From the NCBI RefSeq assembly GCF_029961145.1, contig NZ_JASBRG010000007.1:848155-912154 (forward strand): a stretch of 64,000 bases of DNA, given 5' to 3'. Under the pieces are notes generated by a model that ran no database searches, was not told the origin of the DNA, and saw only the letters and a program-made list of their open reading frames with translations. Source of the DNA: Pinibacter soli. Lineage in GTDB: Bacteria > Bacteroidota > Bacteroidia > Chitinophagales > Chitinophagaceae. Shown here one piece after another: positions 1 through 64,000 of this stretch; positions within the stretch are counted from its first letter, which is position 1, and each line of letters begins with the position of its first letter. The translations under genes and the position numbers were made by a program.

Positions 1-72
1 ATCTAAATACTATACAATCTAAAACGTAAACGCACCTAATCGTTTTCAATTTTTTTTCGAATTATTTCATTT

Positions 73-609
73 TCATGAAAAACCCATCTTTTTCAGAATC
101 TCCTTTATCTGTTTGTTGGACTGGTTAATGTGGTTCTCGACGGTGCTTTTGCTGATATTGAGGGTTTCAGCAATTTCCTGGTTGCTATATCCTTCTATGC
201 GGGACATTGTGAAAACTTCTCTTCTTTTATCTGACAATTGCTGGAGAATTTGTTGAAGGACCTGGTTAATCTCGTTGGTCTTTGTTTCATCATCGGCAAT
301 CTCCCGGCGGGCCACAGACGCCTCATACTTCCGCGAGACTATTTGTTTTTTGACTTCGTTGTAAATTGTATTCTTTGCAATGGTAATAAGATAGGCTTGA
401 AGGGATAACTCTTCGTTTACTGCTTCCCGCTTCTCCCAAAGCTTAATGAAAGTTTGTTGGATGACATCTTTAATGTTTTCATGTGCGATATTCAATTTCA
501 CCAAAAAAGAATAAAGTACCTCACTATATGCATTATATAATGCAACAAACGACTTTTCGTCTCCTTGTTTTAATTGAATAATAAGTTCCCTTTCGTTATT
601 TAAACGCAT
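73..609 (-). CDS. ECF RNA polymerase sigma-70 factor
   Basis: Extracytoplasmic-function sigma factor of the Bacteroidota type, 178 residues from the ATG at 609; a TTG two codons upstream is a less likely start. Region 2 occupies about residues 1-85, with a core-binding stretch around VIQQTFIKLWEKRE. Region 4 lies at about 118-172 and contains the helix-turn-helix GYSNQEIAETLNISKSTVEN. These factors normally act with a FecR-type anti-sigma and a SusC-type receptor. No such partner is seen to the right; one could lie beyond the left edge, since transcription runs that way. Family call is firm, regulon unknown. Confidence 0.93.
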   Translation of the reverse strand: MRLNNERELIIQLKQGDEKSFVALYNAYSEVLYSFLVKLNIAHENIKDVIQQTFIKLWEKREAVNEELSLQAYLITIAKNTIYNEVKKQIVSRKYEASVARREIADDETKTNEINQVLQQILQQLSDKRREVFTMSRIEGYSNQEIAETLNISKSTVENHINQSNKQIKEILKKMGFS

Positions 610-943
610 AATCAAGCCTTAACAGTTAGTCAGAGGGTTACAAATTACAAAAAAAAATTAAAAAAATCAGTCTACCAAATTAATAGACTTCTAGTTAAAA
701 AAATAAAATCCTGATCTTCAAATTAATATCATCACAACTACTGGTTTCCGTGAGACACACAAATAACTCCTAAATCGGGCAATCCCAAACATTTTCATTG
801 AATAACTATCAAAGACTACTCACAAAGGTTCAAATGCTCACCCAATATGGATTTTTATAGGCGAAAACATATTACATATACAACTAATGCAAATTCCACA
901 GCATCTTATGCAACCACTGTTTCATTGAAATTAAATCAAGATC
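610..943. other. Intergenic region between divergent genes
   Basis: About 330 bases separate the leftward sigma gene from the rightward gene at 944. The stretch is very AT-rich, with poly-A runs near 645-665 just upstream of the sigma gene. It must hold both promoters, but I see no clear TAnnTTTG-type Bacteroidota minus-7 box and no inverted repeat worth naming. Confidence 0.5.
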
Positions 944-1747
944 ATGAAGCCTATTCTCTCAAAAAAATCGAGGTCGTTTTTTGCAGCAGTTGCAATAACC
1001 ACTGTCTTTAGCATAGTTTTCACAGCAGGATTATTTTGTCTGTTCTTTGATAAAAAACTAAATGAGTTTTTTATTTATTTAGATGAGCATATAAAAGCCA
1101 TTTCGATCCTGGTTAAGATAATTGTTTTCGTTTCCGCAATAATATGGCTTGTGACTCCAATTATTATAGCTTGTTTGATCTACACGTTTACAAAAGATCA
1201 TTACGATAGCAGGAAGACATCAATAATTGATCGCATTAAATCTACAATGCGAAAGTCAAAATGGATTTCTCCGCAGATTGAAACTTTGGGTTTTAACTCA
1301 AATTTTGACGACAATGATTTTGATAATTTTGCGCAAAGCGAACTTAAAAAACTACAGTGTGATTTAACTACAAGACGGGATGAATATCTTTCTATCTACA
1401 AGGGTGGCCCGCTATTTCTCAGTGAGGCAAGGGAGCGATTCAAAAATAAAATGTCAGGTCTGTTAGACTATCAAGATGAAGTAATTCTATCAATGCATAT
1501 TGAGCTGCATTCACAAATAAAAACCCGCATTAGATATTATAAGAAACAGATGAAAAATGCAGAGCAAACCGACGTGTCTTCTCTTCATCTTTTAAGTGAC
1601 TATTCGAATCAAATGGATGACTTCTATTCAGAAATATATTCAAATCTTGAAAAAGAACTCGCTGATCTAAATATCCAATTGCAAGAACTATCAGATGATC
1701 ATCTCGATAAATTACAAAATCTTTCAACGAAGTTTTCCAGCTATTGA
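944..1747 (+). CDS. Hypothetical membrane protein with coiled-coil tail
   Basis: Protein of 267 residues that I do not recognise. Two hydrophobic segments at about 12-34 and 50-82 predict a small membrane anchor. The remaining 185 residues are charged and helix-rich, with heptad-like spacing in about 185-260 (for example SNLEKELADLNIQLQELSDD), so a cytoplasmic coiled coil is likely. It stands alone, divergent from the sigma gene and convergent with the DUF1537 kinase, whose stop lies 63 bases away. No catalytic motif is visible. Confidence 0.7.
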   Translation: MKPILSKKSRSFFAAVAITTVFSIVFTAGLFCLFFDKKLNEFFIYLDEHIKAISILVKIIVFVSAIIWLVTPIIIACLIYTFTKDHYDSRKTSIIDRIKSTMRKSKWISPQIETLGFNSNFDDNDFDNFAQSELKKLQCDLTTRRDEYLSIYKGGPLFLSEARERFKNKMSGLLDYQDEVILSMHIELHSQIKTRIRYYKKQMKNAEQTDVSSLHLLSDYSNQMDDFYSEIYSNLEKELADLNIQLQELSDDHLDKLQNLSTKFSSY

Positions 1748-1810
1748 TGCCATAACCGGAAAATGACCTGGACATTGTCATCAAGATGGCTTCCGCAAAA
1801 AAGAACGCTA

Positions 1811-2923
1811 TTACAAAATGATCTCCGGCCATAAATAACTCCCCGGCTTAATTGTAAGAAAAAGTTGTTTTTTACTTTCCACTTGCATTCTTACAACACC
1901 GCGTGCATATTCACCAACCGGCGTAAATGAGGAATAACCCAAAGCATTAAGTATTGACCAGGCGGTTGCTCCTCCTTCTATATAAAGTTCATCCACAGGA
2001 GTCCGGGAAAGAATACGACCGGCAGCCGCAGCATACAACCGCTCTATTTGTTTGGCATAAAGACTTTGTATTTTATCTCTTTTACTGGTGATGATAGCAG
2101 GGCCTTCCTTCTGAATAGTTTCCGCTATTTTGTCTGCCCATTTTTCGATTTCAATATCAGGAGGATAATGCTCCACCCATTGTACAGGCAGTTCAAATAC
2201 AGCAAAATATTTTCGTGCTTTCTCTACGAATTGAATGCTGTTTTCATGTGTGCTTCCCGCTATCATCAGTGTGTGTTTCGCTTTCATAAAGCCTGTAGAC
2301 ATTGATGTTATACACTTGTGAAACTGAGGATAATTGATTTCCAAAATTGCTTCAAAAAATACTGAACTGCCAATAGGAAGTGTGGATTCGTTCAGTTGTG
2401 CTGCATAGATTGCATAATCTTCTGTTCGGGTAATATCCGGAGTGAGGAAATAATCGGCATCTTTCTGAGTTAGATGCAGTATTTCATTTACAGAAGATGA
2501 ACGTGCAGGAAAATCGGGATCACTAGCAAATGAAGTTTCATTCAAAGCCACTCCATTAATATAATAATGTCCGTTTTTTATCACCCGTCCTGTGTCTGGA
2601 TTTGCAGACAGAACAAAAGTTTTTTCTTTTGGAATAAATTGCAGCAATGTTTTTGTTTCCGGGATCACAAAACCTCTTAAAGCCGAATCGATCTTCTTAA
2701 ATACGTCGACAATATTTTTTCTCTGTAAAAATTTACCGATCCTGCTTATTTCGTCAACCGCCTTGTCTTCGGGTAAAGAGCGGGTATTTGTTGCTATAAT
2801 CCATACCATCGTATCCGGCACTTCTTTTGCCTCAAAATCAAAAGTAACCGACACTCCGTGAGACAAACAAATGCCTGCTATTTCTGCAGCACCGGTTATA
2901 TCATCTGCAATAACTGTGAGCAT
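1811..2923 (-). CDS. Four-carbon acid sugar kinase (DUF1537/DtnK-like)
   Basis: Member of the DUF1537 kinase family, which phosphorylates four-carbon sugar acids such as D-threonate or D-erythronate at the 4-position using ATP. The N-terminal substrate domain opens with the family signature ADDITGA (residues 6-12). The C-terminal nucleotide-binding domain ends with the ARGVV...KPGSY signature. At 370 residues it is a little shorter than the usual 400-450. It is the last gene of a minus-strand operon with a PdxA2-type dehydrogenase, and this pairing is diagnostic of the DtnK/PdxA2 route to dihydroxyacetone phosphate. A repeat element occupies the 269-bp gap to that neighbour. The exact substrate isomer cannot be read from sequence. 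Confidence 0.88.
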   Translation of the reverse strand: MLTVIADDITGAAEIAGICLSHGVSVTFDFEAKEVPDTMVWIIATNTRSLPEDKAVDEISRIGKFLQRKNIVDVFKKIDSALRGFVIPETKTLLQFIPKEKTFVLSANPDTGRVIKNGHYYINGVALNETSFASDPDFPARSSSVNEILHLTQKDADYFLTPDITRTEDYAIYAAQLNESTLPIGSSVFFEAILEINYPQFHKCITSMSTGFMKAKHTLMIAGSTHENSIQFVEKARKYFAVFELPVQWVEHYPPDIEIEKWADKIAETIQKEGPAIITSKRDKIQSLYAKQIERLYAAAAGRILSRTPVDELYIEGGATAWSILNALGYSSFTPVGEYARGVVRMQVESKKQLFLTIKPGSYLWPEIIL

Positions 2924-2958
2924 GGGAGGAATTAGGAATTAGACGTTTTGAAATTAGG

Positions 2959-3148
2959 AATTCAATGTCATTTAGTTAAGCAAGTTTTCAATTGCTTGGT
3001 TGCTATGTCCAGAAAACAAAGACTGCTTGTCATCCCGACGAAGGAGGGATCTGCGTCGCTAGTGTCAGGCCCAGATCCCTCGTTCCTCGGGATGACAAGC
3101 GATATGCTTTTGTTTTTTTCAAACACCTTAACTAAACGATATTGAATT
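2959..3148. repeat. Nested inverted-repeat element, copy A
   Basis: About 190 bp between the pdxA2-like and kinase genes. Outer ends are imperfect inverted repeats: TTCAATGTCATTTAGTTAAG at 2961-2980 and its near complement at 3127-3146. Inside lies a second inverted repeat built on CTTGTCATCCCGACGAAGG (3027-3045), with the complementary GGGATGACAAGCG near 3089-3101. The flanks on both sides carry AATTAGG heptamers. Copies B (36074) and C (59929) share the outer ends. It has no coding capacity and resembles a non-autonomous MITE/REP-like element. Confidence 0.75.
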
Positions 3149-3192
3149 AGGAATTAGAAGTTTGAAACTGGAAAACAGAAATTAGCTTTCTT

Positions 3193-4245
3193 CTAATTCC
3201 TAACTCCTGCTTCCTGATTTCTTTTCTTATTCTGCGCCATTTTAACAGCGTAAGATATTGCTATTGTCATAGCATCTTCGCTGGCGATGCCTTTGCCTGC
3301 AATTTCAAAAGCAGTACCATGATCGACAGAGGTACGAATAATCGGCAGGCCCAAAGTAACATTAACACCTTTTACGCTGTCCATATTTTGCGTTTCATTG
3401 TTCCATTTGAAACCAACCAGTTTAAACGGAATATGTCCCTGATCGTGATACATTGCTACGCAGCCATCATATTTTCCCTGGATAGCTTTTGCAAATAGTG
3501 TATCGGGAGGTAAAGGCCCCTCTACATTGTAACCTTCTGCCTGTGCTTGCTTTACTGCAGGTAAAATTTGTTTTTCATCTTCATCGCCAAACAGCCCGCC
3601 ATCACCTGCGTGAGGATTTAAACCGGCCACGCCAATTTTAGGATTATTTATTCCGAATTGCAAACAGGCATCATGCAATAATCTGATTACATCCAGCACA
3701 CGTTCCGTTGTAATTAAATCAACAGCTTGTCGTAAAGACACATGCGTAGTCGCGTGAATAACCCGTAACGCTTCATCAGCAAGCAACATGGCAAATTTCT
3801 TCGTCTTCGTAAAATGACCATAAATTTCTGTGTGCCCTGCAAAATGGTGTCCTGCAAGATTTACAGATTCTTTATTGATAGGCGCAGTAACCGTTGCGTC
3901 AATTTCTTTGGCGAGCGCCAGTTCTATTACTTTGTGTACGGACTCAAATGCTGCATTTCCTGCCATCGCTGAAACTTTTCCATATTCCAGTTGTGCCATA
4001 TCTACATTCTTCAAATCAAACACATCTATTGTACCATGTTCAAAACGTGCATCTTTAACTTGTTCTACAGGCCGGATCCTGAGATTGCTTTTACAAACTT
4101 TCAGGGCCGCCTTCATTACTCTTGCATCTGCAAAAACCAATGGATTGCATATGTCATACACACTGGCATTGGTTAAAGACTTTACAATGATCTCAGGGCC
4201 AATTCCAGCCGGATCACCCATTGTTATTCCTATTATTGGTTTCAT
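3193..4245 (-). CDS. pdxA2: PdxA2-type 4-phosphate dehydrogenase (D-threonate/D-erythronate pathway)
   Basis: PdxA-superfamily NAD-dependent dehydrogenase, 350 residues. The three metal-binding histidines known from E. coli PdxA are present as His168 (ATTHVS), His212 (NPHAGDGG) and His267 (YHDQGH). The N-terminus GITMGDPAGIGPE is typical. In vitamin B6 synthesis PdxA oxidises 4-phosphohydroxy-threonine. PdxA2 paralogs next to DUF1537 kinases instead oxidise D-threonate 4-phosphate with decarboxylation to dihydroxyacetone phosphate, which this operon context supports. The last codons (ending RN-stop) fall in a heptamer repeat tract at 3145-3225. A biosynthetic PdxA role is possible but less likely. 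Confidence 0.85.
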   Translation of the reverse strand: MKPIIGITMGDPAGIGPEIIVKSLTNASVYDICNPLVFADARVMKAALKVCKSNLRIRPVEQVKDARFEHGTIDVFDLKNVDMAQLEYGKVSAMAGNAAFESVHKVIELALAKEIDATVTAPINKESVNLAGHHFAGHTEIYGHFTKTKKFAMLLADEALRVIHATTHVSLRQAVDLITTERVLDVIRLLHDACLQFGINNPKIGVAGLNPHAGDGGLFGDEDEKQILPAVKQAQAEGYNVEGPLPPDTLFAKAIQGKYDGCVAMYHDQGHIPFKLVGFKWNNETQNMDSVKGVNVTLGLPIIRTSVDHGTAFEIAGKGIASEDAMTIAISYAVKMAQNKKRNQEAGVRN

Positions 4246-4254
4246 ATCGCTTTT

Positions 4255-4345
4255 ATTTTTTTCACGCGGCGAACGCTACGAAGCAGCGACGCAGCGAGAC
4301 AAATCTATTTCACGCAAAGACGCAAAGATACAAAGGCACTAAGGC
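4255..4345. repeat. TTCACGC-type interspersed repeat (one arm)
   Basis: The 154-bp gap between the PdxA2-like and alcohol dehydrogenase genes contains TTCACGCGGCGAACGC at 4261 and TTTCACGCAAAGACGCAAAG at about 4309-4328. The same words occur in the larger two-armed element between nuoI and nuoH (23178-23430). It does not read as coding. Confidence 0.6.
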
Positions 4346-4399
4346 TTGTATTGTATCAGCGTAAATCAATCTAATCTGCATCATCTGCGTGCTATTTTT

Positions 4400-5545
4400 T
4401 TAAAACAAATTGTTGTACATCTTAATTGCATCCTCGCGTTTTACTTCGCGGGGATTATTGACCAAAAGACGTTGCACTTTCATTGCAAGATCTGCAAGTT
4501 CTTCAACATCTTCTTTGCGAATATTTATTTCAGAAAGCTTCTGCGGTATTCCGCATCCAACAGATATTTCCTGGATTCTGTCAATTCCCTTCATCGCCGT
4601 TTCCTTAGCATTAGCATGATCGGGAACTCCAACTGCTAAAGCAATCTGTCTGTGTTTTTCAATATTAGCGTCTACATTAAATTTCATAACCTCCGGTAAA
4701 AGAATCGCGTTCGCCAATCCGTGAGACACATGGTATTTTCCTCCCAAACCGTATGACAAAGCATGTACTGCGGCTGTATTCACAGGGCCCAAACACAAGC
4801 CTCCGTACATACTGCCCAACGCCAGTGCTCCTCTCGCTTCAATATTATTTCCATCCTTACATGCAGCTTCCAGATTAGCGGCGATGAGCCTGATACCTTC
4901 TAATGCGTAGTTGTCTACAATGGGATGGCTATTTTTATTGGTGAATGCTTCTATGCAATGAGAAAGAGCATCCATCGCAGTTTCAGCCGTTATTTTCGCA
5001 GGCAGCGCTGCAGTTAATGCAGGATCGATATAACAAATATCGGGCACGAGGTATGGACTAATCACTCCTTTCTTCTCCATAGTGGTTTCGTCGAGCAAAA
5101 TCGCATTCGGAGACACTTCACTTCCTGTTCCTGCTGTAGTTGGTACACAAATCAGTCCTGTATTTCTGCCGGACAATATCCTGTTGCCAAACACCTCGTT
5201 AAGTTGCTGCTCGCTATTATGTAATGCTGCGTACAATTTAGCTGTATCCAACACACTTCCACCTCCTACTCCCACCACACAATCCGGAGAAAAGTTTGTT
5301 ACAACTTTCAATTGATCGTAAACATATTCTACAGTGGGTTCTCCAATAGTGTATTCCATCAAATTCGTCTGCACACCAGATTCGTTCAATGCTTCAATAA
5401 CCGGCGCCGTAGCTTTCAACAATGGCGTGGCAACTATAAATGCTATTCGTTTATATCCTTTTAATTGACAATAATCCGGCAGCCGCTGAAACACGTTTTC
5501 ACCAAATACAATCTCCGCAGGTTGCAATAAATTTATACTTCGCAT
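4400..5545 (-). CDS. Iron-containing alcohol dehydrogenase
   Basis: Group III metal-dependent alcohol dehydrogenase, 381 residues. The nucleotide-binding loop is GGGSVLD (94-100). The four metal ligands are visible as Asp192 and His196 (MDALSH), His261 (AVHAL) and His275 (VSHGLANA). Such enzymes interconvert an alcohol and an aldehyde or ketone with NAD(P). In this operon it probably handles a small hydroxy-aldehyde or hydroxyacid intermediate, but the substrate is not readable from sequence. Its start overlaps the end of the upstream symporter gene by 13 bp, so the two are probably translationally coupled. Confidence 0.9.
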   Translation of the reverse strand: MRSINLLQPAEIVFGENVFQRLPDYCQLKGYKRIAFIVATPLLKATAPVIEALNESGVQTNLMEYTIGEPTVEYVYDQLKVVTNFSPDCVVGVGGGSVLDTAKLYAALHNSEQQLNEVFGNRILSGRNTGLICVPTTAGTGSEVSPNAILLDETTMEKKGVISPYLVPDICYIDPALTAALPAKITAETAMDALSHCIEAFTNKNSHPIVDNYALEGIRLIAANLEAACKDGNNIEARGALALGSMYGGLCLGPVNTAAVHALSYGLGGKYHVSHGLANAILLPEVMKFNVDANIEKHRQIALAVGVPDHANAKETAMKGIDRIQEISVGCGIPQKLSEINIRKEDVEELADLAMKVQRLLVNNPREVKREDAIKMYNNLF

Positions 5546-7110
5546 AATGCTTCTGTTTTCTTTTTCAACTTATTAAAAGATCCGTAGATAGTCAGATGTT
5601 CATCTAACGGCACATTGTTTTTAAAGAAGAAGCTGGCAAAATAGCCCACCACAAATACGATAATGTGGCTGTACACTCCCAGCATATATTTGTGATGAGG
5701 GAAATTATATTTACCCCAATCCATTATCAGGTGCTTATTATCTCCGGTGCCGATTTTTGTTGTGGTAAGCACTGCGTATGCTGTGAACAAAATACAGACA
5801 ACCAGGCCCACATTAAGCCCCTGCCTGTTTGCCCTTGTGCTAAACAAACCAAGCAAAAATACGCCCACAATACCGGCTGAAAAGATTGCATACAATTCAA
5901 AAACAACACCTAATACACCCTGGCCTTCCCACGCTGCATACAAAGATGCAATACCGATACAACCTAAGCCGGCGATAACAACGATAATGCGGCCCATGCG
6001 AAGTTTTTGCTTATCTGTACAAGAAGGATTTAAGCGTTTATAATAATCCTGTACTGCAACCGCAGAAAGACTATTCATGTCAGCACTCAAACTCGCAGTT
6101 GCCGCAGAAAGAAGGGCAGCAAGCACCAATCCCACCACACCCACCGGCAATTGATTTTTTATGAAATAAGGGAATACGCTATCAGCTTTAATGCCTGCAG
6201 GAAGCGTAGCGGTTGTATGGTAAAAAACATATAAAGCGGTGCCGATACACATAAACATTGCCCACACAGGAACACTCATCGCAACACCAATGTACGCTGC
6301 TTTTTTAGCGCCTTTGTCATTCTTCGCGGTCAGATAGCGCTGCACAATAGTTTGATCCGTCGCATATTTTTGAATGGCATAAAACATACCATTGCAAACC
6401 ATTACAACAAATGTCAATTTGGTAAAGTCCATATCGTAAGGACCAAAACCTATTTTGTTCCATTCTATTGCTTTGGTGAACACAAACTGGGGTCCGCCGT
6501 GAGGCGAGAAAATAAGAATACCGAGGCACAAAAGACCGCCTCCTATCAGCAAAAAACCTTGGACAACATCCATCCAGATAACGGCATCTATTCCCCCTAT
6601 TAAAGTGAGTGTAACGATGATGCAGCCAAACACGATAATGGTTACATAAATATCAATGCCGGCAACGGCATTCATAGCCAAAGCCAGCAAGTATAGCACC
6701 GTTCCCATTTTGGTGAAATGCGTAAACGTAAAAGCAATAGAACTGTACATGCGTGCAAATACGCCAAACCTTGCTTCAAAATATTCGTAAGTGCTCAGGC
6801 GTATTACCTTTCTGAACAATGGTACAATAACCCAAATCATCCCAATCAATACGACAGGCACCATTAGCCCTTGTACCAACAATATCCAGTTTGAAGTGTA
6901 AGACGCACTTGGATAAGCAAGAAAAGTAACGCTGCTAATTAGCGTGGCAAAAATAGAAATGCCGATAACCCATGCTGGAAAGTTTTTTGATCCGGCAAAA
7001 TAGTTCTCTGAATTTTTATGTTTTCTTGCAAAGAAGGCGCCAATACTTACATATGATAACACGGTAATAAATATGATGGTATAATCAATCCAGTGCAAAG
7101 CATTTCCCAT
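5533..7110 (-). CDS. Sodium:solute symporter family transporter
   Basis: SSS-family membrane carrier, 525 residues with about 13 hydrophobic segments, starting with a helix at about 7-27 and a second preceded by the conserved KNFPAWVIGISIFATLISS region. Family members import sugars, sialic acid, amino acids or carboxylates with Na+. Placed between the DHDPS-family lyase and the alcohol dehydrogenase, it is the obvious importer for the acid sugar, or its precursor, used by this operon. The start ATG at 7110 is 50 bp after the lyase stop. Family call is firm, substrate inferred from context. Confidence 0.9.
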   Translation of the reverse strand: MGNALHWIDYTIIFITVLSYVSIGAFFARKHKNSENYFAGSKNFPAWVIGISIFATLISSVTFLAYPSASYTSNWILLVQGLMVPVVLIGMIWVIVPLFRKVIRLSTYEYFEARFGVFARMYSSIAFTFTHFTKMGTVLYLLALAMNAVAGIDIYVTIIVFGCIIVTLTLIGGIDAVIWMDVVQGFLLIGGGLLCLGILIFSPHGGPQFVFTKAIEWNKIGFGPYDMDFTKLTFVVMVCNGMFYAIQKYATDQTIVQRYLTAKNDKGAKKAAYIGVAMSVPVWAMFMCIGTALYVFYHTTATLPAGIKADSVFPYFIKNQLPVGVVGLVLAALLSAATASLSADMNSLSAVAVQDYYKRLNPSCTDKQKLRMGRIIVVIAGLGCIGIASLYAAWEGQGVLGVVFELYAIFSAGIVGVFLLGLFSTRANRQGLNVGLVVCILFTAYAVLTTTKIGTGDNKHLIMDWGKYNFPHHKYMLGVYSHIIVFVVGYFASFFFKNNVPLDEHLTIYGSFNKLKKKTEALCEV

Positions 7111-7159
7111 GGCGAAAAATTAAATCGTTTTTCTTAAATGAGTTTACTCATACATCCAC

Positions 7160-8089
7160 TTATACAACAGATAGTTTTAAATCGTCCATCTTCAATTCAA
7201 AGTCGTTTTTTTCCTCAGCTGACAATTCTGTTAGCGGCGGCATCATATAGGGCTGACACATATTCCGTGCATGCATCATCAATTTCAACGCGGCCAATGA
7301 CTGCCCCAATGTTCTGTCTTTCTGATACAACACAGCTATGTCATCCGTTTCCTGTTGATATTTTTTTGCAGCATCAAAATTCTGCGATACAAATGCGTCA
7401 TACATTTTCTTATACAATTCGGGAACGATATTGCCCGTGCTTGGAACAATACCATCTGCACCCATTGCAAGACTGCTAAACCCTTGTGCACCCCAGCCGC
7501 AAAAGAAAGAGAAGTCCTTATTGTTTTTATACGTATCGATACATTCTTTCAACCGCTCCGGATCACGCTCAGAGTCTTTTAGCCCTTTAATATTCGGGTG
7601 TTTGCTAAGACGCGCTACCACATCCAACGGGATAGTCATTTGCGTAGTGGCTTTGATATTATACATCATAACCGGACAAGGGCTTTGCTCTGCCAATTGC
7701 AAATAGAAATTTTCCATTTGAGCCGGCGTAAGCGTATAATAAGAAGGAAGTGTGGCTACTACAACATCGGCACCCAGCCCGGCATAGCATTTCGCACTTT
7801 CAATTACCTCCGCAAAATTATTGCCTACCAACCCTGCATAGATTATTTGATTACCTTGTTTGCACTGAACAGCTGTTGCCACAAACATTTCGCTTTCTTT
7901 CTTTCCAATAGAGGGAGATTCACCTGTAGTTCCCAACACTAGCGGAGATATATTGTTTTGAGCAAATTGCAGCATTATTTTTTTTACTGCCTCTACATCT
8001 GGCTGTAGCTCTTTCGTTAGAGGAGTAATCATTGGAACAACAATACCTGCATATTTTTTACCCGCAGGATATTCATTTTTTTCATTCAT
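7160..8089 (-). CDS. Dihydrodipicolinate synthase/N-acetylneuraminate lyase family protein
   Basis: Class I (Schiff-base) aldolase/dehydratase family, 309 residues from the ATG at 8089; a TTG five codons upstream is less likely. Seen motifs are GTTGE (53-57), the catalytic Tyr143 (MMYN) and the Schiff-base Lys171 (GLKDS). Known members make dihydrodipicolinate or cleave 2-keto acids such as N-acetylneuraminate, 2-keto-3-deoxygluconate and 4-hydroxy-2-oxoglutarate. Being first in a sugar-acid operon rather than near lysine genes, it is more likely a 2-keto acid lyase or dehydratase feeding the pathway. The reaction is inferred, the family is firm. Confidence 0.88.
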   Translation of the reverse strand: MNEKNEYPAGKKYAGIVVPMITPLTKELQPDVEAVKKIMLQFAQNNISPLVLGTTGESPSIGKKESEMFVATAVQCKQGNQIIYAGLVGNNFAEVIESAKCYAGLGADVVVATLPSYYTLTPAQMENFYLQLAEQSPCPVMMYNIKATTQMTIPLDVVARLSKHPNIKGLKDSERDPERLKECIDTYKNNKDFSFFCGWGAQGFSSLAMGADGIVPSTGNIVPELYKKMYDAFVSQNFDAAKKYQQETDDIAVLYQKDRTLGQSLAALKLMMHARNMCQPYMMPPLTELSAEEKNDFELKMDDLKLSVV

Positions 8090-8104
8090 ATAGTCATCAA
8101 TCAA

Positions 8105-8140
8105 ATGCCCGAATCTAGTTTTTTACATTGTTTCGGGCAT
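8105..8140 (-). promoter_or_regulatory. Hairpin in leader of the acid-sugar operon
   Basis: A perfect 9-bp inverted repeat, ATGCCCGAA at 8105-8113 and TTCGGGCAT at 8132-8140, ends 15 bases upstream of the ATG of the first operon gene. No regulator gene adjoins the operon, so this could be an operator or a leader RNA hairpin. It has no T-run in the direction of transcription, which argues against a terminator. Function is inferred from position only. Confidence 0.4.
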
Positions 8141-8460
8141 CCTGCACCGTCCTACAGGTGGCCCTGCTTTATGTAAATGAATAACCATTAACCAGCAATT
8201 AGTGTTTTTAGTATAAAACAGAAAAATACCGAACACAAAAATCTCGCGCAGTCTAAACGGGAGCAAGTCCATTATTGATGGTTAGCTATTGACAATACCA
8301 TTGCCAAATTTTATATTTATGGAATGCCGACTTAATACAAATTGAACATCAGCATTATCAATTTTAATAACTACACTTTATTTCACATACAAGAATTGTA
8401 AACAATATCCTTGTATAAAGAAATCAGCTAAAATAATTCCAGGGCCCCTCCTAAATCGTC
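8141..8460. other. Intergenic region between divergent transcription units
   Basis: About 320 bases between the leader hairpin of the leftward acid-sugar operon and the rightward methyltransferase gene. No coding potential. The part next to the hairpin (8139-8165) holds a GC-richer segment, TCCTGCACCGTCC, resembling one near 50645. A weak minus-7-like TATCCTTG lies at about 8405 upstream of the methyltransferase. Otherwise I see nothing. Confidence 0.4.
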
Positions 8461-9303
8461 ATGTCAATGGAAAAACAAAACATCACAACCGGCTTTCAAC
8501 AGGTTGACAATTCCCAACATCAGTTTCTCGCAAAATTTCTGGAAGATGTAGCCGCACTTCCTGTGTTCGCGGAAGGCTTCGGGTTACAATTGACACTGCT
8601 TGATATAAGGCCCGGCGATAACGTGCTTGATGTGGGTTGTGGAATCGGCCTCCAGGCGTTGACTATGGCAAAGATGGCATCCCCTTCGGGAAAAGTTGTG
8701 GGCACAGATATCAGTACCATGATGATTGACATCGCCAGGAGCAGAACAGCAAATTCCGGGCTACCTCTTGAATTCCTTGTTGCTGACGCATGTTCCCAGC
8801 CCTTTCCCGATCAATCATTTGACTGCGTGCGAACTGAAAGAGTTTTGATGTATCTCCCCGATACGCAACAAGCTATTAAAGAGTTTAAAAGATTGCTTAA
8901 ACCCGGAGGCAGACTGGTCATATTTGATTTTGACTGGGACGGCATTTTAATAGCGCACCGGGACAAAGCACTTACACGGCAAATCATTCGCTATGCGTCC
9001 GACAGTTTTCCAAATGGCCGGATTGGCGCGGATTTATATCTCCAACTGCGAAACGCCGGTTTCAAAAATGTAGAGGTTAGACCATCCAGCTATTATGGCA
9101 ACAGCGAAATCCTGTTGAACATTATGAAAAGAGTGTATGAAGGAATCCTGCAAACAGGTGTTGCAAACAATGTATTTACACAGACTGCAATTGATAATTG
9201 GTGGCAGGGCCTGGATGAAGATGCAAAGTCAGATAATTTCTTCATGTCTTTCCAGGGATTTATTGGTTATGGGACGAATGAATATAAGGATCTTCTTCGT
9301 TGA
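8461..9303 (+). CDS. Class I SAM-dependent methyltransferase
   Basis: UbiE/Methyltransferase_11-like protein of 280 residues. Motif I is VLDVGCGIG (55-63), motif II is near GKVVGTDIS, and the post-motif ERVLMYLPD with LLKPGGRLVIFD follows in the expected order. It transfers a methyl group from SAM to an unknown small molecule. Single gene, convergent with the HTH regulator gene. A second ATG two codons in is an equally possible start. Substrate cannot be deduced. Confidence 0.88.
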   Translation: MSMEKQNITTGFQQVDNSQHQFLAKFLEDVAALPVFAEGFGLQLTLLDIRPGDNVLDVGCGIGLQALTMAKMASPSGKVVGTDISTMMIDIARSRTANSGLPLEFLVADACSQPFPDQSFDCVRTERVLMYLPDTQQAIKEFKRLLKPGGRLVIFDFDWDGILIAHRDKALTRQIIRYASDSFPNGRIGADLYLQLRNAGFKNVEVRPSSYYGNSEILLNIMKRVYEGILQTGVANNVFTQTAIDNWWQGLDEDAKSDNFFMSFQGFIGYGTNEYKDLLR

Positions 9304-9673
9304 TGTACTTTACTCAATTCAATTATAAAAAAATTGCAATTATTGCAACTGCTCCCTGAATGTTTTGCAATTCCTGCTTCGAAATGAAAATTGTTATACA
9401 AGGTTCTTAATTTTTAATTCCTATTCTACTCAACCTTCAGGCATGTTGCAACACCTGCATTTTTCAAGAGATGCATGGCGGGAATCAATTAGAAAAAGCC
9501 TACTCTGAATATTATTTTTGAATTGCGCAAGGTTCAAAAACGTAGTGCGCCATCAGCCAATCAATTTATTAAACTTAAAAAAACGGGGGCTAAAGTGAGC
9601 AACACCAATCCAATCTTCATTTCCGTAAACGAACCTTATAAACAGATAAAAACGGCGGAAGGTAATCCAGCAG
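9304..9673. other. Intergenic region between convergent genes
   Basis: 370 bases with no recognisable gene. It contains a short perfect palindrome TTGCAAT-T-ATTGCAA at 9334-9348, about 30 bases after the methyltransferase stop. The palindrome is AT-rich and lacks a T-tail, so it is not a convincing terminator. The remainder is featureless to me. Confidence 0.4.
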
Positions 9674-10675
9674 CTATTTCAAAGCATTTTTCCTGGCGTT
9701 GATCTTTTCCTTTATGATATTGAAGAACCGGCTCCGCTCTTTTTCACCTACCTCACTAATGAGCGTAGACTTCTTAATAATATTGTGAAAATGCTGCCAT
9801 GTATACTCGCAAAAAGAAGCATCTCTTGTAAGCAAATAATTAAAAACGCTATGGTTCACATAGACAATTTTAGTATCGCCCAACACTGCCAGAATGGTGT
9901 TATCGCCAAGAATAAACTCATTCACATACATTTTGTATGGCACACTGAAATTCATTTGCTTGCCATCCGTACTGAACTTGCAGCCTGCTTCGGCCTGCCT
10001 TTGAATATAATCCATTGTTTTTTCGAGGCATTCATAGATCGTTATAATATCCTGACGCGATGCAAAAACCCGGGTATCTTTATAATATTCAATTTGCCTG
10101 ATGGTGCTGTTAATGCTTTCAATGTTCCATATTTCCTGCGAAGGCAACATGCTGTAAGATTCGGCGAGCTTTTGCCCCGTTTGTCTTATTTCGTCAGTAA
10201 TATGTTCAGCTATCTTAAATTGTTTATTGGCATATTCCGGGTAGTTCAAAATGCTGCGCATCCAGAAAAACGATTTGAACGCAGCCAGTTCGGGGTATAT
10301 AAAATGATAGAATACAGGAATGTCTTTATTCAGGTATAACATTTCCTTTTTGTTGAAAGAATTCATGTACTGAACATTCTGCAATACACTATGCAGGTAT
10401 TGCTCAAAATTAAAATCGGCAGCCGTAACTGTTTTACCATTAAAAATAACAGTGTCGTTTTGAATGTGTATTAACCGGTCAAGTGAGATTTTATAATGCG
10501 TACAGAGTCTCTTCAATTCTTCAAGCGAAATGGGTTTTTCGCCGCGAACTCTCCGGTAAACACTGTCGGTGCTAATTTGCAGCAAGTCGGCAATATCATC
10601 AACCATCGATATATGCACAGGCAACGATGATTTAAGATGCTGAAAAAACATCACCTGAACACTGGTTGATTCCAT
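9674..10675 (-). CDS. Helix-turn-helix transcriptional regulator
   Basis: Protein of 333 residues. An N-terminal XRE-like DNA-binding domain at about 15-72 includes DIADLLQISTDSVYRRVRGE and the following PISLEELKRLC helix. The remaining 250 residues form an unassigned mostly helical effector domain common in Bacteroidota regulators of this length. It is transcribed away from the PKD/propeller gene at 11023, sharing a 347-bp divergent region that contains a perfect hairpin at 10949-10983, a conceivable operator. Target genes unknown. Confidence 0.8.
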   Translation of the reverse strand: MESTSVQVMFFQHLKSSLPVHISMVDDIADLLQISTDSVYRRVRGEKPISLEELKRLCTHYKISLDRLIHIQNDTVIFNGKTVTAADFNFEQYLHSVLQNVQYMNSFNKKEMLYLNKDIPVFYHFIYPELAAFKSFFWMRSILNYPEYANKQFKIAEHITDEIRQTGQKLAESYSMLPSQEIWNIESINSTIRQIEYYKDTRVFASRQDIITIYECLEKTMDYIQRQAEAGCKFSTDGKQMNFSVPYKMYVNEFILGDNTILAVLGDTKIVYVNHSVFNYLLTRDASFCEYTWQHFHNIIKKSTLISEVGEKERSRFFNIIKEKINARKNALK

Positions 10676-10948
10676 TCCCTGGTTAGTTTAGAGTTTTTAA
10701 GCAGGCACTGCAGTTTTGGTTGAAAATGCCATTGCATCTAAAAGTAACTCGTTTTTTGTTAAATGACAATAGCATTTAATTTTCGACAAGTAATTAATAA
10801 CGGTAACAATTATGCACAATCACAGGCAGGGGAACGGGAAATGTCAATGTCAAGTTGTGATTTGGTTTATCTACTCCCTCGCTTCACGTAAATTCCTTTG
10901 CCCCCCTTTGCCTTTTTTTGTGCCAACTTCTGAAAACACGTACCATTT
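10676..10948. other. Divergent intergenic region
   Basis: Non-coding stretch between the leftward HTH regulator and the rightward PKD/propeller gene. The right part, from about 10895 (TTTTTTGTGCCAACTTCTGAAAA around 10914), matches the region upstream of the paralogous gene at 33305, so the paralogs were duplicated together with part of their 5' flanks. No obvious promoter boxes. Confidence 0.45.
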
Positions 10949-10983
10949 TTTTCCATAAAACGATTGCATCGTTTTATGGAAAA
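10949..10983. promoter_or_regulatory. Perfect 16-bp-arm hairpin
   Basis: TTTTCCATAAAACGAT (10949-10964), loop TGC, and the exact complement ATCGTTTTATGGAAAA (10968-10983), about 40 bases upstream of the PKD/propeller start. Flanking T and A runs make it look like a bidirectional intrinsic terminator, but its position between divergent genes suggests an operator or a leader hairpin. The paralogous upstream region at 33180-33300 does not have it. Confidence 0.6.
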
Positions 10984-11022
10984 CCGGCAAACAATTTCTG
11001 TTGCATCCATTAAAAATTTTTT

Positions 11023-12288
11023 ATGAAAATTAAAGCCCCTCTTCCCTTAACGTTTAATAAAGCTGAAGAAGCACGCAGCAACAAGGTGTCTAAAAATTTA
11101 ACCCCTAGTGGGCAATCGAAAAAAGCAATCCCGCTGGCTTTCATTTTTGCGACTTTGCTTTTTTCCATGCTAAGCTTTTCCTGCAAAAAAGAACTGTCAT
11201 GTGCAAGCTGCCAGGCCATTAACAAACCGCCTGTTGCGATTGCCGGCTCCGACCAGGTTATTACTTTACCAACCGACAGTCTCATACTGGATGGTTCAGC
11301 ATCTAATGATCCGGATGGAACAATAAGCAAATGGCTGTGGACAAAAATTTCCGGTCCTTCTGCTGGTATTGCTAATCCTGAGACTGCAAAAACAGCTGTA
11401 AAAAATGTCGTCGCAGGAGTTTATAAGTTTGAATTAAAAGTAACCGACGAACAAGGTTTATCAGCTACTGACACGATTACAGTTACAGTAGCATTGCCTG
11501 TTGATTCGAAACAACATACTCCATGTACAGATTGCAGGATTGCATTCGTCTCTGACCGCAGTGGCGACATGGAGATCTATTCCTGCAAGTCCGATGGATC
11601 CAACATTCAACGACTTACTAACAGTAGCGGAGACGATGACCAACCGGCGTGGTCGCCGGATGGAACACACATTGCTTTCGTCAGCGGCAGATCCGGCACC
11701 TATGAGATTTATACCATAAATGCAGACGGCTCAAATGTCGTTCGCAGGACCTTCACTGGAAACTTTTGCAATAGTCCAACATGGTCGCCCGATGGAACAA
11801 GGATAGCTTATTCCATGTCGACAAATGGCAGTTATAATACTAGCCTCTGGGTGGTGGAGGCAACGGGCGGATCGCCGTCATTGCTGTTCGACGGCAAGGG
11901 CATGAACCTAAACCCGGCATGGTCACCTGATGGAACAAAGATCACTTTTGCGAGAGACTCTACCGTGAGTGAGAACTATGATATCTATACGATCAGGCCT
12001 ACCGGTACAGGACTCACCGACATCTCTCCTGTCATTAACCTCTTCGACAAGGAAGACTACATTATCCCGAGCTGGTCACCAAATGGATCAAAACTTGCAA
12101 TGATAATTCGTCAGACTACAGGCCTTTATCAATATACAACACAGATTGGTGTTACAAATGCTGATGGCAGCGGAGTTAAAGCTTTTCCCACAGCACCAAT
12201 GAAACTCGGGACAGCTATCTCCTGGTCCGCCGATGGCACGAAGATCGCGTACACATCAATGTCTGGATCCACAAAAAATATCTCATAG
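11023..12288 (+). CDS. PKD-domain/TolB-like propeller lipoprotein, 3' truncated by nonsense codon
   Basis: 421 residues as it stands. The N-terminal signal ends in MLSFSCKKE, a Bacteroidota-type lipoprotein signal with an imperfect lipobox. It is followed by one PKD/K319-like domain (about 68-156, KPPVAIAGSDQ onward) and then PD40/TolB-like beta-propeller repeats (DGSNIQRLTN, PAWSPDGTHIAF and similar). The TAG at 12286-12288 interrupts a frame that continues for 22 codons to a second TAG at 12355-12357, ending GWNATWQH. The paralog at 33305 ends NAWNPNWQH in the same place and has TGG (34778-34780) where this copy has TAG. So the last propeller strands are lost by a single base change. Function of the family is unknown; it is probably a surface-exposed binding protein. 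Confidence 0.8.
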   Translation: MKIKAPLPLTFNKAEEARSNKVSKNLTPSGQSKKAIPLAFIFATLLFSMLSFSCKKELSCASCQAINKPPVAIAGSDQVITLPTDSLILDGSASNDPDGTISKWLWTKISGPSAGIANPETAKTAVKNVVAGVYKFELKVTDEQGLSATDTITVTVALPVDSKQHTPCTDCRIAFVSDRSGDMEIYSCKSDGSNIQRLTNSSGDDDQPAWSPDGTHIAFVSGRSGTYEIYTINADGSNVVRRTFTGNFCNSPTWSPDGTRIAYSMSTNGSYNTSLWVVEATGGSPSLLFDGKGMNLNPAWSPDGTKITFARDSTVSENYDIYTIRPTGTGLTDISPVINLFDKEDYIIPSWSPNGSKLAMIIRQTTGLYQYTTQIGVTNADGSGVKAFPTAPMKLGTAISWSADGTKIAYTSMSGSTKNIS

Positions 12289-12574
12289 ATTTCCGCTGAT
12301 GGTTCTTCTTCCGGAGTGATTGTAACCAACGGCTGGAACGCTACCTGGCAACACTAGCATTGGCAGCGCCAAGTCTTGAATCTTTCTTGCTTCACCCAAG
12401 ACAACTTGAATTAAAAATAATTCATCGTTTAGTTGTAACCGTGAAACTATTGTGTATTTTGCGCACCGAAAATTTTCCAATCTAACACCTACGTAAAGCC
12501 GCAAGCCGATAATCCTTTTACTTTTTTTGCGTTCGAAAAATACGAGCCCTTACGTAAACACCAAATTGACCTAC

Positions 12575-13519
12575 ATGAATAAGATTATCGGCATTGCCCT
12601 ACTGCTGATCAGTACCTATGCAAAAGCGGCATCCTGCTCAGCCAGCAAAAACGGAAACTGGGAATCGGCTACCACATGGAGTTGCGGACACGTTCCCGGC
12701 GCGGGGGATAATGTAACCATTGGAACAGGAATTACAGTCACAGTAACTGGCAACAATACGGTTGAAATTGGCAATCTTGATATTTCCGGAACGCTTGATT
12801 TCACAAATGGTTCAAAAGTTAGTTTAGGGTCGGGCTCGGCTGTGAATATCTATTCAGGCGGCAGCATTACCGGTGGAAATCCCGGGGCCAAGCTTGTTTT
12901 CCCTTCCTTTACCATTAAAGGACCATTTTCGGTAGAAGGGCCTTCTTATATTAATAATAATGGACAAGGCTCCGGTGCTGCTCCATTGCCATTAAAACTC
13001 GTTTCTTTTGCAGCCAGCTTACAACAAAATCAGCAAGTCATACTGCGCTGGACAACAGCAAATGAAGAGAATATAAACTTCATTGAAATCGAGTCGAGCG
13101 ATAACGGAAGCTCAGGCTGGCAGCTTGCAGGAACAACATCTCCAATGGTATCAGAAGGAGGAGGTTATTCTTACTCATTCAGCGATCGTAATAAATTGAA
13201 CGGCGATCGTTATTATCGTTTGAAGATCGTTGATCGTGACGGAAAATATGTTTTCAGTAAAGTCGTAGTGGTTACTTCATCTCAAACAGAAAAATTTTCC
13301 ATAACACCAACACTTGTCAACAATTCAATGACCGTCAGTTTGCCCGCATCTGGCCTAGGCCAGGTTTCGATTTTCAATGCTTTTGGCCAGCTGGCGAAAA
13401 CAGTAACCTTCGACAATCAAACATTTACGATTGATGTTTCCATGTTAAGCCGGGGACTGTACTTCGTGAAACTTGCGGATGGAAGAAATTCATACACCAC
13501 GAGATTTTTTAAGCAATAG
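12575..13519 (+). CDS. T9SS type A sorting-domain protein
   Basis: 314 residues starting at the ATG at 12575, which gives a clean signal peptide (MNKIIGIALLLISTYAKA); an in-frame ATG 16 codons upstream would spoil it. The mature N-terminus (about 20-130) is rich in short beta repeats with a G8-like look (HVPGAGDNVTIGTGITVTV). A fibronectin-like middle follows. The C-terminus (about 240-314, FSITPTLVNNSMTVSLP to TTRFFKQ) is a type IX secretion sorting domain. It predicts a secreted or surface-anchored protein. No catalytic residues recognised. Confidence 0.82.
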   Translation: MNKIIGIALLLISTYAKAASCSASKNGNWESATTWSCGHVPGAGDNVTIGTGITVTVTGNNTVEIGNLDISGTLDFTNGSKVSLGSGSAVNIYSGGSITGGNPGAKLVFPSFTIKGPFSVEGPSYINNNGQGSGAAPLPLKLVSFAASLQQNQQVILRWTTANEENINFIEIESSDNGSSGWQLAGTTSPMVSEGGGYSYSFSDRNKLNGDRYYRLKIVDRDGKYVFSKVVVVTSSQTEKFSITPTLVNNSMTVSLPASGLGQVSIFNAFGQLAKTVTFDNQTFTIDVSMLSRGLYFVKLADGRNSYTTRFFKQ

Positions 13520-13537
13520 ATTTTACGGCAAACAGCT

Positions 13538-13629
13538 CACACGACGAGCATCAAATCGAATTCCATTGTGAATACAAGTTGACGCTTGTCGTGTGTTCAA
13601 TTATATTCAAAACGAGAATTCGATTTTGA
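13538..13629 (+). other. Two interleaved inverted repeats (possible pseudoknot) after the T9SS gene
   Basis: CACACGAC (13538-13545) pairs with GTCGTGTG (13588-13595). TCAAATCGAATTC (13551-13563) pairs, with one bulge, with GAATTCGATTTTGA (13616-13629). The arms alternate a-b-a'-b', so both stems can form together only as a pseudoknot, or they compete. Located 18 bases after the T9SS gene stop and about 130 bases before the next gene. Confidence 0.5.
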
Positions 13630-13760
13630 ACGAACTTTTTATAAAAAATCATTGAACTTTTTAGCCAAATCCCAACTTCCCTTTTTCATTTAGTTTTTTT
13701 TCCACGAGGCTTGTCTTTCCCAAATAATAGTAGCACCTTGTCTTACTAAAACAGTGTGAC

Positions 13761-14333
13761 ATGAGGAAAATAATTTCATTTATGCACATATCGCTAGACG
13801 GTTTTGTAGCAGGGCCGAACGGGGAAATGAACTGGATTAAAGTTGATGAAGAAATCTTTGATCATGTGGGCAAACGGATAAGCGAGGGCGATACTGCATT
13901 ATATGGACGGGTGACTTACCAGATGATGGAAAATTACTGGCCTACTGTCGGCGATAAGCCGAATGCAAGCAAGCATGATATAGAACACTCAAAATGGTAC
14001 AACAACGTTCAAAAAATTGTTTTATCAAAAACAATGACTGAAGAAGATTTGCGTAACACAAAAATTATAAGCGACAACCTCCCAGAAAGGATAAATGATT
14101 TAAAACAACAGGCAGGCAACGAAATCTTGTTATTTGGCAGCCCTACTGCAACACATTCGCTTATTCAACTGAACTTAATTGACGGCTACTGGCTGTTTGT
14201 TAATCCCATTATTCTTGGTCGCGGCATTCCATTGTTTGAAAACATAAAAGACAAAATAAAGCTGACTCTATCGAATTCGCGACAGTTTACCTCTGGAGTA
14301 ACAGAACTGAGTTACACCGTAAACAAGCAATAA
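13761..14333 (+). CDS. Dihydrofolate reductase family protein (RibD C-terminal-like)
   Basis: 190 residues with the RibD_C/DHFR-like fold: N-terminal KIISFMHISLDGFVAGPNGEMNW, then ALYGRVTYQMM, NEILLFGSPTATHSL and WLFVNPIILGRGIPLF in canonical order. Members bind NADPH, but most small stand-alone versions have no established substrate. Single plus-strand gene. Not a classical FolA, since it lacks the full folate-binding pattern. Confidence 0.88.
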   Translation: MRKIISFMHISLDGFVAGPNGEMNWIKVDEEIFDHVGKRISEGDTALYGRVTYQMMENYWPTVGDKPNASKHDIEHSKWYNNVQKIVLSKTMTEEDLRNTKIISDNLPERINDLKQQAGNEILLFGSPTATHSLIQLNLIDGYWLFVNPIILGRGIPLFENIKDKIKLTLSNSRQFTSGVTELSYTVNKQ

Positions 14334-14534
14334 AAACAAACCACTCAAAAGTGTTCGCAAATGCGGGTGGCACCCGGTCATTCAGCAGTAACTGCCCGGT
14401 AAATTTTAAAAAATCAAATTTTTTTTTTAAGTTCACTTACAACCATCGCGACTTTCTCTTGCAACTAAGATAACAAAGCATTACTTGAAATAATTGCAAA
14501 GCAAATTACATTCTGACTCCGAACTAATTAAATT

Positions 14535-15476
14535 ATGGCAAACCCAAAACCAATAGGAATCGAATTAAAATTTGGACTTATAATCGGGTTGGTTATAATA
14601 GCAACCGCCGTTGTGGGAACATTTGCTAAATGGAAAGAATTTTACGACTTGTTTGTTCCAAATGGAACTCTTTTAAATTGGCGCTTTGTATTTCTCATCC
14701 TGTCAATCGCTGTTTTGGTTGTTTGGTTTGTTATGAATTATTTCTGGCAGCAAGAATATAACAGACATGAAATAACAAAAAAAGACAGGGACAATTTAAA
14801 TGATGCACTGAAAATTTCCGAAAATGAACGTTTGACTGATGTGATTACCGGTATCCCCAACAGCAGAAGTCTTGAAAAAGACATAGACGAATTCTTCGCC
14901 AGGAACAGGCCCTCGAAAAAGATGCAATTCATTTTTATCGATTTAAAAAATTTTAGAAAGGTTAATAGCAAGTTCGGATTTAACAAGACAAATGATCTTC
15001 TAAGAGCAATTGCACAAACAATCTATAAACGCATGCGCCGGAATGAAGACATGTATAAATACTCAGTCAATGATAATCATGACAAAGAAAGTTTTTACAG
15101 AGTATACCCTGGTGGTGACGAATTTGCATTTATAATTGAAGGCGACCAGGCTGATGCAATTGGTTTTTCCAACAGGCTGATTGGGCAATTTCAGGAAATT
15201 TCAAAAAAGACCATCAATATCTTAGGTGAAAATATAAACCTGTCATTTCATTGTGCGGTTGTTGAAATAGACCCGCGGGATTCTTTTAACGACATATTCA
15301 GAAAGGCTGAAGACTGCTATAAAATTTCAAAGGAAGGTAAATCGGAGTTTACTATTTGCTGGCATCCAAATACACAGGAATTGATCTTATCAAAGGACCC
15401 GAAGAAAAAAGCAGATTACGAAAGAGCAAGAAGCTTATTTGAAGTAATGACAATAGTTGATAAAGATTATGAGTAA
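14535..15476 (+). CDS. Membrane GGDEF-domain protein (putative diguanylate cyclase)
   Basis: 313 residues. Two hydrophobic segments (about 12-31 and 49-70) are followed by a short coiled-coil linker and a GGDEF domain from about 100 to 285. Seen are DVITGIPNSRSL, the metal-binding FIDLKNF (Asp136) and an intact GGDEF at 193-197. The usual GHxxGD is degenerate (GFNKTNDLL) and the RxxD product-inhibition site is absent (Lys and Phe at those positions). A short insertion precedes GGDEF. It could make cyclic di-GMP, but the substitutions leave activity open. GGDEF proteins are uncommon in Bacteroidota. Confidence 0.82.
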   Translation: MANPKPIGIELKFGLIIGLVIIATAVVGTFAKWKEFYDLFVPNGTLLNWRFVFLILSIAVLVVWFVMNYFWQQEYNRHEITKKDRDNLNDALKISENERLTDVITGIPNSRSLEKDIDEFFARNRPSKKMQFIFIDLKNFRKVNSKFGFNKTNDLLRAIAQTIYKRMRRNEDMYKYSVNDNHDKESFYRVYPGGDEFAFIIEGDQADAIGFSNRLIGQFQEISKKTINILGENINLSFHCAVVEIDPRDSFNDIFRKAEDCYKISKEGKSEFTICWHPNTQELILSKDPKKKADYERARSLFEVMTIVDKDYE

Positions 15477-15573
15477 AGTACAAACGAAAAATTGTTGGCC
15501 TTCAACCATCGGCAATACCTAAACGTTATTGGATATAACTAACGTTTTACAAACACAACCCGACACTCTTACA

Positions 15574-16557
15574 ATGATTGACCATACAAAAATATCCAAG
15601 GCTGAATGGCTCTCGCTCGGAAGATCATTTTATTCTCATCTGTTTACTGAACTGAATAAACTAAGTGAAGCAGAATGGAGGTCCAGTACACGTTATCTCG
15701 GATGGGATTGTAAAGACTTGGTAAATCACATGACCAGTGCTATCACCATAAACTTCAATTTGCTTGTCAAAATGGCTCTTGAAGAAAAGCCGGTCCCGGA
15801 GCCCGGCTTCAATCTGTTTCTGCGAAATGCAGAGGAAGTGGACCGCAGACGACGCAAAACTACCGAAGAAACAATTTTTGAATTCAAGACCGAAATAACC
15901 CGTCTTTTAGATCGCCTGGAAGAACTAAGCGAAGAGCAATGGAAAATGCCCGCCTTCTTCTTTATTGGAGATGTTGATATCTGCACCTTGTTCCTGGTCC
16001 AGTTTGCCGATAATGTAGTTCATGAACGGGATCTCTTATTTGCAAATAACCGCTGGAACTCGTTCGACCCGAAATTTACAGCGCCGCTTATGGATTGGTT
16101 CATGCGGATGTTCCGACCAGCCTCTTTCAGGCCGGAAAGAACCAATGGCGAATCGGCGCTGGTTCAATATTCAATTACCGGAACTGCAGGAGGCAACTGG
16201 TTTCAAAGTATAAAAGACAATGCTTGTGTTGTTTCTCAGGGCACAGTACAGAATCCCGAAATAACAATAACAACAACTGTTGAAGACCTGATCTCGACTG
16301 CACTTGCCCGTCCGGCGCCATTCATAGGAAAATTGTCAAGGGCATTAGAATGGATGGTAAAAAAAGAGAAAAAAGAAGATTTCGCTGCTAAGTTCACTGG
16401 CATTATTGCAGCCATGTCTGCAATAATGTTTGGAAAAATAAAAATTGAAGGCAACAAACATAAAGCCAATGCTATCGCAAAAAAATGGTTCTGGCATTTT
16501 TGGGAACGAACAGAGCAAACGCAGGAAAATATTTTGAAATCAAGATATAGAAAATAG
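15574..16557 (+). CDS. DinB-fold/maleylpyruvate isomerase-like protein with SCP2 domain
   Basis: 327 residues from the ATG at 15574; a TTG 15 codons upstream gives no extra conserved sequence. The N-terminal half (about 8-180) resembles the DinB/MDMPI four-helix fold with WDCKDLVNHM and a later VHERDLL. The C-terminal part (about 195-310) resembles an SCP2 sterol-carrier domain (SALVQYSITGTAGGNW, VQNPEITITTTVEDLISTA). This fusion occurs in proteins annotated as maleylpyruvate isomerase family, but Bacteroidota lack mycothiol, so that reaction is doubtful here. Convergent with nuoN. Confidence 0.7.
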   Translation: MIDHTKISKAEWLSLGRSFYSHLFTELNKLSEAEWRSSTRYLGWDCKDLVNHMTSAITINFNLLVKMALEEKPVPEPGFNLFLRNAEEVDRRRRKTTEETIFEFKTEITRLLDRLEELSEEQWKMPAFFFIGDVDICTLFLVQFADNVVHERDLLFANNRWNSFDPKFTAPLMDWFMRMFRPASFRPERTNGESALVQYSITGTAGGNWFQSIKDNACVVSQGTVQNPEITITTTVEDLISTALARPAPFIGKLSRALEWMVKKEKKEDFAAKFTGIIAAMSAIMFGKIKIEGNKHKANAIAKKWFWHFWERTEQTQENILKSRYRK

Positions 16558-16660
16558 CATCTTCAATAACATCGGATAATAACTTATGAGACAAAAAGAT
16601 TTTAATTCTTTCCACTCTTTTATTGACATGAAATTTTCATTCACATTGCCACATTATTTG

Positions 16661-18097
16661 TCAGTTGCCAATTAACAAAAACTGTTTGATGCCTGGAATA
16701 ATGATCGAGGGCACAACGCCAAAACCCAACAGCATCATTACCAATACAACCAAAGCTGCATAAGAAGCCGCATAAAAAAATGGATGCAGGCTTTTTTCTT
16801 TCTGGATAACAACAGCAACATCTGAAAACAATGTACTGATGATGCGCAAATAATAATACAAACCAATCACACTCGTTACGACCAATACGATTACAGGCAG
16901 CCATGCTTGTTGTTCAACGCCTGCCATGAGTACATAAAACTTTCCGATAAATCCTGCTGTTAGCGGTATTCCTGCCAGCGAAAGTAATGCCACGGAAAGC
17001 ACAACGGCAACAAATGGTTTTTCCCAGAACAACCCGCGGTATACACTCAATGAGTCAGCATCTTTATCTTTTGCCGACAATAATATCATCACACCAAAGG
17101 CTATCAATATAGTAACCGCGTAAGCAATTAAATAAAAAGCAGCAGCTTCTACACCCCTGCTGTTTCCTGGCAAAAATGCCACCAGTAAATATCCAAAATG
17201 CGCAATGGAAGAATAAGCCAGCAATCGCTTTATGTTCTGTTGCCTCAACGCAAGTATGTTTCCTGTTATCATGGAAAGTATCGCAATAGCGGAAACAATT
17301 GTCATAACCGAATGATTGCTTTGCAAATGAAGTTCCTGCGCAAAACGAAGCAGTACAGCAAATACGCCAATTTTAGAAACAGTGGCAATAAAGCTTGCTA
17401 CAGGTGGTGGTGCGCCCTGGTAAACATCTGCCGCCCATAAATGAAACGGCACTAATGCCAGCTTAAAGCCAACAGCAACCATGATTAAACTAAATCCCGC
17501 TATGAATAATGGTGACGATGAATCTAACTTTTTGGCTATGATAGAAAAATCCATACTGCCGGTATCCATATAGATCAGCGCCATGCCAAACAAAAGAAAA
17601 GCAGATGTAAGCGCCGCCAACAGAAGATATTTGATGCCTGCTTCAACAGCATTGTTCCTGGTACGCAAGTATGCGATTAATGCATACAAACTTACACTCA
17701 ATAATTCCAGCCCGATAAAGAATGAGATAAAATGTCTGCTGATGGTTAATATCGCTGCACCGAGTGTACTTAAAAAAATAAGGATATAATATTCACGCGG
17801 GTTCTCTTCACGCTCTTCAAAATAAATGTAGGAGAACAGGCCCACCACTAAGACACAGAATATAATTAGGCCTGTGAACAAGGCTCCATATCCATCAACT
17901 ATCAGCAATGGCATGATCGCTTGAGGTAAAACATCTCTTACATACCACATCGTAAAAATAACCAGGCACATCATGAGAAAGCCTATGATCTGTATAATGG
18001 TATGCCCCTGACGAAATGCGATCAGCAATATAATAACGATAGATGCTGTTGCCAGCTCCATAAAAGGAAGAAGCGCCATTAGCTGTTGATGAGTCAT
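16661..18097 (-). CDS. nuoN: NADH-quinone oxidoreductase subunit N
   Basis: 478 residues and about 14 transmembrane helices; one of the three antiporter-like proton-pumping subunits in the complex I membrane arm. The proton_antipo_M core includes KYLLLAALTSAFLLFG, the charged-residue helix LVPFHLWAADVYQGAPPPV and RLLAYSSIAHFGYLL. It is the last gene of the nuo operon, separated from nuoM by 261 bp holding an inverted-repeat element. Confidence 0.95.
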   Translation of the reverse strand: MTHQQLMALLPFMELATASIVIILLIAFRQGHTIIQIIGFLMMCLVIFTMWYVRDVLPQAIMPLLIVDGYGALFTGLIIFCVLVVGLFSYIYFEEREENPREYYILIFLSTLGAAILTISRHFISFFIGLELLSVSLYALIAYLRTRNNAVEAGIKYLLLAALTSAFLLFGMALIYMDTGSMDFSIIAKKLDSSSPLFIAGFSLIMVAVGFKLALVPFHLWAADVYQGAPPPVASFIATVSKIGVFAVLLRFAQELHLQSNHSVMTIVSAIAILSMITGNILALRQQNIKRLLAYSSIAHFGYLLVAFLPGNSRGVEAAAFYLIAYAVTILIAFGVMILLSAKDKDADSLSVYRGLFWEKPFVAVVLSVALLSLAGIPLTAGFIGKFYVLMAGVEQQAWLPVIVLVVTSVIGLYYYLRIISTLFSDVAVVIQKEKSLHPFFYAASYAALVVLVMMLLGFGVVPSIIIPGIKQFLLIGN

Positions 18098-18196
18098 AAA
18101 CTGTACGTTGTATGTTGAACATGGTTCTCCATAAAAACATTGGACTTATAACGAGCATTATTATGAACCCAGCTGTATTACTACTATCACCGTCTC

Positions 18197-18306
18197 TTGC
18201 GTCGCACTCTTCAGCTGGAAGTAATTCTACTCAGCATCGCTACAATCCTGTTTCATAAAATGCTACATGTTGAGTAACGAATAAAAAGTACAAGTGTGCG
18301 ACGCAA
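18197..18306. repeat. GCGTCGCAC-type inverted-repeat element
   Basis: About 110 bp between nuoM and nuoN. Outer arms TTGCGTCGCACTCTT (18197-18211) and AAGTGTGCGACGCAA (18292-18306) are complementary at 14 of 15 positions. An inner pair CTACTCA / TGAGTA lies near 18227 and 18271. It does not code and looks like a small MITE/REP element. Confidence 0.7.
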
Positions 18307-18358
18307 CAAAAGTTCACTTCTTATTCTACTGCCGGGCCCAAAAAAACACAAACAACTT

Positions 18359-19813
18359 TTAATGCAGCCTATAACTTAAAAGATCCATTACTGTTTGCGG
18401 ATAAAGCCCCAGCAATACGATTGCAATGCTTAACGTCGCAAGAATGATCAACTCTCTTGCAGTTATATCAGTTAACTTATCTCCACTTGTCGTAGGACCC
18501 AAAAAAACTTTTTGCATCATGCGTAAAGAATACAACGCTGAAAAAACCAAACCAGTGGAAGCCAAAACGGTTAGCAATACGTTTGCCTGGAACGTACCCA
18601 ACAGGATTAAAAACTCCGCGATAAAATTTCCCAATACCGGCAGGCCAAGTGAAGCCATGGTAAATAACATGGCAACTCCACCCATGGCAGGCATGGACGT
18701 CCATAACCCACCCATTTTTTCTATATCCCTTGTATGCAGTCGCTCCTTGATCATGCCGGCAAGAACGAATAATGCACCAGTACTTATGCCGTGTGTGACT
18801 ATTTGCATTACAACACCCTGCATAGCTATTTCGCGGAACGCAAAAATACCGGTGAGCACAAAACCCATATGACTTACAGATGTATAAGCGATGAGCCGTT
18901 TAATATCTGTTTGCGCAAAAGCCATCATGGCTCCATAAATAATTCCGATGACACCAAACAACATTGCCCACCATGCAATATCAACAGCAGCCTGATGAAA
19001 CAGTGGAAGAACAAAACGTATGATGCCATAAGCGCCAGTTTTAAGAAGCAGCCCTGCTAGTATAAGACTACCGGCTGTAGGCGCTTCGCTATGCGCATCA
19101 GGCAACCAACTGTGAAATGGCACCATCGGCAGCTTTATAACAAAAGCGATCATAAAACCTATCATTATCCACTTTGCTGTGGCAGGTTCAAGTTGCGTGT
19201 TTAAGAGACTGAAGTAATCGTATGAATAGGTGCCGTTTTTCGCACCGTGTGTAAAATACAATGACAATATGGAAAGCAGCATGAGCAAGCCACCCGCTTG
19301 TGTAAAAATGAAAAATTTATACGCAGCATATCTCCTGTTCTTATCGCCCCAGATAAGTATAAGCAGATACATGGGCACAAGCATTACTTCCCAGAAAAAG
19401 TAAAAAAGAAAAAGATCCAGCGCGACAAACACACCGCTAATACCGGCAAGCGTCCACAACAGGTTGAAATAATAGAATCCTGTGCGGTTATGAATTTCTT
19501 TCCATGAACATAATACAGCAAGCGTTCCCAGGAAAAATGTAAGCAGTAGCAAGATCATACTTAAGCCATCTATTGCTACGTGAAAGCTGATACCGAAAGA
19601 TGGTATCCATGCAGTTTGATACTGGATCATCCATGTATCTGTACTTGTATGTGTTCCTCTGCCATACTGCAACCATATATTCATGAGGATAGCAAGGTCT
19701 GCCAGCACTGCAAATAACGCAATCCATTTTGCAGCCATCGGATTCCATCTTGCAATGAGCCAGCATAGCATGCCGCCACTCAATAAAACAACTATCAGCC
19801 ACACTAGTATCAT
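18359..19813 (-). CDS. nuoM: NADH-quinone oxidoreductase subunit M
   Basis: 484 residues from the ATG at 19813, which overlaps the nuoL stop as ATGA. The open frame extends 35 codons further upstream into nuoL, but that extension is polar and unlike NuoM. About 14 helices. The signature LPMVPFHSWLPDAHSEAPTA and RLIAYTSVSHMGFVLTG identify the proton-pumping antiporter-like subunit of the complex I membrane arm. Translational coupling to nuoL is likely. Confidence 0.95.
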   Translation of the reverse strand: MILVWLIVVLLSGGMLCWLIARWNPMAAKWIALFAVLADLAILMNIWLQYGRGTHTSTDTWMIQYQTAWIPSFGISFHVAIDGLSMILLLLTFFLGTLAVLCSWKEIHNRTGFYYFNLLWTLAGISGVFVALDLFLFYFFWEVMLVPMYLLILIWGDKNRRYAAYKFFIFTQAGGLLMLLSILSLYFTHGAKNGTYSYDYFSLLNTQLEPATAKWIMIGFMIAFVIKLPMVPFHSWLPDAHSEAPTAGSLILAGLLLKTGAYGIIRFVLPLFHQAAVDIAWWAMLFGVIGIIYGAMMAFAQTDIKRLIAYTSVSHMGFVLTGIFAFREIAMQGVVMQIVTHGISTGALFVLAGMIKERLHTRDIEKMGGLWTSMPAMGGVAMLFTMASLGLPVLGNFIAEFLILLGTFQANVLLTVLASTGLVFSALYSLRMMQKVFLGPTTSGDKLTDITARELIILATLSIAIVLLGLYPQTVMDLLSYRLH

Positions 19814-21699
19814 AAAAAAAATTGTAAGGCTAAAATAAAAATGATACCTATCAATACACTTATTACATACGTTCGCACAGAACCATCCTGGCTTACGGAA
19901 AATATTCCGTTGAGCCATTGAAATATAGATACAATACCTGTATATATTTTGTCAATTACATCCTGTTTGTTCAAACTTGTTACAAACATGAAAGGACGAA
20001 CGAATAATGTGTGATACAATTGATCGAACCGCCAGCCGCTAAAAAAGAAATTACGCAGCCCAACCAATGCCGGCACCTCCTTCCATTTGGCTACTATGGC
20101 AGTATTTTTTTTGTACAAGAGATAGCCTGTATATATTCCTGTTAATGTTGCCGCCACCGCAATTAATTGAAAAATGTATTCGGAAGGAACGATATCTTTT
20201 TCTGTTAAAGGCGGCAAAGCCTTTTGCACTACGTCTGAAAACAATGTAACGTGCATCAGGTTATGTGGCCATTCAATAAAACCGGCGACAATACTTAACA
20301 GTGCCAAAATAATTAAGGGCCATGTCATCAGCCTGCCGGGAGGTTCACTAATATCTGTTTTTATTTCGCCCCAAAAAACCACCAGCATTAAACGTGTTGT
20401 ATAAAAAGCGGTAATAAATGCGCCCGCAAGAGCTACTAACCAAAGCAAGGGATTACCTCCGTTAGCGCTCCATGCATACCATAAAATCTGGTCCTTGCTA
20501 AAGAAACCTGCACTTACAAATGGCAACGCTGCCAATGCTGCCGCACCGGCAAGAAATGTATAAAACACAATGGGCAGTTTATTTTTCAAGCCACCCATTT
20601 TAAAAATACCATGTTCGTGATGCAATGATTCTATGACAGCTCCTGCTGCAAGAAATAATAAGGCTTTAAAAAATGCGTGCGTAAAAAAATGAAATATGCC
20701 GGCACTCCATGCGCCAACACCGAGTGCTAAAAACATATAACCTACCTGGCTGATCGTTGAATAAGCAAGAATGCGTTTTATATCTGTCTGCACCATTGCG
20801 CTGCACCCTGCTATTAACAATGTGACGGCACCAACAACCGCCGTAATATTCATCACAAATGGTGATAGCTGAAACACTGCATGCATTCTTGCTACAAGGT
20901 AAACACCTGCTGTTACCATTGTTGCAGCATGTATCAACGCACTTACCGGTGACGGACCAGCCATTGCATCCGGCAGCCAGGTTTGTAAAGGTACTTGTGC
21001 CGACTTGCCCATTCCGCCAGCCAGCAACAGCAATGCTATGGAAGTTATAAGAGGTGAACTTTTGATAAAATGTTCTGGTGCTGCTTTTTGAATGGCAGGA
21101 ATATCAAGTGTTCCCAATTCACGGAACAGCAGAAAAAGACCTATTGCCATGGCAGTATCACCAATACGCGTAATGTAAAATGCTTTGTTGGCCGCATGAA
21201 CGTTAGCAGTGGTTTCGTACCAAAACCCAATGAGTAAATAGCTACATAGACCCACTCCTTCCCAACCGAGGTACAGCAATACCAAATTATCTGCCATTAC
21301 CAGTATTAGCATGGCGCAAACAAAAAGATTCATAGATGCAAAAAACCTCGCATAGTCACGATCGTGCTTCATAAAACCTGCACTGTAAATATGTATAAGT
21401 GCACCGACAAATGTTATCACAAAGAGAAACACAAGTGATAATGCATCTATCCGAAAACTAAAGGAGCAATTGAAATTCGCTACGCTCATCCAGCGCCATA
21501 AGGTTTCCGTATAGGCACCATTTTCTGGTGGGGCTTGTAAGAAATTAATCCCAAGCCATATGGTTACAATTGCTGCAATGCAGACAACACCTGCGCCTAC
21601 AACAGCGATCACCTGTTTGGACAAATGTCTTCCTGCAAGGGATAATATCAAAAATCCCATCAATGGTAACGCCGGGATAAGAAATAAAACTTCTTGCAT
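19810..21699 (-). CDS. nuoL: NADH-quinone oxidoreductase subunit L
   Basis: 629 residues from the ATG at 21699 (MQEVLFLIPALPLMGF); an in-frame ATG 12 codons upstream lies in a palindromic repeat and is unlikely. About 16 helices, including YLGWEGVGLCSYLLIGFW, VPLQTWLPDAMAGPSPVSAL and RILAYSTISQVGYMFLALG. It is the distal proton-pumping subunit with the long lateral helix. Its stop overlaps the nuoM start by 4 bp. Confidence 0.95.
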   Translation of the reverse strand: MQEVLFLIPALPLMGFLILSLAGRHLSKQVIAVVGAGVVCIAAIVTIWLGINFLQAPPENGAYTETLWRWMSVANFNCSFSFRIDALSLVFLFVITFVGALIHIYSAGFMKHDRDYARFFASMNLFVCAMLILVMADNLVLLYLGWEGVGLCSYLLIGFWYETTANVHAANKAFYITRIGDTAMAIGLFLLFRELGTLDIPAIQKAAPEHFIKSSPLITSIALLLLAGGMGKSAQVPLQTWLPDAMAGPSPVSALIHAATMVTAGVYLVARMHAVFQLSPFVMNITAVVGAVTLLIAGCSAMVQTDIKRILAYSTISQVGYMFLALGVGAWSAGIFHFFTHAFFKALLFLAAGAVIESLHHEHGIFKMGGLKNKLPIVFYTFLAGAAALAALPFVSAGFFSKDQILWYAWSANGGNPLLWLVALAGAFITAFYTTRLMLVVFWGEIKTDISEPPGRLMTWPLIILALLSIVAGFIEWPHNLMHVTLFSDVVQKALPPLTEKDIVPSEYIFQLIAVAATLTGIYTGYLLYKKNTAIVAKWKEVPALVGLRNFFFSGWRFDQLYHTLFVRPFMFVTSLNKQDVIDKIYTGIVSIFQWLNGIFSVSQDGSVRTYVISVLIGIIFILALQFFL

Positions 21700-21720
21700 G
21701 ACAATCGTTTTTGAATATCT

Positions 21721-21780
21721 GTAGAGACAAGGCATTGCCTTGTCTGGTAGCGAAAAGACAAGGCAATGCCTTGTCTCTAC
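21721..21780. repeat. Palindromic REP, two copies head to head
   Basis: GTAGAGACAAGGCATTGCC... at 21721-21745 and AGACAAGGCAATGCC...CTCTAC at 21756-21780, separated by GGTAGCGAAA. Each copy is itself a palindrome around the central base, and the pair is inverted. The second copy contains the TAG stop of nuoK (21777-21779). Same family as 28666-28700 and 32370-32397. Confidence 0.85.
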
Positions 21781-22088
21781 GTCTCTATATCATCTTTAAG
21801 ATTATTCAGTTTACTAACATCAAGTGTTTTATGCTGGTGATATACCTGCATGACCAATGCCAGCCCCACTGATACTTCGGACGCTGCCATTGCCAAAATA
21901 AACAGGAACATCACCTGCCCGTCGGGTTGTCCCCACCGGGCACCGGCTGCAACAAATGCAACTCCCGCAGCATTCAGCATTATCTCAACAGAGATCAATA
22001 TGAAAATTATGTTTCGCCGCGTAAGTACGCCTAACAATCCAAGTACAAAAAGTATAGCGGCTACAACAAGTACTGAATATGATTGCAT
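21777..22088 (-). CDS. nuoK: NADH-quinone oxidoreductase subunit K
   Basis: 103 residues, three transmembrane helices, typical length. The conserved Glu-containing helices are present (LISVEIMLNAAGVAFVAAG and FILAMAASEVSVGLALVMQVY). Small membrane-arm subunit of complex I in the proton path. It starts 3 bp after nuoJ, and its stop codon lies inside a REP palindrome. Confidence 0.95.
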   Translation of the reverse strand: MQSYSVLVVAAILFVLGLLGVLTRRNIIFILISVEIMLNAAGVAFVAAGARWGQPDGQVMFLFILAMAASEVSVGLALVMQVYHQHKTLDVSKLNNLKDDIET

Positions 22089-22091
22089 TGT

Positions 22092-22643
22092 TTATGTTTT
22101 AGATGAAAAATGCACTGCATCTTCCTCCTGCTTCAAAAACCTGTGTAAATATTTTTTCTTATGCCTGCCTATATGTGCAGCGCCTACAATGCCTGCCATT
22201 AAAAGAAAGCCGGTCAGCTCCACCGCTATTATGTACTCACCGTACAATGAAAGCGGGATTTTTTTCAGATCAACGGTTTGTTGAGGAATTGTTGTAGATC
22301 CTCCCATAACTATTAGTAACAGCAACTCTGCTAGTAAAATGACTGTTAATATCGAAGGGCCAATCCATGTTTTGGGTTGCATCCATTGCTTTTCCTGTAT
22401 GGCGGATTCCCGTCCTAAATTGAGCATCATCACTACAAAAATGAAGAGTACGATAATCGCTCCTGCATACAAAATAATTTCCAGCGTGGCTACAAATGGT
22501 GCTCCCAGAGACAAGAATATCATTGCAACGCCTAAAAAAGATACAACGAGATACAGCAATGCATGCACGGGCTGATGGCGGGTTATTACCATAACGGTAG
22601 CCGCTATTGCAACAATGGATGAAATGTAAAAGAGATAGTTCAT
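22092..22643 (-). CDS. nuoJ: NADH-quinone oxidoreductase subunit J
   Basis: 183 residues with five hydrophobic helices, including HALLYLVVSFLGVAMIFLSLGAPFVA and ILYAGAIIVLFIFVVMML, the region with the pi-bulge helix of TM3. Membrane-arm subunit of complex I. It lies 3 bp from nuoI and 3 bp from nuoK, in one of the few parts of the operon without an inserted repeat. Confidence 0.94.
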   Translation of the reverse strand: MNYLFYISSIVAIAATVMVITRHQPVHALLYLVVSFLGVAMIFLSLGAPFVATLEIILYAGAIIVLFIFVVMMLNLGRESAIQEKQWMQPKTWIGPSILTVILLAELLLLIVMGGSTTIPQQTVDLKKIPLSLYGEYIIAVELTGFLLMAGIVGAAHIGRHKKKYLHRFLKQEEDAVHFSSKT

Positions 22644-22646
22644 TTC

Positions 22647-23162
22647 TTATGGCATTAAGCTGTGAATGTCAACCGGCGCATCTTCGTTTTCACCTTCTCC
22701 TTTTTGTTTTACGCCTGCATTCATTCCTGCGACTTTATAAAAATTATAACCGGGATATTTCCCCTGGCTGTTTATCAGCAGATCTTCTTTTTCAAATACA
22801 AGATTCTGGCGATTGTATTCTGCCATTTCAAAATCCGGTATTAACTGGATAGCATACGTTGGACATGCATCTTCGCAATACCCGCAAAAAATACAGCGTG
22901 AAAAATTGATGCGAAAAAATTCCGGGTATCGCCTGCCATTTTCATCTTCTGTTGCCTGCAAAGCAATGCAATCAACGGGGCACGCAACAGCGCATAAGTA
23001 ACAACCCACACAGCGTTCGCCACCATCAGGATCTTTTGTCAGCACGATTCTTCCGCGCCAGCGTGGATGCAATTTTACTTTCTCTTCCGGGTATTGAATG
23101 GTCACATGTCTTTTGAAAAGATGAAGAAATGTCAACCATATGGTTCGTATATGACTAAACAT
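22647..23162 (-). CDS. nuoI: NADH-quinone oxidoreductase subunit I (two 4Fe-4S ferredoxin subunit)
   Basis: 171 residues. Two complete CxxCxxCxxxCP cluster motifs, [15 protein letters not shown] and [15 protein letters not shown], bind clusters N6a and N6b that pass electrons from NuoG towards NuoB. Peripheral arm subunit at the membrane interface. A 273-bp repeat-filled gap separates it from nuoH upstream. Confidence 0.96.
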
Positions 23163-23177
23163 AGATCAAGTTTTATT

Positions 23178-23430
23178 TTTCACGCAAAAGCGCAAAGAAA
23201 AAGAGCAAAGAAAGCAAAGGTTTCACGCAACGAAGGCAACGGAGCGGCGACGCAAAGAATTGTTGATTTGAGTTTTTCTTATTTGAACTTTCCTTATAAC
23301 AAAGCTTCCTCCTTGTCAGCGTCCACAAATTTCTGCAACCCTTTGCGTCGCTTTTTCGCCACGCTCGTTGCGTGAAATAAGTCGGACTCTTTGCGAAAAA
23401 ACAAATCTCCTTCGCGCCTTTGCGTGAAAC
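23178..23430. repeat. TTCACGCAAAG-type long inverted-repeat element
   Basis: About 250 bp filling the nuoH-nuoI gap. The left arm has TTCACGCAAAAGCGCAAAG and a second TTTCACGCAACGAAGGC. The right arm has the complementary CTTTGCGTCGC, GTTGCGTGAAA and CGCCTTTGCGTGAAAC. The word pattern is an 8-9 bp degenerate tandem in each arm. A one-armed relative is at 4255-4345. Non-coding. Confidence 0.75.
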
Positions 23431-23435
23431 TTTAA

Positions 23436-24392
23436 TCAGCCTCTTATCAATAGCGCTACAGCGCCGGTAATCATCAAATTCAGCAGTGCCAAAGGCAGCA
23501 ATATCTTCCAGCCGGTCTCCATTAGTTGATCATATCTTGGTCGTGGCAACGATGCGCGTAATAATATAAAGAACAGAATAAAGGCAAATGTTTTTAAAAA
23601 GAACCATGCCCACGGAGGCAGGAATGACCAACCCAACCATCCACCGAAAAACATGGTAACGGTCACTGCAGATATAAGTGTTATACCTAAATATTCACCA
23701 ATAAAAAACATCCCGAATTTCATTCCTGAATATTCTGAGTGATAACCGGCTACCAGTTCACTTTCTGCTTCCGGAATATCAAATGGCAACCTGTGTGTTT
23801 CTGCTATTCCTGCAATAAAAAATATAATCAGTGCCACGGGTTGCTTGATAACAAACCACATGTCCTTTTGTGCATTAACAATATCACCTAGTTTAAAAGA
23901 GCCTGTCAACATAACCACACCCATCAGGCTCAGGCCCATGAACACTTCGTAAGCTATCATTTGCGATGCGCCACGCATGGCGCCCAGCAATGAGTATTTA
24001 TTATTGGATGCCCATCCACCCAACACAATGCTATACACGCCCAACGATGACATGGCCAGGAAAAACAAAATACCAACATTCAGGTCCGCTACTATTATTT
24101 GTGGTGTAAAGGGTATGATCACAAAACTCATTAATACACTGCCGACTACCACAGCAGGAGCGAATATAAACACCCACTTATCGGCAAAAGGTGGAACCCA
24201 GTCTTCTTTAAAAAACAACTTCAATGTATCTGCTAAAACGATCAATATTCCTAACGGCCCAGCCCTGTTAGGACCAAGTCTGTCCTGCCACATAGCCAAC
24301 ATTCTGCGCTCAACCCAAATAAGGCCAGCGGCAATATTCAACAGCACGAATAGCACTCCTAATACGATCCAAACATGTTGCATGACTGTCAT
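23436..24392 (-). CDS. nuoH: NADH-quinone oxidoreductase subunit H
   Basis: 318 residues, eight transmembrane helices. The heel subunit of complex I that helps form the quinone chamber. Conserved segments are ERRMLAMWQDRLGPNRAGP, the acidic loop LPFDIPEAESELVAGYHSEYSG and FFGGW. The ATG at 24392 or the one three codons later may be used. Confidence 0.96.
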   Translation of the reverse strand: MTVMQHVWIVLGVLFVLLNIAAGLIWVERRMLAMWQDRLGPNRAGPLGILIVLADTLKLFFKEDWVPPFADKWVFIFAPAVVVGSVLMSFVIIPFTPQIIVADLNVGILFFLAMSSLGVYSIVLGGWASNNKYSLLGAMRGASQMIAYEVFMGLSLMGVVMLTGSFKLGDIVNAQKDMWFVIKQPVALIIFFIAGIAETHRLPFDIPEAESELVAGYHSEYSGMKFGMFFIGEYLGITLISAVTVTMFFGGWLGWSFLPPWAWFFLKTFAFILFFILLRASLPRPRYDQLMETGWKILLPLALLNLMITGAVALLIRG

Positions 24393-24402
24393 CTTGGTGT
24401 TA

Positions 24403-24515
24403 ATTTAAAATTCAAAAAACCAAAATTCAAAATTCAAAACAAGAGAAGACCATCGTGTACAATGATTAGGTATCTACGACTTTTTACTTTCTAATTTCTA
24501 ATTTCTAATTTGACT
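24403..24515. repeat. Degenerate heptamer tracts at the nuoG-nuoH junction
   Basis: Two tracts of 7-bp units: AAAATTC repeats around 24408-24440 and TCTAATT repeats at about 24489-24510. They face each other across the junction and can pair partly. The second tract overlaps the end of nuoG and provides its last codons (ending RN) and TAG stop. Confidence 0.7.
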
Positions 24516-27199
24516 CTCGACCCCCAGTTCATTCCAATTGATCCACGCAAGCCCGCAGAAATCAGCACTACGCCATCGCACAAATCTTTATCAACTTTAA
24601 CCGGAAGAACATCATACACAATTCCGGCGTCTGTTATCTGTAACGGATCGCCTTCCTGCACTCCCAACACATGTAAACCTCCCGGTGACACACATATAAA
24701 CGGATCAGGCGAAAGAGCTTGAAGTGCCAGACTATAGCTACTTAACTCTCCAGAACCTAATGTATCATACTTTGGCAGCAACAACCATCTGTCTTTTGCT
24801 ATAACAAACGATCCGGGAACATCGTTAAAAAAAAGACCGTTATCTGCTTGCTTATCTTTAAATAACTGCACTCCGGAATCATCGCCACGAAGCGCTCCGC
24901 CAGGCTCATCCTGGTATTTGTTAACAGATTGAACTGAGTTCCATCCCGGCGACCAAAAGAAAGGAGTCATCATTGGCGGAGGCACGCCTCTGTACCCTTC
25001 CATCGTAAACGACAATGGCGAGTCCTCATCAGAAAATGGTTTCGGTTCACTCACATTTTTATTCGCCAGCATCGCTGTCCGTCCGCTATACCGATGCGGT
25101 TCTCTTGGTATTCTTTCGCCGTGTATCGTAAAATCATGTTGAGGAGAGACCTCCGTAACGCCTTTAAATTGAGGCAATGCAGTTTCCAGCTCATGTAACA
25201 ATTCATCGGGAAAGGCTGCATGGTTATTGACAGCATGCGACTTCAACGATTGCATTTTTCTCAGCCATCTCCAACTTTCCTGCACCTGCGAACCTGCATT
25301 GGGAATAACCTGGAAGAAGCGTTGCGCACGACCTTCATTATTTACCAATGTGCCATCGCCATCAGCGAAAGTAGCTGCGGGCAACAGCACATGTGCCTTC
25401 TGTGTTGTTGTATTATGCAACGAATCCAACACAACGATGTGATCGCAGGCATTAAAAAAATCATTGGCGACACCAAACGTCACATTTCTGTAAAGATCAT
25501 TTTCCAAAATAACGGCTGCAGCATGTCCGTTCTTTTTAACAGCCTCATTGGCTACATTAAATGAAGGAGCTTCCATCATTGCAAGACCCATGCTGTTACA
25601 ATCCCTCATCACACAACTAAAAGCAGTTTTCCTTTCGCTGGTATTTAATGCAACGGCTATATCAAAAGCGGATTTGATAACATTATCATTGTAGCAGGAT
25701 GTGCCCGTAACAACAACCGGATTCTTTGCTTTCTTCAAAACATCCGCTATTGTTTTTGCCCGGCTTAATAACTCTTCGTTAATGTCTGTATTATCTATTT
25801 TCCCTGGCTGTAAATAAGCAGCTATTGCAAAAGCAAGTCTGGCCAGTTCATCAGGTGCGGCATGCCATGAATGCGTTGCTAAATCATCTAATGGCGATGT
25901 TGTAATAGTAAGCGTTGCCAGAAAACCTTTTTCATCCTGTGCAAACTCTTTAATAGCAGAGTCGAGCCACACAGGCGCTTGAACCGATTTTGAAGCCTCG
26001 GCTGCAGCAGTTTTAACAACAGCCTGGCGAACAGCCAACGCCAGCATTGGCGCAGTGTTCCATATATCTTCTCCGATTACTACAACGGCATCAGCCTGTT
26101 CAATGTCTTTCAACGATGCGCTGTGCACGCATCCCGAACTGAGCATTTCTACAACAAGCCTGTTTACATATGCCTCATCTTCGCTGACACCCTGGTAAAA
26201 ATTTTCTTTACCTACCAATTGCATCAACGCAAAATTGCTTTCCATGGACGCTCTTGGCGAACCTACTCCTATCAGTTTACCAGTAGAAATAAACTGCTGT
26301 AAATGCGCCATTACTTCGTCTTCTTTTGCAGCTTCATTCGTACGGTTTCTAATGAGAGCTTGTTTTATACGGTTTTCACTATTTACAAATTCATACCCAA
26401 AGCGACCGCGATCACAAAGGAAATAACCATTTACATCGCCATTGTACCTGTTAAGCACACAGCGTAATTCTCCGTAGCGTTCCGCTGCAATTGTATTACA
26501 GCCTACGCTACAATGATGGCAAACAGAGGGAGCCATTGTCAGATCCCATTTGCGGGTATAATGTTCTTTTAAGGTTTTATCAGTAAACACGCCTGTGGGA
26601 CAAACCTCCGAAAGATTTCCACTGAATGGACTTTGCAACACTCCGTCTTTTTCTCTTCCAAAATATATATGATTATGCGCCGCAAATACGTTCAGGTCAC
26701 CACCACCAGCGTAGTCGCGATAATAGCGAACGCAACGGTAACATTGTATGCAGCGATTCATTTCATGATTGATCAACGGGCCGAGATATTGATTAGTGTA
26801 TGTTCTTTTTTTATACTTATATCTGCGGTAATCATGGCCAGTCATTACTGTCATGTCCTGCAAATGACAGGCCCCGCCTTCATCACACACCGGGCAATCA
26901 TGCGGGTGATTGGTCATTAACCACTCAATCACCTGCTCGCGAAATGCTTTAGCAATTTTATCGTCTATGGAAAGATATAAGCCATCTGTTACCTTTTCCA
27001 TACAACTCATGACCAGCCTGCCTTTTGTGTCAGTTTCATCTTTGTATACTTTAACCGCACATTGTCTGCATGCGCCTACGCTACCCATTGCTGGATGCCA
27101 GCAGAAGTAAGGCAGATCCAAACCTTGTGCAAGACAAGCCTCCAGTAAATTCTTACCGGCTTTTACAGTGTATGTTTTGTTATCGATGTGGATGGTCAT
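24491..27199 (-). CDS. nuoG: NADH-quinone oxidoreductase subunit G
   Basis: 902 residues from the ATG at 27199 (MTIHIDNKTYTV); a TTG three codons earlier is less likely. The N-terminal 2Fe-2S domain has CWHPAMGSVGACRQC and SCMEK. Cluster N5 ligands are in HPHDCPVCDEGGAC. Cluster N4 is in CIQCYRCVRYY with its fourth Cys later in SEVCPTGVF. The extra N7 cluster is in CHHCSVGC with the last Cys in FLCDRGRF. A molybdopterin-oxidoreductase-like domain follows. Length and the N7 motif match E. coli-type NuoG. Largest peripheral-arm subunit. Confidence 0.95.
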   Translation of the reverse strand: MTIHIDNKTYTVKAGKNLLEACLAQGLDLPYFCWHPAMGSVGACRQCAVKVYKDETDTKGRLVMSCMEKVTDGLYLSIDDKIAKAFREQVIEWLMTNHPHDCPVCDEGGACHLQDMTVMTGHDYRRYKYKKRTYTNQYLGPLINHEMNRCIQCYRCVRYYRDYAGGGDLNVFAAHNHIYFGREKDGVLQSPFSGNLSEVCPTGVFTDKTLKEHYTRKWDLTMAPSVCHHCSVGCNTIAAERYGELRCVLNRYNGDVNGYFLCDRGRFGYEFVNSENRIKQALIRNRTNEAAKEDEVMAHLQQFISTGKLIGVGSPRASMESNFALMQLVGKENFYQGVSEDEAYVNRLVVEMLSSGCVHSASLKDIEQADAVVVIGEDIWNTAPMLALAVRQAVVKTAAAEASKSVQAPVWLDSAIKEFAQDEKGFLATLTITTSPLDDLATHSWHAAPDELARLAFAIAAYLQPGKIDNTDINEELLSRAKTIADVLKKAKNPVVVTGTSCYNDNVIKSAFDIAVALNTSERKTAFSCVMRDCNSMGLAMMEAPSFNVANEAVKKNGHAAAVILENDLYRNVTFGVANDFFNACDHIVVLDSLHNTTTQKAHVLLPAATFADGDGTLVNNEGRAQRFFQVIPNAGSQVQESWRWLRKMQSLKSHAVNNHAAFPDELLHELETALPQFKGVTEVSPQHDFTIHGERIPREPHRYSGRTAMLANKNVSEPKPFSDEDSPLSFTMEGYRGVPPPMMTPFFWSPGWNSVQSVNKYQDEPGGALRGDDSGVQLFKDKQADNGLFFNDVPGSFVIAKDRWLLLPKYDTLGSGELSSYSLALQALSPDPFICVSPGGLHVLGVQEGDPLQITDAGIVYDVLPVKVDKDLCDGVVLISAGLRGSIGMNWGSRVKLEIRN

Positions 27200-27325
27200 G
27201 GCCGACAATTAATATAGCATCGCTCTAAAACTTTGACCGCCTCTCTTTTCGATGTTTCGAGAGCCTTTGGTTTTAGATTCTGCAAAAATGGTAACCGCTT
27301 TTTCTAATAACTGTAACCCTATTAA

Positions 27326-27352
27326 TTCTTAATTATTAATTATTAATTGGCA
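27326..27352. repeat. Heptamer tract TTAATTA
   Basis: Four 7-bp units (TAATTCT, TAATTAT twice, TAATTGG) in the 162-bp gap between nuoF and nuoG, ending about 10 bases before the nuoF stop. Confidence 0.6.
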
Positions 27353-27361
27353 TCACAGCCT

Positions 27362-28636
27362 TCAACCTTCATAAGGACACTTATACTCCTCAATATGTCG
27401 AACAAAATCCTCTCTAAAATATTTTAATGCACTTTGCAATGGCTCCATTGCGCCGGGCGCCAATGCACAGTATGTATTGCCTGGGCCGAGGTATTGTGTA
27501 TGCATTTGCAACAACTCCATGTCCTCTGGCGATCCATTTCCTTTTTCAAGCCCGGACAGAATTCTTTCAACCCAGGGTAATCCTTCCCGGCAGGGCGTGC
27601 ACCAACCGCAACTTTCCTGTGCAAAAAAATGCTGCAGATTATGTACAAATCCTACCGGACATGTTTTATCATCCATTACGACGATTGTGCCTGTACCTAA
27701 GCGGCTACCCGCTGCCGCAACAGAAGTATAGTCCATCTTTATATCAAGATGCTGTTCTGTTAAAAAATCTGTTGATGCTCCGCCCGGTAATACACCTTTT
27801 AAGCTATAACCATTTGTCATACCTCCGGCATATTCTTCAATTATTTCACGCATGGTTGTACCTAAAGGAAGTTCCCAAACACCGGGTCGTTTTACTTTTC
27901 CACTTACTCCGTAGAGCTTGGTACCGCTGTCTTCGCTGACACTTAAACTTCTAAACCAATCTGCTCCATTGTTAATGATATGAGGCAGACAACTAAGCGT
28001 TTCTACATTATTTACAATTGTTGGCTTGCCATACAAACCGCTTACCTGTGGAAAGGGAGGTTTGGCCCGGGGCGTTGCTCGCTTGCCTTCCAGCGCATTT
28101 AGCAGCGCTGTTTCTTCGCCGCATATATACCGTCCTACGCCGGTATGTAAATACATTTCCAAATTCCAGCCACTGCCTAAAACATTTTTACCAACGTAAC
28201 CTGCTGCATATGCGTCACTAATACTTTTCTCCATAATTTCTGCAGCCTTTCGATAGGCCCACCTGAGAAACACATAAGAGATGTCTGCTTTTATTGCATA
28301 GGCGGCCAGAATCATTCCTTCAAGTAACTGGTGCGGGTTTCCTTCCAGCAGCAAGCGATCCTTAAATGTGCCGGGCTCCATTTCATCTGCGTTACAAATA
28401 AGATATTTCGGATGTCTTGCATTTTCATCCATTGGTACAAAACTCCATTTTATACCTGTGCTAAAACCAGCGCCACCACGTCCTTTCAGACCACTGTCTT
28501 TTACTATTTGCTGTACTTGTTGCGGCGAATTATCCTTCAATACTTTTCGTAGGGCCGCATAACCGCCTGCCTGCTCATAGTCTTTTAAACTGAGTGTGTT
28601 TCCTGTTATGATATTTTTTGTTAGCGGCTGTTCCAT
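27362..28636 (-). CDS. nuoF: NADH-quinone oxidoreductase subunit F
   Basis: 424 residues from the ATG at 28636; the frame stays open 14 codons upstream into a palindromic repeat, which is not a plausible start. NADH/FMN-binding subunit. The glycine-rich GLKGRGGAGFSTG (49-61), NADEMEPGTFKDR and GAGAYICGEE-equivalent VGRYICGEETALL are present. The N3 cluster ligands are ESCGWCTPCREG plus a later Cys in NTYCALAPGA. With NuoE and NuoG it forms the NADH-oxidising module. Confidence 0.96.
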   Translation of the reverse strand: MEQPLTKNIITGNTLSLKDYEQAGGYAALRKVLKDNSPQQVQQIVKDSGLKGRGGAGFSTGIKWSFVPMDENARHPKYLICNADEMEPGTFKDRLLLEGNPHQLLEGMILAAYAIKADISYVFLRWAYRKAAEIMEKSISDAYAAGYVGKNVLGSGWNLEMYLHTGVGRYICGEETALLNALEGKRATPRAKPPFPQVSGLYGKPTIVNNVETLSCLPHIINNGADWFRSLSVSEDSGTKLYGVSGKVKRPGVWELPLGTTMREIIEEYAGGMTNGYSLKGVLPGGASTDFLTEQHLDIKMDYTSVAAAGSRLGTGTIVVMDDKTCPVGFVHNLQHFFAQESCGWCTPCREGLPWVERILSGLEKGNGSPEDMELLQMHTQYLGPGNTYCALAPGAMEPLQSALKYFREDFVRHIEEYKCPYEG

Positions 28637-28665
28637 TTTAAAAAGCAAATTTAAAATATCAGCAA

Positions 28666-28700
28666 CCTGTAGAGACAAGGCAATGCCTTGTCTCTACAGG
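28666..28700. repeat. Perfect 35-bp palindromic REP
   Basis: CCTGTAGAGACAAGGCA, a central A (28683), then the exact complement TGCCTTGTCTCTACAGG. Lies in the 74-bp gap between nuoE and nuoF. Family members at 21721-21780 (two) and 32370-32397. As RNA it would form a 17-bp stem, so it could act as a processing or attenuation site within the operon. Confidence 0.88.
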
Positions 28701-28710
28701 CTATCAGCAT

Positions 28711-29241
28711 TTATTTATACAATTCTAAAATTCTATCAAGTTGCTCTTCCTTTACATCCTCATACAAATCTTCATCTATCATCATTGCCGGTGCATGATC
28801 GCAGCAACCAAGACATACATTAGGCAGCAGCGTGAATAAGTTGTCTTTCGTTGTTTGCCCGAACTGAATGTTTAGTTGCTTTTGCAATGCCTCGTATATT
28901 TTGCCGTACCCCATCACATAACACGATATGCTGTCGCACAACAATATCACATGTTTGCCAACCGGCTTGCGAAAAATAAGGTTATAAAAAGTAGCTACAC
29001 TATCCACTTCTGCTGCACTCATTTCCAAATAGTTTGCAATAGCATCAATACTTTCATCACTTATCCAACGTCGTTGTTTCTGCACTATTTTTAATGCCTC
29101 TATAACCGCTGCTTTTTTATAAGGCACCATGCTTATTTCATGATCAATCGCACGCATTTCTATTTCCGTTAGCAATTCCTTTTTTTCCATATGTGCATGA
29201 TCATTATGTTTCTGTTCGAGTATAAGATTTGATTCGTGCAT
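28711..29241 (-). CDS. nuoE: NADH-quinone oxidoreductase subunit E
   Basis: 176 residues, thioredoxin-like 2Fe-2S subunit. The cluster N1a ligands appear as Cys pairs in CDSISCYVMG and VCLGCCDHAP. The preceding helix region IANYLEMSAAEVDSVATFYN is typical. N-module of complex I, next to nuoF. The gap to the upstream nuoCD stop is only 35 bp and consists of heptamers. Confidence 0.94.
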   Translation of the reverse strand: MHESNLILEQKHNDHAHMEKKELLTEIEMRAIDHEISMVPYKKAAVIEALKIVQKQRRWISDESIDAIANYLEMSAAEVDSVATFYNLIFRKPVGKHVILLCDSISCYVMGYGKIYEALQKQLNIQFGQTTKDNLFTLLPNVCLGCCDHAPAMMIDEDLYEDVKEEQLDRILELYK

Positions 29242-29242
29242 C

Positions 29243-29278
29243 TATTCATTTTCAATTTTCAATTTTCAATTTTCAATT
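29243..29278. repeat. Heptamer tract TTTTCAA
   Basis: Four to five near-perfect 7-bp units of TTTTCAA fill the whole nuoE-nuoCD gap. The tract runs into the TAA stop of nuoCD (29277-29279 on the minus strand). Confidence 0.8.
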
Positions 29279-31025
29279 ACCTATCAATATCTGCCAGCAC
29301 AAAATCCACACTTCCCAAAATTGACAACAAGTCGGCAACAGTGTAGCCTTTGCTTACAAAGGGCAGCATTTGCATGTGCGGAAATGACGGAGTTCTTATG
29401 CGTGTTCTGTATGATGATGTATTGCCATCACTTACCAGGTAGTAACTATTGGCGCCCTTTGTTGCTTCTATGCAACTCATGGCTTCACCGGCAGGTATTA
29501 CGGGTCCCCAGCTTACATTTAGAAAATGCGTGATGAGCGTTTCTATATCCTGCATGGTATATTTCTTTAAGGGCGGTGTTGTGAGGTGATGGTCTGCCTT
29601 GTAGCTGCCTTCCGGCATATTTTCCAGGCATTGTTTTACTATGCGCAGACTTTGCCATAACTCTTCTACGCGTACTACGGCACGATCAAAACAGTCGCCA
29701 TGTTGCGCGGTGGGAATATCAAAATCAAACATTTCGTAGCCAGAGTATGGCTGCTTTTTTCTAAAATCCCATTCGTAGCCACAGGCACGCAAACCCGGCC
29801 CTGTTACGCCCCATTCTATCGCTTCTTCCAATGTATAAATTCCGATGCCTTTCGTCCTTCCCTTAAACAGGCTGTTGCGAATAACCATATTGGTATATTC
29901 CTTAATTTTCTTTGGAAAATATTCAACAAAATCCCGCACCAGAGCATCCCATCCTTTGGGCAGATCCTGTGCTACTCCGCCAATGCGGAACCAGTTTGGA
30001 TGCATGCGCCCACCACAAACTGCTTCAATGATATCGAATACTTTTTCACGATCTGTAAACATATAAAACACTGGCGATAGCTGTCCCACATCCTGCGCAA
30101 ATGTGCCGAACCAAACAAGATGACTTGATATGCGAAACAACTCGCACAGCATAACACGAATAACTTTTACTCTATCAGGCACAGTTATGCCTGCCATCTT
30201 TTCAACGGCCAGCAAGTAAGCAAGATTGTTCATTACGCCGCCGAGATAATCAATACGATCTGTATAAGGTATGTATGTGTGCCAGCTCTGCCGTTCACCC
30301 ATTTTCTCTGCACCACGGTGGTGAAAACCAATTTCGGGAACTGCGTCAACAATATCTTCACCATCCAGTTGAAGTACAATTCGTAACACACCATGTGTGC
30401 CTGGGTGTTGGGGCCCTATGTTGAGAAACATAAAATCTGCATCATCACTTTCACGCTGCATGCCCCATTCTTCTGGTTTAAATTGCAGCGCATCTTGTTC
30501 GCGATCTATTGTTTCATTTACTAAGCGATATGGCCCAATCTCTGTAGCTCTTGCAGGATGCTCTTTTCGTAGCGGATGCCCTTGCCATGTTAATGGCATT
30601 AGGATGCGTTGTAAATGCGGGTGCCCTTCAAACTTGATACCGAACATATCATACACTTCCCGCTCGTACCAGTTGGCATTTTTAAACACGCCCGTTATGG
30701 AAGGCAATGATGGATATTCACCTTGCAGCCCTACTTTTAGCCGGATGAAACTATTTCGTTCAAACGAAAATAAATGATAGATAACAGTAAAATCTTTTAC
30801 AGGCAATTTCTCTTTACCTGACCTGTCGCGCTCGTCCATACCGCACAGGTCATATAATAAATTGAAAGGTTGAGGAATGTTTGTTTTAAGATATGTTGTA
30901 ACGGAAATTATTTTTTCTTTGGGAAGCCACAGCGTAGGTATATCATCCACTGTAGATTGCTGTATAAATGTATCCGCACCAAAATTTTGTTGCAGTAAGT
31001 CTAATATGGCAAAGGCATCAGACAT
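29277..31025 (-). CDS. nuoCD: NADH-quinone oxidoreductase fused subunits C/D
   Basis: 582 residues. The N-terminal 30-kDa NuoC domain (about 20-175) has [20 protein letters not shown]. The C-terminal 49-kDa NuoD domain (about 190-582) has [30 protein letters not shown] and GDCFDR. The NuoD tail ends with [15 protein letters not shown], the usual D-D/E-R terminus. Fusion of C and D is as in E. coli, while many bacteria keep them separate. It forms the quinone-binding interface with NuoB. Confidence 0.96.
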
Positions 31026-31032
31026 AGGTTAT

Positions 31033-31141
31033 ACTAAATTCAAAAGTAAAAATTCAAAATTCAAAACGTTGACATTTTACTTATTCATAAACAAGCCTTT
31101 TGAATTTTTACTTTTGACTTTTTAATTTTTACTTTTACTCT
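31033..31141. repeat. Opposed heptamer tracts forming a hairpin
   Basis: The left arm (31034-31070) has units such as AAATTCA and AAAGTAA; the right arm (31096-31138) has TTTTGAA, TTTTTAC and TTTTGAC. The arms are largely complementary and enclose about 30 bases. Fills the gap between nuoB and nuoCD. Confidence 0.75.
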
Positions 31142-31144
31142 TCA

Positions 31145-31783
31145 TCACACTTCATCTATTGACCTGAAGTTTACCATGTTCATTCTTTCTTCACGTCGTT
31201 TATCTTTCATTGATTGCATTTTGGGTTTCTCAACTCCCTGATCGCCGATCACCCAACTTAGCGGCCTCCTTTCATTCTTTACAGCTTCTCCCAACAAAAC
31301 AAGGCCCTGCATAAAAGCATCGGGTCTTGGCGGACACCCCGGCACATATACATCAACAGGTAAAAATTTATCTACACCCTGCACAACACTGTAGATGTCA
31401 TACATGCCGCCACTGTTGGCGCAACTGCCCATAGATATTACCCAGCGCGGCTCCATCATTTGCTCGTGCAATCTTTTGATGATAGGCACCATTTTAATAA
31501 ACACGGTTCCGGCAATAACCATAACATCTGCTTCACGTGGTGTACCTCTGATTACTTCTGCACCAAAACGAGCAACATCATATTTACTGGTAATACTGGT
31601 AGCCATTTCAACAAAACAGCAACTCAACCCAAAGTGAAACGGCCACATGGAATTTTTTCTGCCCCATGCAAGCAAATCCTGCACGGTCGTAAGCATTATA
31701 CTTTTACTCACAGCCTCTTCCATGCTGCCATTACCGTTAAAATTGCCGGTATCATTATCTGTTTTGCTGAACCACCATTTCAT
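31145..31783 (-). CDS. nuoB: NADH-quinone oxidoreductase subunit B
   Basis: 212 residues. Binds terminal cluster N2 with the adjacent cysteines of GLSCCFVEM plus Cys in [13 protein letters not shown] and [10 protein letters not shown]. Conserved PRQADVMIVAG-type stretch appears as [14 protein letters not shown]. The C-terminal tail of about 40 residues is longer than in minimal NuoB. Core peripheral subunit contacting quinone. Confidence 0.96.
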
Positions 31784-31785
31784 AA

Positions 31786-31918
31786 GAAGTTATGAGTTAT
31801 GAGTGATGAGTTTTGAGTTGTAAGTAGTAAGTTTAAAGTAGTATAGCAATAGTCGTAAATTTGGCGACTAGACTAGACTAGACTAGACTCAAAACTCATA
31901 ACTTATTACTCAAAACTT
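31786..31918. repeat. Opposed heptamer tracts plus GACTA pentamers
   Basis: The left arm (31788-31837) has GAGTTAT, GAGTGAT, GAGTTTT and AAGTAGT units. The right arm (31886-31916) has AAAACTC and ATAACTT units, its approximate complement. Between them lie four GACTA units plus GACTC (31865-31889). The right arm overlaps the 3' end of nuoA and encodes its last residues and TGA stop (31896-31898). Confidence 0.75.
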
Positions 31919-32354
31919 TAAATGCTTTCAATATCTTCTTTCCGTCCGGCCCAAAATCAAGGGCGCCTATTCCCCATTCATAAATCAATACCACCACTAG
32001 TTGTACAATGAATATTGACATACCTATATACCCTGCCCAACCAAGTTCATAAAAGCCAAGCGCCCATAACATAATAAACACAGCTTCTACATCAAATATC
32101 ACAAACAACATTGCCACTAAATAAAACTGTGCTGAAAAGCGAATTTTTGCGTTGCCCGCTTGTTGTATGCCGCCTTCATAAGGAAGATCAGTAGCTCGTT
32201 CTTTGTGCCTTTGACCAAGTACATAAGACAGAGACAGTATAAGCGTCAGCAAAAAAAGCACCAGGCTTGCATACAGCAGAAAAGGCCACAAAACTGCATG
32301 ATCATTACTTACCGGCATATTGTTAATATTTAGCAACAATCCGTTTACCGGCAT
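31896..32354 (-). CDS. nuoA: NADH-quinone oxidoreductase subunit A
   Basis: 152 residues from the ATG at 32354, or 140 from the ATG at 32318; neither has a clear ribosome-binding site. Three transmembrane helices with the conserved loop YEGGIQQ and KIRFSAQFYLVAMLFVIFDVE. First gene of the nuo operon, membrane-arm subunit near the quinone site. The last residues (VLSNKL) are encoded in a heptamer tract. Confidence 0.94.
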   Translation of the reverse strand: MPVNGLLLNINNMPVSNDHAVLWPFLLYASLVLFLLTLILSLSYVLGQRHKERATDLPYEGGIQQAGNAKIRFSAQFYLVAMLFVIFDVEAVFIMLWALGFYELGWAGYIGMSIFIVQLVVVLIYEWGIGALDFGPDGKKILKAFKVLSNKL

Positions 32355-32369
32355 GTGTTACGCCGGCGT

Positions 32370-32397
32370 TAGAGACAAGGCAATGCCTTGTCTGTAC
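32370..32397. repeat. Palindromic REP in front of nuoA
   Basis: TAGAGACAAGGCAATGCC followed by TTGTCTGTA; same core as the 28666 palindrome with one mismatch in the outer stem (CTGTA instead of CTCTA). Lies between the CBS gene and nuoA, so within the presumed nuo leader. Confidence 0.82.
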
Positions 32398-32418
32398 AAT
32401 TGCAATTCCCGCTTATGC

Positions 32419-32850
32419 TCAGCTTTTGATATACCTTTCCAAGCAATCTATGATGAAATCCTTGTCAGACATTATGTACTTTACCAAATCGCCAATGGAG
32501 ATTAGCCCAACCAACTCTTCATTGTCATTCAAAACGGGAAGATGACGGATAAATTTATCTGTCATCATTTGCATGCATTCTTCAATAGTTGTATCAGGAG
32601 TTACAAAAATCGGGCGGCTTGTCATAATATGCTTAACAAGCGTTTCTTTAGATGAGCGCCCCTTGAGGATAACTTTGCGGGCATAGTCTCTTTCCGTGAA
32701 GACTCCAATCAGCTTTCCTTTTTCTATTACAACGAGAGAACCTAAATTCCTTTCTTCCAATGTTTCCAATGCATCATACACGGAACTATCTGGGCCTATC
32801 CCGTACACTGAGTTACCCTTCTTTTGCAGGATATCTCGAACAGTGTTCAT
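32419..32850 (-). CDS. CBS-domain protein
   Basis: 143 residues made of two CBS motifs (about 8-60 and 73-130; signatures GSLVVIEKGKLIGVFTERDYARK and RHLPVLNDNEELVGLISIGDLVK). Stand-alone CBS pairs bind adenine nucleotides or NAD-like ligands and sense energy state. It is transcribed in the same direction as nuo, 64 bp upstream of nuoA, so it may be co-transcribed and linked to respiration. That link is inference. Confidence 0.9.
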   Translation of the reverse strand: MNTVRDILQKKGNSVYGIGPDSSVYDALETLEERNLGSLVVIEKGKLIGVFTERDYARKVILKGRSSKETLVKHIMTSRPIFVTPDTTIEECMQMMTDKFIRHLPVLNDNEELVGLISIGDLVKYIMSDKDFIIDCLERYIKS

Positions 32851-33304
32851 AAAAAATATTTAAGAGAGCTATTAATATGACTATTAAGTTAACACCTATT
32901 CTTATCAAATGCAAAAGATTGCGTAAAGTTTTGCAAATAAATATCTTCAGCATTACTCAAAACAAGACAATTGAACTCCAGATTCTGCTGCGCAGAAAGC
33001 GTTCCGGAGAGTTCGGTTACTCAAACTGTTAGTGAGTCCGCACACCGTTTTTGATCCTGTAACCGAAAAATATTTTGCTCATCTTAATTAATTTATTTGC
33101 ACAAGCTTATACAAAACACAGTCTTGTAAATCTTTGTAGCTTTACATTCACTTTCCGTCCAATTCTATTCTAAACCAAACGCTGCCGCTACCACCACTCT
33201 TTTTGCTACCTTCTGAAAATACCATCTAAATTTTGGTGTGAGAGATTTTCTTGTTTACCGGGAAACCGGCAGACGATTTTGTCGTATTCATAAAAGAGCT
33301 TTTC
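32851..33304. other. Divergent intergenic region
   Basis: About 450 bases between the leftward CBS gene and the rightward PKD/propeller gene. It contains a small hairpin TTCTGC-TGC-GCAGAA (32983-32997). From about 33200 on, it is similar to the region upstream of 11023 (CTTCTGAAAA, GGAAACCGGCAGACGATTT). No gene seen. Confidence 0.45.
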
Positions 33305-34849
33305 ATGAAAATTAAGGAAGTCCAGCCCTTAATGGTTAGTAAAGTTGAAGAAATGCTTTGCTGCATTTTCGCGACTTTATTTTTTGTCATGCTGAGCTTT
33401 TCCTGCAAAAAGGAATTATCGTGTGAGAGCTGTAGAGAAGCTAACAAACCACCTATTGCAATTGCAGGTCCTGACCAGAATATCACTTTACCAACCGACG
33501 GTATTTCATTAGATGGCTCTCCTTCCAATGATCCGGATGGGACGATCAATACATGGTTATGGAAAAAGATTTCAGGGCCCTCTGCATTTAGTATCATCAA
33601 TCCAAGCACAGCAAAAACAGTTGTGAGAAATATCGTTGCCGGCATTTACCGGTTTGAATTAACCGTAACCGACAACCAGGATTTATCCGCAAAGGATACG
33701 GTAACAGTAATTGTTGATTCAATACGCACAACAAATCATCCACCGGTTGCCAATGCGGGAGCCGACCAGATAATTACACTACCTGCAACTACTGCTACAA
33801 TTGATGGAAGCGGATCGACTGATCCGGACAATAATATCGCCGCTTACTTATGGACAAAAATTTCGGGACCATCATCATCAAACATTGCGACGGCAAATGC
33901 AGCACAAACGTCCGTGAGTAATCTTGTGGAGGGCTTTTACGAATTTGAATTGCTAGTGACCGATGCCAGTGGATTGTCAGACAAGGATACCGTAACGATT
34001 ACAGTGACCAAACGGTATCCACCATGCGCAGACTGCAAGATCGTATTCGTTTCTGATCGCGACGGCAATGCCGAGATCTACTCTTGCGATGCTGACGGAT
34101 CCAACATTAAAAGGCTTACAAATAGCGCCGGCGACGATGACGATCCTGCCTGGTCACCGGATGGTAAAAAAATTGCCTTCATGAGTGCAAGAACCGGCGT
34201 TCCGGAAATTTACACTATGAATGCGGATGGCTCAAATGTTACACGCAGGACCTTTACTGAGAGTTATAGCGGACATCCAACCTGGTCGCCGGATGGAGCA
34301 AAAATCGCTTACTCTTCGAACACTAATGGCAGCGCAAACATATGGGTGGTGGGAGCAACAACGGGATCACCATCGTTGCTATTAGAAAGGCAAGGACGAA
34401 ATGTGCAGCCCGCATGGTCGCCGGATGGAACAAAGATTGCATTTGCGAGCGACTGGGCAGCCTTTGACTTTGTATTTGATATCTACACCATCAAGCCGGA
34501 TGGTACAGGGCTCGTTAATGTTTCTGATATAAACATATTCGATCAAATCAATTACCTGGGTCCAAGCTGGTCACCTGATGGATCGAAACTCGCGATGGAA
34601 ATGCGCCAACCGAGCGGTACAGATCCGAAGGATATACAGATTGGTGTTATGAATGCTGACGGTACCGGAATCAGAGCCATTGCTTCAGACATAAAAGCAT
34701 GGACAGCGACATCGTGGTCTGGCGATGGAACCAGCGTAGCATACACTTCTGTATCCGGATTGAGAAAGGATGTTGCATGGGCTTCTGCCAAAGGTACTTC
34801 AAAGGGAATTATTGTAACCAATGCCTGGAATCCCAACTGGCAGCACTAA
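33305..34849 (+). CDS. PKD-domain/TolB-like propeller lipoprotein, intact paralog
   Basis: 514 residues from the ATG at 33305, chosen because MKIKEVQPL aligns with MKIKAPLPL of the paralog at 11023; the frame is open 18 codons further. Lipoprotein-type signal ending MLSFSCKKE, then two PKD/K319-like domains (about 47-138 and 145-236) against one in the paralog, then a CADCKIVFVSDRDGN segment and PD40/TolB-like propeller repeats (PAWSPDGKKIAF, PTWSPDGAKIAY, PSWSPDGSKLAM). It ends NAWNPNWQH. Probably a surface lipoprotein; ligand unknown. Confidence 0.85.
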   Translation: MKIKEVQPLMVSKVEEMLCCIFATLFFVMLSFSCKKELSCESCREANKPPIAIAGPDQNITLPTDGISLDGSPSNDPDGTINTWLWKKISGPSAFSIINPSTAKTVVRNIVAGIYRFELTVTDNQDLSAKDTVTVIVDSIRTTNHPPVANAGADQIITLPATTATIDGSGSTDPDNNIAAYLWTKISGPSSSNIATANAAQTSVSNLVEGFYEFELLVTDASGLSDKDTVTITVTKRYPPCADCKIVFVSDRDGNAEIYSCDADGSNIKRLTNSAGDDDDPAWSPDGKKIAFMSARTGVPEIYTMNADGSNVTRRTFTESYSGHPTWSPDGAKIAYSSNTNGSANIWVVGATTGSPSLLLERQGRNVQPAWSPDGTKIAFASDWAAFDFVFDIYTIKPDGTGLVNVSDINIFDQINYLGPSWSPDGSKLAMEMRQPSGTDPKDIQIGVMNADGTGIRAIASDIKAWTATSWSGDGTSVAYTSVSGLRKDVAWASAKGTSKGIIVTNAWNPNWQH

Positions 34850-34864
34850 TGCGACGCAGCGGGC

Positions 34865-34899
34865 TGTATGTAATCAAACATACAATGTCGTTTTCTTAA
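34865..34899. repeat. Small hairpin plus solitary terminal-repeat end
   Basis: TGTATGT (34865-34871) pairs with ACATACA (34878-34884). Immediately overlapping is CAATGTCGTTTTCTTAA (34883-34899), matching the outer end of the nested elements A-C. No partner end is found nearby. It lies between two convergent genes and could also serve as a terminator. Confidence 0.5.
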
Positions 34900-34949
34900 A
34901 CATCTTATTTCAAATAACAAAGTGCCACAACTCCACACTTCTTATGCGT

Positions 34950-36036
34950 CTATTTAGCCTGATATTTTTTAAGTGTCTCAGAATACTCTTTTATTTTAGC
35001 TTCAGGATAACCAGGTTTGCTATTTGCAGCGTCGATAGCAGATTGCTCCGCCACAATGGCTTTTTCTTTTTTCTCTGCCAAACTATAAAACCTCGCAATT
35101 TCATCATAGGTAGCCGGAATGTTCATGCTCCAGGGATAATGATCGATCTGAGCCTGCAGAGCATCGGTTGCCAATAAATAAACTGATGCAGGTAGTGACT
35201 TTTTTTTTTATCTACTTCGTACCAAACAATATCTGAAACACTTTTCCAGTCCGGAAAATCCACCGTTGCCCATAGGTTTCGTGCGAAAGTAACAGAGGCT
35301 TCAGGGTCGGTATGCAGCAAACCGAGGAATTTGAAATGAGGTGTGGCAAATTGTTTTATCAAAGAGGGTTCTTTGGCGAGCGCACTATCAACGACTCTCA
35401 ACATTTCGTTATAATCTTTTTTTGCTGCCAAATCGTTCAATCGTGGTATCATGTCATTGTCAATTTTAGCGACTCTTTTAGAATTCTTTAGATCTGAGAG
35501 CGCCGTGGAAATATCCCATCGACCCGATACAATTTTAGCGAGTGGTGAATCAATGATTGCGGGATGCCCCATCCATGCGATTTTTCCTTGCTGATCTATA
35601 ACCATAGCGAAAGGAATACCACCCTGCCCTACAGGTGCCAACCAGTTTTTTGCCATGTACTGTTCAGCATCATCTGCGCCAACATTATAGTGCATGGATT
35701 GGCCTTTCGGCCCTTTTATAAAACGTCGCAAAGAATCAGCATCCGTTGTATTTCGTTCCTTCACACTTATCGCAAATACGTTTACATTCTTGTCCTTGTA
35801 TTCAGATGCTACTCTTGACAGATGCGGAATATTCGCGAGACAAGGTCCGCACCACGTGGCCCAAAACTCAACGATAGTAATCTTGCCGCGCTCAACGCCT
35901 TTAGTGCTGTCACCTTTAAGCCATGTCGACACTTTAAATGCAGGCGCAGCATCTCCGACGGTTAATGTTGGTGACGATGTTTGCGCTATCACGCTTCCAC
36001 AAATCAATACCGCGATAGAAAAAATATTTTCTTCAT
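34950..36036 (-). pseudogene. TlpA-like thioredoxin-fold protein gene with two frameshifts
   Basis: The natural product would start MKKIF at 36036, continue as a signal peptide, carry a TlpA/AhpC-like domain with EFWATWCGPCLANIP, and end after EYSETLKKYQAK at 34950. Two breaks exist. First, between the ATG and AVLICGSVIAQT the frame is off by one at a T6 run (36019-36024 on plus as A6); it would need one more base or two fewer. Second, at an A10 run (plus-strand T10 at 35200-35209) the frame changes, giving a false tail ending RSIIIPGA at 35123; one added base restores SLPASVYLLATDALQAQ. The open middle part is 35123-36007. Either decay, a slippage-controlled gene or homopolymer sequencing error. 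Last gene of the SusCD locus. Confidence 0.8.
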
Positions 36037-36073
36037 TGAATTGCTTTTCTGAATGTTAAATGGTAAGGTTTAA

Positions 36074-36275
36074 ATTCAATGTCGTTCAGTTATGTTTCTC
36101 AATAACGAATGCTTGTAATCCATTCGCAAAGACTGCTTGTCATCCCGACGAAGGAGGGATCTGGGATCCGCATCAGCACGTCGTTTACGCAAACACCCGA
36201 ATCCCTCCTTCGTCGGGATGACAAGCGACGTGCGTTTATTTTTTTCGTAAAGCCATAACTAAAACGACATTGAAT
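36074..36275. repeat. Nested inverted-repeat element, copy B
   Basis: Outer ends ATTCAATGTCGTTCAGTTATG (36074 onward) and CATAACTAAAACGACATTGAAT (to 36275). Inside, the arms GCTTGTCATCCCGACGAAGG (near 36137) and TTCGTCGGGATGACAAGCG (near 36209-36227) form a long hairpin. Together with copies A and C it defines the family. Lies between the two tlpA-like genes. Confidence 0.8.
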
Positions 36276-36315
36276 TGAAGGCTACAAATGATAAGTTTAA
36301 ATTCAACAGTGTTGC

Positions 36316-37794
36316 TTACTTTGTATTCTTTGCCATGTCAATCATTGTAGCCACTTCTTCTACAGCTGCGTCCATACCACCGCTAAATCCTGTGAACTTG
36401 AAGCGTATGTTGCCATTACCATCAATCACAAACTTTGTGGGAATACCGGTAACCTTGTAGCTCGCCACAACCGGATTTGAACCTGCATCATTTTTCAAAT
36501 CCATCAAAACCTCGAAAGGATAATTGTTTCTGTTTACATAAGCCTTTGCACTGTCTGTTGCATTAGCTTCCTTTTCCCAAGTATGAATGAAAAGGAACTT
36601 TACATTCGGATCATTTTTAAATCTTTCAACAGCCATTTTCATTGATGGAAATGAAGCTTTGCAAGGCCCGCACCAGGTTGCCCAAAAATCAAGAACAACG
36701 GTCTTACCTTTATAATCTGACAGAGATACCGCGTTTCCGTCAACATCTTTCAATGTAAAATCTTTGGCAGGAACATTTATTATCTGCTTTGATACTTCCT
36801 TTCTGATATTCTCTAACAAAAGTTTGTTAACTGATGCGATATATTCCTCATAGCCTTCATTGCTTCCTTTCACTTTTGCATAAAGTGTTTTTAAATCCTT
36901 TTTCATTGCAGGCGTTGCCTGTCCGGCCTTAATGGCTTCATCAATGATATCGAAAGCTTCCTTATCTTTTCCCACTTTCATTAATGCGCTTGCATAGTCA
37001 CTGTTGATGGAACCATTAATGGATTTTGAACTATCGTGTGCTTCTTTCAGCAACGGCAAAGCTTTTTCGTAATCGCCCTGTTGTATATATACGCTGCCCA
37101 GGCTTTTGCTATAACCTGCGTAACCTATCGCGGCAAAACCGGCGCCGGGTTCGTTTCGTCTCGTTGTCTTAAACGCATACGCATCCTCTCGGGCTTTTTT
37201 GTAAAGTTCTGCTGCTTCTTTTAAGTGTCCGTTTTTTTGCAATAGATTGGCGGTACCGGCCCAGCCCTGACCCTTCCAGGCGGGAGTTGCAATCATATTT
37301 GCGTACTCCAATGCCGTCTTTACATTGTCAGCTTCTGCATAAGCAGTGCCCACGCTGAACCTTGCATAGTCGTAACTGATTTGCTGATCTGCCGGAAACT
37401 TTTGTGGTGGAAACTTCTTGATCCATGCCATGTACAATTGCTCTTTTTTAACCGGATCTTTCTCTTTGTACACGGTATCCACTTTTTCATTCCTTACCCA
37501 TATACCAAGCGGAAATTTTTTCTTACCCTCAGTAGCTATTGAATCGGCTACTTTATTCTTTTTCAACTGGTAAAAAAATCGGCTTGCAGTTAACCAGTCA
37601 GTTTCTTTATTGCTTTTCAGCAAAGTGTATAATTGATTCTCCAATTCTGCTTTATCAGCTTCGTTTGTTGAATTAGCAAGACGCGTATAATTTTTTATGG
37701 TGCTGTCTCCCGTTTGCGCATTGGTTTGCGCAATAGTCTGCTGTGACAATAACACCGTTGTGATTGTCAGGCCGAGAAAAAAATACTTTTTCAT
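36316..37794 (-). CDS. TlpA-family thioredoxin with TPR-like region
   Basis: 492 residues. Signal peptide (MKKYFFLGLTITTVLLSQQTIAQ), a long helical middle with tetratricopeptide-like repeats (about 130-310), then a thioredoxin domain with redox motif DFWATWCGPCKASFP near residue 375 and GIPTKFVIDGNG. A periplasmic thiol-disulfide protein. It lies 23 bp after susD, so it belongs to the same operon. Such TlpA proteins often accompany SusCD pairs in Bacteroidota, with unclear roles. Confidence 0.9.
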   Translation of the reverse strand: MKKYFFLGLTITTVLLSQQTIAQTNAQTGDSTIKNYTRLANSTNEADKAELENQLYTLLKSNKETDWLTASRFFYQLKKNKVADSIATEGKKKFPLGIWVRNEKVDTVYKEKDPVKKEQLYMAWIKKFPPQKFPADQQISYDYARFSVGTAYAEADNVKTALEYANMIATPAWKGQGWAGTANLLQKNGHLKEAAELYKKAREDAYAFKTTRRNEPGAGFAAIGYAGYSKSLGSVYIQQGDYEKALPLLKEAHDSSKSINGSINSDYASALMKVGKDKEAFDIIDEAIKAGQATPAMKKDLKTLYAKVKGSNEGYEEYIASVNKLLLENIRKEVSKQIINVPAKDFTLKDVDGNAVSLSDYKGKTVVLDFWATWCGPCKASFPSMKMAVERFKNDPNVKFLFIHTWEKEANATDSAKAYVNRNNYPFEVLMDLKNDAGSNPVVASYKVTGIPTKFVIDGNGNIRFKFTGFSGGMDAAVEEVATMIDMAKNTK

Positions 37795-37817
37795 TTAAAA
37801 CGTTTAATTTTTTTTTA

Positions 37818-39194
37818 TTAAAAATAACCAGGGTTATCTTTTAAGTTAGGATTAGCACCCATTGCTTGCGCTGGGATGGGATATAATTGCTGGAACGGCT
37901 TCCATGCCGGCTTAATTGGACTCAGCGCTTCAGTTGCCCTGTTTTTTCTTTTTAAGCTGAACCATCTGTCAGAAAATTCTGTAAACAATTCAAACCAACG
38001 CTCACGTTCCAGTACCTTTACCAAATCATCTTTTGTAGCAGCAGTTGTATTAGGCAAACCTGCTCTATTACGAACCAAATTCAGATCTGCCTGGGCCTGC
38101 GGAATCTTGCTTTCGTTAGCCTCTGCTTCTGCGCGAATTAAATACAACTCAGCCAAACGCAGCATTACCGGGTACTCTGTACCTGCAGTAGTGGAGCGCA
38201 CTTTGTATTTATATGGGTAATAGTATGTTTTACCAACGTACGTAATCGCCTTTGTCCAATTGACTTTACGCTGATCATTTGCTTCAAATGAATTTGCCAG
38301 CGTATCGTATAAAACAAAAGAAGGTGTTGTACTTGCAGGGATAAATTCTGCGCCCATTACCGTTGCAGGAACGGAAGTTCCTGCAAGCGAGATCTGAAAG
38401 ATTGTTTCCGTGCTGCCGATTAAGAAAACGTTGTTAAGGTTTGTCACCAAACTATACGTTCCACTATTGATCACTTCGCTTGCTTCAGATTCAGCAGCGG
38501 CCCAGTTTTGCTGATAAAAATAAACTCTTGCTAAAAATGCAGATACCGCGCTTTTGTTGATTCTTGCTTTTTCTACTGAAGGATATTTGGTTGTTAAAAG
38601 CGCCTTCGCATCAGTAAGATCTGTTACAATTTGTTGGTAGACATCGGCTACCGGAGCTCTTGCCAATAAGCCGTTTGTTAATGCATCGGTATTAACGACC
38701 AAAGGCACATCGCCAAAGTAATTTACCAGGTAGAAGTAGTGCCATGCTCTCCAAAATTTTGCCTCGCCTACCAGTTGGTTCTTAACGGAAGTTGAAAGTG
38801 TTTTGGATGCATTCACTCCTTCTATGGCATAGTTTGCTCTGCCAATTTTTGTGTACATAGCGCCCCAAAAAACATTCGCATCATTTCCCGCTGCCAGCGT
38901 ATTGTTTTTAAAGTTATCGAAAGATGCATTTGTCAGATAATATCCTTCATCGGCACTCATTGCACCGTACTTGATCGCGTTAAAAACGTTAGAAGAGTTC
39001 CCGGTTGCGATACTACTGTATATTCCAAGCACCACAGAGGTTGCCGTACTCGAATCAGCGAAGGCCAATGCTTCATCAACGGCATTTACCGGAGGAGGAA
39101 TCGTTACGTATTTTTTGCACGAAGTATTAAACAGCAGCATGAATAAGCCACCAGCAATAAGCAGATAATTATATTTTTTTATAGTAAGTCTCAT
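37818..39194 (-). CDS. SusD/RagB-type surface lipoprotein
   Basis: 458 residues. Lipoprotein signal ends LLFNTSCKKY; the SusD fold is evident from the N-terminal SusD-like part and the C-terminal ERWFELFTEFSDRWFSLKRKNRA and AELYLIRAEAEANE TPR-type motifs. It caps the SusC channel on the cell surface and binds nutrient. Starts 12 bp after susC. The cargo is not evident, since no glycosidase belongs to this operon. Confidence 0.94.
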   Translation of the reverse strand: MRLTIKKYNYLLIAGGLFMLLFNTSCKKYVTIPPPVNAVDEALAFADSSTATSVVLGIYSSIATGNSSNVFNAIKYGAMSADEGYYLTNASFDNFKNNTLAAGNDANVFWGAMYTKIGRANYAIEGVNASKTLSTSVKNQLVGEAKFWRAWHYFYLVNYFGDVPLVVNTDALTNGLLARAPVADVYQQIVTDLTDAKALLTTKYPSVEKARINKSAVSAFLARVYFYQQNWAAAESEASEVINSGTYSLVTNLNNVFLIGSTETIFQISLAGTSVPATVMGAEFIPASTTPSFVLYDTLANSFEANDQRKVNWTKAITYVGKTYYYPYKYKVRSTTAGTEYPVMLRLAELYLIRAEAEANESKIPQAQADLNLVRNRAGLPNTTAATKDDLVKVLERERWFELFTEFSDRWFSLKRKNRATEALSPIKPAWKPFQQLYPIPAQAMGANPNLKDNPGYF

Positions 39195-39206
39195 TGTCTT
39201 TTTTCT

Positions 39207-42200
39207 TTAAAGTGTTACGTTAATTCCAGCTGTGATGACACGTAGAGGCGGCATTGCAGTACCTGTCTCAGGATCATACACATATTTGTTCTTGGAGGCC
39301 CACCATAGGTTTTGGCCCTGCAGGTACAAACGGAGATTATCCATTTTCCATTTGGAGACTAACTCACGCGGAAACGAATATGAAAGATTTACTGTACGCA
39401 AACGCAGGAATGAAGAATTTCCCCACACCGCATCTGATGATGACCATGAGCTATACACAGATGAAGTTGTTGTGTACCTCGGTGTACCACCCACCTTTCC
39501 GCCTGTCGTGGTCCAGCGGTCTAACCAATATGTTTGTTGGTTTCCGTTAGACAAAACGCCGGGGGCAGTTGTTGGATAAATATTTCCTTCCTGACCTGTA
39601 AACTGAAAGAAAAAGGATAGATCAAAACCTTTATAGCTAAGAACATTGTTCAACCCACCATAATATTTTGGCTGAGTGTAGCCGGCAACGCCTCTGTCGG
39701 TACTGAAGCTAGGCGTAAAGGTCAATGTATCTTTGGTTAAGTTCTTGTATAAAGGATTACCGGTTTTGGCATCAACGCCTTCATAGATAAATCTAAATAC
39801 AGAACTCAACGGCTGACCTATTGTGCTCTTGTTGTAGAAGAAATAACTTGGACTTGCACTTACCAAAATTGTTTTTGGTATGGTGATGTTAAATGAAGTT
39901 GTCCATTTAAAATCTTTCGTGGAAATATTGGTGGTGTTCAATTCAAATTCCCATCCTTTGTTACGAATCACTGCATCGAAATTCGACTGGTAAGAATTGA
40001 ATCCGGCCTGCGCTGATAAATTCAAAAATCCAAGCTGGTCCGGCGTTTTGTTTGTATAGTAATTCGCAGTTAATGCAATCCTGTTTTTAATAAATCCTAA
40101 CTCAAGGCCAAACTCTGTCTTGTAAGTATTTTGCCAGTGAAGATCGGGGTTGTTTATTTTATCAGGTGCAAGCGCGGTACTGTTTTGATATGTTCCTGAA
40201 GAAGTGAAGAATGTGCGGTACATGTAATCCTGGATCTGGTCGTTACCTGTAAGGCCATAGCTTGCTCTTAATTTACCGAAGGATAAAACAGACAAGTCTT
40301 TTGCAAAATTTTCATTGGTGAAAATCCAGCCTGCACCAATTGACCAGAAGTTACCAAATTTGTTATCCGGTCCAAAACGTGAAGAGCCATCTCTTCTTAA
40401 TACTGCATTGATCAGATATTTTGAATCCCAGTCATAGTTTACTCTTCCAAAGATGGACGTGTATCTGTATTGCGTATAACCGTATGATGGAGTACCAACA
40501 GTTCCCGCACCGGTGATGCTTCCCAGCAATACCGGCGTAGCGTAATTGTCGCCTGACGTACGCAAAGAAGTATTCAAAGAATTATGAAAGGTACTACCTA
40601 ACAATGCATTGAATTTGCCCTTGGCAATATTCCTTGTATAAGTAATTTGCGGTTCAAGGATGTAGGAGTTCTGGTTGATATTGGCAAAAGAAGCAGAGTT
40701 GGTAACTGCAGTGGTCAGTGGATTTTTCGAAGTTGCAGGGTTCTGCGTGTTCTGATCCAGTTGGATTTTGCTAAATCCAAAAGTTGCCTTTACATCCAGT
40801 CCCGGCAAAATGGTATAACGCAAAAGCGTATTGGCCATTAAGCTATTGGTCTTACCCAAATACTTTACAAGCAAATAAGATTCAGGGTTTGTAAAGTTTG
40901 CATCCCAGTATATTGAACCATCTGAATTATACAGCGGCATGTTTGGAGGCAGATTATAAAGCGTACTCAAATCCCGTGCTAACAGGTTCGTGTTCTCATA
41001 TGTATAGTTAACAGAAACATTTGCATTGAATTTTCTATCCAAAGAATTGTGGTCAACATTAAGACGTGAAGAGATGCGCTTGTCATTGTAATCGCCAGGA
41101 AATACAGGCGTTTCATAATGGTATCCTGCATTCAACAGAAAGCGTGTTCTCTGATCGCCGCCTGATACAGTTGCCTGCGCATCGCTTATGTCAGCAGTGC
41201 CACCAAGATATTTCTTTTGAAAATCGGTGTACGCATTTTGATCCCACAAAAGCAAATCAGGAGCACTTGCAGCATTAGGCGTAATGCCATCATTCGCGTA
41301 TGCTTCTTTCCGCATTTGCAAATATTGCGGCGTGTTCATCATTGGAATAAAATGCCCAACTTTTCCTTTGCCGGTATATGCATTTACATCGAGTTTTGTT
41401 TTTCCCGCTTTACCTTTTTTAGTCGTGATCAACACAACACCGTTAGATCCACGGGTACCGTAAATAGCAGTGGCGTCCGCGTCTTTCAGGATGCTGATGC
41501 TTTCGATGTCCGCCGGATTGATTACACTAAACGGGCTTAAACCGCCAGCTGCAGCGAAAGATCCACGACCGTTCAAATCGTTTGTTGTTGGGGTTGAGTT
41601 GTCATTAATATTGAACGGTACTCCATCAACCAAATAAAGAGGTTGAGTGCCTGCACCTGTCTGATCAATGGTGTTCACCCCACGAATTTGAATGGTTACA
41701 CGTGATCCCGGCAAACCGTTGCTTTGTGTTACCAACGCACCTGCAACGCGTCCCTGCAAAGCATTCAAAGGATTGGCAACGGGTTGTTTGGCAATTTCCT
41801 CAGCCGTTAAAGTGCTAACCGATCCTGTGTTTTTTCTTTTAGTGGTTGTACCGTAACCAATAACAACGGTTTCTTCCATGCGGCTATCTTCCTGCTTAAG
41901 GACCACATTGATAACGGTTTTGTTATTAATTCGAAAACGCTGGCTTACATATCCAACATAGGAGAAAATAATTTCGGCATTTTCCGGAGCACCTTTTATA
42001 ACATACTCGCCTTTTTGGTTGGTCATTGCTCCCAACGGCGTGCCTGGAATAGTGGCTGACACAGACGGCATCGGCCTTCCCTGCTCGTCTGTAACAGTTC
42101 CCCTGATTTCGATGTTTTGCAACTCTTCAGTTGCAATATTTTTTGGCTCCGGATTTTTTTCCTTTTGCTTTACAACGATTGAATTGCCGGCAATGGAGTA

Positions 42201-42521
42201 CGACAATGGCTGGTTCTTAAAACAAATGTCGAGCACCTGTTGGATAGATGCATTTGTCACTTGAATATCCACCTTCCCTACTTGTTTTAAAACTTCATCC
42301 TCGTAAAAAAACGTGAAGCCAGTTTGCCTATTGATTTCTTTAAAAATCTTTTGCAATGAAGCTTGCTTCTGGGAAATTGTGACGGTTTGTGCGAAACCAC
42401 TCGCGTTTACCTGCAAGGTGATAGCAAGTAAAAAAATAGCAGTCAGCTTCATAATTAGCAGTGTTTGAAAAGTGAGCACCCGCCTCTTTGACGGGCGTTT
42501 GCAAAGAGCCTTTAATTGCAT
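39207..42521 (-). CDS. SusC/RagA-type TonB-dependent outer membrane receptor with STN domain
   Basis: 1104 residues. Signal peptide, then an STN domain (about 55-110), a carboxypeptidase-regulatory-like beta domain (about 137-215, TVTDEQGRPMPSVSATIPGT), the plug (VVIGYGTTTKRKNTGSVSTLT, QIRGVNTID) and the beta-barrel ending in GINVTL. The STN domain signals to FecR anti-sigma proteins, which matches the adjacent fecR and sigma genes. Imports an unknown ligand with TonB energy together with SusD. Confidence 0.95.
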   Translation of the reverse strand: MQLKALCKRPSKRRVLTFQTLLIMKLTAIFLLAITLQVNASGFAQTVTISQKQASLQKIFKEINRQTGFTFFYEDEVLKQVGKVDIQVTNASIQQVLDICFKNQPLSYSIAGNSIVVKQKEKNPEPKNIATEELQNIEIRGTVTDEQGRPMPSVSATIPGTPLGAMTNQKGEYVIKGAPENAEIIFSYVGYVSQRFRINNKTVINVVLKQEDSRMEETVVIGYGTTTKRKNTGSVSTLTAEEIAKQPVANPLNALQGRVAGALVTQSNGLPGSRVTIQIRGVNTIDQTGAGTQPLYLVDGVPFNINDNSTPTTNDLNGRGSFAAAGGLSPFSVINPADIESISILKDADATAIYGTRGSNGVVLITTKKGKAGKTKLDVNAYTGKGKVGHFIPMMNTPQYLQMRKEAYANDGITPNAASAPDLLLWDQNAYTDFQKKYLGGTADISDAQATVSGGDQRTRFLLNAGYHYETPVFPGDYNDKRISSRLNVDHNSLDRKFNANVSVNYTYENTNLLARDLSTLYNLPPNMPLYNSDGSIYWDANFTNPESYLLVKYLGKTNSLMANTLLRYTILPGLDVKATFGFSKIQLDQNTQNPATSKNPLTTAVTNSASFANINQNSYILEPQITYTRNIAKGKFNALLGSTFHNSLNTSLRTSGDNYATPVLLGSITGAGTVGTPSYGYTQYRYTSIFGRVNYDWDSKYLINAVLRRDGSSRFGPDNKFGNFWSIGAGWIFTNENFAKDLSVLSFGKLRASYGLTGNDQIQDYMYRTFFTSSGTYQNSTALAPDKINNPDLHWQNTYKTEFGLELGFIKNRIALTANYYTNKTPDQLGFLNLSAQAGFNSYQSNFDAVIRNKGWEFELNTTNISTKDFKWTTSFNITIPKTILVSASPSYFFYNKSTIGQPLSSVFRFIYEGVDAKTGNPLYKNLTKDTLTFTPSFSTDRGVAGYTQPKYYGGLNNVLSYKGFDLSFFFQFTGQEGNIYPTTAPGVLSNGNQQTYWLDRWTTTGGKVGGTPRYTTTSSVYSSWSSSDAVWGNSSFLRLRTVNLSYSFPRELVSKWKMDNLRLYLQGQNLWWASKNKYVYDPETGTAMPPLRVITAGINVTL

Positions 42522-42643
42522 AACTTTGGTTCGTTTTGGTTAATTAATAGCAGTCCTGAAAGAATTGTATGATTACTCCAAAGCATTTCACAGGGAAGTG
42601 GTGCAAACACTTCCTTGTTCTTTTTTGGATCAATCGTAATAGC

Positions 42644-43867
42644 TTATTGTAAAACTGTAATTTTCCTTCCCTGAATTTGAAATTTAATTCCCGCTCTCCT
42701 CATAATATCCAACACTTCTGAAATATTGCTTCCCCTGCCCACGATACCGCTAAACACTCTGTCCTGGTTGTGTCCCTGGAACTCCACTTCAACATCGTAC
42801 CAGCGCGAAATCTGTTTCATTATCTGATCCAGCCTTGTACTGGTAAACATGAATTGACCATTTTTCCAGGCAACAACTTCCTCAATGTCAACATCTTTAT
42901 TTACCGATAATTCATTCTTGTTAAGAACTCCCTGTTGCCCCGGTTTTAGCACTGAAGCCTTTTTTAAACTTTGTGATGATACTATTACACTTCCATCTAT
43001 CAATGTAGTCTTCAGGCTTGGCTCGTCATCATAGGCATTCACATTAAATTGCGTTCCCAGCACACGCACATCCAGATCATTTACACGAACATGAAACGGA
43101 AGCTTCGCATTATGTGAAATGTCAAAATAACCTTCACCGCTCAATTCAACGTCTCTCTCTTTCCCTACAAATGCAGTAGGGAATTTTAAAGAGGAAGATG
43201 CGTTAAGCCAAACCTTACTGCCATCCGGTAATTCCAGTTGATACTGGCCTCCTTTCGGTGTGGAAATAGTATTGTAAAGAACCTGCCCCGCATTTTGCTG
43301 CCCCTCGTAACTGATTTGACCTCCTATCTTTATTACTTTACTGCCTCCCTGTTGTGCCAGCGTGCCATTAGAAGCAGTGTCCAAAACTATTTTACTGCCG
43401 TCAGCCAATGTCAAAATCGCCTTATCACCTCCAGGCAAAATATTCTTCTCCGGATTAGTTTGCGGTGTTACCGCTACTTGTTGCTTCTTGTTACTGTAAA
43501 GAATTAACAGCGTTGTTGATACCACTAAAATGACAGCAGCAGCAACGGCAGTTCTTGCAATAAATCTTCTTCTGCGGCCAATTCGGGGTAGTTGTTCTTT
43601 ATCCTCCTCCGAATTGCGCCCCTCTGCCGACTCCAGCACGTTTGACCTCTCCATCATCGAACTGAAAAGTTCATTCCAATGTGCCTGATCCTCTACATTT
43701 CTGTTTTCTGCTTTATCCCAAAGAGCTTTTAATGCAGCAAACAGTTCGTCCGAACCATTTGCCGCCTCGTTCACGATCCTCTGCAGTTCTTCCTTTGAGT
43801 ATGTTTTGTTTACATACTTTTCAATTAAATGCTGCAAATCGTTATTGGGGGTACTTTCGTTTCCCAT
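42644..43867 (-). CDS. FecR-type anti-sigma factor
   Basis: 407 residues. Cytoplasmic N-terminus (about 1-98), one membrane helix (about 101-122, FIARTAVAAAVILVVSTTLLIL), a FecR periplasmic domain (PKGGQYQLELPDGSKVWLNASSS-like region, read as separate motifs) and a C-terminal DUF4974/STN-like domain (about 330-407). It should receive the signal from the SusC STN domain and control the sigma factor encoded 80 bp upstream. Confidence 0.94.
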   Translation of the reverse strand: MGNESTPNNDLQHLIEKYVNKTYSKEELQRIVNEAANGSDELFAALKALWDKAENRNVEDQAHWNELFSSMMERSNVLESAEGRNSEEDKEQLPRIGRRRRFIARTAVAAAVILVVSTTLLILYSNKKQQVAVTPQTNPEKNILPGGDKAILTLADGSKIVLDTASNGTLAQQGGSKVIKIGGQISYEGQQNAGQVLYNTISTPKGGQYQLELPDGSKVWLNASSSLKFPTAFVGKERDVELSGEGYFDISHNAKLPFHVRVNDLDVRVLGTQFNVNAYDDEPSLKTTLIDGSVIVSSQSLKKASVLKPGQQGVLNKNELSVNKDVDIEEVVAWKNGQFMFTSTRLDQIMKQISRWYDVEVEFQGHNQDRVFSGIVGRGSNISEVLDIMRRAGIKFQIQGRKITVLQ

Positions 43868-43947
43868 AGTTAAATATATATACGTGATTACCTACATATA
43901 GAAGACGTAAATCCTAATATGTGTTCCCGTTCAAAATGAACTTTTTT

Positions 43948-44553
43948 TTAATTATTTTTTAAAAGATTGTAAACAACGGTGGTAAAGAGCCAGAAACCAA
44001 GCTCTTTGGACAAGTATGACTTAATGAATTGACGGGCCTCAACGATGCTGTTGGCGACTGTTTTCTTGGAGATATTCAAGGTGTCCGCAATTTCTGCGTT
44101 GGACAATCCGCTGTCTTTATGAAGGAGAAATATTTTTTTGCGTTGGGGAGATAACAGGTCGATGGCGTCACGAAGTTTGGATTCATATTCATGCATCAAC
44201 AGGGAATCATCAGCATAATTTCCAGCGGGAATCTGATCATTTTCCCAAATAAGATCTGTCAGGCGTTTATCTTTTGCTGCGGCCCTGAAAAAATCGACAC
44301 TCTTATTATATGCAGCCCTGAACAGGAAGCCGTCTAAATTCTCAATTTGCACGATCATATCCCTTGCCAGCCACATTTTTAAAAACACATCCATCACAAG
44401 CTCTTCCGCCACTTCTTTTGATTTCACTATGCTAAAAAGATAATGAAACAGTTTCGAATGGTAACGGTCAAACAACATTTTAAAAGCCTGTTCTTCGCCC
44501 TGCGATGCCCGCTTTTTCAATGCCTGGTCACTAAAATCAGAATCCAAAGTCAT
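43948..44553 (-). CDS. ECF sigma factor of the SusCD locus
   Basis: 201 residues. Region 2 at about 15-90 (FDRYHSKLFHYLFSIVKSKE, ELVMDVFLKMW), region 4 at about 135-190 (LSPQRKKIFLLHKDSGLSNA, then EIADTLNISKKTVANSI). First gene of the sigma/fecR/susC/susD/tlpA series, most likely activating the downstream susC promoter on ligand uptake. C-terminal hydrophobic tail LGFWLFTTVVYNLL is unusual but common in this family. Confidence 0.94.
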   Translation of the reverse strand: MTLDSDFSDQALKKRASQGEEQAFKMLFDRYHSKLFHYLFSIVKSKEVAEELVMDVFLKMWLARDMIVQIENLDGFLFRAAYNKSVDFFRAAAKDKRLTDLIWENDQIPAGNYADDSLLMHEYESKLRDAIDLLSPQRKKIFLLHKDSGLSNAEIADTLNISKKTVANSIVEARQFIKSYLSKELGFWLFTTVVYNLLKNN

Positions 44554-44944
44554 AACCTAAAATAGTAAAATTAATTCAATTTCAGCAGGATATGTGAATT
44601 TGAAGATTTGAAAATTTGAAAATTTGAAAATGGTTTATGTGCGTTTCGCTAATAAATATACGCTGCATTATTTCATGCTAAATTTTGTTGGACGAACCGC
44701 CGTTGTTGGTATCGAAGCTGGCTGGTAGCGAAGGCGTACCAGCAACAGTGCGGATAGGTGTTGGCTAGCCACGCACAAGGGCAGATTTTCACACCAACAG
44801 CTAAAGTTTCGGATCGATGGTTTCGTGCAGCTCATATTTCAAGGCATTTTTTGCCGCAAAGATTAGAGATAGTATATTTAATGCAACCAATACTGAAGCA
44901 ATTTTAAAGAAAAAAAATTTTGTTACCAGTACCCTGTTCATTTT
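44554..44944. other. Divergent intergenic region with octamer tract and hairpin
   Basis: 390 bases without a gene. An 8-bp tandem (AATTTGAA, three to four units) lies at 44598-44630. A hairpin GCTGGTA (44721-44727) / TACCAGC (44737-44743) has a loop GCGAAGGCG. The loop resembles the spacer between the two REP copies at 21746. The rest is AT-rich and must contain the sigma promoter. Confidence 0.5.
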
Positions 44945-45463
44945 ATGAAAATTCAAGCCAACAAAAAAAGAATACCGTTTCTTGCCATTGCCGGCCTTAT
45001 ATTGATCGTGTTATTGGCAATGGCAATGATAAACGTCACAAGTAGCGAAGATGCAAGTACACAACAGCGTTTTTATTTTTATCTATTTTTTATAGTGCCC
45101 TGCATTTACTACACGAGTGTATCTGTTATTGACTATTGCAAAACAACATTCAACAGAAAGGCTATGCTTTCGATTGAAGCAGATGGCATCCTGGACAATC
45201 TGTCTATATATTCCTGCGGCAAAATTCCCTGGAATGATATCACTGAGGTAAAAGTAAAAAAAGCCTTCAATACAAACTTTCTGCTGATTTACATTCGTAA
45301 TGCTAATACACTAATCAGCAAACAAAGCAAATGGAAACAACAAACACTGAGAGGATTTCAAAAAAAGTTTGGAACGCCCGTGATAGTTGCCCAAACAAGA
45401 ATAAAAGACAATGTAGAAAACATTAAAGACATAATGATTGCGCAGCTTCACAAGTGCAATTAA
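44945..45463 (+). CDS. STM3941-like membrane protein
   Basis: 172 residues with two membrane segments (about 11-31 and 43-63) followed by a PH-like domain carrying GILDNLSIYSCGKIPWNDITEVKVKK, the pattern of the STM3941 family. Biochemical role is not established. Followed after 54 bp by another small membrane protein on the same strand. Confidence 0.7.
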   Translation: MKIQANKKRIPFLAIAGLILIVLLAMAMINVTSSEDASTQQRFYFYLFFIVPCIYYTSVSVIDYCKTTFNRKAMLSIEADGILDNLSIYSCGKIPWNDITEVKVKKAFNTNFLLIYIRNANTLISKQSKWKQQTLRGFQKKFGTPVIVAQTRIKDNVENIKDIMIAQLHKCN

Positions 45464-45517
45464 TTTTAAACACGTGCTATTTAGTTTACATTTGGCCTAA
45501 TCCTAACTCGATCTTTT

Positions 45518-45925
45518 ATGAATACCTACATCGCTTTAATAATAGTTGGAACGGTACTGCTGATCGTTTCTTTCGCGTTCACAAAAGATTCTATCTATCT
45601 CATCAGGCATGGCGAAAAAACCATTTCCACCATTACCCGCGTCGAAGAAGTAGCGAACAGTAAAAATCACTCTTCCTATTACATTCTATCGTTCACCACG
45701 ATAAATGGCAAAGAGAAGGAATTCGAATGTCATTTTCCAGCGGCACTGCCAACAACTTACCTGGGCGGCGAAGTTCCAATTGTGTATGATCCTCACAATC
45801 CATCAGACATAAAAATACTTACTTACTTTGGGGCGTTTGCACCTGCAATTATAATAGGAGCATTTGCAGCCGGATTTCTTTTTATAGGAATCGGATATTT
45901 TGCAGCACAAATAGTATTGAAATGA
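45518..45925 (+). CDS. DUF3592-family membrane protein
   Basis: 135 residues. Helix at about 4-22, a beta-rich extracytoplasmic domain with YYILSFTTINGKEKEF and VPIVYDPHNPSDIKI, and a second helix near 105-130. The pattern matches DUF3592. No known function. Probably co-transcribed with the preceding gene. Confidence 0.72.
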   Translation: MNTYIALIIVGTVLLIVSFAFTKDSIYLIRHGEKTISTITRVEEVANSKNHSSYYILSFTTINGKEKEFECHFPAALPTTYLGGEVPIVYDPHNPSDIKILTYFGAFAPAIIIGAFAAGFLFIGIGYFAAQIVLK

Positions 45926-45947
45926 TTGTGTTGAAGTAACGAACCTC

Positions 45948-45987
45948 ATGGTTGTCATTATTTGTTGTAACAAATGATGACAACCAT
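45948..45987. terminator. Long hairpin between convergent genes
   Basis: ATGGTTGTCATTATTTGTT (45948-45966) and its near-exact complement (45969-45987; one mismatch in 19) with a 2-base loop, 22 bases after the DUF3592 stop and 27 before the LLM oxidoreductase stop. Position fits a bidirectional terminator although there is no strong T-run. Confidence 0.65.
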
Positions 45988-46013
45988 AAAAGCCAAACGC
46001 ATTTTACGCTAAA

Positions 46014-47036
46014 CTACCTCCAACCCAATGCCGGTGCCACATGCTCTAAAATAGACGATAGCACATGCACATTGTACTTAACGCCTAACGTATTGGGTAT
46101 CGTCAAAAGCAATGTGTCCGCTTCCTGTATCGCTTCATCCGTAGCTAATTCTTTTATGAGTTGATCAGGTTCTGCGGCATAGCTTCTTCCGAAGATAGCA
46201 CGCTTGTCCTGTTCAATCATTCCGATGGAATCACTGCTCTTGGCTTGTTGTCCAAAGAGATAACGGTCCTCGTCATTCATCAAAGCGAAAATGGAGCGAC
46301 TCACCGACACCCGCGGCTCGCGTTGATGACCGGCTTTTTTCCACGCCTCTTTGTACAGCCTGATCTGCTCGGCTTGCTGTATATGAAAAGGCTTACCACT
46401 TTCATCGTACTTCAGCGTTGAGCTTTGAAGATGCATGGCATTTTCTGCGGCCCAAACAGCGGTGGCATTTGAAGCTGCTCCCCACCAAATGCGCTCCCGC
46501 AATCCTTGCGAGTGTGGTTCTAAGCGAAGCAAGCCCGGAGGGTTGGGAAACATCGGGTATGGATTCGGTTGGGCAAATCCAACACCTTTCAATTTATCCA
46601 AAAACTCCATTGCTTTGCGGCGTCCCATATCTGCATCCGTTTCTCCATCCTTCGGTTCGTATCCAAAATAACGCCAGCCATCTATCACCTGTTCAGGCGA
46701 ACCTCTGCTGATGCCCAATTGTAACCGTCCCTCAGCAATCAGATCAGCAGCGCCGGCATCTTCCACCATATACAGCGGATTTTCGTAGCGCATATCAATG
46801 ACGCCTGTCCCAATTTCTATTTTGCTCGTTTTGGCGCCAATCGCCGACAGCAAAGGAAACGGAGATGCAAGTTGCGCAGCAAAATGATGTACACGGAAAT
46901 AAGCGCCGTCCAGGCCTATTTCTTCCGCAGCAACGGCCAGATCAATAGACTGAAGCAATGTATCGCTTGCTGTCCGGGCTTTGTAAGCCGGATGATTGGC
47001 CCAATGCCCAAATGATAAGAATCCTATCTTCTTCAT
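46014..47036 (-). CDS. LLM class flavin-dependent oxidoreductase
   Basis: 340 residues, bacterial luciferase-like TIM barrel. Seen are FLSFGHWANHPAYKARTASD, AAEEIGLDGAYFRVHHFAAQLASP, IEIGTGVIDMRYENPLYMVEDA and LQLGISRGSPEQ, the usual order. FMN-dependent monooxygenase or F420-like family; substrate unknown. Single gene, divergent from the DUF1801 protein gene. Confidence 0.9.
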   Translation of the reverse strand: MKKIGFLSFGHWANHPAYKARTASDTLLQSIDLAVAAEEIGLDGAYFRVHHFAAQLASPFPLLSAIGAKTSKIEIGTGVIDMRYENPLYMVEDAGAADLIAEGRLQLGISRGSPEQVIDGWRYFGYEPKDGETDADMGRRKAMEFLDKLKGVGFAQPNPYPMFPNPPGLLRLEPHSQGLRERIWWGAASNATAVWAAENAMHLQSSTLKYDESGKPFHIQQAEQIRLYKEAWKKAGHQREPRVSVSRSIFALMNDEDRYLFGQQAKSSDSIGMIEQDKRAIFGRSYAAEPDQLIKELATDEAIQEADTLLLTIPNTLGVKYNVHVLSSILEHVAPALGWR

Positions 47037-47217
47037 AAATATTCAGTCATGGTCCATTTAGACAATGAACTTCTAATTTACATAAAGAGATACAGCTAAA
47101 TAAAAATTAATTGTAGATCGCTGACTGGCTGCTTACGAATTGTGCTATAGAGTAACGACGAACTTTTATACCTTTAACCCGGATTGTATTCATGAATGTT
47201 TGCAAGTACAATTTTAT

Positions 47218-47649
47218 ATGAACGTACAAGAACAAATCAAAACATATATTGCCGGCCAACCTGATGCCAAACGTGCAGACATGCAAGCGTTGCACCTCCA
47301 TATACTCAAGACATTACCAAACTGTAAGCTATGGTTCGACAATGGCAAAAACAGCGAAAATAAAACTGTCGCTAATCCTACTGTAGGGTATGGACTTTTC
47401 ACCATAAAATATGCTAACGGGACCACCAAAGAGTTTTTTCAAATTGGCATGAGCGGAAACACAACCGGAATTTCTGTTTATATACTTGGCCTAAAAGATA
47501 AGTCATACCTGGCCCAAACATTTGGAACAAAGCTAGGCAAGGCGAGTGTGACAGGCTATTGCATTAAGTTCAAAAATTTAAAAGACATAAACCTTGATGT
47601 ACTTGGGCAAGCAATACAATATGGAGCAGAAGCTTCGCTAAAGGAGTAG
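47218..47649 (+). CDS. DUF1801-family protein
   Basis: 143 residues from the ATG at 47218 (MNVQEQIKTYIAGQPDAKRADM); the frame is open 26 codons upstream but that part overlaps the promoter region and is not family-like. YdhG-like fold with LKTLPNCKLWFDNGKN, TVGYGLFTIKY and GISVYILGLKDKSY. No established activity. Confidence 0.75.
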   Translation: MNVQEQIKTYIAGQPDAKRADMQALHLHILKTLPNCKLWFDNGKNSENKTVANPTVGYGLFTIKYANGTTKEFFQIGMSGNTTGISVYILGLKDKSYLAQTFGTKLGKASVTGYCIKFKNLKDINLDVLGQAIQYGAEASLKE

Positions 47650-47759
47650 CAACACTTGTACCTTATAAGAACATTCATTCTACTTCCCAAAAACGGCTCT
47701 GAAATAAAATGGATTTTTAAGCGATCATAAAACCTCTGCCAGATGCCTGACACCCGGAT

Positions 47760-48950
47760 TTAATTATCATTTCTCATTATCTCAGTTTGCGCATCTGTAA
47801 TGCTGTTATTTTCAATTTTGTTGTTGGCAGGAGACACATCCTGCATGGTTCGTGACGGATATCGTTTTACATCAAACTTACCCGTCCAGTCGGCATTTTT
47901 GCTGTCTCCGACTAATATGCCCGTTTGTACATGACTGATCTTGTTATTTGTGATAATACAGTCCGACGCTGCTATGTAAAAACCAATCTCCGTCTTGCCG
48001 GTGGCCATGCCATACATCAGCCTTATAGCGGTCTTTACGTTGCTGATCCTATTGTTTGTCACAGTATGATGCGCCCCATTTATCCTGATGCCGCATGCTC
48101 CTCCCTCAACAATATTACTGTCTACAATGCAGTCAAATCCGCCTCTCATTACAAGTTCTCCTTCGCAGTTTGTAAGAGAATTATTGATGTACTTATTATC
48201 CGAGCTTTTGTTGCTGATCACTTCCGGCTCGCCATTGCATTCTATAAAGCGATTGTCCCTTACAGTTGTAAAGGAACTTATGTTTCCGAGCAAAACAGGA
48301 TCCTGCCCTACCTGCACACATTCTCCGCCATTAAACACCGGCCATGTAACTTTGGCTTTATTTCTGAACTCATTGTGGTCAATCATCGTGTGAAAAGGTG
48401 TAGCTACCTTCGCGACTACTACCTGCACTTCCATGTTATTTACGTTACTGATAAATGAACAATGATCTACTCTATTCGATTCCCCTTTACCAGAGATTAC
48501 AACAATCGGCATAAACTGACTCATTACTTCATTCTTCTCAAACGAACAACCACTAACGCGACAACCCGTAGAGCCCTCCAGTTGAACGAGTGTTGTAGTT
48601 TGACCGGGCGTTCTTGATACCTTGCACTCGCTAAATGTAATGCCCGAAAGCTCGAGATAAGTGCCGGTTATCCTAAATATCGTCTTCATTACAGGCCCGC
48701 CAAAGCTAACCTTTCCGCTTGATTCTGCCCGCACGATTACGGGTTTACCTGCCTCTCCCCGACCCGTCAACATACAGTTCCAATCAGCGTATTTCCCATT
48801 AGCGATGAGGACTACATCTCCGGGCTTAGCCTTATCCACTGCAGCTTCCAGTTCTGCCGCAGTATGCACGGTAACTGTTATTGCAAAAGTATTTGTAGCA
48901 AAAAAGATAAGTAGCAAGCATGTAAATAAACCGCTGAATATTTTCGTCAT
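47760..48950 (-). CDS. PL6-like polysaccharide lyase (chondroitinase B/alginate lyase family)
   Basis: 396 residues from the ATG at 48950, which gives a signal peptide; a TTG eight codons upstream is less likely. Right-handed beta-helix. The PL6 catalytic Lys lies in EVISNKSSDN (Lys248) and the Arg in LVMRGG (Arg269), close in number to Lys250 and Arg271 of chondroitinase B. Acidic residues Glu241 and Glu243 fit the calcium site. The usual RHG is RGG here. It would cleave uronate-containing polysaccharide by beta-elimination; alginate or dermatan sulfate are the family substrates. In line with the GH28 gene upstream. Confidence 0.82.
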   Translation of the reverse strand: MTKIFSGLFTCLLLIFFATNTFAITVTVHTAAELEAAVDKAKPGDVVLIANGKYADWNCMLTGRGEAGKPVIVRAESSGKVSFGGPVMKTIFRITGTYLELSGITFSECKVSRTPGQTTTLVQLEGSTGCRVSGCSFEKNEVMSQFMPIVVISGKGESNRVDHCSFISNVNNMEVQVVVAKVATPFHTMIDHNEFRNKAKVTWPVFNGGECVQVGQDPVLLGNISSFTTVRDNRFIECNGEPEVISNKSSDNKYINNSLTNCEGELVMRGGFDCIVDSNIVEGGACGIRINGAHHTVTNNRISNVKTAIRLMYGMATGKTEIGFYIAASDCIITNNKISHVQTGILVGDSKNADWTGKFDVKRYPSRTMQDVSPANNKIENNSITDAQTEIMRNDN

Positions 48951-49133
48951 AATTTCTTTAATAAAAGTTGTCAATCCCTTTAGTACAATTGTCAGGAGAC
49001 TGACTTTTTATAAAATTACAATTGTGCATCGTTGAACGCCTTGTGTACACAACATAATACTACAGTAAAATTGAGTTTGAGTATAAAAGACGTAGCTCTA
49101 TTTCTTAAACCACATAGAAGAAAACACCGCGGA

Positions 49134-50498
49134 TCAATCTTTCGAATAACCAACTACATTTTCCAGTATACTTTCTTTTTCGTCCACTTTTTCTACGGAA
49201 ATATTTTTGAGCAAAACGTCACGCACTGGCAACTCAGCCTGTCCCAATACCCTCACAATAAATTTCACTTCTTTGGATTTAATATTGTCCAAATACACGC
49301 CTTGTATTGGCGTAAGTCTGCGTTCATAAGTAGGCACCAATGTTTTCCACTGGTATAAAACATCTGTCTCGATTCCTAAAACGCCAAGGTCAATTTTACC
49401 GGAGGCGATATTGCTGGCGTAAATATTTTTCACATACCCTCCCATCCGCTCATTCGTTTTGATGAACAACAGATGATTCAATTTGGCGCCATCCAGCACA
49501 GTACAACTATCGGCAAATACATTTTCAATTCCTCCGGAAAGTTCGCTTCCAATCGCCACCAGTTGATGGCCGTTCTTAACAACACAATTACGAATGACAA
49601 CATTTTTCGCAGGCGTTTTTAAGCGCCATCCTTCCGGGTTACGGCCAGACTTAATGGCGATTGCGTCGTCGCCCTGATCGAAAGTACAATTTTCAATCAG
49701 CACATTTTGGCTCATCTCAGGATCCACTCCATCGTTGTTATGCCCATGCGCATATACGTGGACATTTCTTATCACAACATTTTTTGACAGGTATGGATGG
49801 ATCGTCCAGAATGGACTGTTGGTTATTTTAACACCTTCAAGTAAAACATTCTCGCAACGATTGAACTGGATGAACTGAGGGCGAAGATGGGCACTATCAT
49901 CAGTCATTTCACGCTTTTCCACGGGAACATTATTCCAGGCCATATTGTACAATCTCTTAAGACTTTCCATATGTGCATTTGGACGGGCAAACCATTGTTT
50001 CCAAACATCCATGCGGGCCTTCAATTCTCCCTGTCCTGTAATCGCTACATTCTTACATTTATAAGCATAGATCAATGGTGAGAAATTATAACATTCCATT
50101 CCTTCCCAGGATGAAGAGACCGCCGGTAAATAATCTTCGGGGCGTTCGGAGAATTCCAAAACGGCATCTTTCTCAAGATGCAATTCAACATTGCTTTTAA
50201 AATGCAACTGTGCCGTTAACCACAGTCCTTTGGGAATGATCACAACACCGCCACCGATTTTATTAGCTGTATCAATTGCTTTTGCTATGGCCCGAAAAGT
50301 TGCATTTTTATCACCCGGTACCGCACCGAAAGACGTGATATTAAATCGAGGGCATTTGCTGAAATCAGGAACATCAATCGCCGGCATTGTAAAGGGCGCC
50401 TTAATATTGAGTTGCCTAATTTCTATAGAAGCGCCGGATTGCCCAAACGACAACATGAAAAACGAATTGAACAAAATGTAAAGAAGGGTAAACTTCAT
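49134..50498 (-). CDS. GH28-family glycoside hydrolase (polygalacturonase-like)
   Basis: 454 residues with a signal peptide. Right-handed beta-helix. Catalytic residues of GH28 are visible: HNNDGVDPE (Asp256), QGDDAIAIKSG (Asp277, Asp278), NGHQLVAIGSE (His311) and FIKTN. The N-terminal part has GAVPGDKNATFRAIAKAID, the usual start of the pectate-lyase-3-like fold. Hydrolyses galacturonic acid or related linkages in the periplasm or outside. An intrinsic terminator-like hairpin sits 60-90 bp upstream of its start. Confidence 0.92.
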   Translation of the reverse strand: MKFTLLYILFNSFFMLSFGQSGASIEIRQLNIKAPFTMPAIDVPDFSKCPRFNITSFGAVPGDKNATFRAIAKAIDTANKIGGGVVIIPKGLWLTAQLHFKSNVELHLEKDAVLEFSERPEDYLPAVSSSWEGMECYNFSPLIYAYKCKNVAITGQGELKARMDVWKQWFARPNAHMESLKRLYNMAWNNVPVEKREMTDDSAHLRPQFIQFNRCENVLLEGVKITNSPFWTIHPYLSKNVVIRNVHVYAHGHNNDGVDPEMSQNVLIENCTFDQGDDAIAIKSGRNPEGWRLKTPAKNVVIRNCVVKNGHQLVAIGSELSGGIENVFADSCTVLDGAKLNHLLFIKTNERMGGYVKNIYASNIASGKIDLGVLGIETDVLYQWKTLVPTYERRLTPIQGVYLDNIKSKEVKFIVRVLGQAELPVRDVLLKNISVEKVDEKESILENVVGYSKD

Positions 50499-50554
50499 GG
50501 TTTGTCTGATTAAATTTCAAAACAGATTGGTTGCCTCAACAAAGCAATTAATAT

Positions 50555-50587
50555 GTATAAATAAAAAGCCACCGTGGAAACAGTGGC
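50555..50587 (-). terminator. Intrinsic terminator on the minus strand
   Basis: On the minus strand GCCACTG-TTTCCA-CGGTGGC is followed by TTTTTATTTATAC, a classic stem (7 bp, GC-rich) and U-run. There is no annotated minus-strand gene just upstream of it, only the 247 bp at 50588-50834. It therefore ends an unknown transcript or acts as an attenuator for the GH28 gene at 50498. Confidence 0.7.
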
Positions 50588-50834
50588 ACAAAATTGCTTG
50601 CTATATTAGAAGTCATCAAATTAGTTGTTGTTTGCAGTTTTCGCGTCCTGCACTGTACTGCCTGTGAGGCAATGAGCCTCGCTAATACAACATCTTCTAC
50701 AGCTCAACCAATCTTTCCAACTTTAATGGTAAAAACTTTTGCGCTGCGGACGATTTTGTGATCCAAAAAGTTCCCATCAACTAATTCAGAAAACTTCGGC
50801 CATTAACAACGTATTTTCGCAACGTAAATTCATT
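50588..50834. other. Intergenic stretch, possible minus-strand leader or small RNA
   Basis: No coding frame of note. A hairpin GAGGC-AATGA-GCCTC occurs at about 50667-50681. On the minus strand this region leads directly into the terminator at 50555-50587. It must also carry the promoter for the small plus-strand gene at 50835. Confidence 0.35.
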
Positions 50835-51017
50835 ATGATGGACACCAAAGAAAAAGAGGATTCACTATGGAAAAGTTTAAAAGCTTCGATATTACCCATT
50901 CACGAAAAGGACAACCCTGCAGTGAAGATGGGAAAGCATGTGGGATTCTGGAGCACCATTATTCTACTCGGAGGTGCTACAATAGCCATTGGACTCGCCG
51001 TTCTTATGGCGCTGTAG
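50835..51017 (+). CDS. Small membrane protein
   Basis: 60 residues from the first of two adjacent ATGs (MMDTKEKEDSLW); a frame open 32 codons further upstream gives no sensible sequence. Hydrophilic first half and one membrane helix (about 38-59, TIILLGGATIAIGLAVLMAL). Not recognised. It is followed directly by another membrane protein gene, with which it probably forms an operon. Confidence 0.6.
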   Translation: MMDTKEKEDSLWKSLKASILPIHEKDNPAVKMGKHVGFWSTIILLGGATIAIGLAVLMAL

Positions 51018-51046
51018 TTAAGCAACTATTCGATCCGCTGTTCTGC

Positions 51047-51406
51047 ATGTACATTGCTATCTGGCTTCTAGTGCATTTCTTTCGTTATTTACACTATCCT
51101 CTGCCATATCTAAACGGATGGCTGACAGATTTTGCATTCATCCCTGCGGTCGCACATTTTGCGCGAACCTGCACCCGCCATCTACTTCTGCGTGGACGTA
51201 ACTACATCTACTCTCTGCACTGGCTCCTGGTTGCAGCTATTTACACCGGACTGCTATGTGAATGGATCGTGCCGCAGTTTACATCCGATACTGTCGGCGA
51301 TGTATGGGATACATTTGCATACCTGGCAGGAGCACTTTTCTTTTACTACATACACCAAAAGAAATTTAACCCATCAAGCCAAAGTGAAGCGCTAGAAGCC
51401 GTCTGA
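51047..51406 (+). CDS. Integral membrane protein, unrecognised
   Basis: 119 residues from the in-frame ATG at 51047. The hydrophobic sequence begins about 10 codons earlier (VVKQLFDPLF), right after the previous gene's stop, so the true start may be upstream through an unusual codon. Four helices are predicted (IAIWLLVHFF, LTDFAFIPAVAHFA, SLHWLLVAAIYTGLL, FAYLAGALFFYYI). The end overlaps the convergent DUF4468 gene by 15 bp. Function unknown. Confidence 0.6.
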   Translation: MYIAIWLLVHFFRYLHYPLPYLNGWLTDFAFIPAVAHFARTCTRHLLLRGRNYIYSLHWLLVAAIYTGLLCEWIVPQFTSDTVGDVWDTFAYLAGALFFYYIHQKKFNPSSQSEALEAV

Positions 51407-51937
51407 CCTGACTTTCATAGTATTTTTTAACAAATCAATTTTACGCACAAACAATGCATCCATTGATTTCAGTATGCGCTTCCTTTCGCCATTGCCAATA
51501 ATGCCGCCGCCTTTACCTTTGTCCACATCGTACAATGGATGATCTACACTCCGTCCATCGTCCGTATAATTGACCATGATGTTATCAATGGTATAACGGT
51601 ACCGGCCCTGCTTCATTTCTAATTTAATATTGTATTTCAATTTCATTGGTATGGTACCAATACCCGTTTCCGTTTTGTAAGTTCCGGGTTCTTCCACAGC
51701 AACGGCAAGTGTACCTCCTGTTGGGTCATCGGTAAGCGTTTTAATGTCTGGCAACGCCAGCTTAACAACATACAATTTGGCATTCTTATACAGGTCGGCA
51801 ACAGTAAAAGAAGTATCAACCGGCACAACCTCGCCATAATATAAATAACGGTCCTCTACTTTATAGTTCAATCCATTGGACTGGGCCTTTGTAATAAAGG
51901 GCAATAAAAAAACGAGTATGGGTAATAGATGTTTCAT
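51392..51937 (-). CDS. DUF4468-like secreted protein
   Basis: 181 residues with signal peptide (MKHLLPILVFLLPFITKAQ). The body has VPVDTSFTVADLYKNAKLYV, GIGTIPMKLKYNIKLEMKQGRYRYTIDNI and a C-terminal basic helix, consistent with the TBP-like DUF4468 family found widely in Bacteroidota. Role unknown. Single gene, convergent with the membrane protein gene. Confidence 0.7.
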   Translation of the reverse strand: MKHLLPILVFLLPFITKAQSNGLNYKVEDRYLYYGEVVPVDTSFTVADLYKNAKLYVVKLALPDIKTLTDDPTGGTLAVAVEEPGTYKTETGIGTIPMKLKYNIKLEMKQGRYRYTIDNIMVNYTDDGRSVDHPLYDVDKGKGGGIIGNGERKRILKSMDALFVRKIDLLKNTMKVRSDGF

Positions 51938-52099
51938 AAAACGTTAACAATTATACAGATGTAAAAATGATTTGACTATATACAAAAACAACAACTCAGG
52001 TGCGAAATTGTTGACCAATGGAATGTATTCTTTTCTTGTTTGAAATTTTGTACATTAATGGCTCAGCCTTAACCCGTTGAAAGTTCATAAACAAAGCCA

Positions 52100-52654
52100 A
52101 TGAAATACTTACAACCCCCATTATTCGCAGGACTATTTTTTCTATTTACCGGCTGCATGGATTCCAATCCTCCGATTAAAGAGTATAATTTCGGAACGCA
52201 AAAGACCAATTTGCAGAAAATTGTATTAAAGGTAATTGCGTCCAATCCTCATCTTGCCATTGACACCACTCCTATAACGGTACTGGTAAGGCGCCACCCC
52301 GATGTTTCCGGTGATACTTCAACGATGTTTATCAAGCTTACAGATTTTCATAACCAAAAAGACAGTATGGAGGTGGTAGAATGGGAAAACCGGCAAGTAC
52401 ACCTGTTAGTAAAAATAGGTGATACGGTAACCCGGTATTCATTCATGTATGCCGGAGATGCAATAGAATGGGCAACTTCAAGCAACACAACCATATTTCT
52501 GGAAAGGGCTGAAGACAAGGAGGGTCATTCTGTAATACGGGGAGAAGACAAACACGGAGAGTTTAATACACAAAGGGCCAAAGACTTTATTGCACTGTTT
52601 GATAGAGAAGTAGTAGACTACATCCGAAAAGAAATAATTGCGGAACACATCTGA
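52100..52654 (+). CDS. Putative lipoprotein, unrecognised
   Basis: 184 residues. Signal with lipobox-like LFTGC near residue 18, then a beta-rich mature part of about 165 residues without a family I recognise. A strong hairpin follows 46 bases after the stop, so it is probably transcribed alone. Confidence 0.6.
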   Translation: MKYLQPPLFAGLFFLFTGCMDSNPPIKEYNFGTQKTNLQKIVLKVIASNPHLAIDTTPITVLVRRHPDVSGDTSTMFIKLTDFHNQKDSMEVVEWENRQVHLLVKIGDTVTRYSFMYAGDAIEWATSSNTTIFLERAEDKEGHSVIRGEDKHGEFNTQRAKDFIALFDREVVDYIRKEIIAEHI

Positions 52655-52700
52655 TTAAGGTGTACTCCAACTTCAAATTACTTCCCGCAAAATCATATTT

Positions 52701-52734
52701 CCACAAGCAACCACTAAACGGTTGTTGCTTGTGG
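52701..52734 (+). terminator. Hairpin terminator after lipoprotein gene
   Basis: CCACAAGCAAC (52701-52711) pairs perfectly with GTTGCTTGTGG (52724-52734) around a 12-base loop; the following TGTTTAATC is a weak U-tract. Position after the stop at 52654 fits a terminator. Confidence 0.65.
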
Positions 52735-52741
52735 TGTTTAA

Positions 52742-52835
52742 TCTAAATTTTACGTTAAAAAATTGCAGGCAAGCGAAATAATCCGCAAGTAAATTATTGC
52801 ACTACATTCTCAATTATTAATTTGGTTGCGATCCC
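52742..52835 (+). repeat. Imperfect 93-bp direct repeat, copy 1
   Basis: Begins CTAAATTTTACGTTAAAAA and continues through AAATAAT, CACTACATT and AATTATTAATTTGG to GCGATCCC. It matches 53957-54050 in order along its length with many substitutions. It is upstream of the small ABC transporter pair, so it may be a promoter region duplicated in front of two genes. A third copy was not seen. Confidence 0.6.
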
Positions 52836-52914
52836 GGCACTGTAGATCACGTCCGCGATCGTGGATGCGCCTGTGCTTCACGATTGTAGTTAATTAATAC
52901 CTGCATATTTGACA

Positions 52915-53247
52915 ATGATAAACAACAGCACCTACATTAGTAAAAGTTTAGTTAAGCTGAGGCTTATACTAACCTTTTATCGCAGATACTTTTTAGCAGG
53001 CTTCATGTTGACATTAGCTTTCTCATTTTTATCTTGGGAGTATGGATATCCCATTTTCGCTACGCTGTTTTGGGGTAAAATAACTTCGTTGTTTATCATT
53101 TATCATTTCGTCCGCAACTATAATGGCAACGAGTTTTACTACTATCAAAACTTAGGCGTATCAAAAAAAGTCTTATGGACAACAACCTTAATCTTCGATA
53201 TGCTGCTTTATCTCATTGTTATTGTTCAGGTAAATAAATTTCGATGA
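52915..53247 (+). CDS. Small membrane protein, probable ABC transporter partner
   Basis: 111 residues from the ATG at 52915. Three hydrophobic segments (about 27-44, 48-66, 88-107). Its stop overlaps the start of the ABC ATPase gene (ATGA, 53244-53247), so the two are coupled and it is likely the membrane component. It is short for a permease and has no recognised family. Confidence 0.65.
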   Translation: MINNSTYISKSLVKLRLILTFYRRYFLAGFMLTLAFSFLSWEYGYPIFATLFWGKITSLFIIYHFVRNYNGNEFYYYQNLGVSKKVLWTTTLIFDMLLYLIVIVQVNKFR

Positions 53248-53912
53248 AACACGTTTTAGAATTTGATAGCATTCAGCTTTCGTTTGGTGAAAGAAGAATA
53301 TTGTCTGACATAGCTGTTAGGTGCGAAACCAACAAGATCACCGCATTGCTGGGACGGAATGGCCAAGGCAAAACAAGTTTATTTAAGATAGTATATGGAG
53401 CGCTGGAGACGAACGAAAAATCGATACGATTCGACGGCACGCCCATAGCAAAACCTTGCAGCAGGCCCGACTTGCTTAGATACCTGCCTCAATTCAATTT
53501 TGCACCTGCATTTCTAAATTTAGCGCGGGTCTTTGAAGATTTCGAATTGGATTTTGGTGAATTCTCGAACCGATTTCCGGAATTCAGATCCACTTCGCGC
53601 CGATGCGTTAAAAACTTATCAGGAGGAGAAAGGCGTTTTCTCGAAACCTACTTAATATTAAAATCAAAATCGAAATTTGTTATATTGGACGAGCCCTTCA
53701 CTCATTTAATGCCTTTACAAATAGAAAAAATCTCGCAGCTGATTATTGAGGAAAAGGCTAACAAAGGAATCATTGTTACAGATCACATGTACATTTCAAT
53801 ACTCGATGTCGCCGACAATGTGTATGTGCTTACAAATGGCAAAACTCATCTTTTAAAAAACAATGCCGAACTTGCAATTTTCGGTTATATACCACCGGTA
53901 GTCCAATTATAA
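53244..53912 (+). CDS. ABC transporter ATP-binding protein
   Basis: 222 residues. Walker A GRNGQGKT (37-44), signature NLSGGERRF, Walker B FVILDEPF and the switch His in IVTDHM are all intact. A small single-domain ATPase with the 111-residue membrane protein as its only visible partner. The substrate is unknown; the architecture is similar to small export or immunity-type ABC systems. The pair is flanked by the two direct repeats. Confidence 0.9.
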   Translation: MKHVLEFDSIQLSFGERRILSDIAVRCETNKITALLGRNGQGKTSLFKIVYGALETNEKSIRFDGTPIAKPCSRPDLLRYLPQFNFAPAFLNLARVFEDFELDFGEFSNRFPEFRSTSRRCVKNLSGGERRFLETYLILKSKSKFVILDEPFTHLMPLQIEKISQLIIEEKANKGIIVTDHMYISILDVADNVYVLTNGKTHLLKNNAELAIFGYIPPVVQL

Positions 53913-53956
53913 ACTCGCTTATCATTTCACTATAATTTCATGGGTTTCATTTCGTC

Positions 53957-54050
53957 TCTAAATTTTACGTTAAAAAGTAATCAGCAAGACAAATAATGCG
54001 ATGAGAAATTAGTTCGCTACATTAATAATTATTAACTTGGCTACCGCCCC
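53957..54050 (+). repeat. Imperfect 93-bp direct repeat, copy 2
   Basis: Begins CTAAATTTTACGTTAAAAA, with later blocks AAATAATGCG, CGCTACATT and AATTATTAACTTGG, ending ACCGCCCC. Lies just before the gene at 54102. See copy 1 at 52742. Confidence 0.6.
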
Positions 54051-54101
54051 ATAAACAAACAATTACCAACAACGCATCACTCACAATTACTATAACCCCA
54101 A

Positions 54102-55046
54102 ATGAGATCGTTACTATTTATCCTGTCTCTTTACATCGGACAATTTTGCCATGCACAGCAACTACTCGTTCCCCCCGCAGAATACAATATCAATCTTGCA
54201 ATAGCAGACTCGTTAAGCGAGATCAAAGAATACACTAAAGCGACATATCATCTGAATGCCGCGTTTGAATCCTTTCAGTGGCGCGGAACACCAAAGGACA
54301 GGTTTAAAGCCGCCAGAATTTTTGCATTGGCAAATAATTGCGATTCTTCTTTTAAAAATATCGAGCGGCTTTGGAAGCAGGACTATGTAAACTATTTAAA
54401 GATCACTTCAGACACTGCTTTCAATATCCTGAGAAGGACCGATCAACCTAGGTTTGACACGCTGATGCAGCACATAAAAAACACAAAAGAACGCACTGCT
54501 CCAAACCAAAATCTTGAGTGGACAAATTATCTCGATAGCATTTTTCTGGAAGATCAGGCAATAAGAAGGAAATGGCAAAAAGCGGCTAAGACATATGGTT
54601 ACAATTCGCAGGAAGCGCTCCGCTACTGGCCGGAAATGCAACTAAAGGACTCAATGAATCTGATTGCCATAACAAGCTTTATAGATACCTATGGCTGGCA
54701 AAGTGAAGAAACTGTTGGATCAACGGGAAATTCAACCTTGTTCCTCGTCATTCAACATGCTGACTCTACGAATTGGGAAAAATATTTACCTCTTTTAAAA
54801 AAGGCTGTAAGTCAGAAAAAAGCAAAACCCCAGGATCTGGCATTATTAACTGACCGGCTTTCATTGGCGAAGCATGGCTATCAAATTTATGGCAGCCAGG
54901 TACACCAGGATGCTACAACAAAAAAGATGGTGTTTGATCCAATTAAGAACGAAAAAAATGTTGACAAACGAAGAAAGAAAATGAATTTGCAGCCTTTAAG
55001 TGAATATGGAAAATATTTTGGAATTGATTACAAGCCAAAAGTCTGA
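54102..55046 (+). CDS. DUF6624-like secreted protein
   Basis: 314 residues with a signal peptide (MRSLLFILSLYIGQFCHAQ). An N-terminal helical, TPR-like part (about 30-125) is followed by a domain with EDQAIRRKW, DSMNLIAITSFIDTYGW, STLFLVIQHAD and LSLAKHGYQIYGSQVH, which matches the DUF6624 pattern. Role unknown. Starts about 50 bases after repeat copy 2. Confidence 0.72.
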   Translation: MRSLLFILSLYIGQFCHAQQLLVPPAEYNINLAIADSLSEIKEYTKATYHLNAAFESFQWRGTPKDRFKAARIFALANNCDSSFKNIERLWKQDYVNYLKITSDTAFNILRRTDQPRFDTLMQHIKNTKERTAPNQNLEWTNYLDSIFLEDQAIRRKWQKAAKTYGYNSQEALRYWPEMQLKDSMNLIAITSFIDTYGWQSEETVGSTGNSTLFLVIQHADSTNWEKYLPLLKKAVSQKKAKPQDLALLTDRLSLAKHGYQIYGSQVHQDATTKKMVFDPIKNEKNVDKRRKKMNLQPLSEYGKYFGIDYKPKV

Positions 55047-55244
55047 CAAAAACCACAAATGCAAAACTGAAGAAAGATAAAGCACGTGCAAGAAAATGCC
55101 ACAACCATGATGAACTCTTGAATAAGCTAACTTTACTTCTTACATTCAACTCATATTTTCAATTAGCAGAAGCTTTGTAAGTCACAAATCCGTGCAACTT
55201 GCTTTTTTGCAAAACGCCTCAGAAACAAAGATTAAATATAACAC

Positions 55245-55958
55245 ATGGAAAACTTGCCCGCTTATATTTCTTTGACTTTTGGATTGACAACCATACTCAC
55301 GCTCATGTTATTTATATGGACCATCAGAGAATCAAATTCTGAAAGTAGACGAACAAAATCAACTCCCGTTTTTTTGGGCTTGACAATTTGGTTAGTCATA
55401 CAGGCGACCATAACACTTAAGGACGTTTACAGCAGCAATACAAATTCATTTCCGCCCAAAATAATGTTACTTGGAATTTTACCTGCTTTGCTGACAATTA
55501 TTCTATTGTTTGCATCAACAAAAGGAAGACAATTCATAGACAGTATTCCACTGAAAAATATCACGTATATACACATTGTAAGAATACCTGTAGAGATTGT
55601 TTTACTTTGGCTCTTTTTCAATAAAGCAATTCCAAAGCTGATGACCTTCGAAGGAAGAAACTTTGACATACTCTCAGGAATAACGGCACCGATAATAGCC
55701 TACCTCGTTTTTACAAAACACAGGATCGGGCGGAGCGGACTTTTAATTTGGAACATAATCTGCCTTGGGCTTTTATCAAACATCGTTTTGAATGCATTAT
55801 TTTCGGTGCCATCACCGGCACAGAAATTTGCGTTTGATCAACCGAATATTGCTATACTTTATTTTCCTTTTAGCTGGTTGCCTACATTTGTTGTACCGGT
55901 TGTGCTGTTCGGACATTTGGTGTCGATCAGGCAATTGGTGAAAAGAAATAAAATTTAA
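55245..55958 (+). CDS. Integral membrane protein, unrecognised
   Basis: 237 residues with about six or seven hydrophobic segments, the first at about 4-27. No family recognised. Low GC compared with neighbours on the left. Stands alone, 43 bases before the next plus-strand gene. Confidence 0.6.
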   Translation: MENLPAYISLTFGLTTILTLMLFIWTIRESNSESRRTKSTPVFLGLTIWLVIQATITLKDVYSSNTNSFPPKIMLLGILPALLTIILLFASTKGRQFIDSIPLKNITYIHIVRIPVEIVLLWLFFNKAIPKLMTFEGRNFDILSGITAPIIAYLVFTKHRIGRSGLLIWNIICLGLLSNIVLNALFSVPSPAQKFAFDQPNIAILYFPFSWLPTFVVPVVLFGHLVSIRQLVKRNKI

Positions 55959-56000
55959 ACCCTGAAGCAGTCGAAAAAGACGAACTGCGTGTGTCCTATA

Positions 56001-56705
56001 ATGAGACCATCAATTATCATAGCGCTACTTTTCCTTTCCGCATGCTGGACACAGCAGGAGCAAAAAGGCAACAGGATATTACCACACACTACCAAACAGA
56101 TCAACCGCGAGACACCCAAATTCGTTTTAACAAGAGCAAACAATTGTACGCAAACTAAGCTTTCAAAACAATTTGACATTTCAATCGACTTCAAACAATA
56201 CACCGACAGTGCGGAGAAACTAGACTCTTGTTCATTAAAGGTTTTTATCAAAAACAAATCAACCGGACTATTGATTGACAGCTTGTCCCTGACATCTTTT
56301 ACTTATTATTTTAAAACGTTCTCTAGTTGCGACAGTGCAACTTCATACACAACGCATTTCAAATCAAACAGGCGGATTGTTGACAACGACTTTGGAGACA
56401 TAGTTGTTGCCGATTTAAACTTTGATGGCGATGACGATATTGCTGTGGTCAACGATTGCCTCAGCAGCAGCGGCCCCACTTATAGCTACTTCATGCAAAC
56501 GAATAGACAGCAATTCGCTCTGGATAAATTCCTAACTGATTCGGTGTCATTCTTTCCTTCAAAAATAAATGTCAAAAACAAAACCCTGACAACATACATT
56601 CTGGCAGGAGCTTGCGGAATAGGAGAACATATTTATCAATTTGACAAAAAAACAAACACCTGGAAACAGAAACGTCACACACTAATTAACGTTTGCAAAA
56701 ATTAG
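56001..56705 (+). CDS. Putative lipoprotein with FG-GAP-like calcium loop
   Basis: 234 residues from the ATG at 56001; a GTG four codons earlier is less likely. Signal with lipobox-like LFLSACW, then a domain with DFGDIVVADLNFDGDDDIAVVND, which looks like a DxDxDG calcium loop as in FG-GAP or XAC2610-type proteins. A secreted or surface lipoprotein of unknown role. Convergent with GH20. Confidence 0.65.
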   Translation: MRPSIIIALLFLSACWTQQEQKGNRILPHTTKQINRETPKFVLTRANNCTQTKLSKQFDISIDFKQYTDSAEKLDSCSLKVFIKNKSTGLLIDSLSLTSFTYYFKTFSSCDSATSYTTHFKSNRRIVDNDFGDIVVADLNFDGDDDIAVVNDCLSSSGPTYSYFMQTNRQQFALDKFLTDSVSFFPSKINVKNKTLTTYILAGACGIGEHIYQFDKKTNTWKQKRHTLINVCKN

Positions 56706-56757
56706 CCGCGCATTACAGAGCTTTTAGTGCAAAAGTTGAAATCAATACCTAGCCACT

Positions 56758-56800
56758 AAAAAATGCCGGCCGCCCAAACAATAAGTTTGACGCGCCGGCA
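56758..56800 (-). terminator. Terminator of the glycan-degradation operon
   Basis: Read on the minus strand, TGCCGGC (56794-56800) with inner CAAAC (complement of 56785-56789) folds onto its complement at 56764-56779, and is followed by ATTTTTTAG (56758-56763 as A6 on plus). It is placed 30 bases after the GH20 stop, with the U-run in the right direction. Confidence 0.78.
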
Positions 56801-56829
56801 CAAAACCAGAAACAACAAAACGATCTGCT

Positions 56830-58494
56830 TTACTTTTTATCTCTTAGGTAGATTTTGCAATAATTCAACCCCAACCAATCATAGCGTTTGAATTCGTTAT
56901 CCAGTCTTCCTGAAAATTCGACCCAGTTCTTTTTTTCAGGAGCGGTCCACAGCACCTCGCTCATGGCACTTAATCTCGGCAGGAGCATATATTCTACTTT
57001 AGCCGGATTGGTAATATATTCTGTCCACAAACAAGCCTGCGCACCCATGATGTATTTTGCTTCTTCTGCACTCAACGCAGCCGGAACAGGATTATAGCTA
57101 TATACTTTTTCAATATGCAAACTATTGCCTGCAGTCAAGGAGTCTTCTTTTTGCGAATTCGCTCTGTTTAAATAACAAAACTCACCGGGAGTCATCACAA
57201 CATTGTGATGTTGTTTGGCAGCTTCTATACCGCCTTTCTCTCCTCTCCAGCTCATAACAGCCGCATTTGGTGCTAACCCACCTTCTAGTATTTCATCCCA
57301 TCCTATAACGTTTTTGCCTTTGCTGTTTACGTATTGTTCGATTCTTTCAATAAAGTAACATTGTAATTCAAACTCGTCTTTCAGATGATTATCCCTGATC
57401 CTTTTCTGGCAAGCCGGACATTGCTTCCAAAAGGTCTTCGGACATTCATCTCCACCAATATGAATATATTTTGATGGAAACAACGCCATCACTTCTTCTA
57501 ACACATCCTGTAAAAAATAGAAAGTAGAGTCTTTTCCTGCGCAATACACATCATCAAATACACCCCATGTTTCCTGCACAAATTTCACTCGGTTATTTTT
57601 TTGCGCTTCTTTCACGCTGCGCTGAGATACCATATTGACAGGAATATTGGTAACTCTTTTCGGAAAACAACTTAACGAAGGATATGCTGCTATCGCTGCA
57701 CTGCTGTGACCGGGCAGTTCAATTTCAGGGATAACAGTTATGTATCTGGCTGCGGCATATGCTACTATTTCCTTCACTTGTTCTTGTGTATAGAAACCTT
57801 CTTCAGGAGTATTGTCATTTCCATTACCGGGATAATGATTAATAATTGTACCGTTTCTATAAGCGCCCACCCGTGTAAGCTCCGGATACTTTTTTATTTC
57901 AATTCTCCAAGCCTGGTCCTCAGTTAAATGCCAGTGAAATGTATTGAACTTGTACATAGCCAACAGGTCGATGTATTTTTTGATAAAAGCAACATCGAAG
58001 AAATGTCTGCCCACATCGAAATGGCCGCCTCTGTAAGCAAAGCGTGGCTCATCTTTTACTTTAACTGCAGGAATGATCAGGCGATTACTTTTTGCTGTTG
58101 GCAATAATTGAATAAGTGATTGTATACCATAAAAAACGCCTTCTTCATCGGATCCGGTTATTGTTATTTTTTTGTCTTTTACTGTAAGCGAGTATGCACC
58201 TTTAATTGCATTGTTCTTTGGTGCAATAGTCAATTCAATTTCAGTTTCCGTACCATGCTTGAACTTGTTTGTTACTGCGGGTGTTAGTCCATACATTTTG
58301 TGCAAATAATCTGCAAGAAAGGTTGCTGATTTTGCAACATTGCTTCTTCCTTTTATTTGTGTGTGGGCGGTAACAAATGCATTACCTTTCAGGCTCTCTG
58401 CAAAAGATGGTTTTGGGATGATGTTTACTGATTGTGCCTTTGAGCAAATACAAGCAAATACCAAAACAACGAGCGATAATATTCTTTGTCTCAT
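56830..58494 (-). CDS. GH20 beta-N-acetylhexosaminidase
   Basis: 554 residues from the ATG at 58494. Signal peptide, GH20b-like N-terminal domain (about 22-150), and the catalytic TIM barrel with FHWHLTEDQAW and the Asp349-Glu350 pair in YIHIGGDECPKTFW. Removes terminal GlcNAc or GalNAc from glycans by substrate-assisted catalysis. Last gene of the minus-strand operon that also holds two sulfatases and a fucosidase. Confidence 0.94.
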   Translation of the reverse strand: MRQRILSLVVLVFACICSKAQSVNIIPKPSFAESLKGNAFVTAHTQIKGRSNVAKSATFLADYLHKMYGLTPAVTNKFKHGTETEIELTIAPKNNAIKGAYSLTVKDKKITITGSDEEGVFYGIQSLIQLLPTAKSNRLIIPAVKVKDEPRFAYRGGHFDVGRHFFDVAFIKKYIDLLAMYKFNTFHWHLTEDQAWRIEIKKYPELTRVGAYRNGTIINHYPGNGNDNTPEEGFYTQEQVKEIVAYAAARYITVIPEIELPGHSSAAIAAYPSLSCFPKRVTNIPVNMVSQRSVKEAQKNNRVKFVQETWGVFDDVYCAGKDSTFYFLQDVLEEVMALFPSKYIHIGGDECPKTFWKQCPACQKRIRDNHLKDEFELQCYFIERIEQYVNSKGKNVIGWDEILEGGLAPNAAVMSWRGEKGGIEAAKQHHNVVMTPGEFCYLNRANSQKEDSLTAGNSLHIEKVYSYNPVPAALSAEEAKYIMGAQACLWTEYITNPAKVEYMLLPRLSAMSEVLWTAPEKKNWVEFSGRLDNEFKRYDWLGLNYCKIYLRDKK

Positions 58495-58570
58495 ATACAA
58501 ACGGTTAAAGCAAAAAGAAAAATTGTCTCCTAATCAAATATCTTTTATTAATCCGGGAGCATTAGTTTTT

Positions 58571-58612
58571 AAAAGTTTTTACTTTTTACTTTTTACTTTA
58601 TTAAAAAGCTTA
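58571..58612. repeat. Heptamer tract TTTTTAC
   Basis: Three to four TTTTTAC-like units in the 98-bp gap between GH20 and the propeller-type hydrolase. The tract overlaps the 3' end of the upstream gene and gives its TAA stop. Confidence 0.7.
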
Positions 58613-59744
58613 CGTTAAAAGTATTAAACGCCGGCGCCGGTTTTGCCACATCTCCCTTTGAAGGCTCTTCGATAGAAGCGGCTGCAAACAAGGCTTTCGG
58701 CTGCCCATTGTTATCCGTAAAAACAAACGGTCTTTCCAGATGCGCAAGATGAATTTGCTGCTGCCCTTTTAGTTGTAGCTCTTTCAGAGAAATTAAAGAA
58801 TGCGCTGCTGGCGTCCAGACCCTACCATCTTCTGATGTAATGAGTACAAGATCTCCAAAGTCAGGCGCCAGCACTTTTGCGTTTGAATAATATTTCACGG
58901 CAGCATAAAATCTTTTTCTTTTATGATCATACCACAAACAAGGATCTTCGCAAGCCATCTCAGGTTTAGTAAACACTTCGGATATGGTTTTGAATACGCC
59001 ATCGGGCCTATCGCAAACAGCCATCCACATGGTCATGTTACCAACGTTCGGTTTGCGGGATTTGTACATCATGTAAAATTTCCCATCGGGACCTTGTGTA
59101 ACGGAGGGATTGGTAGTTACTTCAAAACTATGTTCACTATCTGCCTGCATGATAGGCTGAGCAGATTTTTCAAATTTACCGTTAATCAAGTCCTTTAATG
59201 AAGCGGCTTTCAAGACACCCACTTTTTGTGTACAGTTGTATTGCAGCCAATGCATCCATTTCTCATCGCGGGGCTTGCCAGGCAAACTAAAGCTTGAATC
59301 AAAGGAATTGCTGATGTAATACAGATAATAGTATTTGCCGAATTTCCTTATCTGCGGATTGTGCATGGTAAAGCGATCCCAAACATCATTATCTCCCGTT
59401 CCCTTCAAAATTGTCTTTACATAGTGATAAGGGCTCTCTAGTTTATCAGCGGTCGCATATGCTATCTCGCTGTACCTGAGCCATCCACTAAAGCCATCGA
59501 AAATATAATTCATTGAGTCGCCGCTCAATGACCGTTTTCCATGCGGCCATCTTGAGTAGAGCATATGGTACTTACCGTCCTCCCCTTTTATCACACTGCT
59601 GCACCAGGTGTAGTAATCGTCCGATTTAAATATCTGATTACTATCCGGTGTCTTCTGCAGCATGACTGCAAGATCGAGATCGTCTTGTGCATGCACCTGC
59701 AACAAGCTTAAGAGTGCAACGATAAATACTGCTATCTTTTTCAT
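58593..59744 (-). CDS. GH43/GH117-like five-bladed propeller glycosidase
   Basis: 383 residues from the ATG at 59744 with a signal peptide. Repeated blade motifs (DGKYHMLYSRWPHG, HNPQIRKFGKYYYLYYISN, PSVTQGPDGKFYMMYKSR, EDPCLWYDHKRKRFYA) fit the GH43/62/117 propeller clan. The acidic catalytic residues cannot be assigned with certainty. Cargo of a sulfatase/fucosidase/hexosaminidase operon, so it should act on one of the glycan's side chains. Confidence 0.72.
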   Translation of the reverse strand: MKKIAVFIVALLSLLQVHAQDDLDLAVMLQKTPDSNQIFKSDDYYTWCSSVIKGEDGKYHMLYSRWPHGKRSLSGDSMNYIFDGFSGWLRYSEIAYATADKLESPYHYVKTILKGTGDNDVWDRFTMHNPQIRKFGKYYYLYYISNSFDSSFSLPGKPRDEKWMHWLQYNCTQKVGVLKAASLKDLINGKFEKSAQPIMQADSEHSFEVTTNPSVTQGPDGKFYMMYKSRKPNVGNMTMWMAVCDRPDGVFKTISEVFTKPEMACEDPCLWYDHKRKRFYAAVKYYSNAKVLAPDFGDLVLITSEDGRVWTPAAHSLISLKELQLKGQQQIHLAHLERPFVFTDNNGQPKALFAAASIEEPSKGDVAKPAPAFNTFNVSFLIK

Positions 59745-59845
59745 CCCTAAATAATTCAAAAGTCAAAAGTTAAAAGTCAAAAATTATCCGTTCGTTCAAT
59801 CTGCTTTTTCTTTGCTGATCAACGAAAGAAGCTGTTGGTGCGTCG

Positions 59846-59877
59846 CGCTATGGTTCGTATCTCCACAAACCATAGCG
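59846..59877. repeat. Hairpin upstream of the propeller gene
   Basis: CGCTATGGTT (59846-59855) and the exact complement AACCATAGCG (59868-59877) with a 12-base loop. Within the 514-bp gap between the propeller gene and the sulfatase. Possibly a terminator or processing site; no T-run. Confidence 0.55.
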
Positions 59878-59928
59878 TGAGGCTTACTTTCATTTCTCCT
59901 GCAACACAGGATGAATTCTTAATTCCTA

Positions 59929-60224
59929 ATTCAATGCCGTTTCCTTAAGAATAATTTCCTTAAACGAGATTGCTTCGACCCGTTCCTTACGCTTCAGGAA
60001 TAGATTCCTTTTGCAATCTCCATCCTCTGCAGGGTCTCGCAATGACGGCGCTGCTATTTTGAGCTTTATCCAACAACCTGTTACCGCAGAATTCGAGAAT
60101 GGGCGCGTCATTGCGAGCCCCTGCAGAGAATGAATGGTTGAATTATATCAAGTAAAATAAACAAACAAGAAACGGGCTAAGCAATCTCATTCAGAAGATG
60201 TGTCCTTAAGGAAACGACATTGAT
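59929..60224. repeat. Nested inverted-repeat element, copy C
   Basis: About 295 bp. Outer ends ATTCAATGCCGTTTCCTTAAG (59929-59949) and CTTAAGGAAACGACATTGAT (60205-60224). Next layer: AGATTGCTT and AAGCAATCT. Inner layer: CTCTGCAGGG...CTCGCAATGACG (60025-60047) against CGTCATTGCGAG...CCCTGCAGAG (60106-60128), the widespread GTCATTGCGAG repeat. It is inserted in a tract of AATTCCT heptamers on both sides. No coding capacity. Confidence 0.8.
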
Positions 60225-60258
60225 TCCTAATTCCTAATTCTTAATTCCTGATTTGCCC

Positions 60259-61782
60259 CTACGGAGTTTCCAAAACCTTCGCTGCTTCTACATCGGCATA
60301 CTGTTTCGCTAACTCATTCAATCTCGTTATCAGCTTTGCTTGTTCTTTTTCATATTTTTTTTCGCCGTAAACGTTGTGCATTTCGTGCGGATCTTTAGAA
60401 AGATCATATAGTTCCCATTTATCGGTTATCTGGTAAAAACGGATCAATTTATACCTTGAAGTCCTTACACCGAAATGCGGAACTACTGAATGTTCTCCCC
60501 ATTCGTAATAATGATAATACACAGCATCTCTTGTCTTGTATTCTTTATTCTTAAACAATGGAAGCATGGACTTGCCTTGTATTTCCTTTGGTATTGAAAG
60601 CCCCGCCAGATCCAATGCCATAGGTGCTATGTCTATGTTCATGACCAGATCCCTATACACTGTTCCGGGTTTTATAACATTCGGAAACCTCGCCAGCATT
60701 GGTGTTTTCATTGACTCTTCATACATAAATCTTTTGTCGAACCATCCATGTTCTCCCAAATAAAATCCCTGATCAGATAAGTAGATCACGAGTGTGTTTT
60801 GTGCAAGATTATTTTTATCGAGATAGTCTAATAACTCGCCAATATTCCTATCCAGCGAAGCGGCCGTGCTTAAATAATCATGGATATATCTTTGATATTT
60901 CCATTCAGTAAGCTCCTTGCCGGTCAAATGTTTTGACAAAAAGTCTTTTTCAATTGGTTTATAATATGCGTCAAATGCTTTGCGTTGCTCCGCATTCATT
61001 CTTGTATAGTTTCCCTTGCCAAATCCTGTATCGGGCAATACTTTTAAATCATAACCCAATCGCATGGTATTGGCAATGTTCATGTCCTGGTGAGCAGCTG
61101 CATAACGACCGTCATAGTTATCGTAAAAGTTGGCAGGCAAAGGATATTTAATATTGTCAAAACGACCAAGATCCTGCGTGTCGGGAATCCATACTCTGTG
61201 CGTAGCTTTATGTCCTACCACCATGCAAAACGGTTTGGAAGTATCTCTGTTCGTTATCCACTTCTCAGCCATATCGGTGATGATATTCGTTACATACCCT
61301 TCTTTCAACACCGTATCTCCGTTCATTTGAATAAAATCAGGATTGTAATAGTGGCCCTGGCCCGGCACTATTTCCCAATAATCAAATCCCTGTGGTTTTG
61401 ATTCCAGGTGCCATTTACCCAGCCACGCAGTTTGATAACCCGCAGCTTTTAATCTTTTCACAAACACATCCTGGCTTGCATCGAATGTGCTTTGGTTGTC
61501 TTTAAACCCGTTTACATGACTGTATTTTCCGGTCAGCAGACAGGCCCTGCTGGGACCGCAAATAGAGTTGGTTACAAATGCATTTTTGAAAATAGCACCT
61601 TCTTTTGCCAACCTGTCAATGCCAGGCGTAGGCATCATCCTGCTGCCATATGCACCAATGGCTTGATAAGCATGATCGTCTGAAATGATGATTAAAATAT
61701 TAAGCTGTTTGTTTTGCGCTTTTGCAAAAAAACATGAGAGAGAAAGAAGTAGCAATAGTAATTTTCCTGGCAGTTGTTTCAT
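60259..61782 (-). CDS. Sulfatase
   Basis: 507 residues from the ATG at 61782 (MKQLPGKLLLL, a signal peptide); the frame is open 37 codons upstream without signal character. Alkaline-phosphatase superfamily. Metal site IISDDHAYQAIGAYG; formylglycine motif C-G-P-S-R (Cys75 in NSICGPSRACLLTGK); later HKATHRVW and LYDLSKDPHEMHNVYG. Removes sulfate esters from a glycan; needs an anaerobic sulfatase-maturing or FGE-type enzyme encoded elsewhere. Near GH29, GH20 and another sulfatase. Confidence 0.94.
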   Translation of the reverse strand: MKQLPGKLLLLLLSLSCFFAKAQNKQLNILIIISDDHAYQAIGAYGSRMMPTPGIDRLAKEGAIFKNAFVTNSICGPSRACLLTGKYSHVNGFKDNQSTFDASQDVFVKRLKAAGYQTAWLGKWHLESKPQGFDYWEIVPGQGHYYNPDFIQMNGDTVLKEGYVTNIITDMAEKWITNRDTSKPFCMVVGHKATHRVWIPDTQDLGRFDNIKYPLPANFYDNYDGRYAAAHQDMNIANTMRLGYDLKVLPDTGFGKGNYTRMNAEQRKAFDAYYKPIEKDFLSKHLTGKELTEWKYQRYIHDYLSTAASLDRNIGELLDYLDKNNLAQNTLVIYLSDQGFYLGEHGWFDKRFMYEESMKTPMLARFPNVIKPGTVYRDLVMNIDIAPMALDLAGLSIPKEIQGKSMLPLFKNKEYKTRDAVYYHYYEWGEHSVVPHFGVRTSRYKLIRFYQITDKWELYDLSKDPHEMHNVYGEKKYEKEQAKLITRLNELAKQYADVEAAKVLETP

Positions 61783-61924
61783 ATGTTTATTAAGTAAAAA
61801 GGTCCGAGTAGCTTCGTCTAGATATTTTGGGCGACGTGTGTTTGACGTACGTAGGTAAAAAATAAAGTAAAAAAAGTATTCGTCTGACCGCATTATACCT
61901 TTTTTACTTTCTAATTTTTACTTT

Positions 61925-63253
61925 TTAATTTTTCTCCACCACCACAACATCTTCGACATTCTTATCGGCTTGCAGCACGATCACGGTATCGTTACTATCT
62001 GGAATTAGTGTGTCAGGAAGTTGCAATTCAATGCTAGTTGCATTTTCTTTAAAATTGACAGCGGCCCCCGTCATTAAATACGCTTTCTGTATATGAACAC
62101 CGGGAATGGTTGCCAGCACTAAGCTTTTCTTCGATACATTAAGCAGATGTAAGTAGATCTTATTTCCTTTTCTTGTGGATGCAAAACTGCTATCAGGAGT
62201 AAATGGCCCACCGAGTGTTCCGTAAATGGAGGCGCCATTTTGTTTTAACCAGTCTCCCATTGCTTTCAATTGCTTTACCTGTCTTGCTTCCATGCGTCCG
62301 TCCGGCATCGGTCCTACGTTCAACAACAAGTTACCATTCCCTCCGGCAGTAAGTGCAAGCGTACTGATGCATTGTTTCAATGGCTTCATTTTATCGTTTG
62401 GTTTCCACGCCCATTGATTGCAAATGGTAATGCACGATTCCCATGGAAACGACATGTTTAACTTCCCGATCTTTTGCTCTGGCGTTGCATAATCGCCAAC
62501 AGATTGCTCATTCAGTATTTCGTGCTCGTTCTTTCCCAACCTGTTGTTTACGATCAGTGCAGGATCTAATTTCTTCAGGTATGCATACATGTCTTTTGCA
62601 TAGTCGTTTGTCCACGGCTGTTCCCAATTACCGTCGAACCAAAGCAAGAAAGGATGATAATTATCGATCAATTCTTTCAATTGCGATTTCATGTATTGCA
62701 CAAACTTGTTCATGTCGCCATCAGGCGCTATGCCTTTGCCGTCGTTGTGTACAGGATATGAACGATCGTACCAGTCCAGCACCGTATAATAAATGCCAAA
62801 CTTAATATCGTATTTCTTACATGCTTTTGCCAATGCACCTACCACGTCTTTTTTAAACGGCGTCTGCATGATGTTGTAGCTTGTAAAGGCAGTGGGCCAT
62901 AAACAAAAACCATCGTGATGTTTTGCGGTTATCACAATGTATTTCATGCCTGCATCTTTGGCGGTTTTTACCCATGCATCAGCATCAAATAAAACGGGAT
63001 CAAATTCTTTATACAGGCTATCGTAATCGTTTTGCGCCACCTGGTGATTTCTCGACCATCCTATTTCTGTTCCGCGTAAGGTGACAGGTCCCCAATGTAT
63101 GAACATGCCAAAACGAAGGTCCATAAAGTCTTTCATTGACTGTTTGTTCACTGCCGGAAATGTAGGCACGTTCGGTCCTTGTGCATGAGACAAACCGACC
63201 AGGCATAATAACAAGCCGCAAACAAGGCTTATTTTTTTTGTATTGTTTCGCAT
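61925..63253 (-). CDS. GH29 alpha-L-fucosidase
   Basis: 442 residues with signal peptide. FGMFIHWGPVTLRGTEIGW, ITAKHHDGFCLWPTAFTSYN and LWFDGNWEQPW with the probable nucleophile Asp207 are the family hallmarks; LLNVGPMPDGRM follows. Releases alpha-L-fucose by retaining hydrolysis. Ends in a heptamer tract (TTTACTT/TTTAATT units at 61890-61930). Same operon as sulfatases and GH20. Confidence 0.94.
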   Translation of the reverse strand: MRNNTKKISLVCGLLLCLVGLSHAQGPNVPTFPAVNKQSMKDFMDLRFGMFIHWGPVTLRGTEIGWSRNHQVAQNDYDSLYKEFDPVLFDADAWVKTAKDAGMKYIVITAKHHDGFCLWPTAFTSYNIMQTPFKKDVVGALAKACKKYDIKFGIYYTVLDWYDRSYPVHNDGKGIAPDGDMNKFVQYMKSQLKELIDNYHPFLLWFDGNWEQPWTNDYAKDMYAYLKKLDPALIVNNRLGKNEHEILNEQSVGDYATPEQKIGKLNMSFPWESCITICNQWAWKPNDKMKPLKQCISTLALTAGGNGNLLLNVGPMPDGRMEARQVKQLKAMGDWLKQNGASIYGTLGGPFTPDSSFASTRKGNKIYLHLLNVSKKSLVLATIPGVHIQKAYLMTGAAVNFKENATSIELQLPDTLIPDSNDTVIVLQADKNVEDVVVVEKN

Positions 63254-63257
63254 ATGA

Positions 63258-63380
63258 AGGAGGTTTTGAGTTTTGAGTTTTAAGTTCTAAGTATTAAGTT
63301 TTAAGTAGTAAGTAGTAAGTAGTAAAAGAGCGTCAACTTTCTTACTACTTAAACCTTATTACTTATTACTTACTACTTTA
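63258..63380. repeat. Opposed heptamer tracts forming a long hairpin
   Basis: The left arm (about 63264-63325) is a run of GAGTTTT, AAGTTCT, AAGTTTT and three AAGTAGT units. The right arm (about 63340-63378) has TTACTACTT, ATTACTT and ACTACTT units, broadly complementary. Fills the whole gap between GH29 and the partial sulfatase, and includes the latter's TAA stop. Confidence 0.78.
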
Positions 63381-64000
63381 CTTCGTCTTATTAATGTATG
63401 CCGGTTCGCGAACTTCGGATCCGGTAGTTTTTGTAAGATCATCGCCTAAAGATTTGCGATATTTTTCTGCGATCTCTTCAAGTTCTTTTACTATTTCGGG
63501 ATGGGCGTTTTGCACATCATGTGTTTCACCCGGATCATGCGCCAGATCGTACAATGCTTCAGGTACATTCATATCCGCATATCCGCCTGGAAATCCATCT
63601 TTACCGGGCATATAGGTTTTGTATGTTTGTCCTTTGTGCGGCAAAACAAGTTTCCAATATCCTTTACGCACGCCCTCTAAGTTGTTGCGTCCGTAATAGT
63701 AAACAAACTCCTCTCTTGGATTTGCATCAGGCTGCTGAAACAATAATGATTGAATGTCTACTCCATCAATTTTGTTTTTTGGCAATGGCGCTCCCGCCAG
63801 TTTTGCAATGGTCGGCAACAAGTCAATAGTGGATGAAAGATTGTTACACACGGTGCCTGAAGGAATCTTACCTGTCCAGTGCATGATGCAGGGTTCTTTT
63901 TGTCCGCCGTCCCAGCTGGTTCCTTTGCCTTCTCTCAAGCCGGCTGTGTTGCCCGCATGATTACCAAATGTTAACCATGGACCATTGTCGCTGGTAAACA
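63378..64000 (-). CDS. Arylsulfatase A-type sulfatase, C-terminal part (runs off the right edge)
   Basis: At least 207 residues of the C-terminal half. The frame is open to the window edge, and the visible upstream part reads FTSDNGPWLTFGNHAG, then LREGKGTSWDGGQKEPCIMHW, DLLPTIAKLAG and LYDLAHDPGETHDV, all typical of the arylsulfatase family. The formylglycine site is beyond the window. First visible gene of the operon of GH29, sulfatase, propeller and GH20. Confidence 0.92.
   Translation of the reverse strand, partial: FTSDNGPWLTFGNHAGNTAGLREGKGTSWDGGQKEPCIMHWTGKIPSGTVCNNLSSTIDLLPTIAKLAGAPLPKNKIDGVDIQSLLFQQPDANPREEFVYYYGRNNLEGVRKGYWKLVLPHKGQTYKTYMPGKDGFPGGYADMNVPEALYDLAHDPGETHDVQNAHPEIVKELEEIAEKYRKSLGDDLTKTTGSEVREPAYINKTK

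Follow-up and report, generated by a model that had tools for sequence, protein, structure and literature searches.

The window analysed here, that is the whole 64-kb stretch of DNA, corresponds to G000:C11:848155-912154, where G000 is the 5.9-Mb genome of Pinibacter soli in 12 contigs. Three short elements were found in it, all of them intergenic by the ORF list of the window, and they have an 18-bp terminal inverted repeat, CAATGYCRTTTMSTTAAG, in common. A sequence-only reading of this DNA had located the three elements to within a few bases and had described their ends as TTCAATG(T/C)C(G/A)TTT. The common ends were recovered, with exceptions in detail: the left end of element 2 (TTCAATGTCGTTC) is one base off and the right end departs further (two and five end mismatches, respectively), and element 3 terminates in ATTGAT and not in ATTGAA. 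With element bounds trimmed to the conserved CAATG..CATTG, the features are as follows; a strand is given for the terminal repeats of element 3, and the other features carry none.

2952-2962: left target duplication of element 1, 11 bp, AATTAGGAATT
2963-3144: element 1, 182 bp, with AG-type ends and a TCATCCC hairpin, flanked by ORFs 1811-2923 and 3193-4245
3025-3053: left arm of the TCATCCC hairpin of element 1 (inverted-repeat pair I10)
3072-3100: right arm of the same hairpin (inverted-repeat pair I10)
3145-3155: right target duplication of element 1, 11 bp, AATTAGGAATT
36077-36272: element 2, 196 bp, with AG-type ends (the right one diverged) and a TCATCCC hairpin, flanked by ORFs 35694-36059 and 36316-37794
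36135-36165: left arm of the TCATCCC hairpin of element 2 (inverted-repeat pair I6)
36196-36226: right arm of the same hairpin (inverted-repeat pair I6)
59922-59931: left target duplication of element 3, 10 bp, ATTCCTAATT, in a repetitive flank
59932-60222: element 3, 291 bp, with CC-type ends, between the minus-strand ORFs 58593-59759 and 60259-61893
59932-59949, plus strand: left terminal inverted repeat of element 3, CAATGCCGTTTCCTTAAG
59966-59982: second inner arm of element 3, GAGATTGCTTCGACCCG, which pairs near 60170-60189 (I1)
60021-60047: left arm of the inner palindrome of element 3, ending in GGGTCTCGCAATGACG (pair I24)
60106-60132: right arm of the inner palindrome, beginning with CGTCATTGCGAGCCCC (pair I24)
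60205-60222, minus strand: right terminal inverted repeat of element 3
60223-60232: right target duplication of element 3, 10 bp, ATTCCTAATT

Element 3 sits past the stop of the minus-strand ORF 60259-61893, a sulfatase, and the minus-strand ORF on its other side (58593-59759) showed a weak GH43-like match below the cut-off. No ORF of ≥90 aa was present within element 3, and no Rfam family scored above its gathering score there; a match to mir-15_2 (score 26.1 vs. a gathering score of 80) was located outside the element and was dismissed. As single strands, elements 1, 2, and 3 folded far more stably than dinucleotide shuffles, with z-scores of −7.5, −9.8, and −8.3, respectively. The different inner hairpins named in the sequence-only reading were found as inverted-repeat pairs, with TCATCCCGACGAAGG in elements 1 and 2 and GTCATTGCGAG arms in element 3.

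Further repeats occur in the window. Another short palindromic repeat family, TAGAGACAAGGCAATGCCTTGTCTCTA, lies at 21719-21781, 28668-28699, and 32370-32398, and low-complexity repeats with a 7-bp step (beginning AGTTATGAGT or AAGTAGTAAG) form inverted repeats at 31774-31918 and 63255-63378. A longer stretch is present in two diverged versions, at 11018-12193 and 33300-34688, with blocks about 71–83% identical; these are probably paralogous genes.

The distribution of the ends was investigated in the window and across the genome. A 15-bp end at ≤3 mismatches gave 30 matches in the 64-kb window against a shuffle mean of 19.4, and 2 of 100 shuffles reached 30, so that enrichment in the window on its own is weak evidence. 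Across the P. soli genome, the 20-bp end at ≤3 mismatches gave 94 matches (48 forward and 46 reverse), compared to three (1 + 2) for the reversed end pattern used as a control. The ends formed convergent pairs at 40 of the 48 sites inspected (three window sites plus 45 fetched ones, chosen among the 3-mismatch matches). The remaining eight were without a recognisable partner at ≤5 mismatches per end. The 40 paired elements were 138–291 bp long and carried two main end variants, ending in TTTAGTTAAG and TTTCCTTAAG. By motif, the TCATCCC hairpin was present in 31 of them, 26 of which were 199–202 bp long; L104 is a mutated member of this class. Five pairs, of 284–291 bp, belonged to the GTCATTGCGAG class, of which the genome holds three more elements with one diverged end each, and three others (L081, L112, and L113) clustered with an CCCTACGGGC-type interior.

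An end scan of named genome contigs identified at least 113 stretches, mostly in Bacteroidota, with a few in genomes labelled Deltaproteobacteria and one in Calditrichaceae. A gap pattern with exact ends had 0 matches in 395 genomes of the phylum; this pattern was too strict, because on the loci already collected it caught six elements where a degenerate pattern caught 23. One stretch with an end match was found among viral contigs. Among the papers listed by literature searches, in which subscription papers are thinly covered, none reported this element family, and a literature text search for TCATTGCGAG combined with two further terms returned no paper.

Target-site duplications, which the sequence-only reading had proposed to look for, were present at 10 or 11 bp and exceeded shuffled controls. 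Among 108 strictly matched elements from the loci collected, perfect duplications numbered 39 at 10 bp, nine at 11 bp, and five at 9 bp, compared to 0.05% at 10 bp and 0.05% at 11 bp among 2137 random flank pairings. The P. soli flanks are repetitive (beginning AATTCCTAATT), which inflates apparent duplications; with targets this repetitive and A/T-rich, a control of shuffled left-right pairs is important. Against this control, the TCATCCC class in P. soli showed perfect 11-bp duplications in 13 of 31 elements vs. 3% of shuffled pairs, and the GTCATTGCGAG class showed perfect 10-bp duplications in one of five vs. 5%. Of the window elements, element 1 carries a perfect duplication of 11 bp, and element 2 has no full duplication, with AATT (4 bp) alone in common. 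The perfect 10-bp duplication of element 3 is weak for a single copy because its flank is itself repetitive. Intergenic repeats resembling AATTCCTAATTCC are a frequent MITE insertion target in P. soli, where they flank elements 1 and 3 and occur at many other loci.

Between these conserved ends, the interiors proved highly variable. The 115 distinct elements collected, up to about 520 bp long, fell into 44 interior clusters, and no alignable sequence was found between interiors of different clusters at the cut-offs used. Outside P. soli, interior types included GTCATTGCGAG, TTCGAC..GCTCAG, GTCATTCCCGCG, CCCGAAGGG, and other hairpins, mostly in Bacteroidota. Counted as single elements, 89 of 115 had an interior inverted repeat that beat all 20 shuffles. 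A stricter set with one count per cluster had an interior palindrome beating the shuffles in 21 of 39 clusters; palindromes are therefore common and not required. The nine elements with an CCCTACGGGC-type interior had AG-type ends in six cases and CC-type ends in three. One interior type within two end variants suggests, by sequence comparison, that ends and interiors reassort. The same MITE type, 153–155 bp long and with an ATTCACTATTC interior, occurred in two metagenome-assembled genomes, one labelled Deltaproteobacteria (G455) and one labelled Calditrichaceae (G486), which reflects either transfer between phyla or a binning error.

Ends of this kind were also found beside IS4-family transposase genes. 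At locus L162 (G026:C240, from the same family as P. soli), an intact gene for a transposase of 388 aa is preceded by an end at a distance of ~240 bp, and no right end was recognisable in L162. At L164 and L184, a gene nearly identical to the L162 transposase is followed by the other end, a few bases past its C-terminus. No record held both ends of the autonomous IS, the left being known from L162 and the right from L164/L184. The L162 transposase is encoded by a single ORF and matched the IS4-family model NF033592 at 148.7 bits (cut-off 115) and PF01609 at 38.7 (cut-off 23). Rules for the IS4 family laid out in passages of PMC2266710 include D(60-110)D(100-150)E spacing and a Y(2)R(3)E(6)K motif. 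The L162 enzyme satisfies both, with D74, D151, and E261 and with the YREK motif YHFRWNHEESYKLLK at 254-268. The AG, CC, and AC end variants all fit the IS4-subgroup end signature quoted in the same passages, -AATR--------WTW---- (PMC2266710), and the 10–11 bp duplications fit the target duplication of this subgroup, about one helix turn (10–13 bp).

The expectation that a transposase with matching ends should exist was borne out in part: an IS4-family enzyme was found in other genomes, with its ends on separate records, and none was found in P. soli, where a protein search with the L162 transposase and a search with the family model NF033592 each gave 0 matches. The P. soli elements are therefore either orphan MITEs or served by a helper too diverged for these searches. 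Three candidates for an autonomous IS were rejected. Between two convergent 3-mismatch ends 1.6 kb apart in P. soli (C11:2651678 and 2653298), no transposase-sized gene was present, the two ORFs there being <190 residues and lipoprotein-like by eye. L122 (G001), with three ends within 1.8 kb, contained one 204-bp element and ORFs that were not transposase-like by eye, and L215, with ends 1350 bp apart, had no transposase-like ORF by eye.

The lengths of the short elements seem to step by about 10.4 bp. For 38 clusters of ≤260 bp (the 44 clusters minus six longer ones), the Rayleigh R peaked, among the periods scanned, at 10.4 bp with a value of 0.593; period and phase were chosen on this set, and a period of 10.4 and a phase of 8.6 were fixed before further collection. 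The first follow-up, on 13 families sorted by eye, did not confirm the steps (p = 0.18; 28 length states, p = 0.11), nor did the ten families left without three that were related to clusters of the first set (G462, G498, and G499; p = 0.16). A pool of 40 families, which overlaps with the first set, was matched by 0 of 5000 draws from a smoothed null. The degenerate pattern was then run on 394 genomes of P. soli's family, 31 of which had matches of 85–145 bp. The second preset test comprised 29 families, grouped by eye using their first 80 bases, with rows of G031, G598, G014, G009, G001, G813, G644, and G823 omitted and with five of 43 forward matches taken for G840 and five of 18 matches for G571. 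It gave a mean cosine of 0.594 (p = 3e-6), and 0 of 20000 draws reached this value in each of three null models. Within this set, the 19 lengths with ≥2 copies gave 0.718 (p = 5e-6) and the 11 singletons gave 0.407 (p = 0.03). Among the papers listed by literature searches, again with thin coverage of subscription papers, none reported length periodicity for bacterial MITEs.

The steps could instead record common ancestry or the module size of the interiors and not helical phasing in synapsis, which we consider unlikely. Interior types do recur across genomes (e.g., TTCGAC..GCTCA), and six of the 29 families (G709, G840, G798a, G806, G561, and G524/G609) have relatives in earlier sets; a seventh, G804, looks TTCGAC-type and was dropped as possibly related. 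The 22 families that remained still gave a mean cosine of 0.48 (p = 7e-4), and the signal persisted when each genome contributed a single length (n = 15, p = 0.002). Strict sequence clustering left 12 purely new clusters, which lowers the signal to p = 0.014, but 33 strict clusters of ≤170 bp gave p = 3.6e-6 at the preset phase, in a pool containing the first set, from which that phase had been taken. Variants within families point both ways. Several differed by about whole turns, namely 111/91 (G490), 121/101 (G014), 131/121 (G463), 143/122 (G840), and 134/154/184 (G487), whereas others did not, namely 135/139 (G488), 124/126 (G479), 101/104 (G451), 155/141 (G455), 121/158 (G463), and those of G465, which spread from 132 to 153. 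The effect was weaker above 150 bp, as helix stiffness predicts: elements of 150–206 bp gave a mean cosine of 0.32 (n = 10, p = 0.07). Lengths out of phase include 201 bp, the commonest in P. soli, and about 192 bp in G444, and the window elements (182, 196, and 291 bp) are longer than the range with clear steps.

Inner hairpins were also observed outside clear ends. The TCATCCC arm at ≤3 mismatches had 61 + 61 matches in P. soli, and from among the matches listed, 16 regions were fetched whose hairpins fall outside the paired elements. Fifteen of the 16 had no end within four mismatches, the exception being L268 with a 3-mismatch end. One of the regions is a tandem array: at L272:2650-5815 (G000:C10, about 49.6–52.8 kb), the TCATCCC hairpin is repeated every ~165–240 bp, with an assembly gap inside. 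The hairpin loop is found there both ways round, as though recombination between the arms had inverted it. The end-less GTCATTGCGAG copies that were read had an arm order opposite to that inside the elements, as if, by their sequence, an element had arisen across the junction of two adjacent copies. Among the loci collected, seven of the 44 clusters had a relative without an end within 350 bp, a test that is weak outside P. soli because short stretches alone were searched there.

Hairpins that stand alone would be expected if a hairpin-free MITE had been invaded by mobile REP-like palindromes, moved by a RAYT/Y1 transposase, with the composite then amplified. The P. soli genome does contain three Y1_Tnp (IS200/RAYT-like) genes (C11:242721, C11:608157, and C9:119698), but in stretches of ~3.2 kb the inner hairpins were not found beside them, except for a 2-mismatch GTCATTGCGAG match at L285. 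Mobilisation of the inner hairpins by a RAYT was unsupported, since, apart from that match, the Y1_Tnp loci are not flanked by them. An invaded parent should leave common DNA beside the ends, yet the clusters have no alignable sequence at the cut-offs used. No hairpin-free shell of 85–145 bp was found in P. soli, where the degenerate pattern gave 0 matches of that size. The arm order of GTCATTGCGAG is moreover reversed inside the elements. Nested insertion is thus distinctly unlikely, and of the two possibilities raised in the sequence-only reading, repeats inserting inside one another is the less favoured. A non-autonomous unit that captures palindromes is the better-supported half, given the IS4-family ends, the 10–11 bp duplications, the unrelated interiors, and the end-less hairpins.

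It is improbable, by our reckoning, that the palindromes originated within the elements and that the end-less copies are decayed or recombined MITEs. The TCATCCC hairpin core is alike inside and outside the elements of P. soli, and besides L268 a 5-mismatch end match occurred in five of 14 short end-less TCATCCC regions compared to one of 40 control pieces of the window. Some of these regions may therefore be decayed MITEs. Yet the remaining TCATCCC regions were not above control level, the units of the tandem array at L272 bring flanks of their own, and similar palindromes occur within different end types and different genomes. The end-less GTCATTGCGAG copies, with their opposite arm order, also argue against an origin inside the elements.

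A chance likeness of A/T-rich or low-complexity ends round unrelated hairpins, for which the mild enrichment of the short end in the 64-kb window could be cited, is refuted by the genome-wide counts (94 vs. 3 control matches), the convergent pairing, the target duplications, and the ends beside IS4 transposase genes, and we give it practically no weight.

We consider it likely that the elements are IS4-family MITEs that depend on a transposase acting in trans, with a passive, exchangeable interior and with helical phase limiting the lengths of the short ones. The DNA sequences themselves show the terminal repeats and their likeness to those next to IS4-family transposase genes, together with target duplications, interiors unrelated to one another, and stepped lengths. 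From these we infer mobilisation in trans, a step of interior replacement, and that synapsis gave rise to the stepped lengths. An IS4-type transposase, supplied in trans and apparently lost from P. soli, would have recognised the 18-bp ends. These would then be paired, and the element would be excised and inserted at A/T-rich sites, of which 10 or 11 bp become duplicated, with the DNA between the ends travelling as passive cargo. Per lineage, the cargo may have been swapped for other DNA, often local palindromic repeats, and the new unit then amplified; in P. soli such cargo would be hairpins of three kinds, namely TCATCCC, GTCATTGCGAG, and the CCCTACGGGC type. Hairpins could, for example, be sites of gap repair or of a template switch that brings about the replacement; alternatively, it could arise from two end-bearing copies on either side of a palindrome. 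The ends would need about 18 bp, and the interior would only have to be short and, if very short, correctly phased. Amplifiable lengths would step by ~10.4 bp because elements below about 150 bp need their ends in the right helical phase.

We lean slightly towards a broader form of the IS4-family reading, in which, in Bacteroidota genomes, one pair of IS4-type ends was fitted repeatedly round unrelated DNA and only helically phased short interiors were amplified, so that sequence would be free and length fixed modulo about 10.4 bp; these genomes would then amount to an experiment of nature on helical twist. Such shells would carry palindromic repeats, e.g., those of the CGTC type, that reportedly lack a transposase of their own. 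Confusing intergenic repeats would thereby become a defined class, IS4-family shells with exchangeable and often hairpin cargo, and palindromic repeats without a transposase would gain a possible spreading route.

Several known systems bear comparison. MIC231 has ends of an IS4-family IS bounding cargo unrelated to the transposase. The present elements resemble it in their IS4-family ends round such cargo, whereas element 3 is without a passenger gene (no ORF of ≥90 aa) and its cargo is hairpin DNA. Mobile insertion cassettes (MICs) are named in a passage of PMC4133298, and element 3 was rejected as one, since no passenger gene lies between its ends. The elements also resemble MITEs derived from IS elements, which passages of PMC4133298 and PMC3733652 describe as small and multicopy, with IS terminal inverted repeats, a duplication, and no internal transposase. 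Correspondingly, there are 40 pairs in P. soli, of 138–291 bp and with IS inverted repeats, and element 3 contains no ORF of ≥90 aa. The present families differ in that the outer ~18–20 bp alone are common to them, whereas the interior changes wholesale, is often palindromic, and does so in many genomes. TIMEs, which are Tn3-derived miniature elements, likewise have non-autonomous ends that build mosaics from adjacent DNA, as shown experimentally according to the account in PMC4133298; in that account they have Tn3-family 38-bp ends and large composite cargo, and its passages mention neither hairpin exchange nor length steps. CGTC-tagged palindromic repeats apparently lack a dedicated transposase in the description excerpted from PMC3733652; the inner arm here starts with CGTCATTGCGAG, and with its visible CGTC tag it is a candidate for this group, whose palindromes end in the tetranucleotide CGTC and are related to a listed family. 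Membership in the REP/RAYT system was rejected, with a single 2-mismatch motif match beside the three Y1_Tnp loci.

Provided that the length steps hold, a physical constraint on the pairing of transposon ends could be read from genome comparisons alone. Such a constraint is reportedly known from engineered transposons: short artificial transposons of IS50, a laboratory construct, are said to have revealed length and twist constraints (Goryshin 1994). These are alike in combining an IS4-family transposase with a length constraint, and differ in that here the constraint appears in natural lengths. The IS50 length experiments are cited in a passage of PMC3464196. The constraint is likewise known from ciliate internal eliminated sequences, natural short elements whose ~10-bp length periodicity is attributed, in the portions of PMC3464196 and PMC9942856 that treat it, to DNA looping between the ends. 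By the same portions (PMC3464196, PMC9942856), these are eukaryotic sequences, excised in Paramecium by a domesticated piggyBac transposase, whereas the elements described here are bacterial mobile elements with a periodicity of much the same size.
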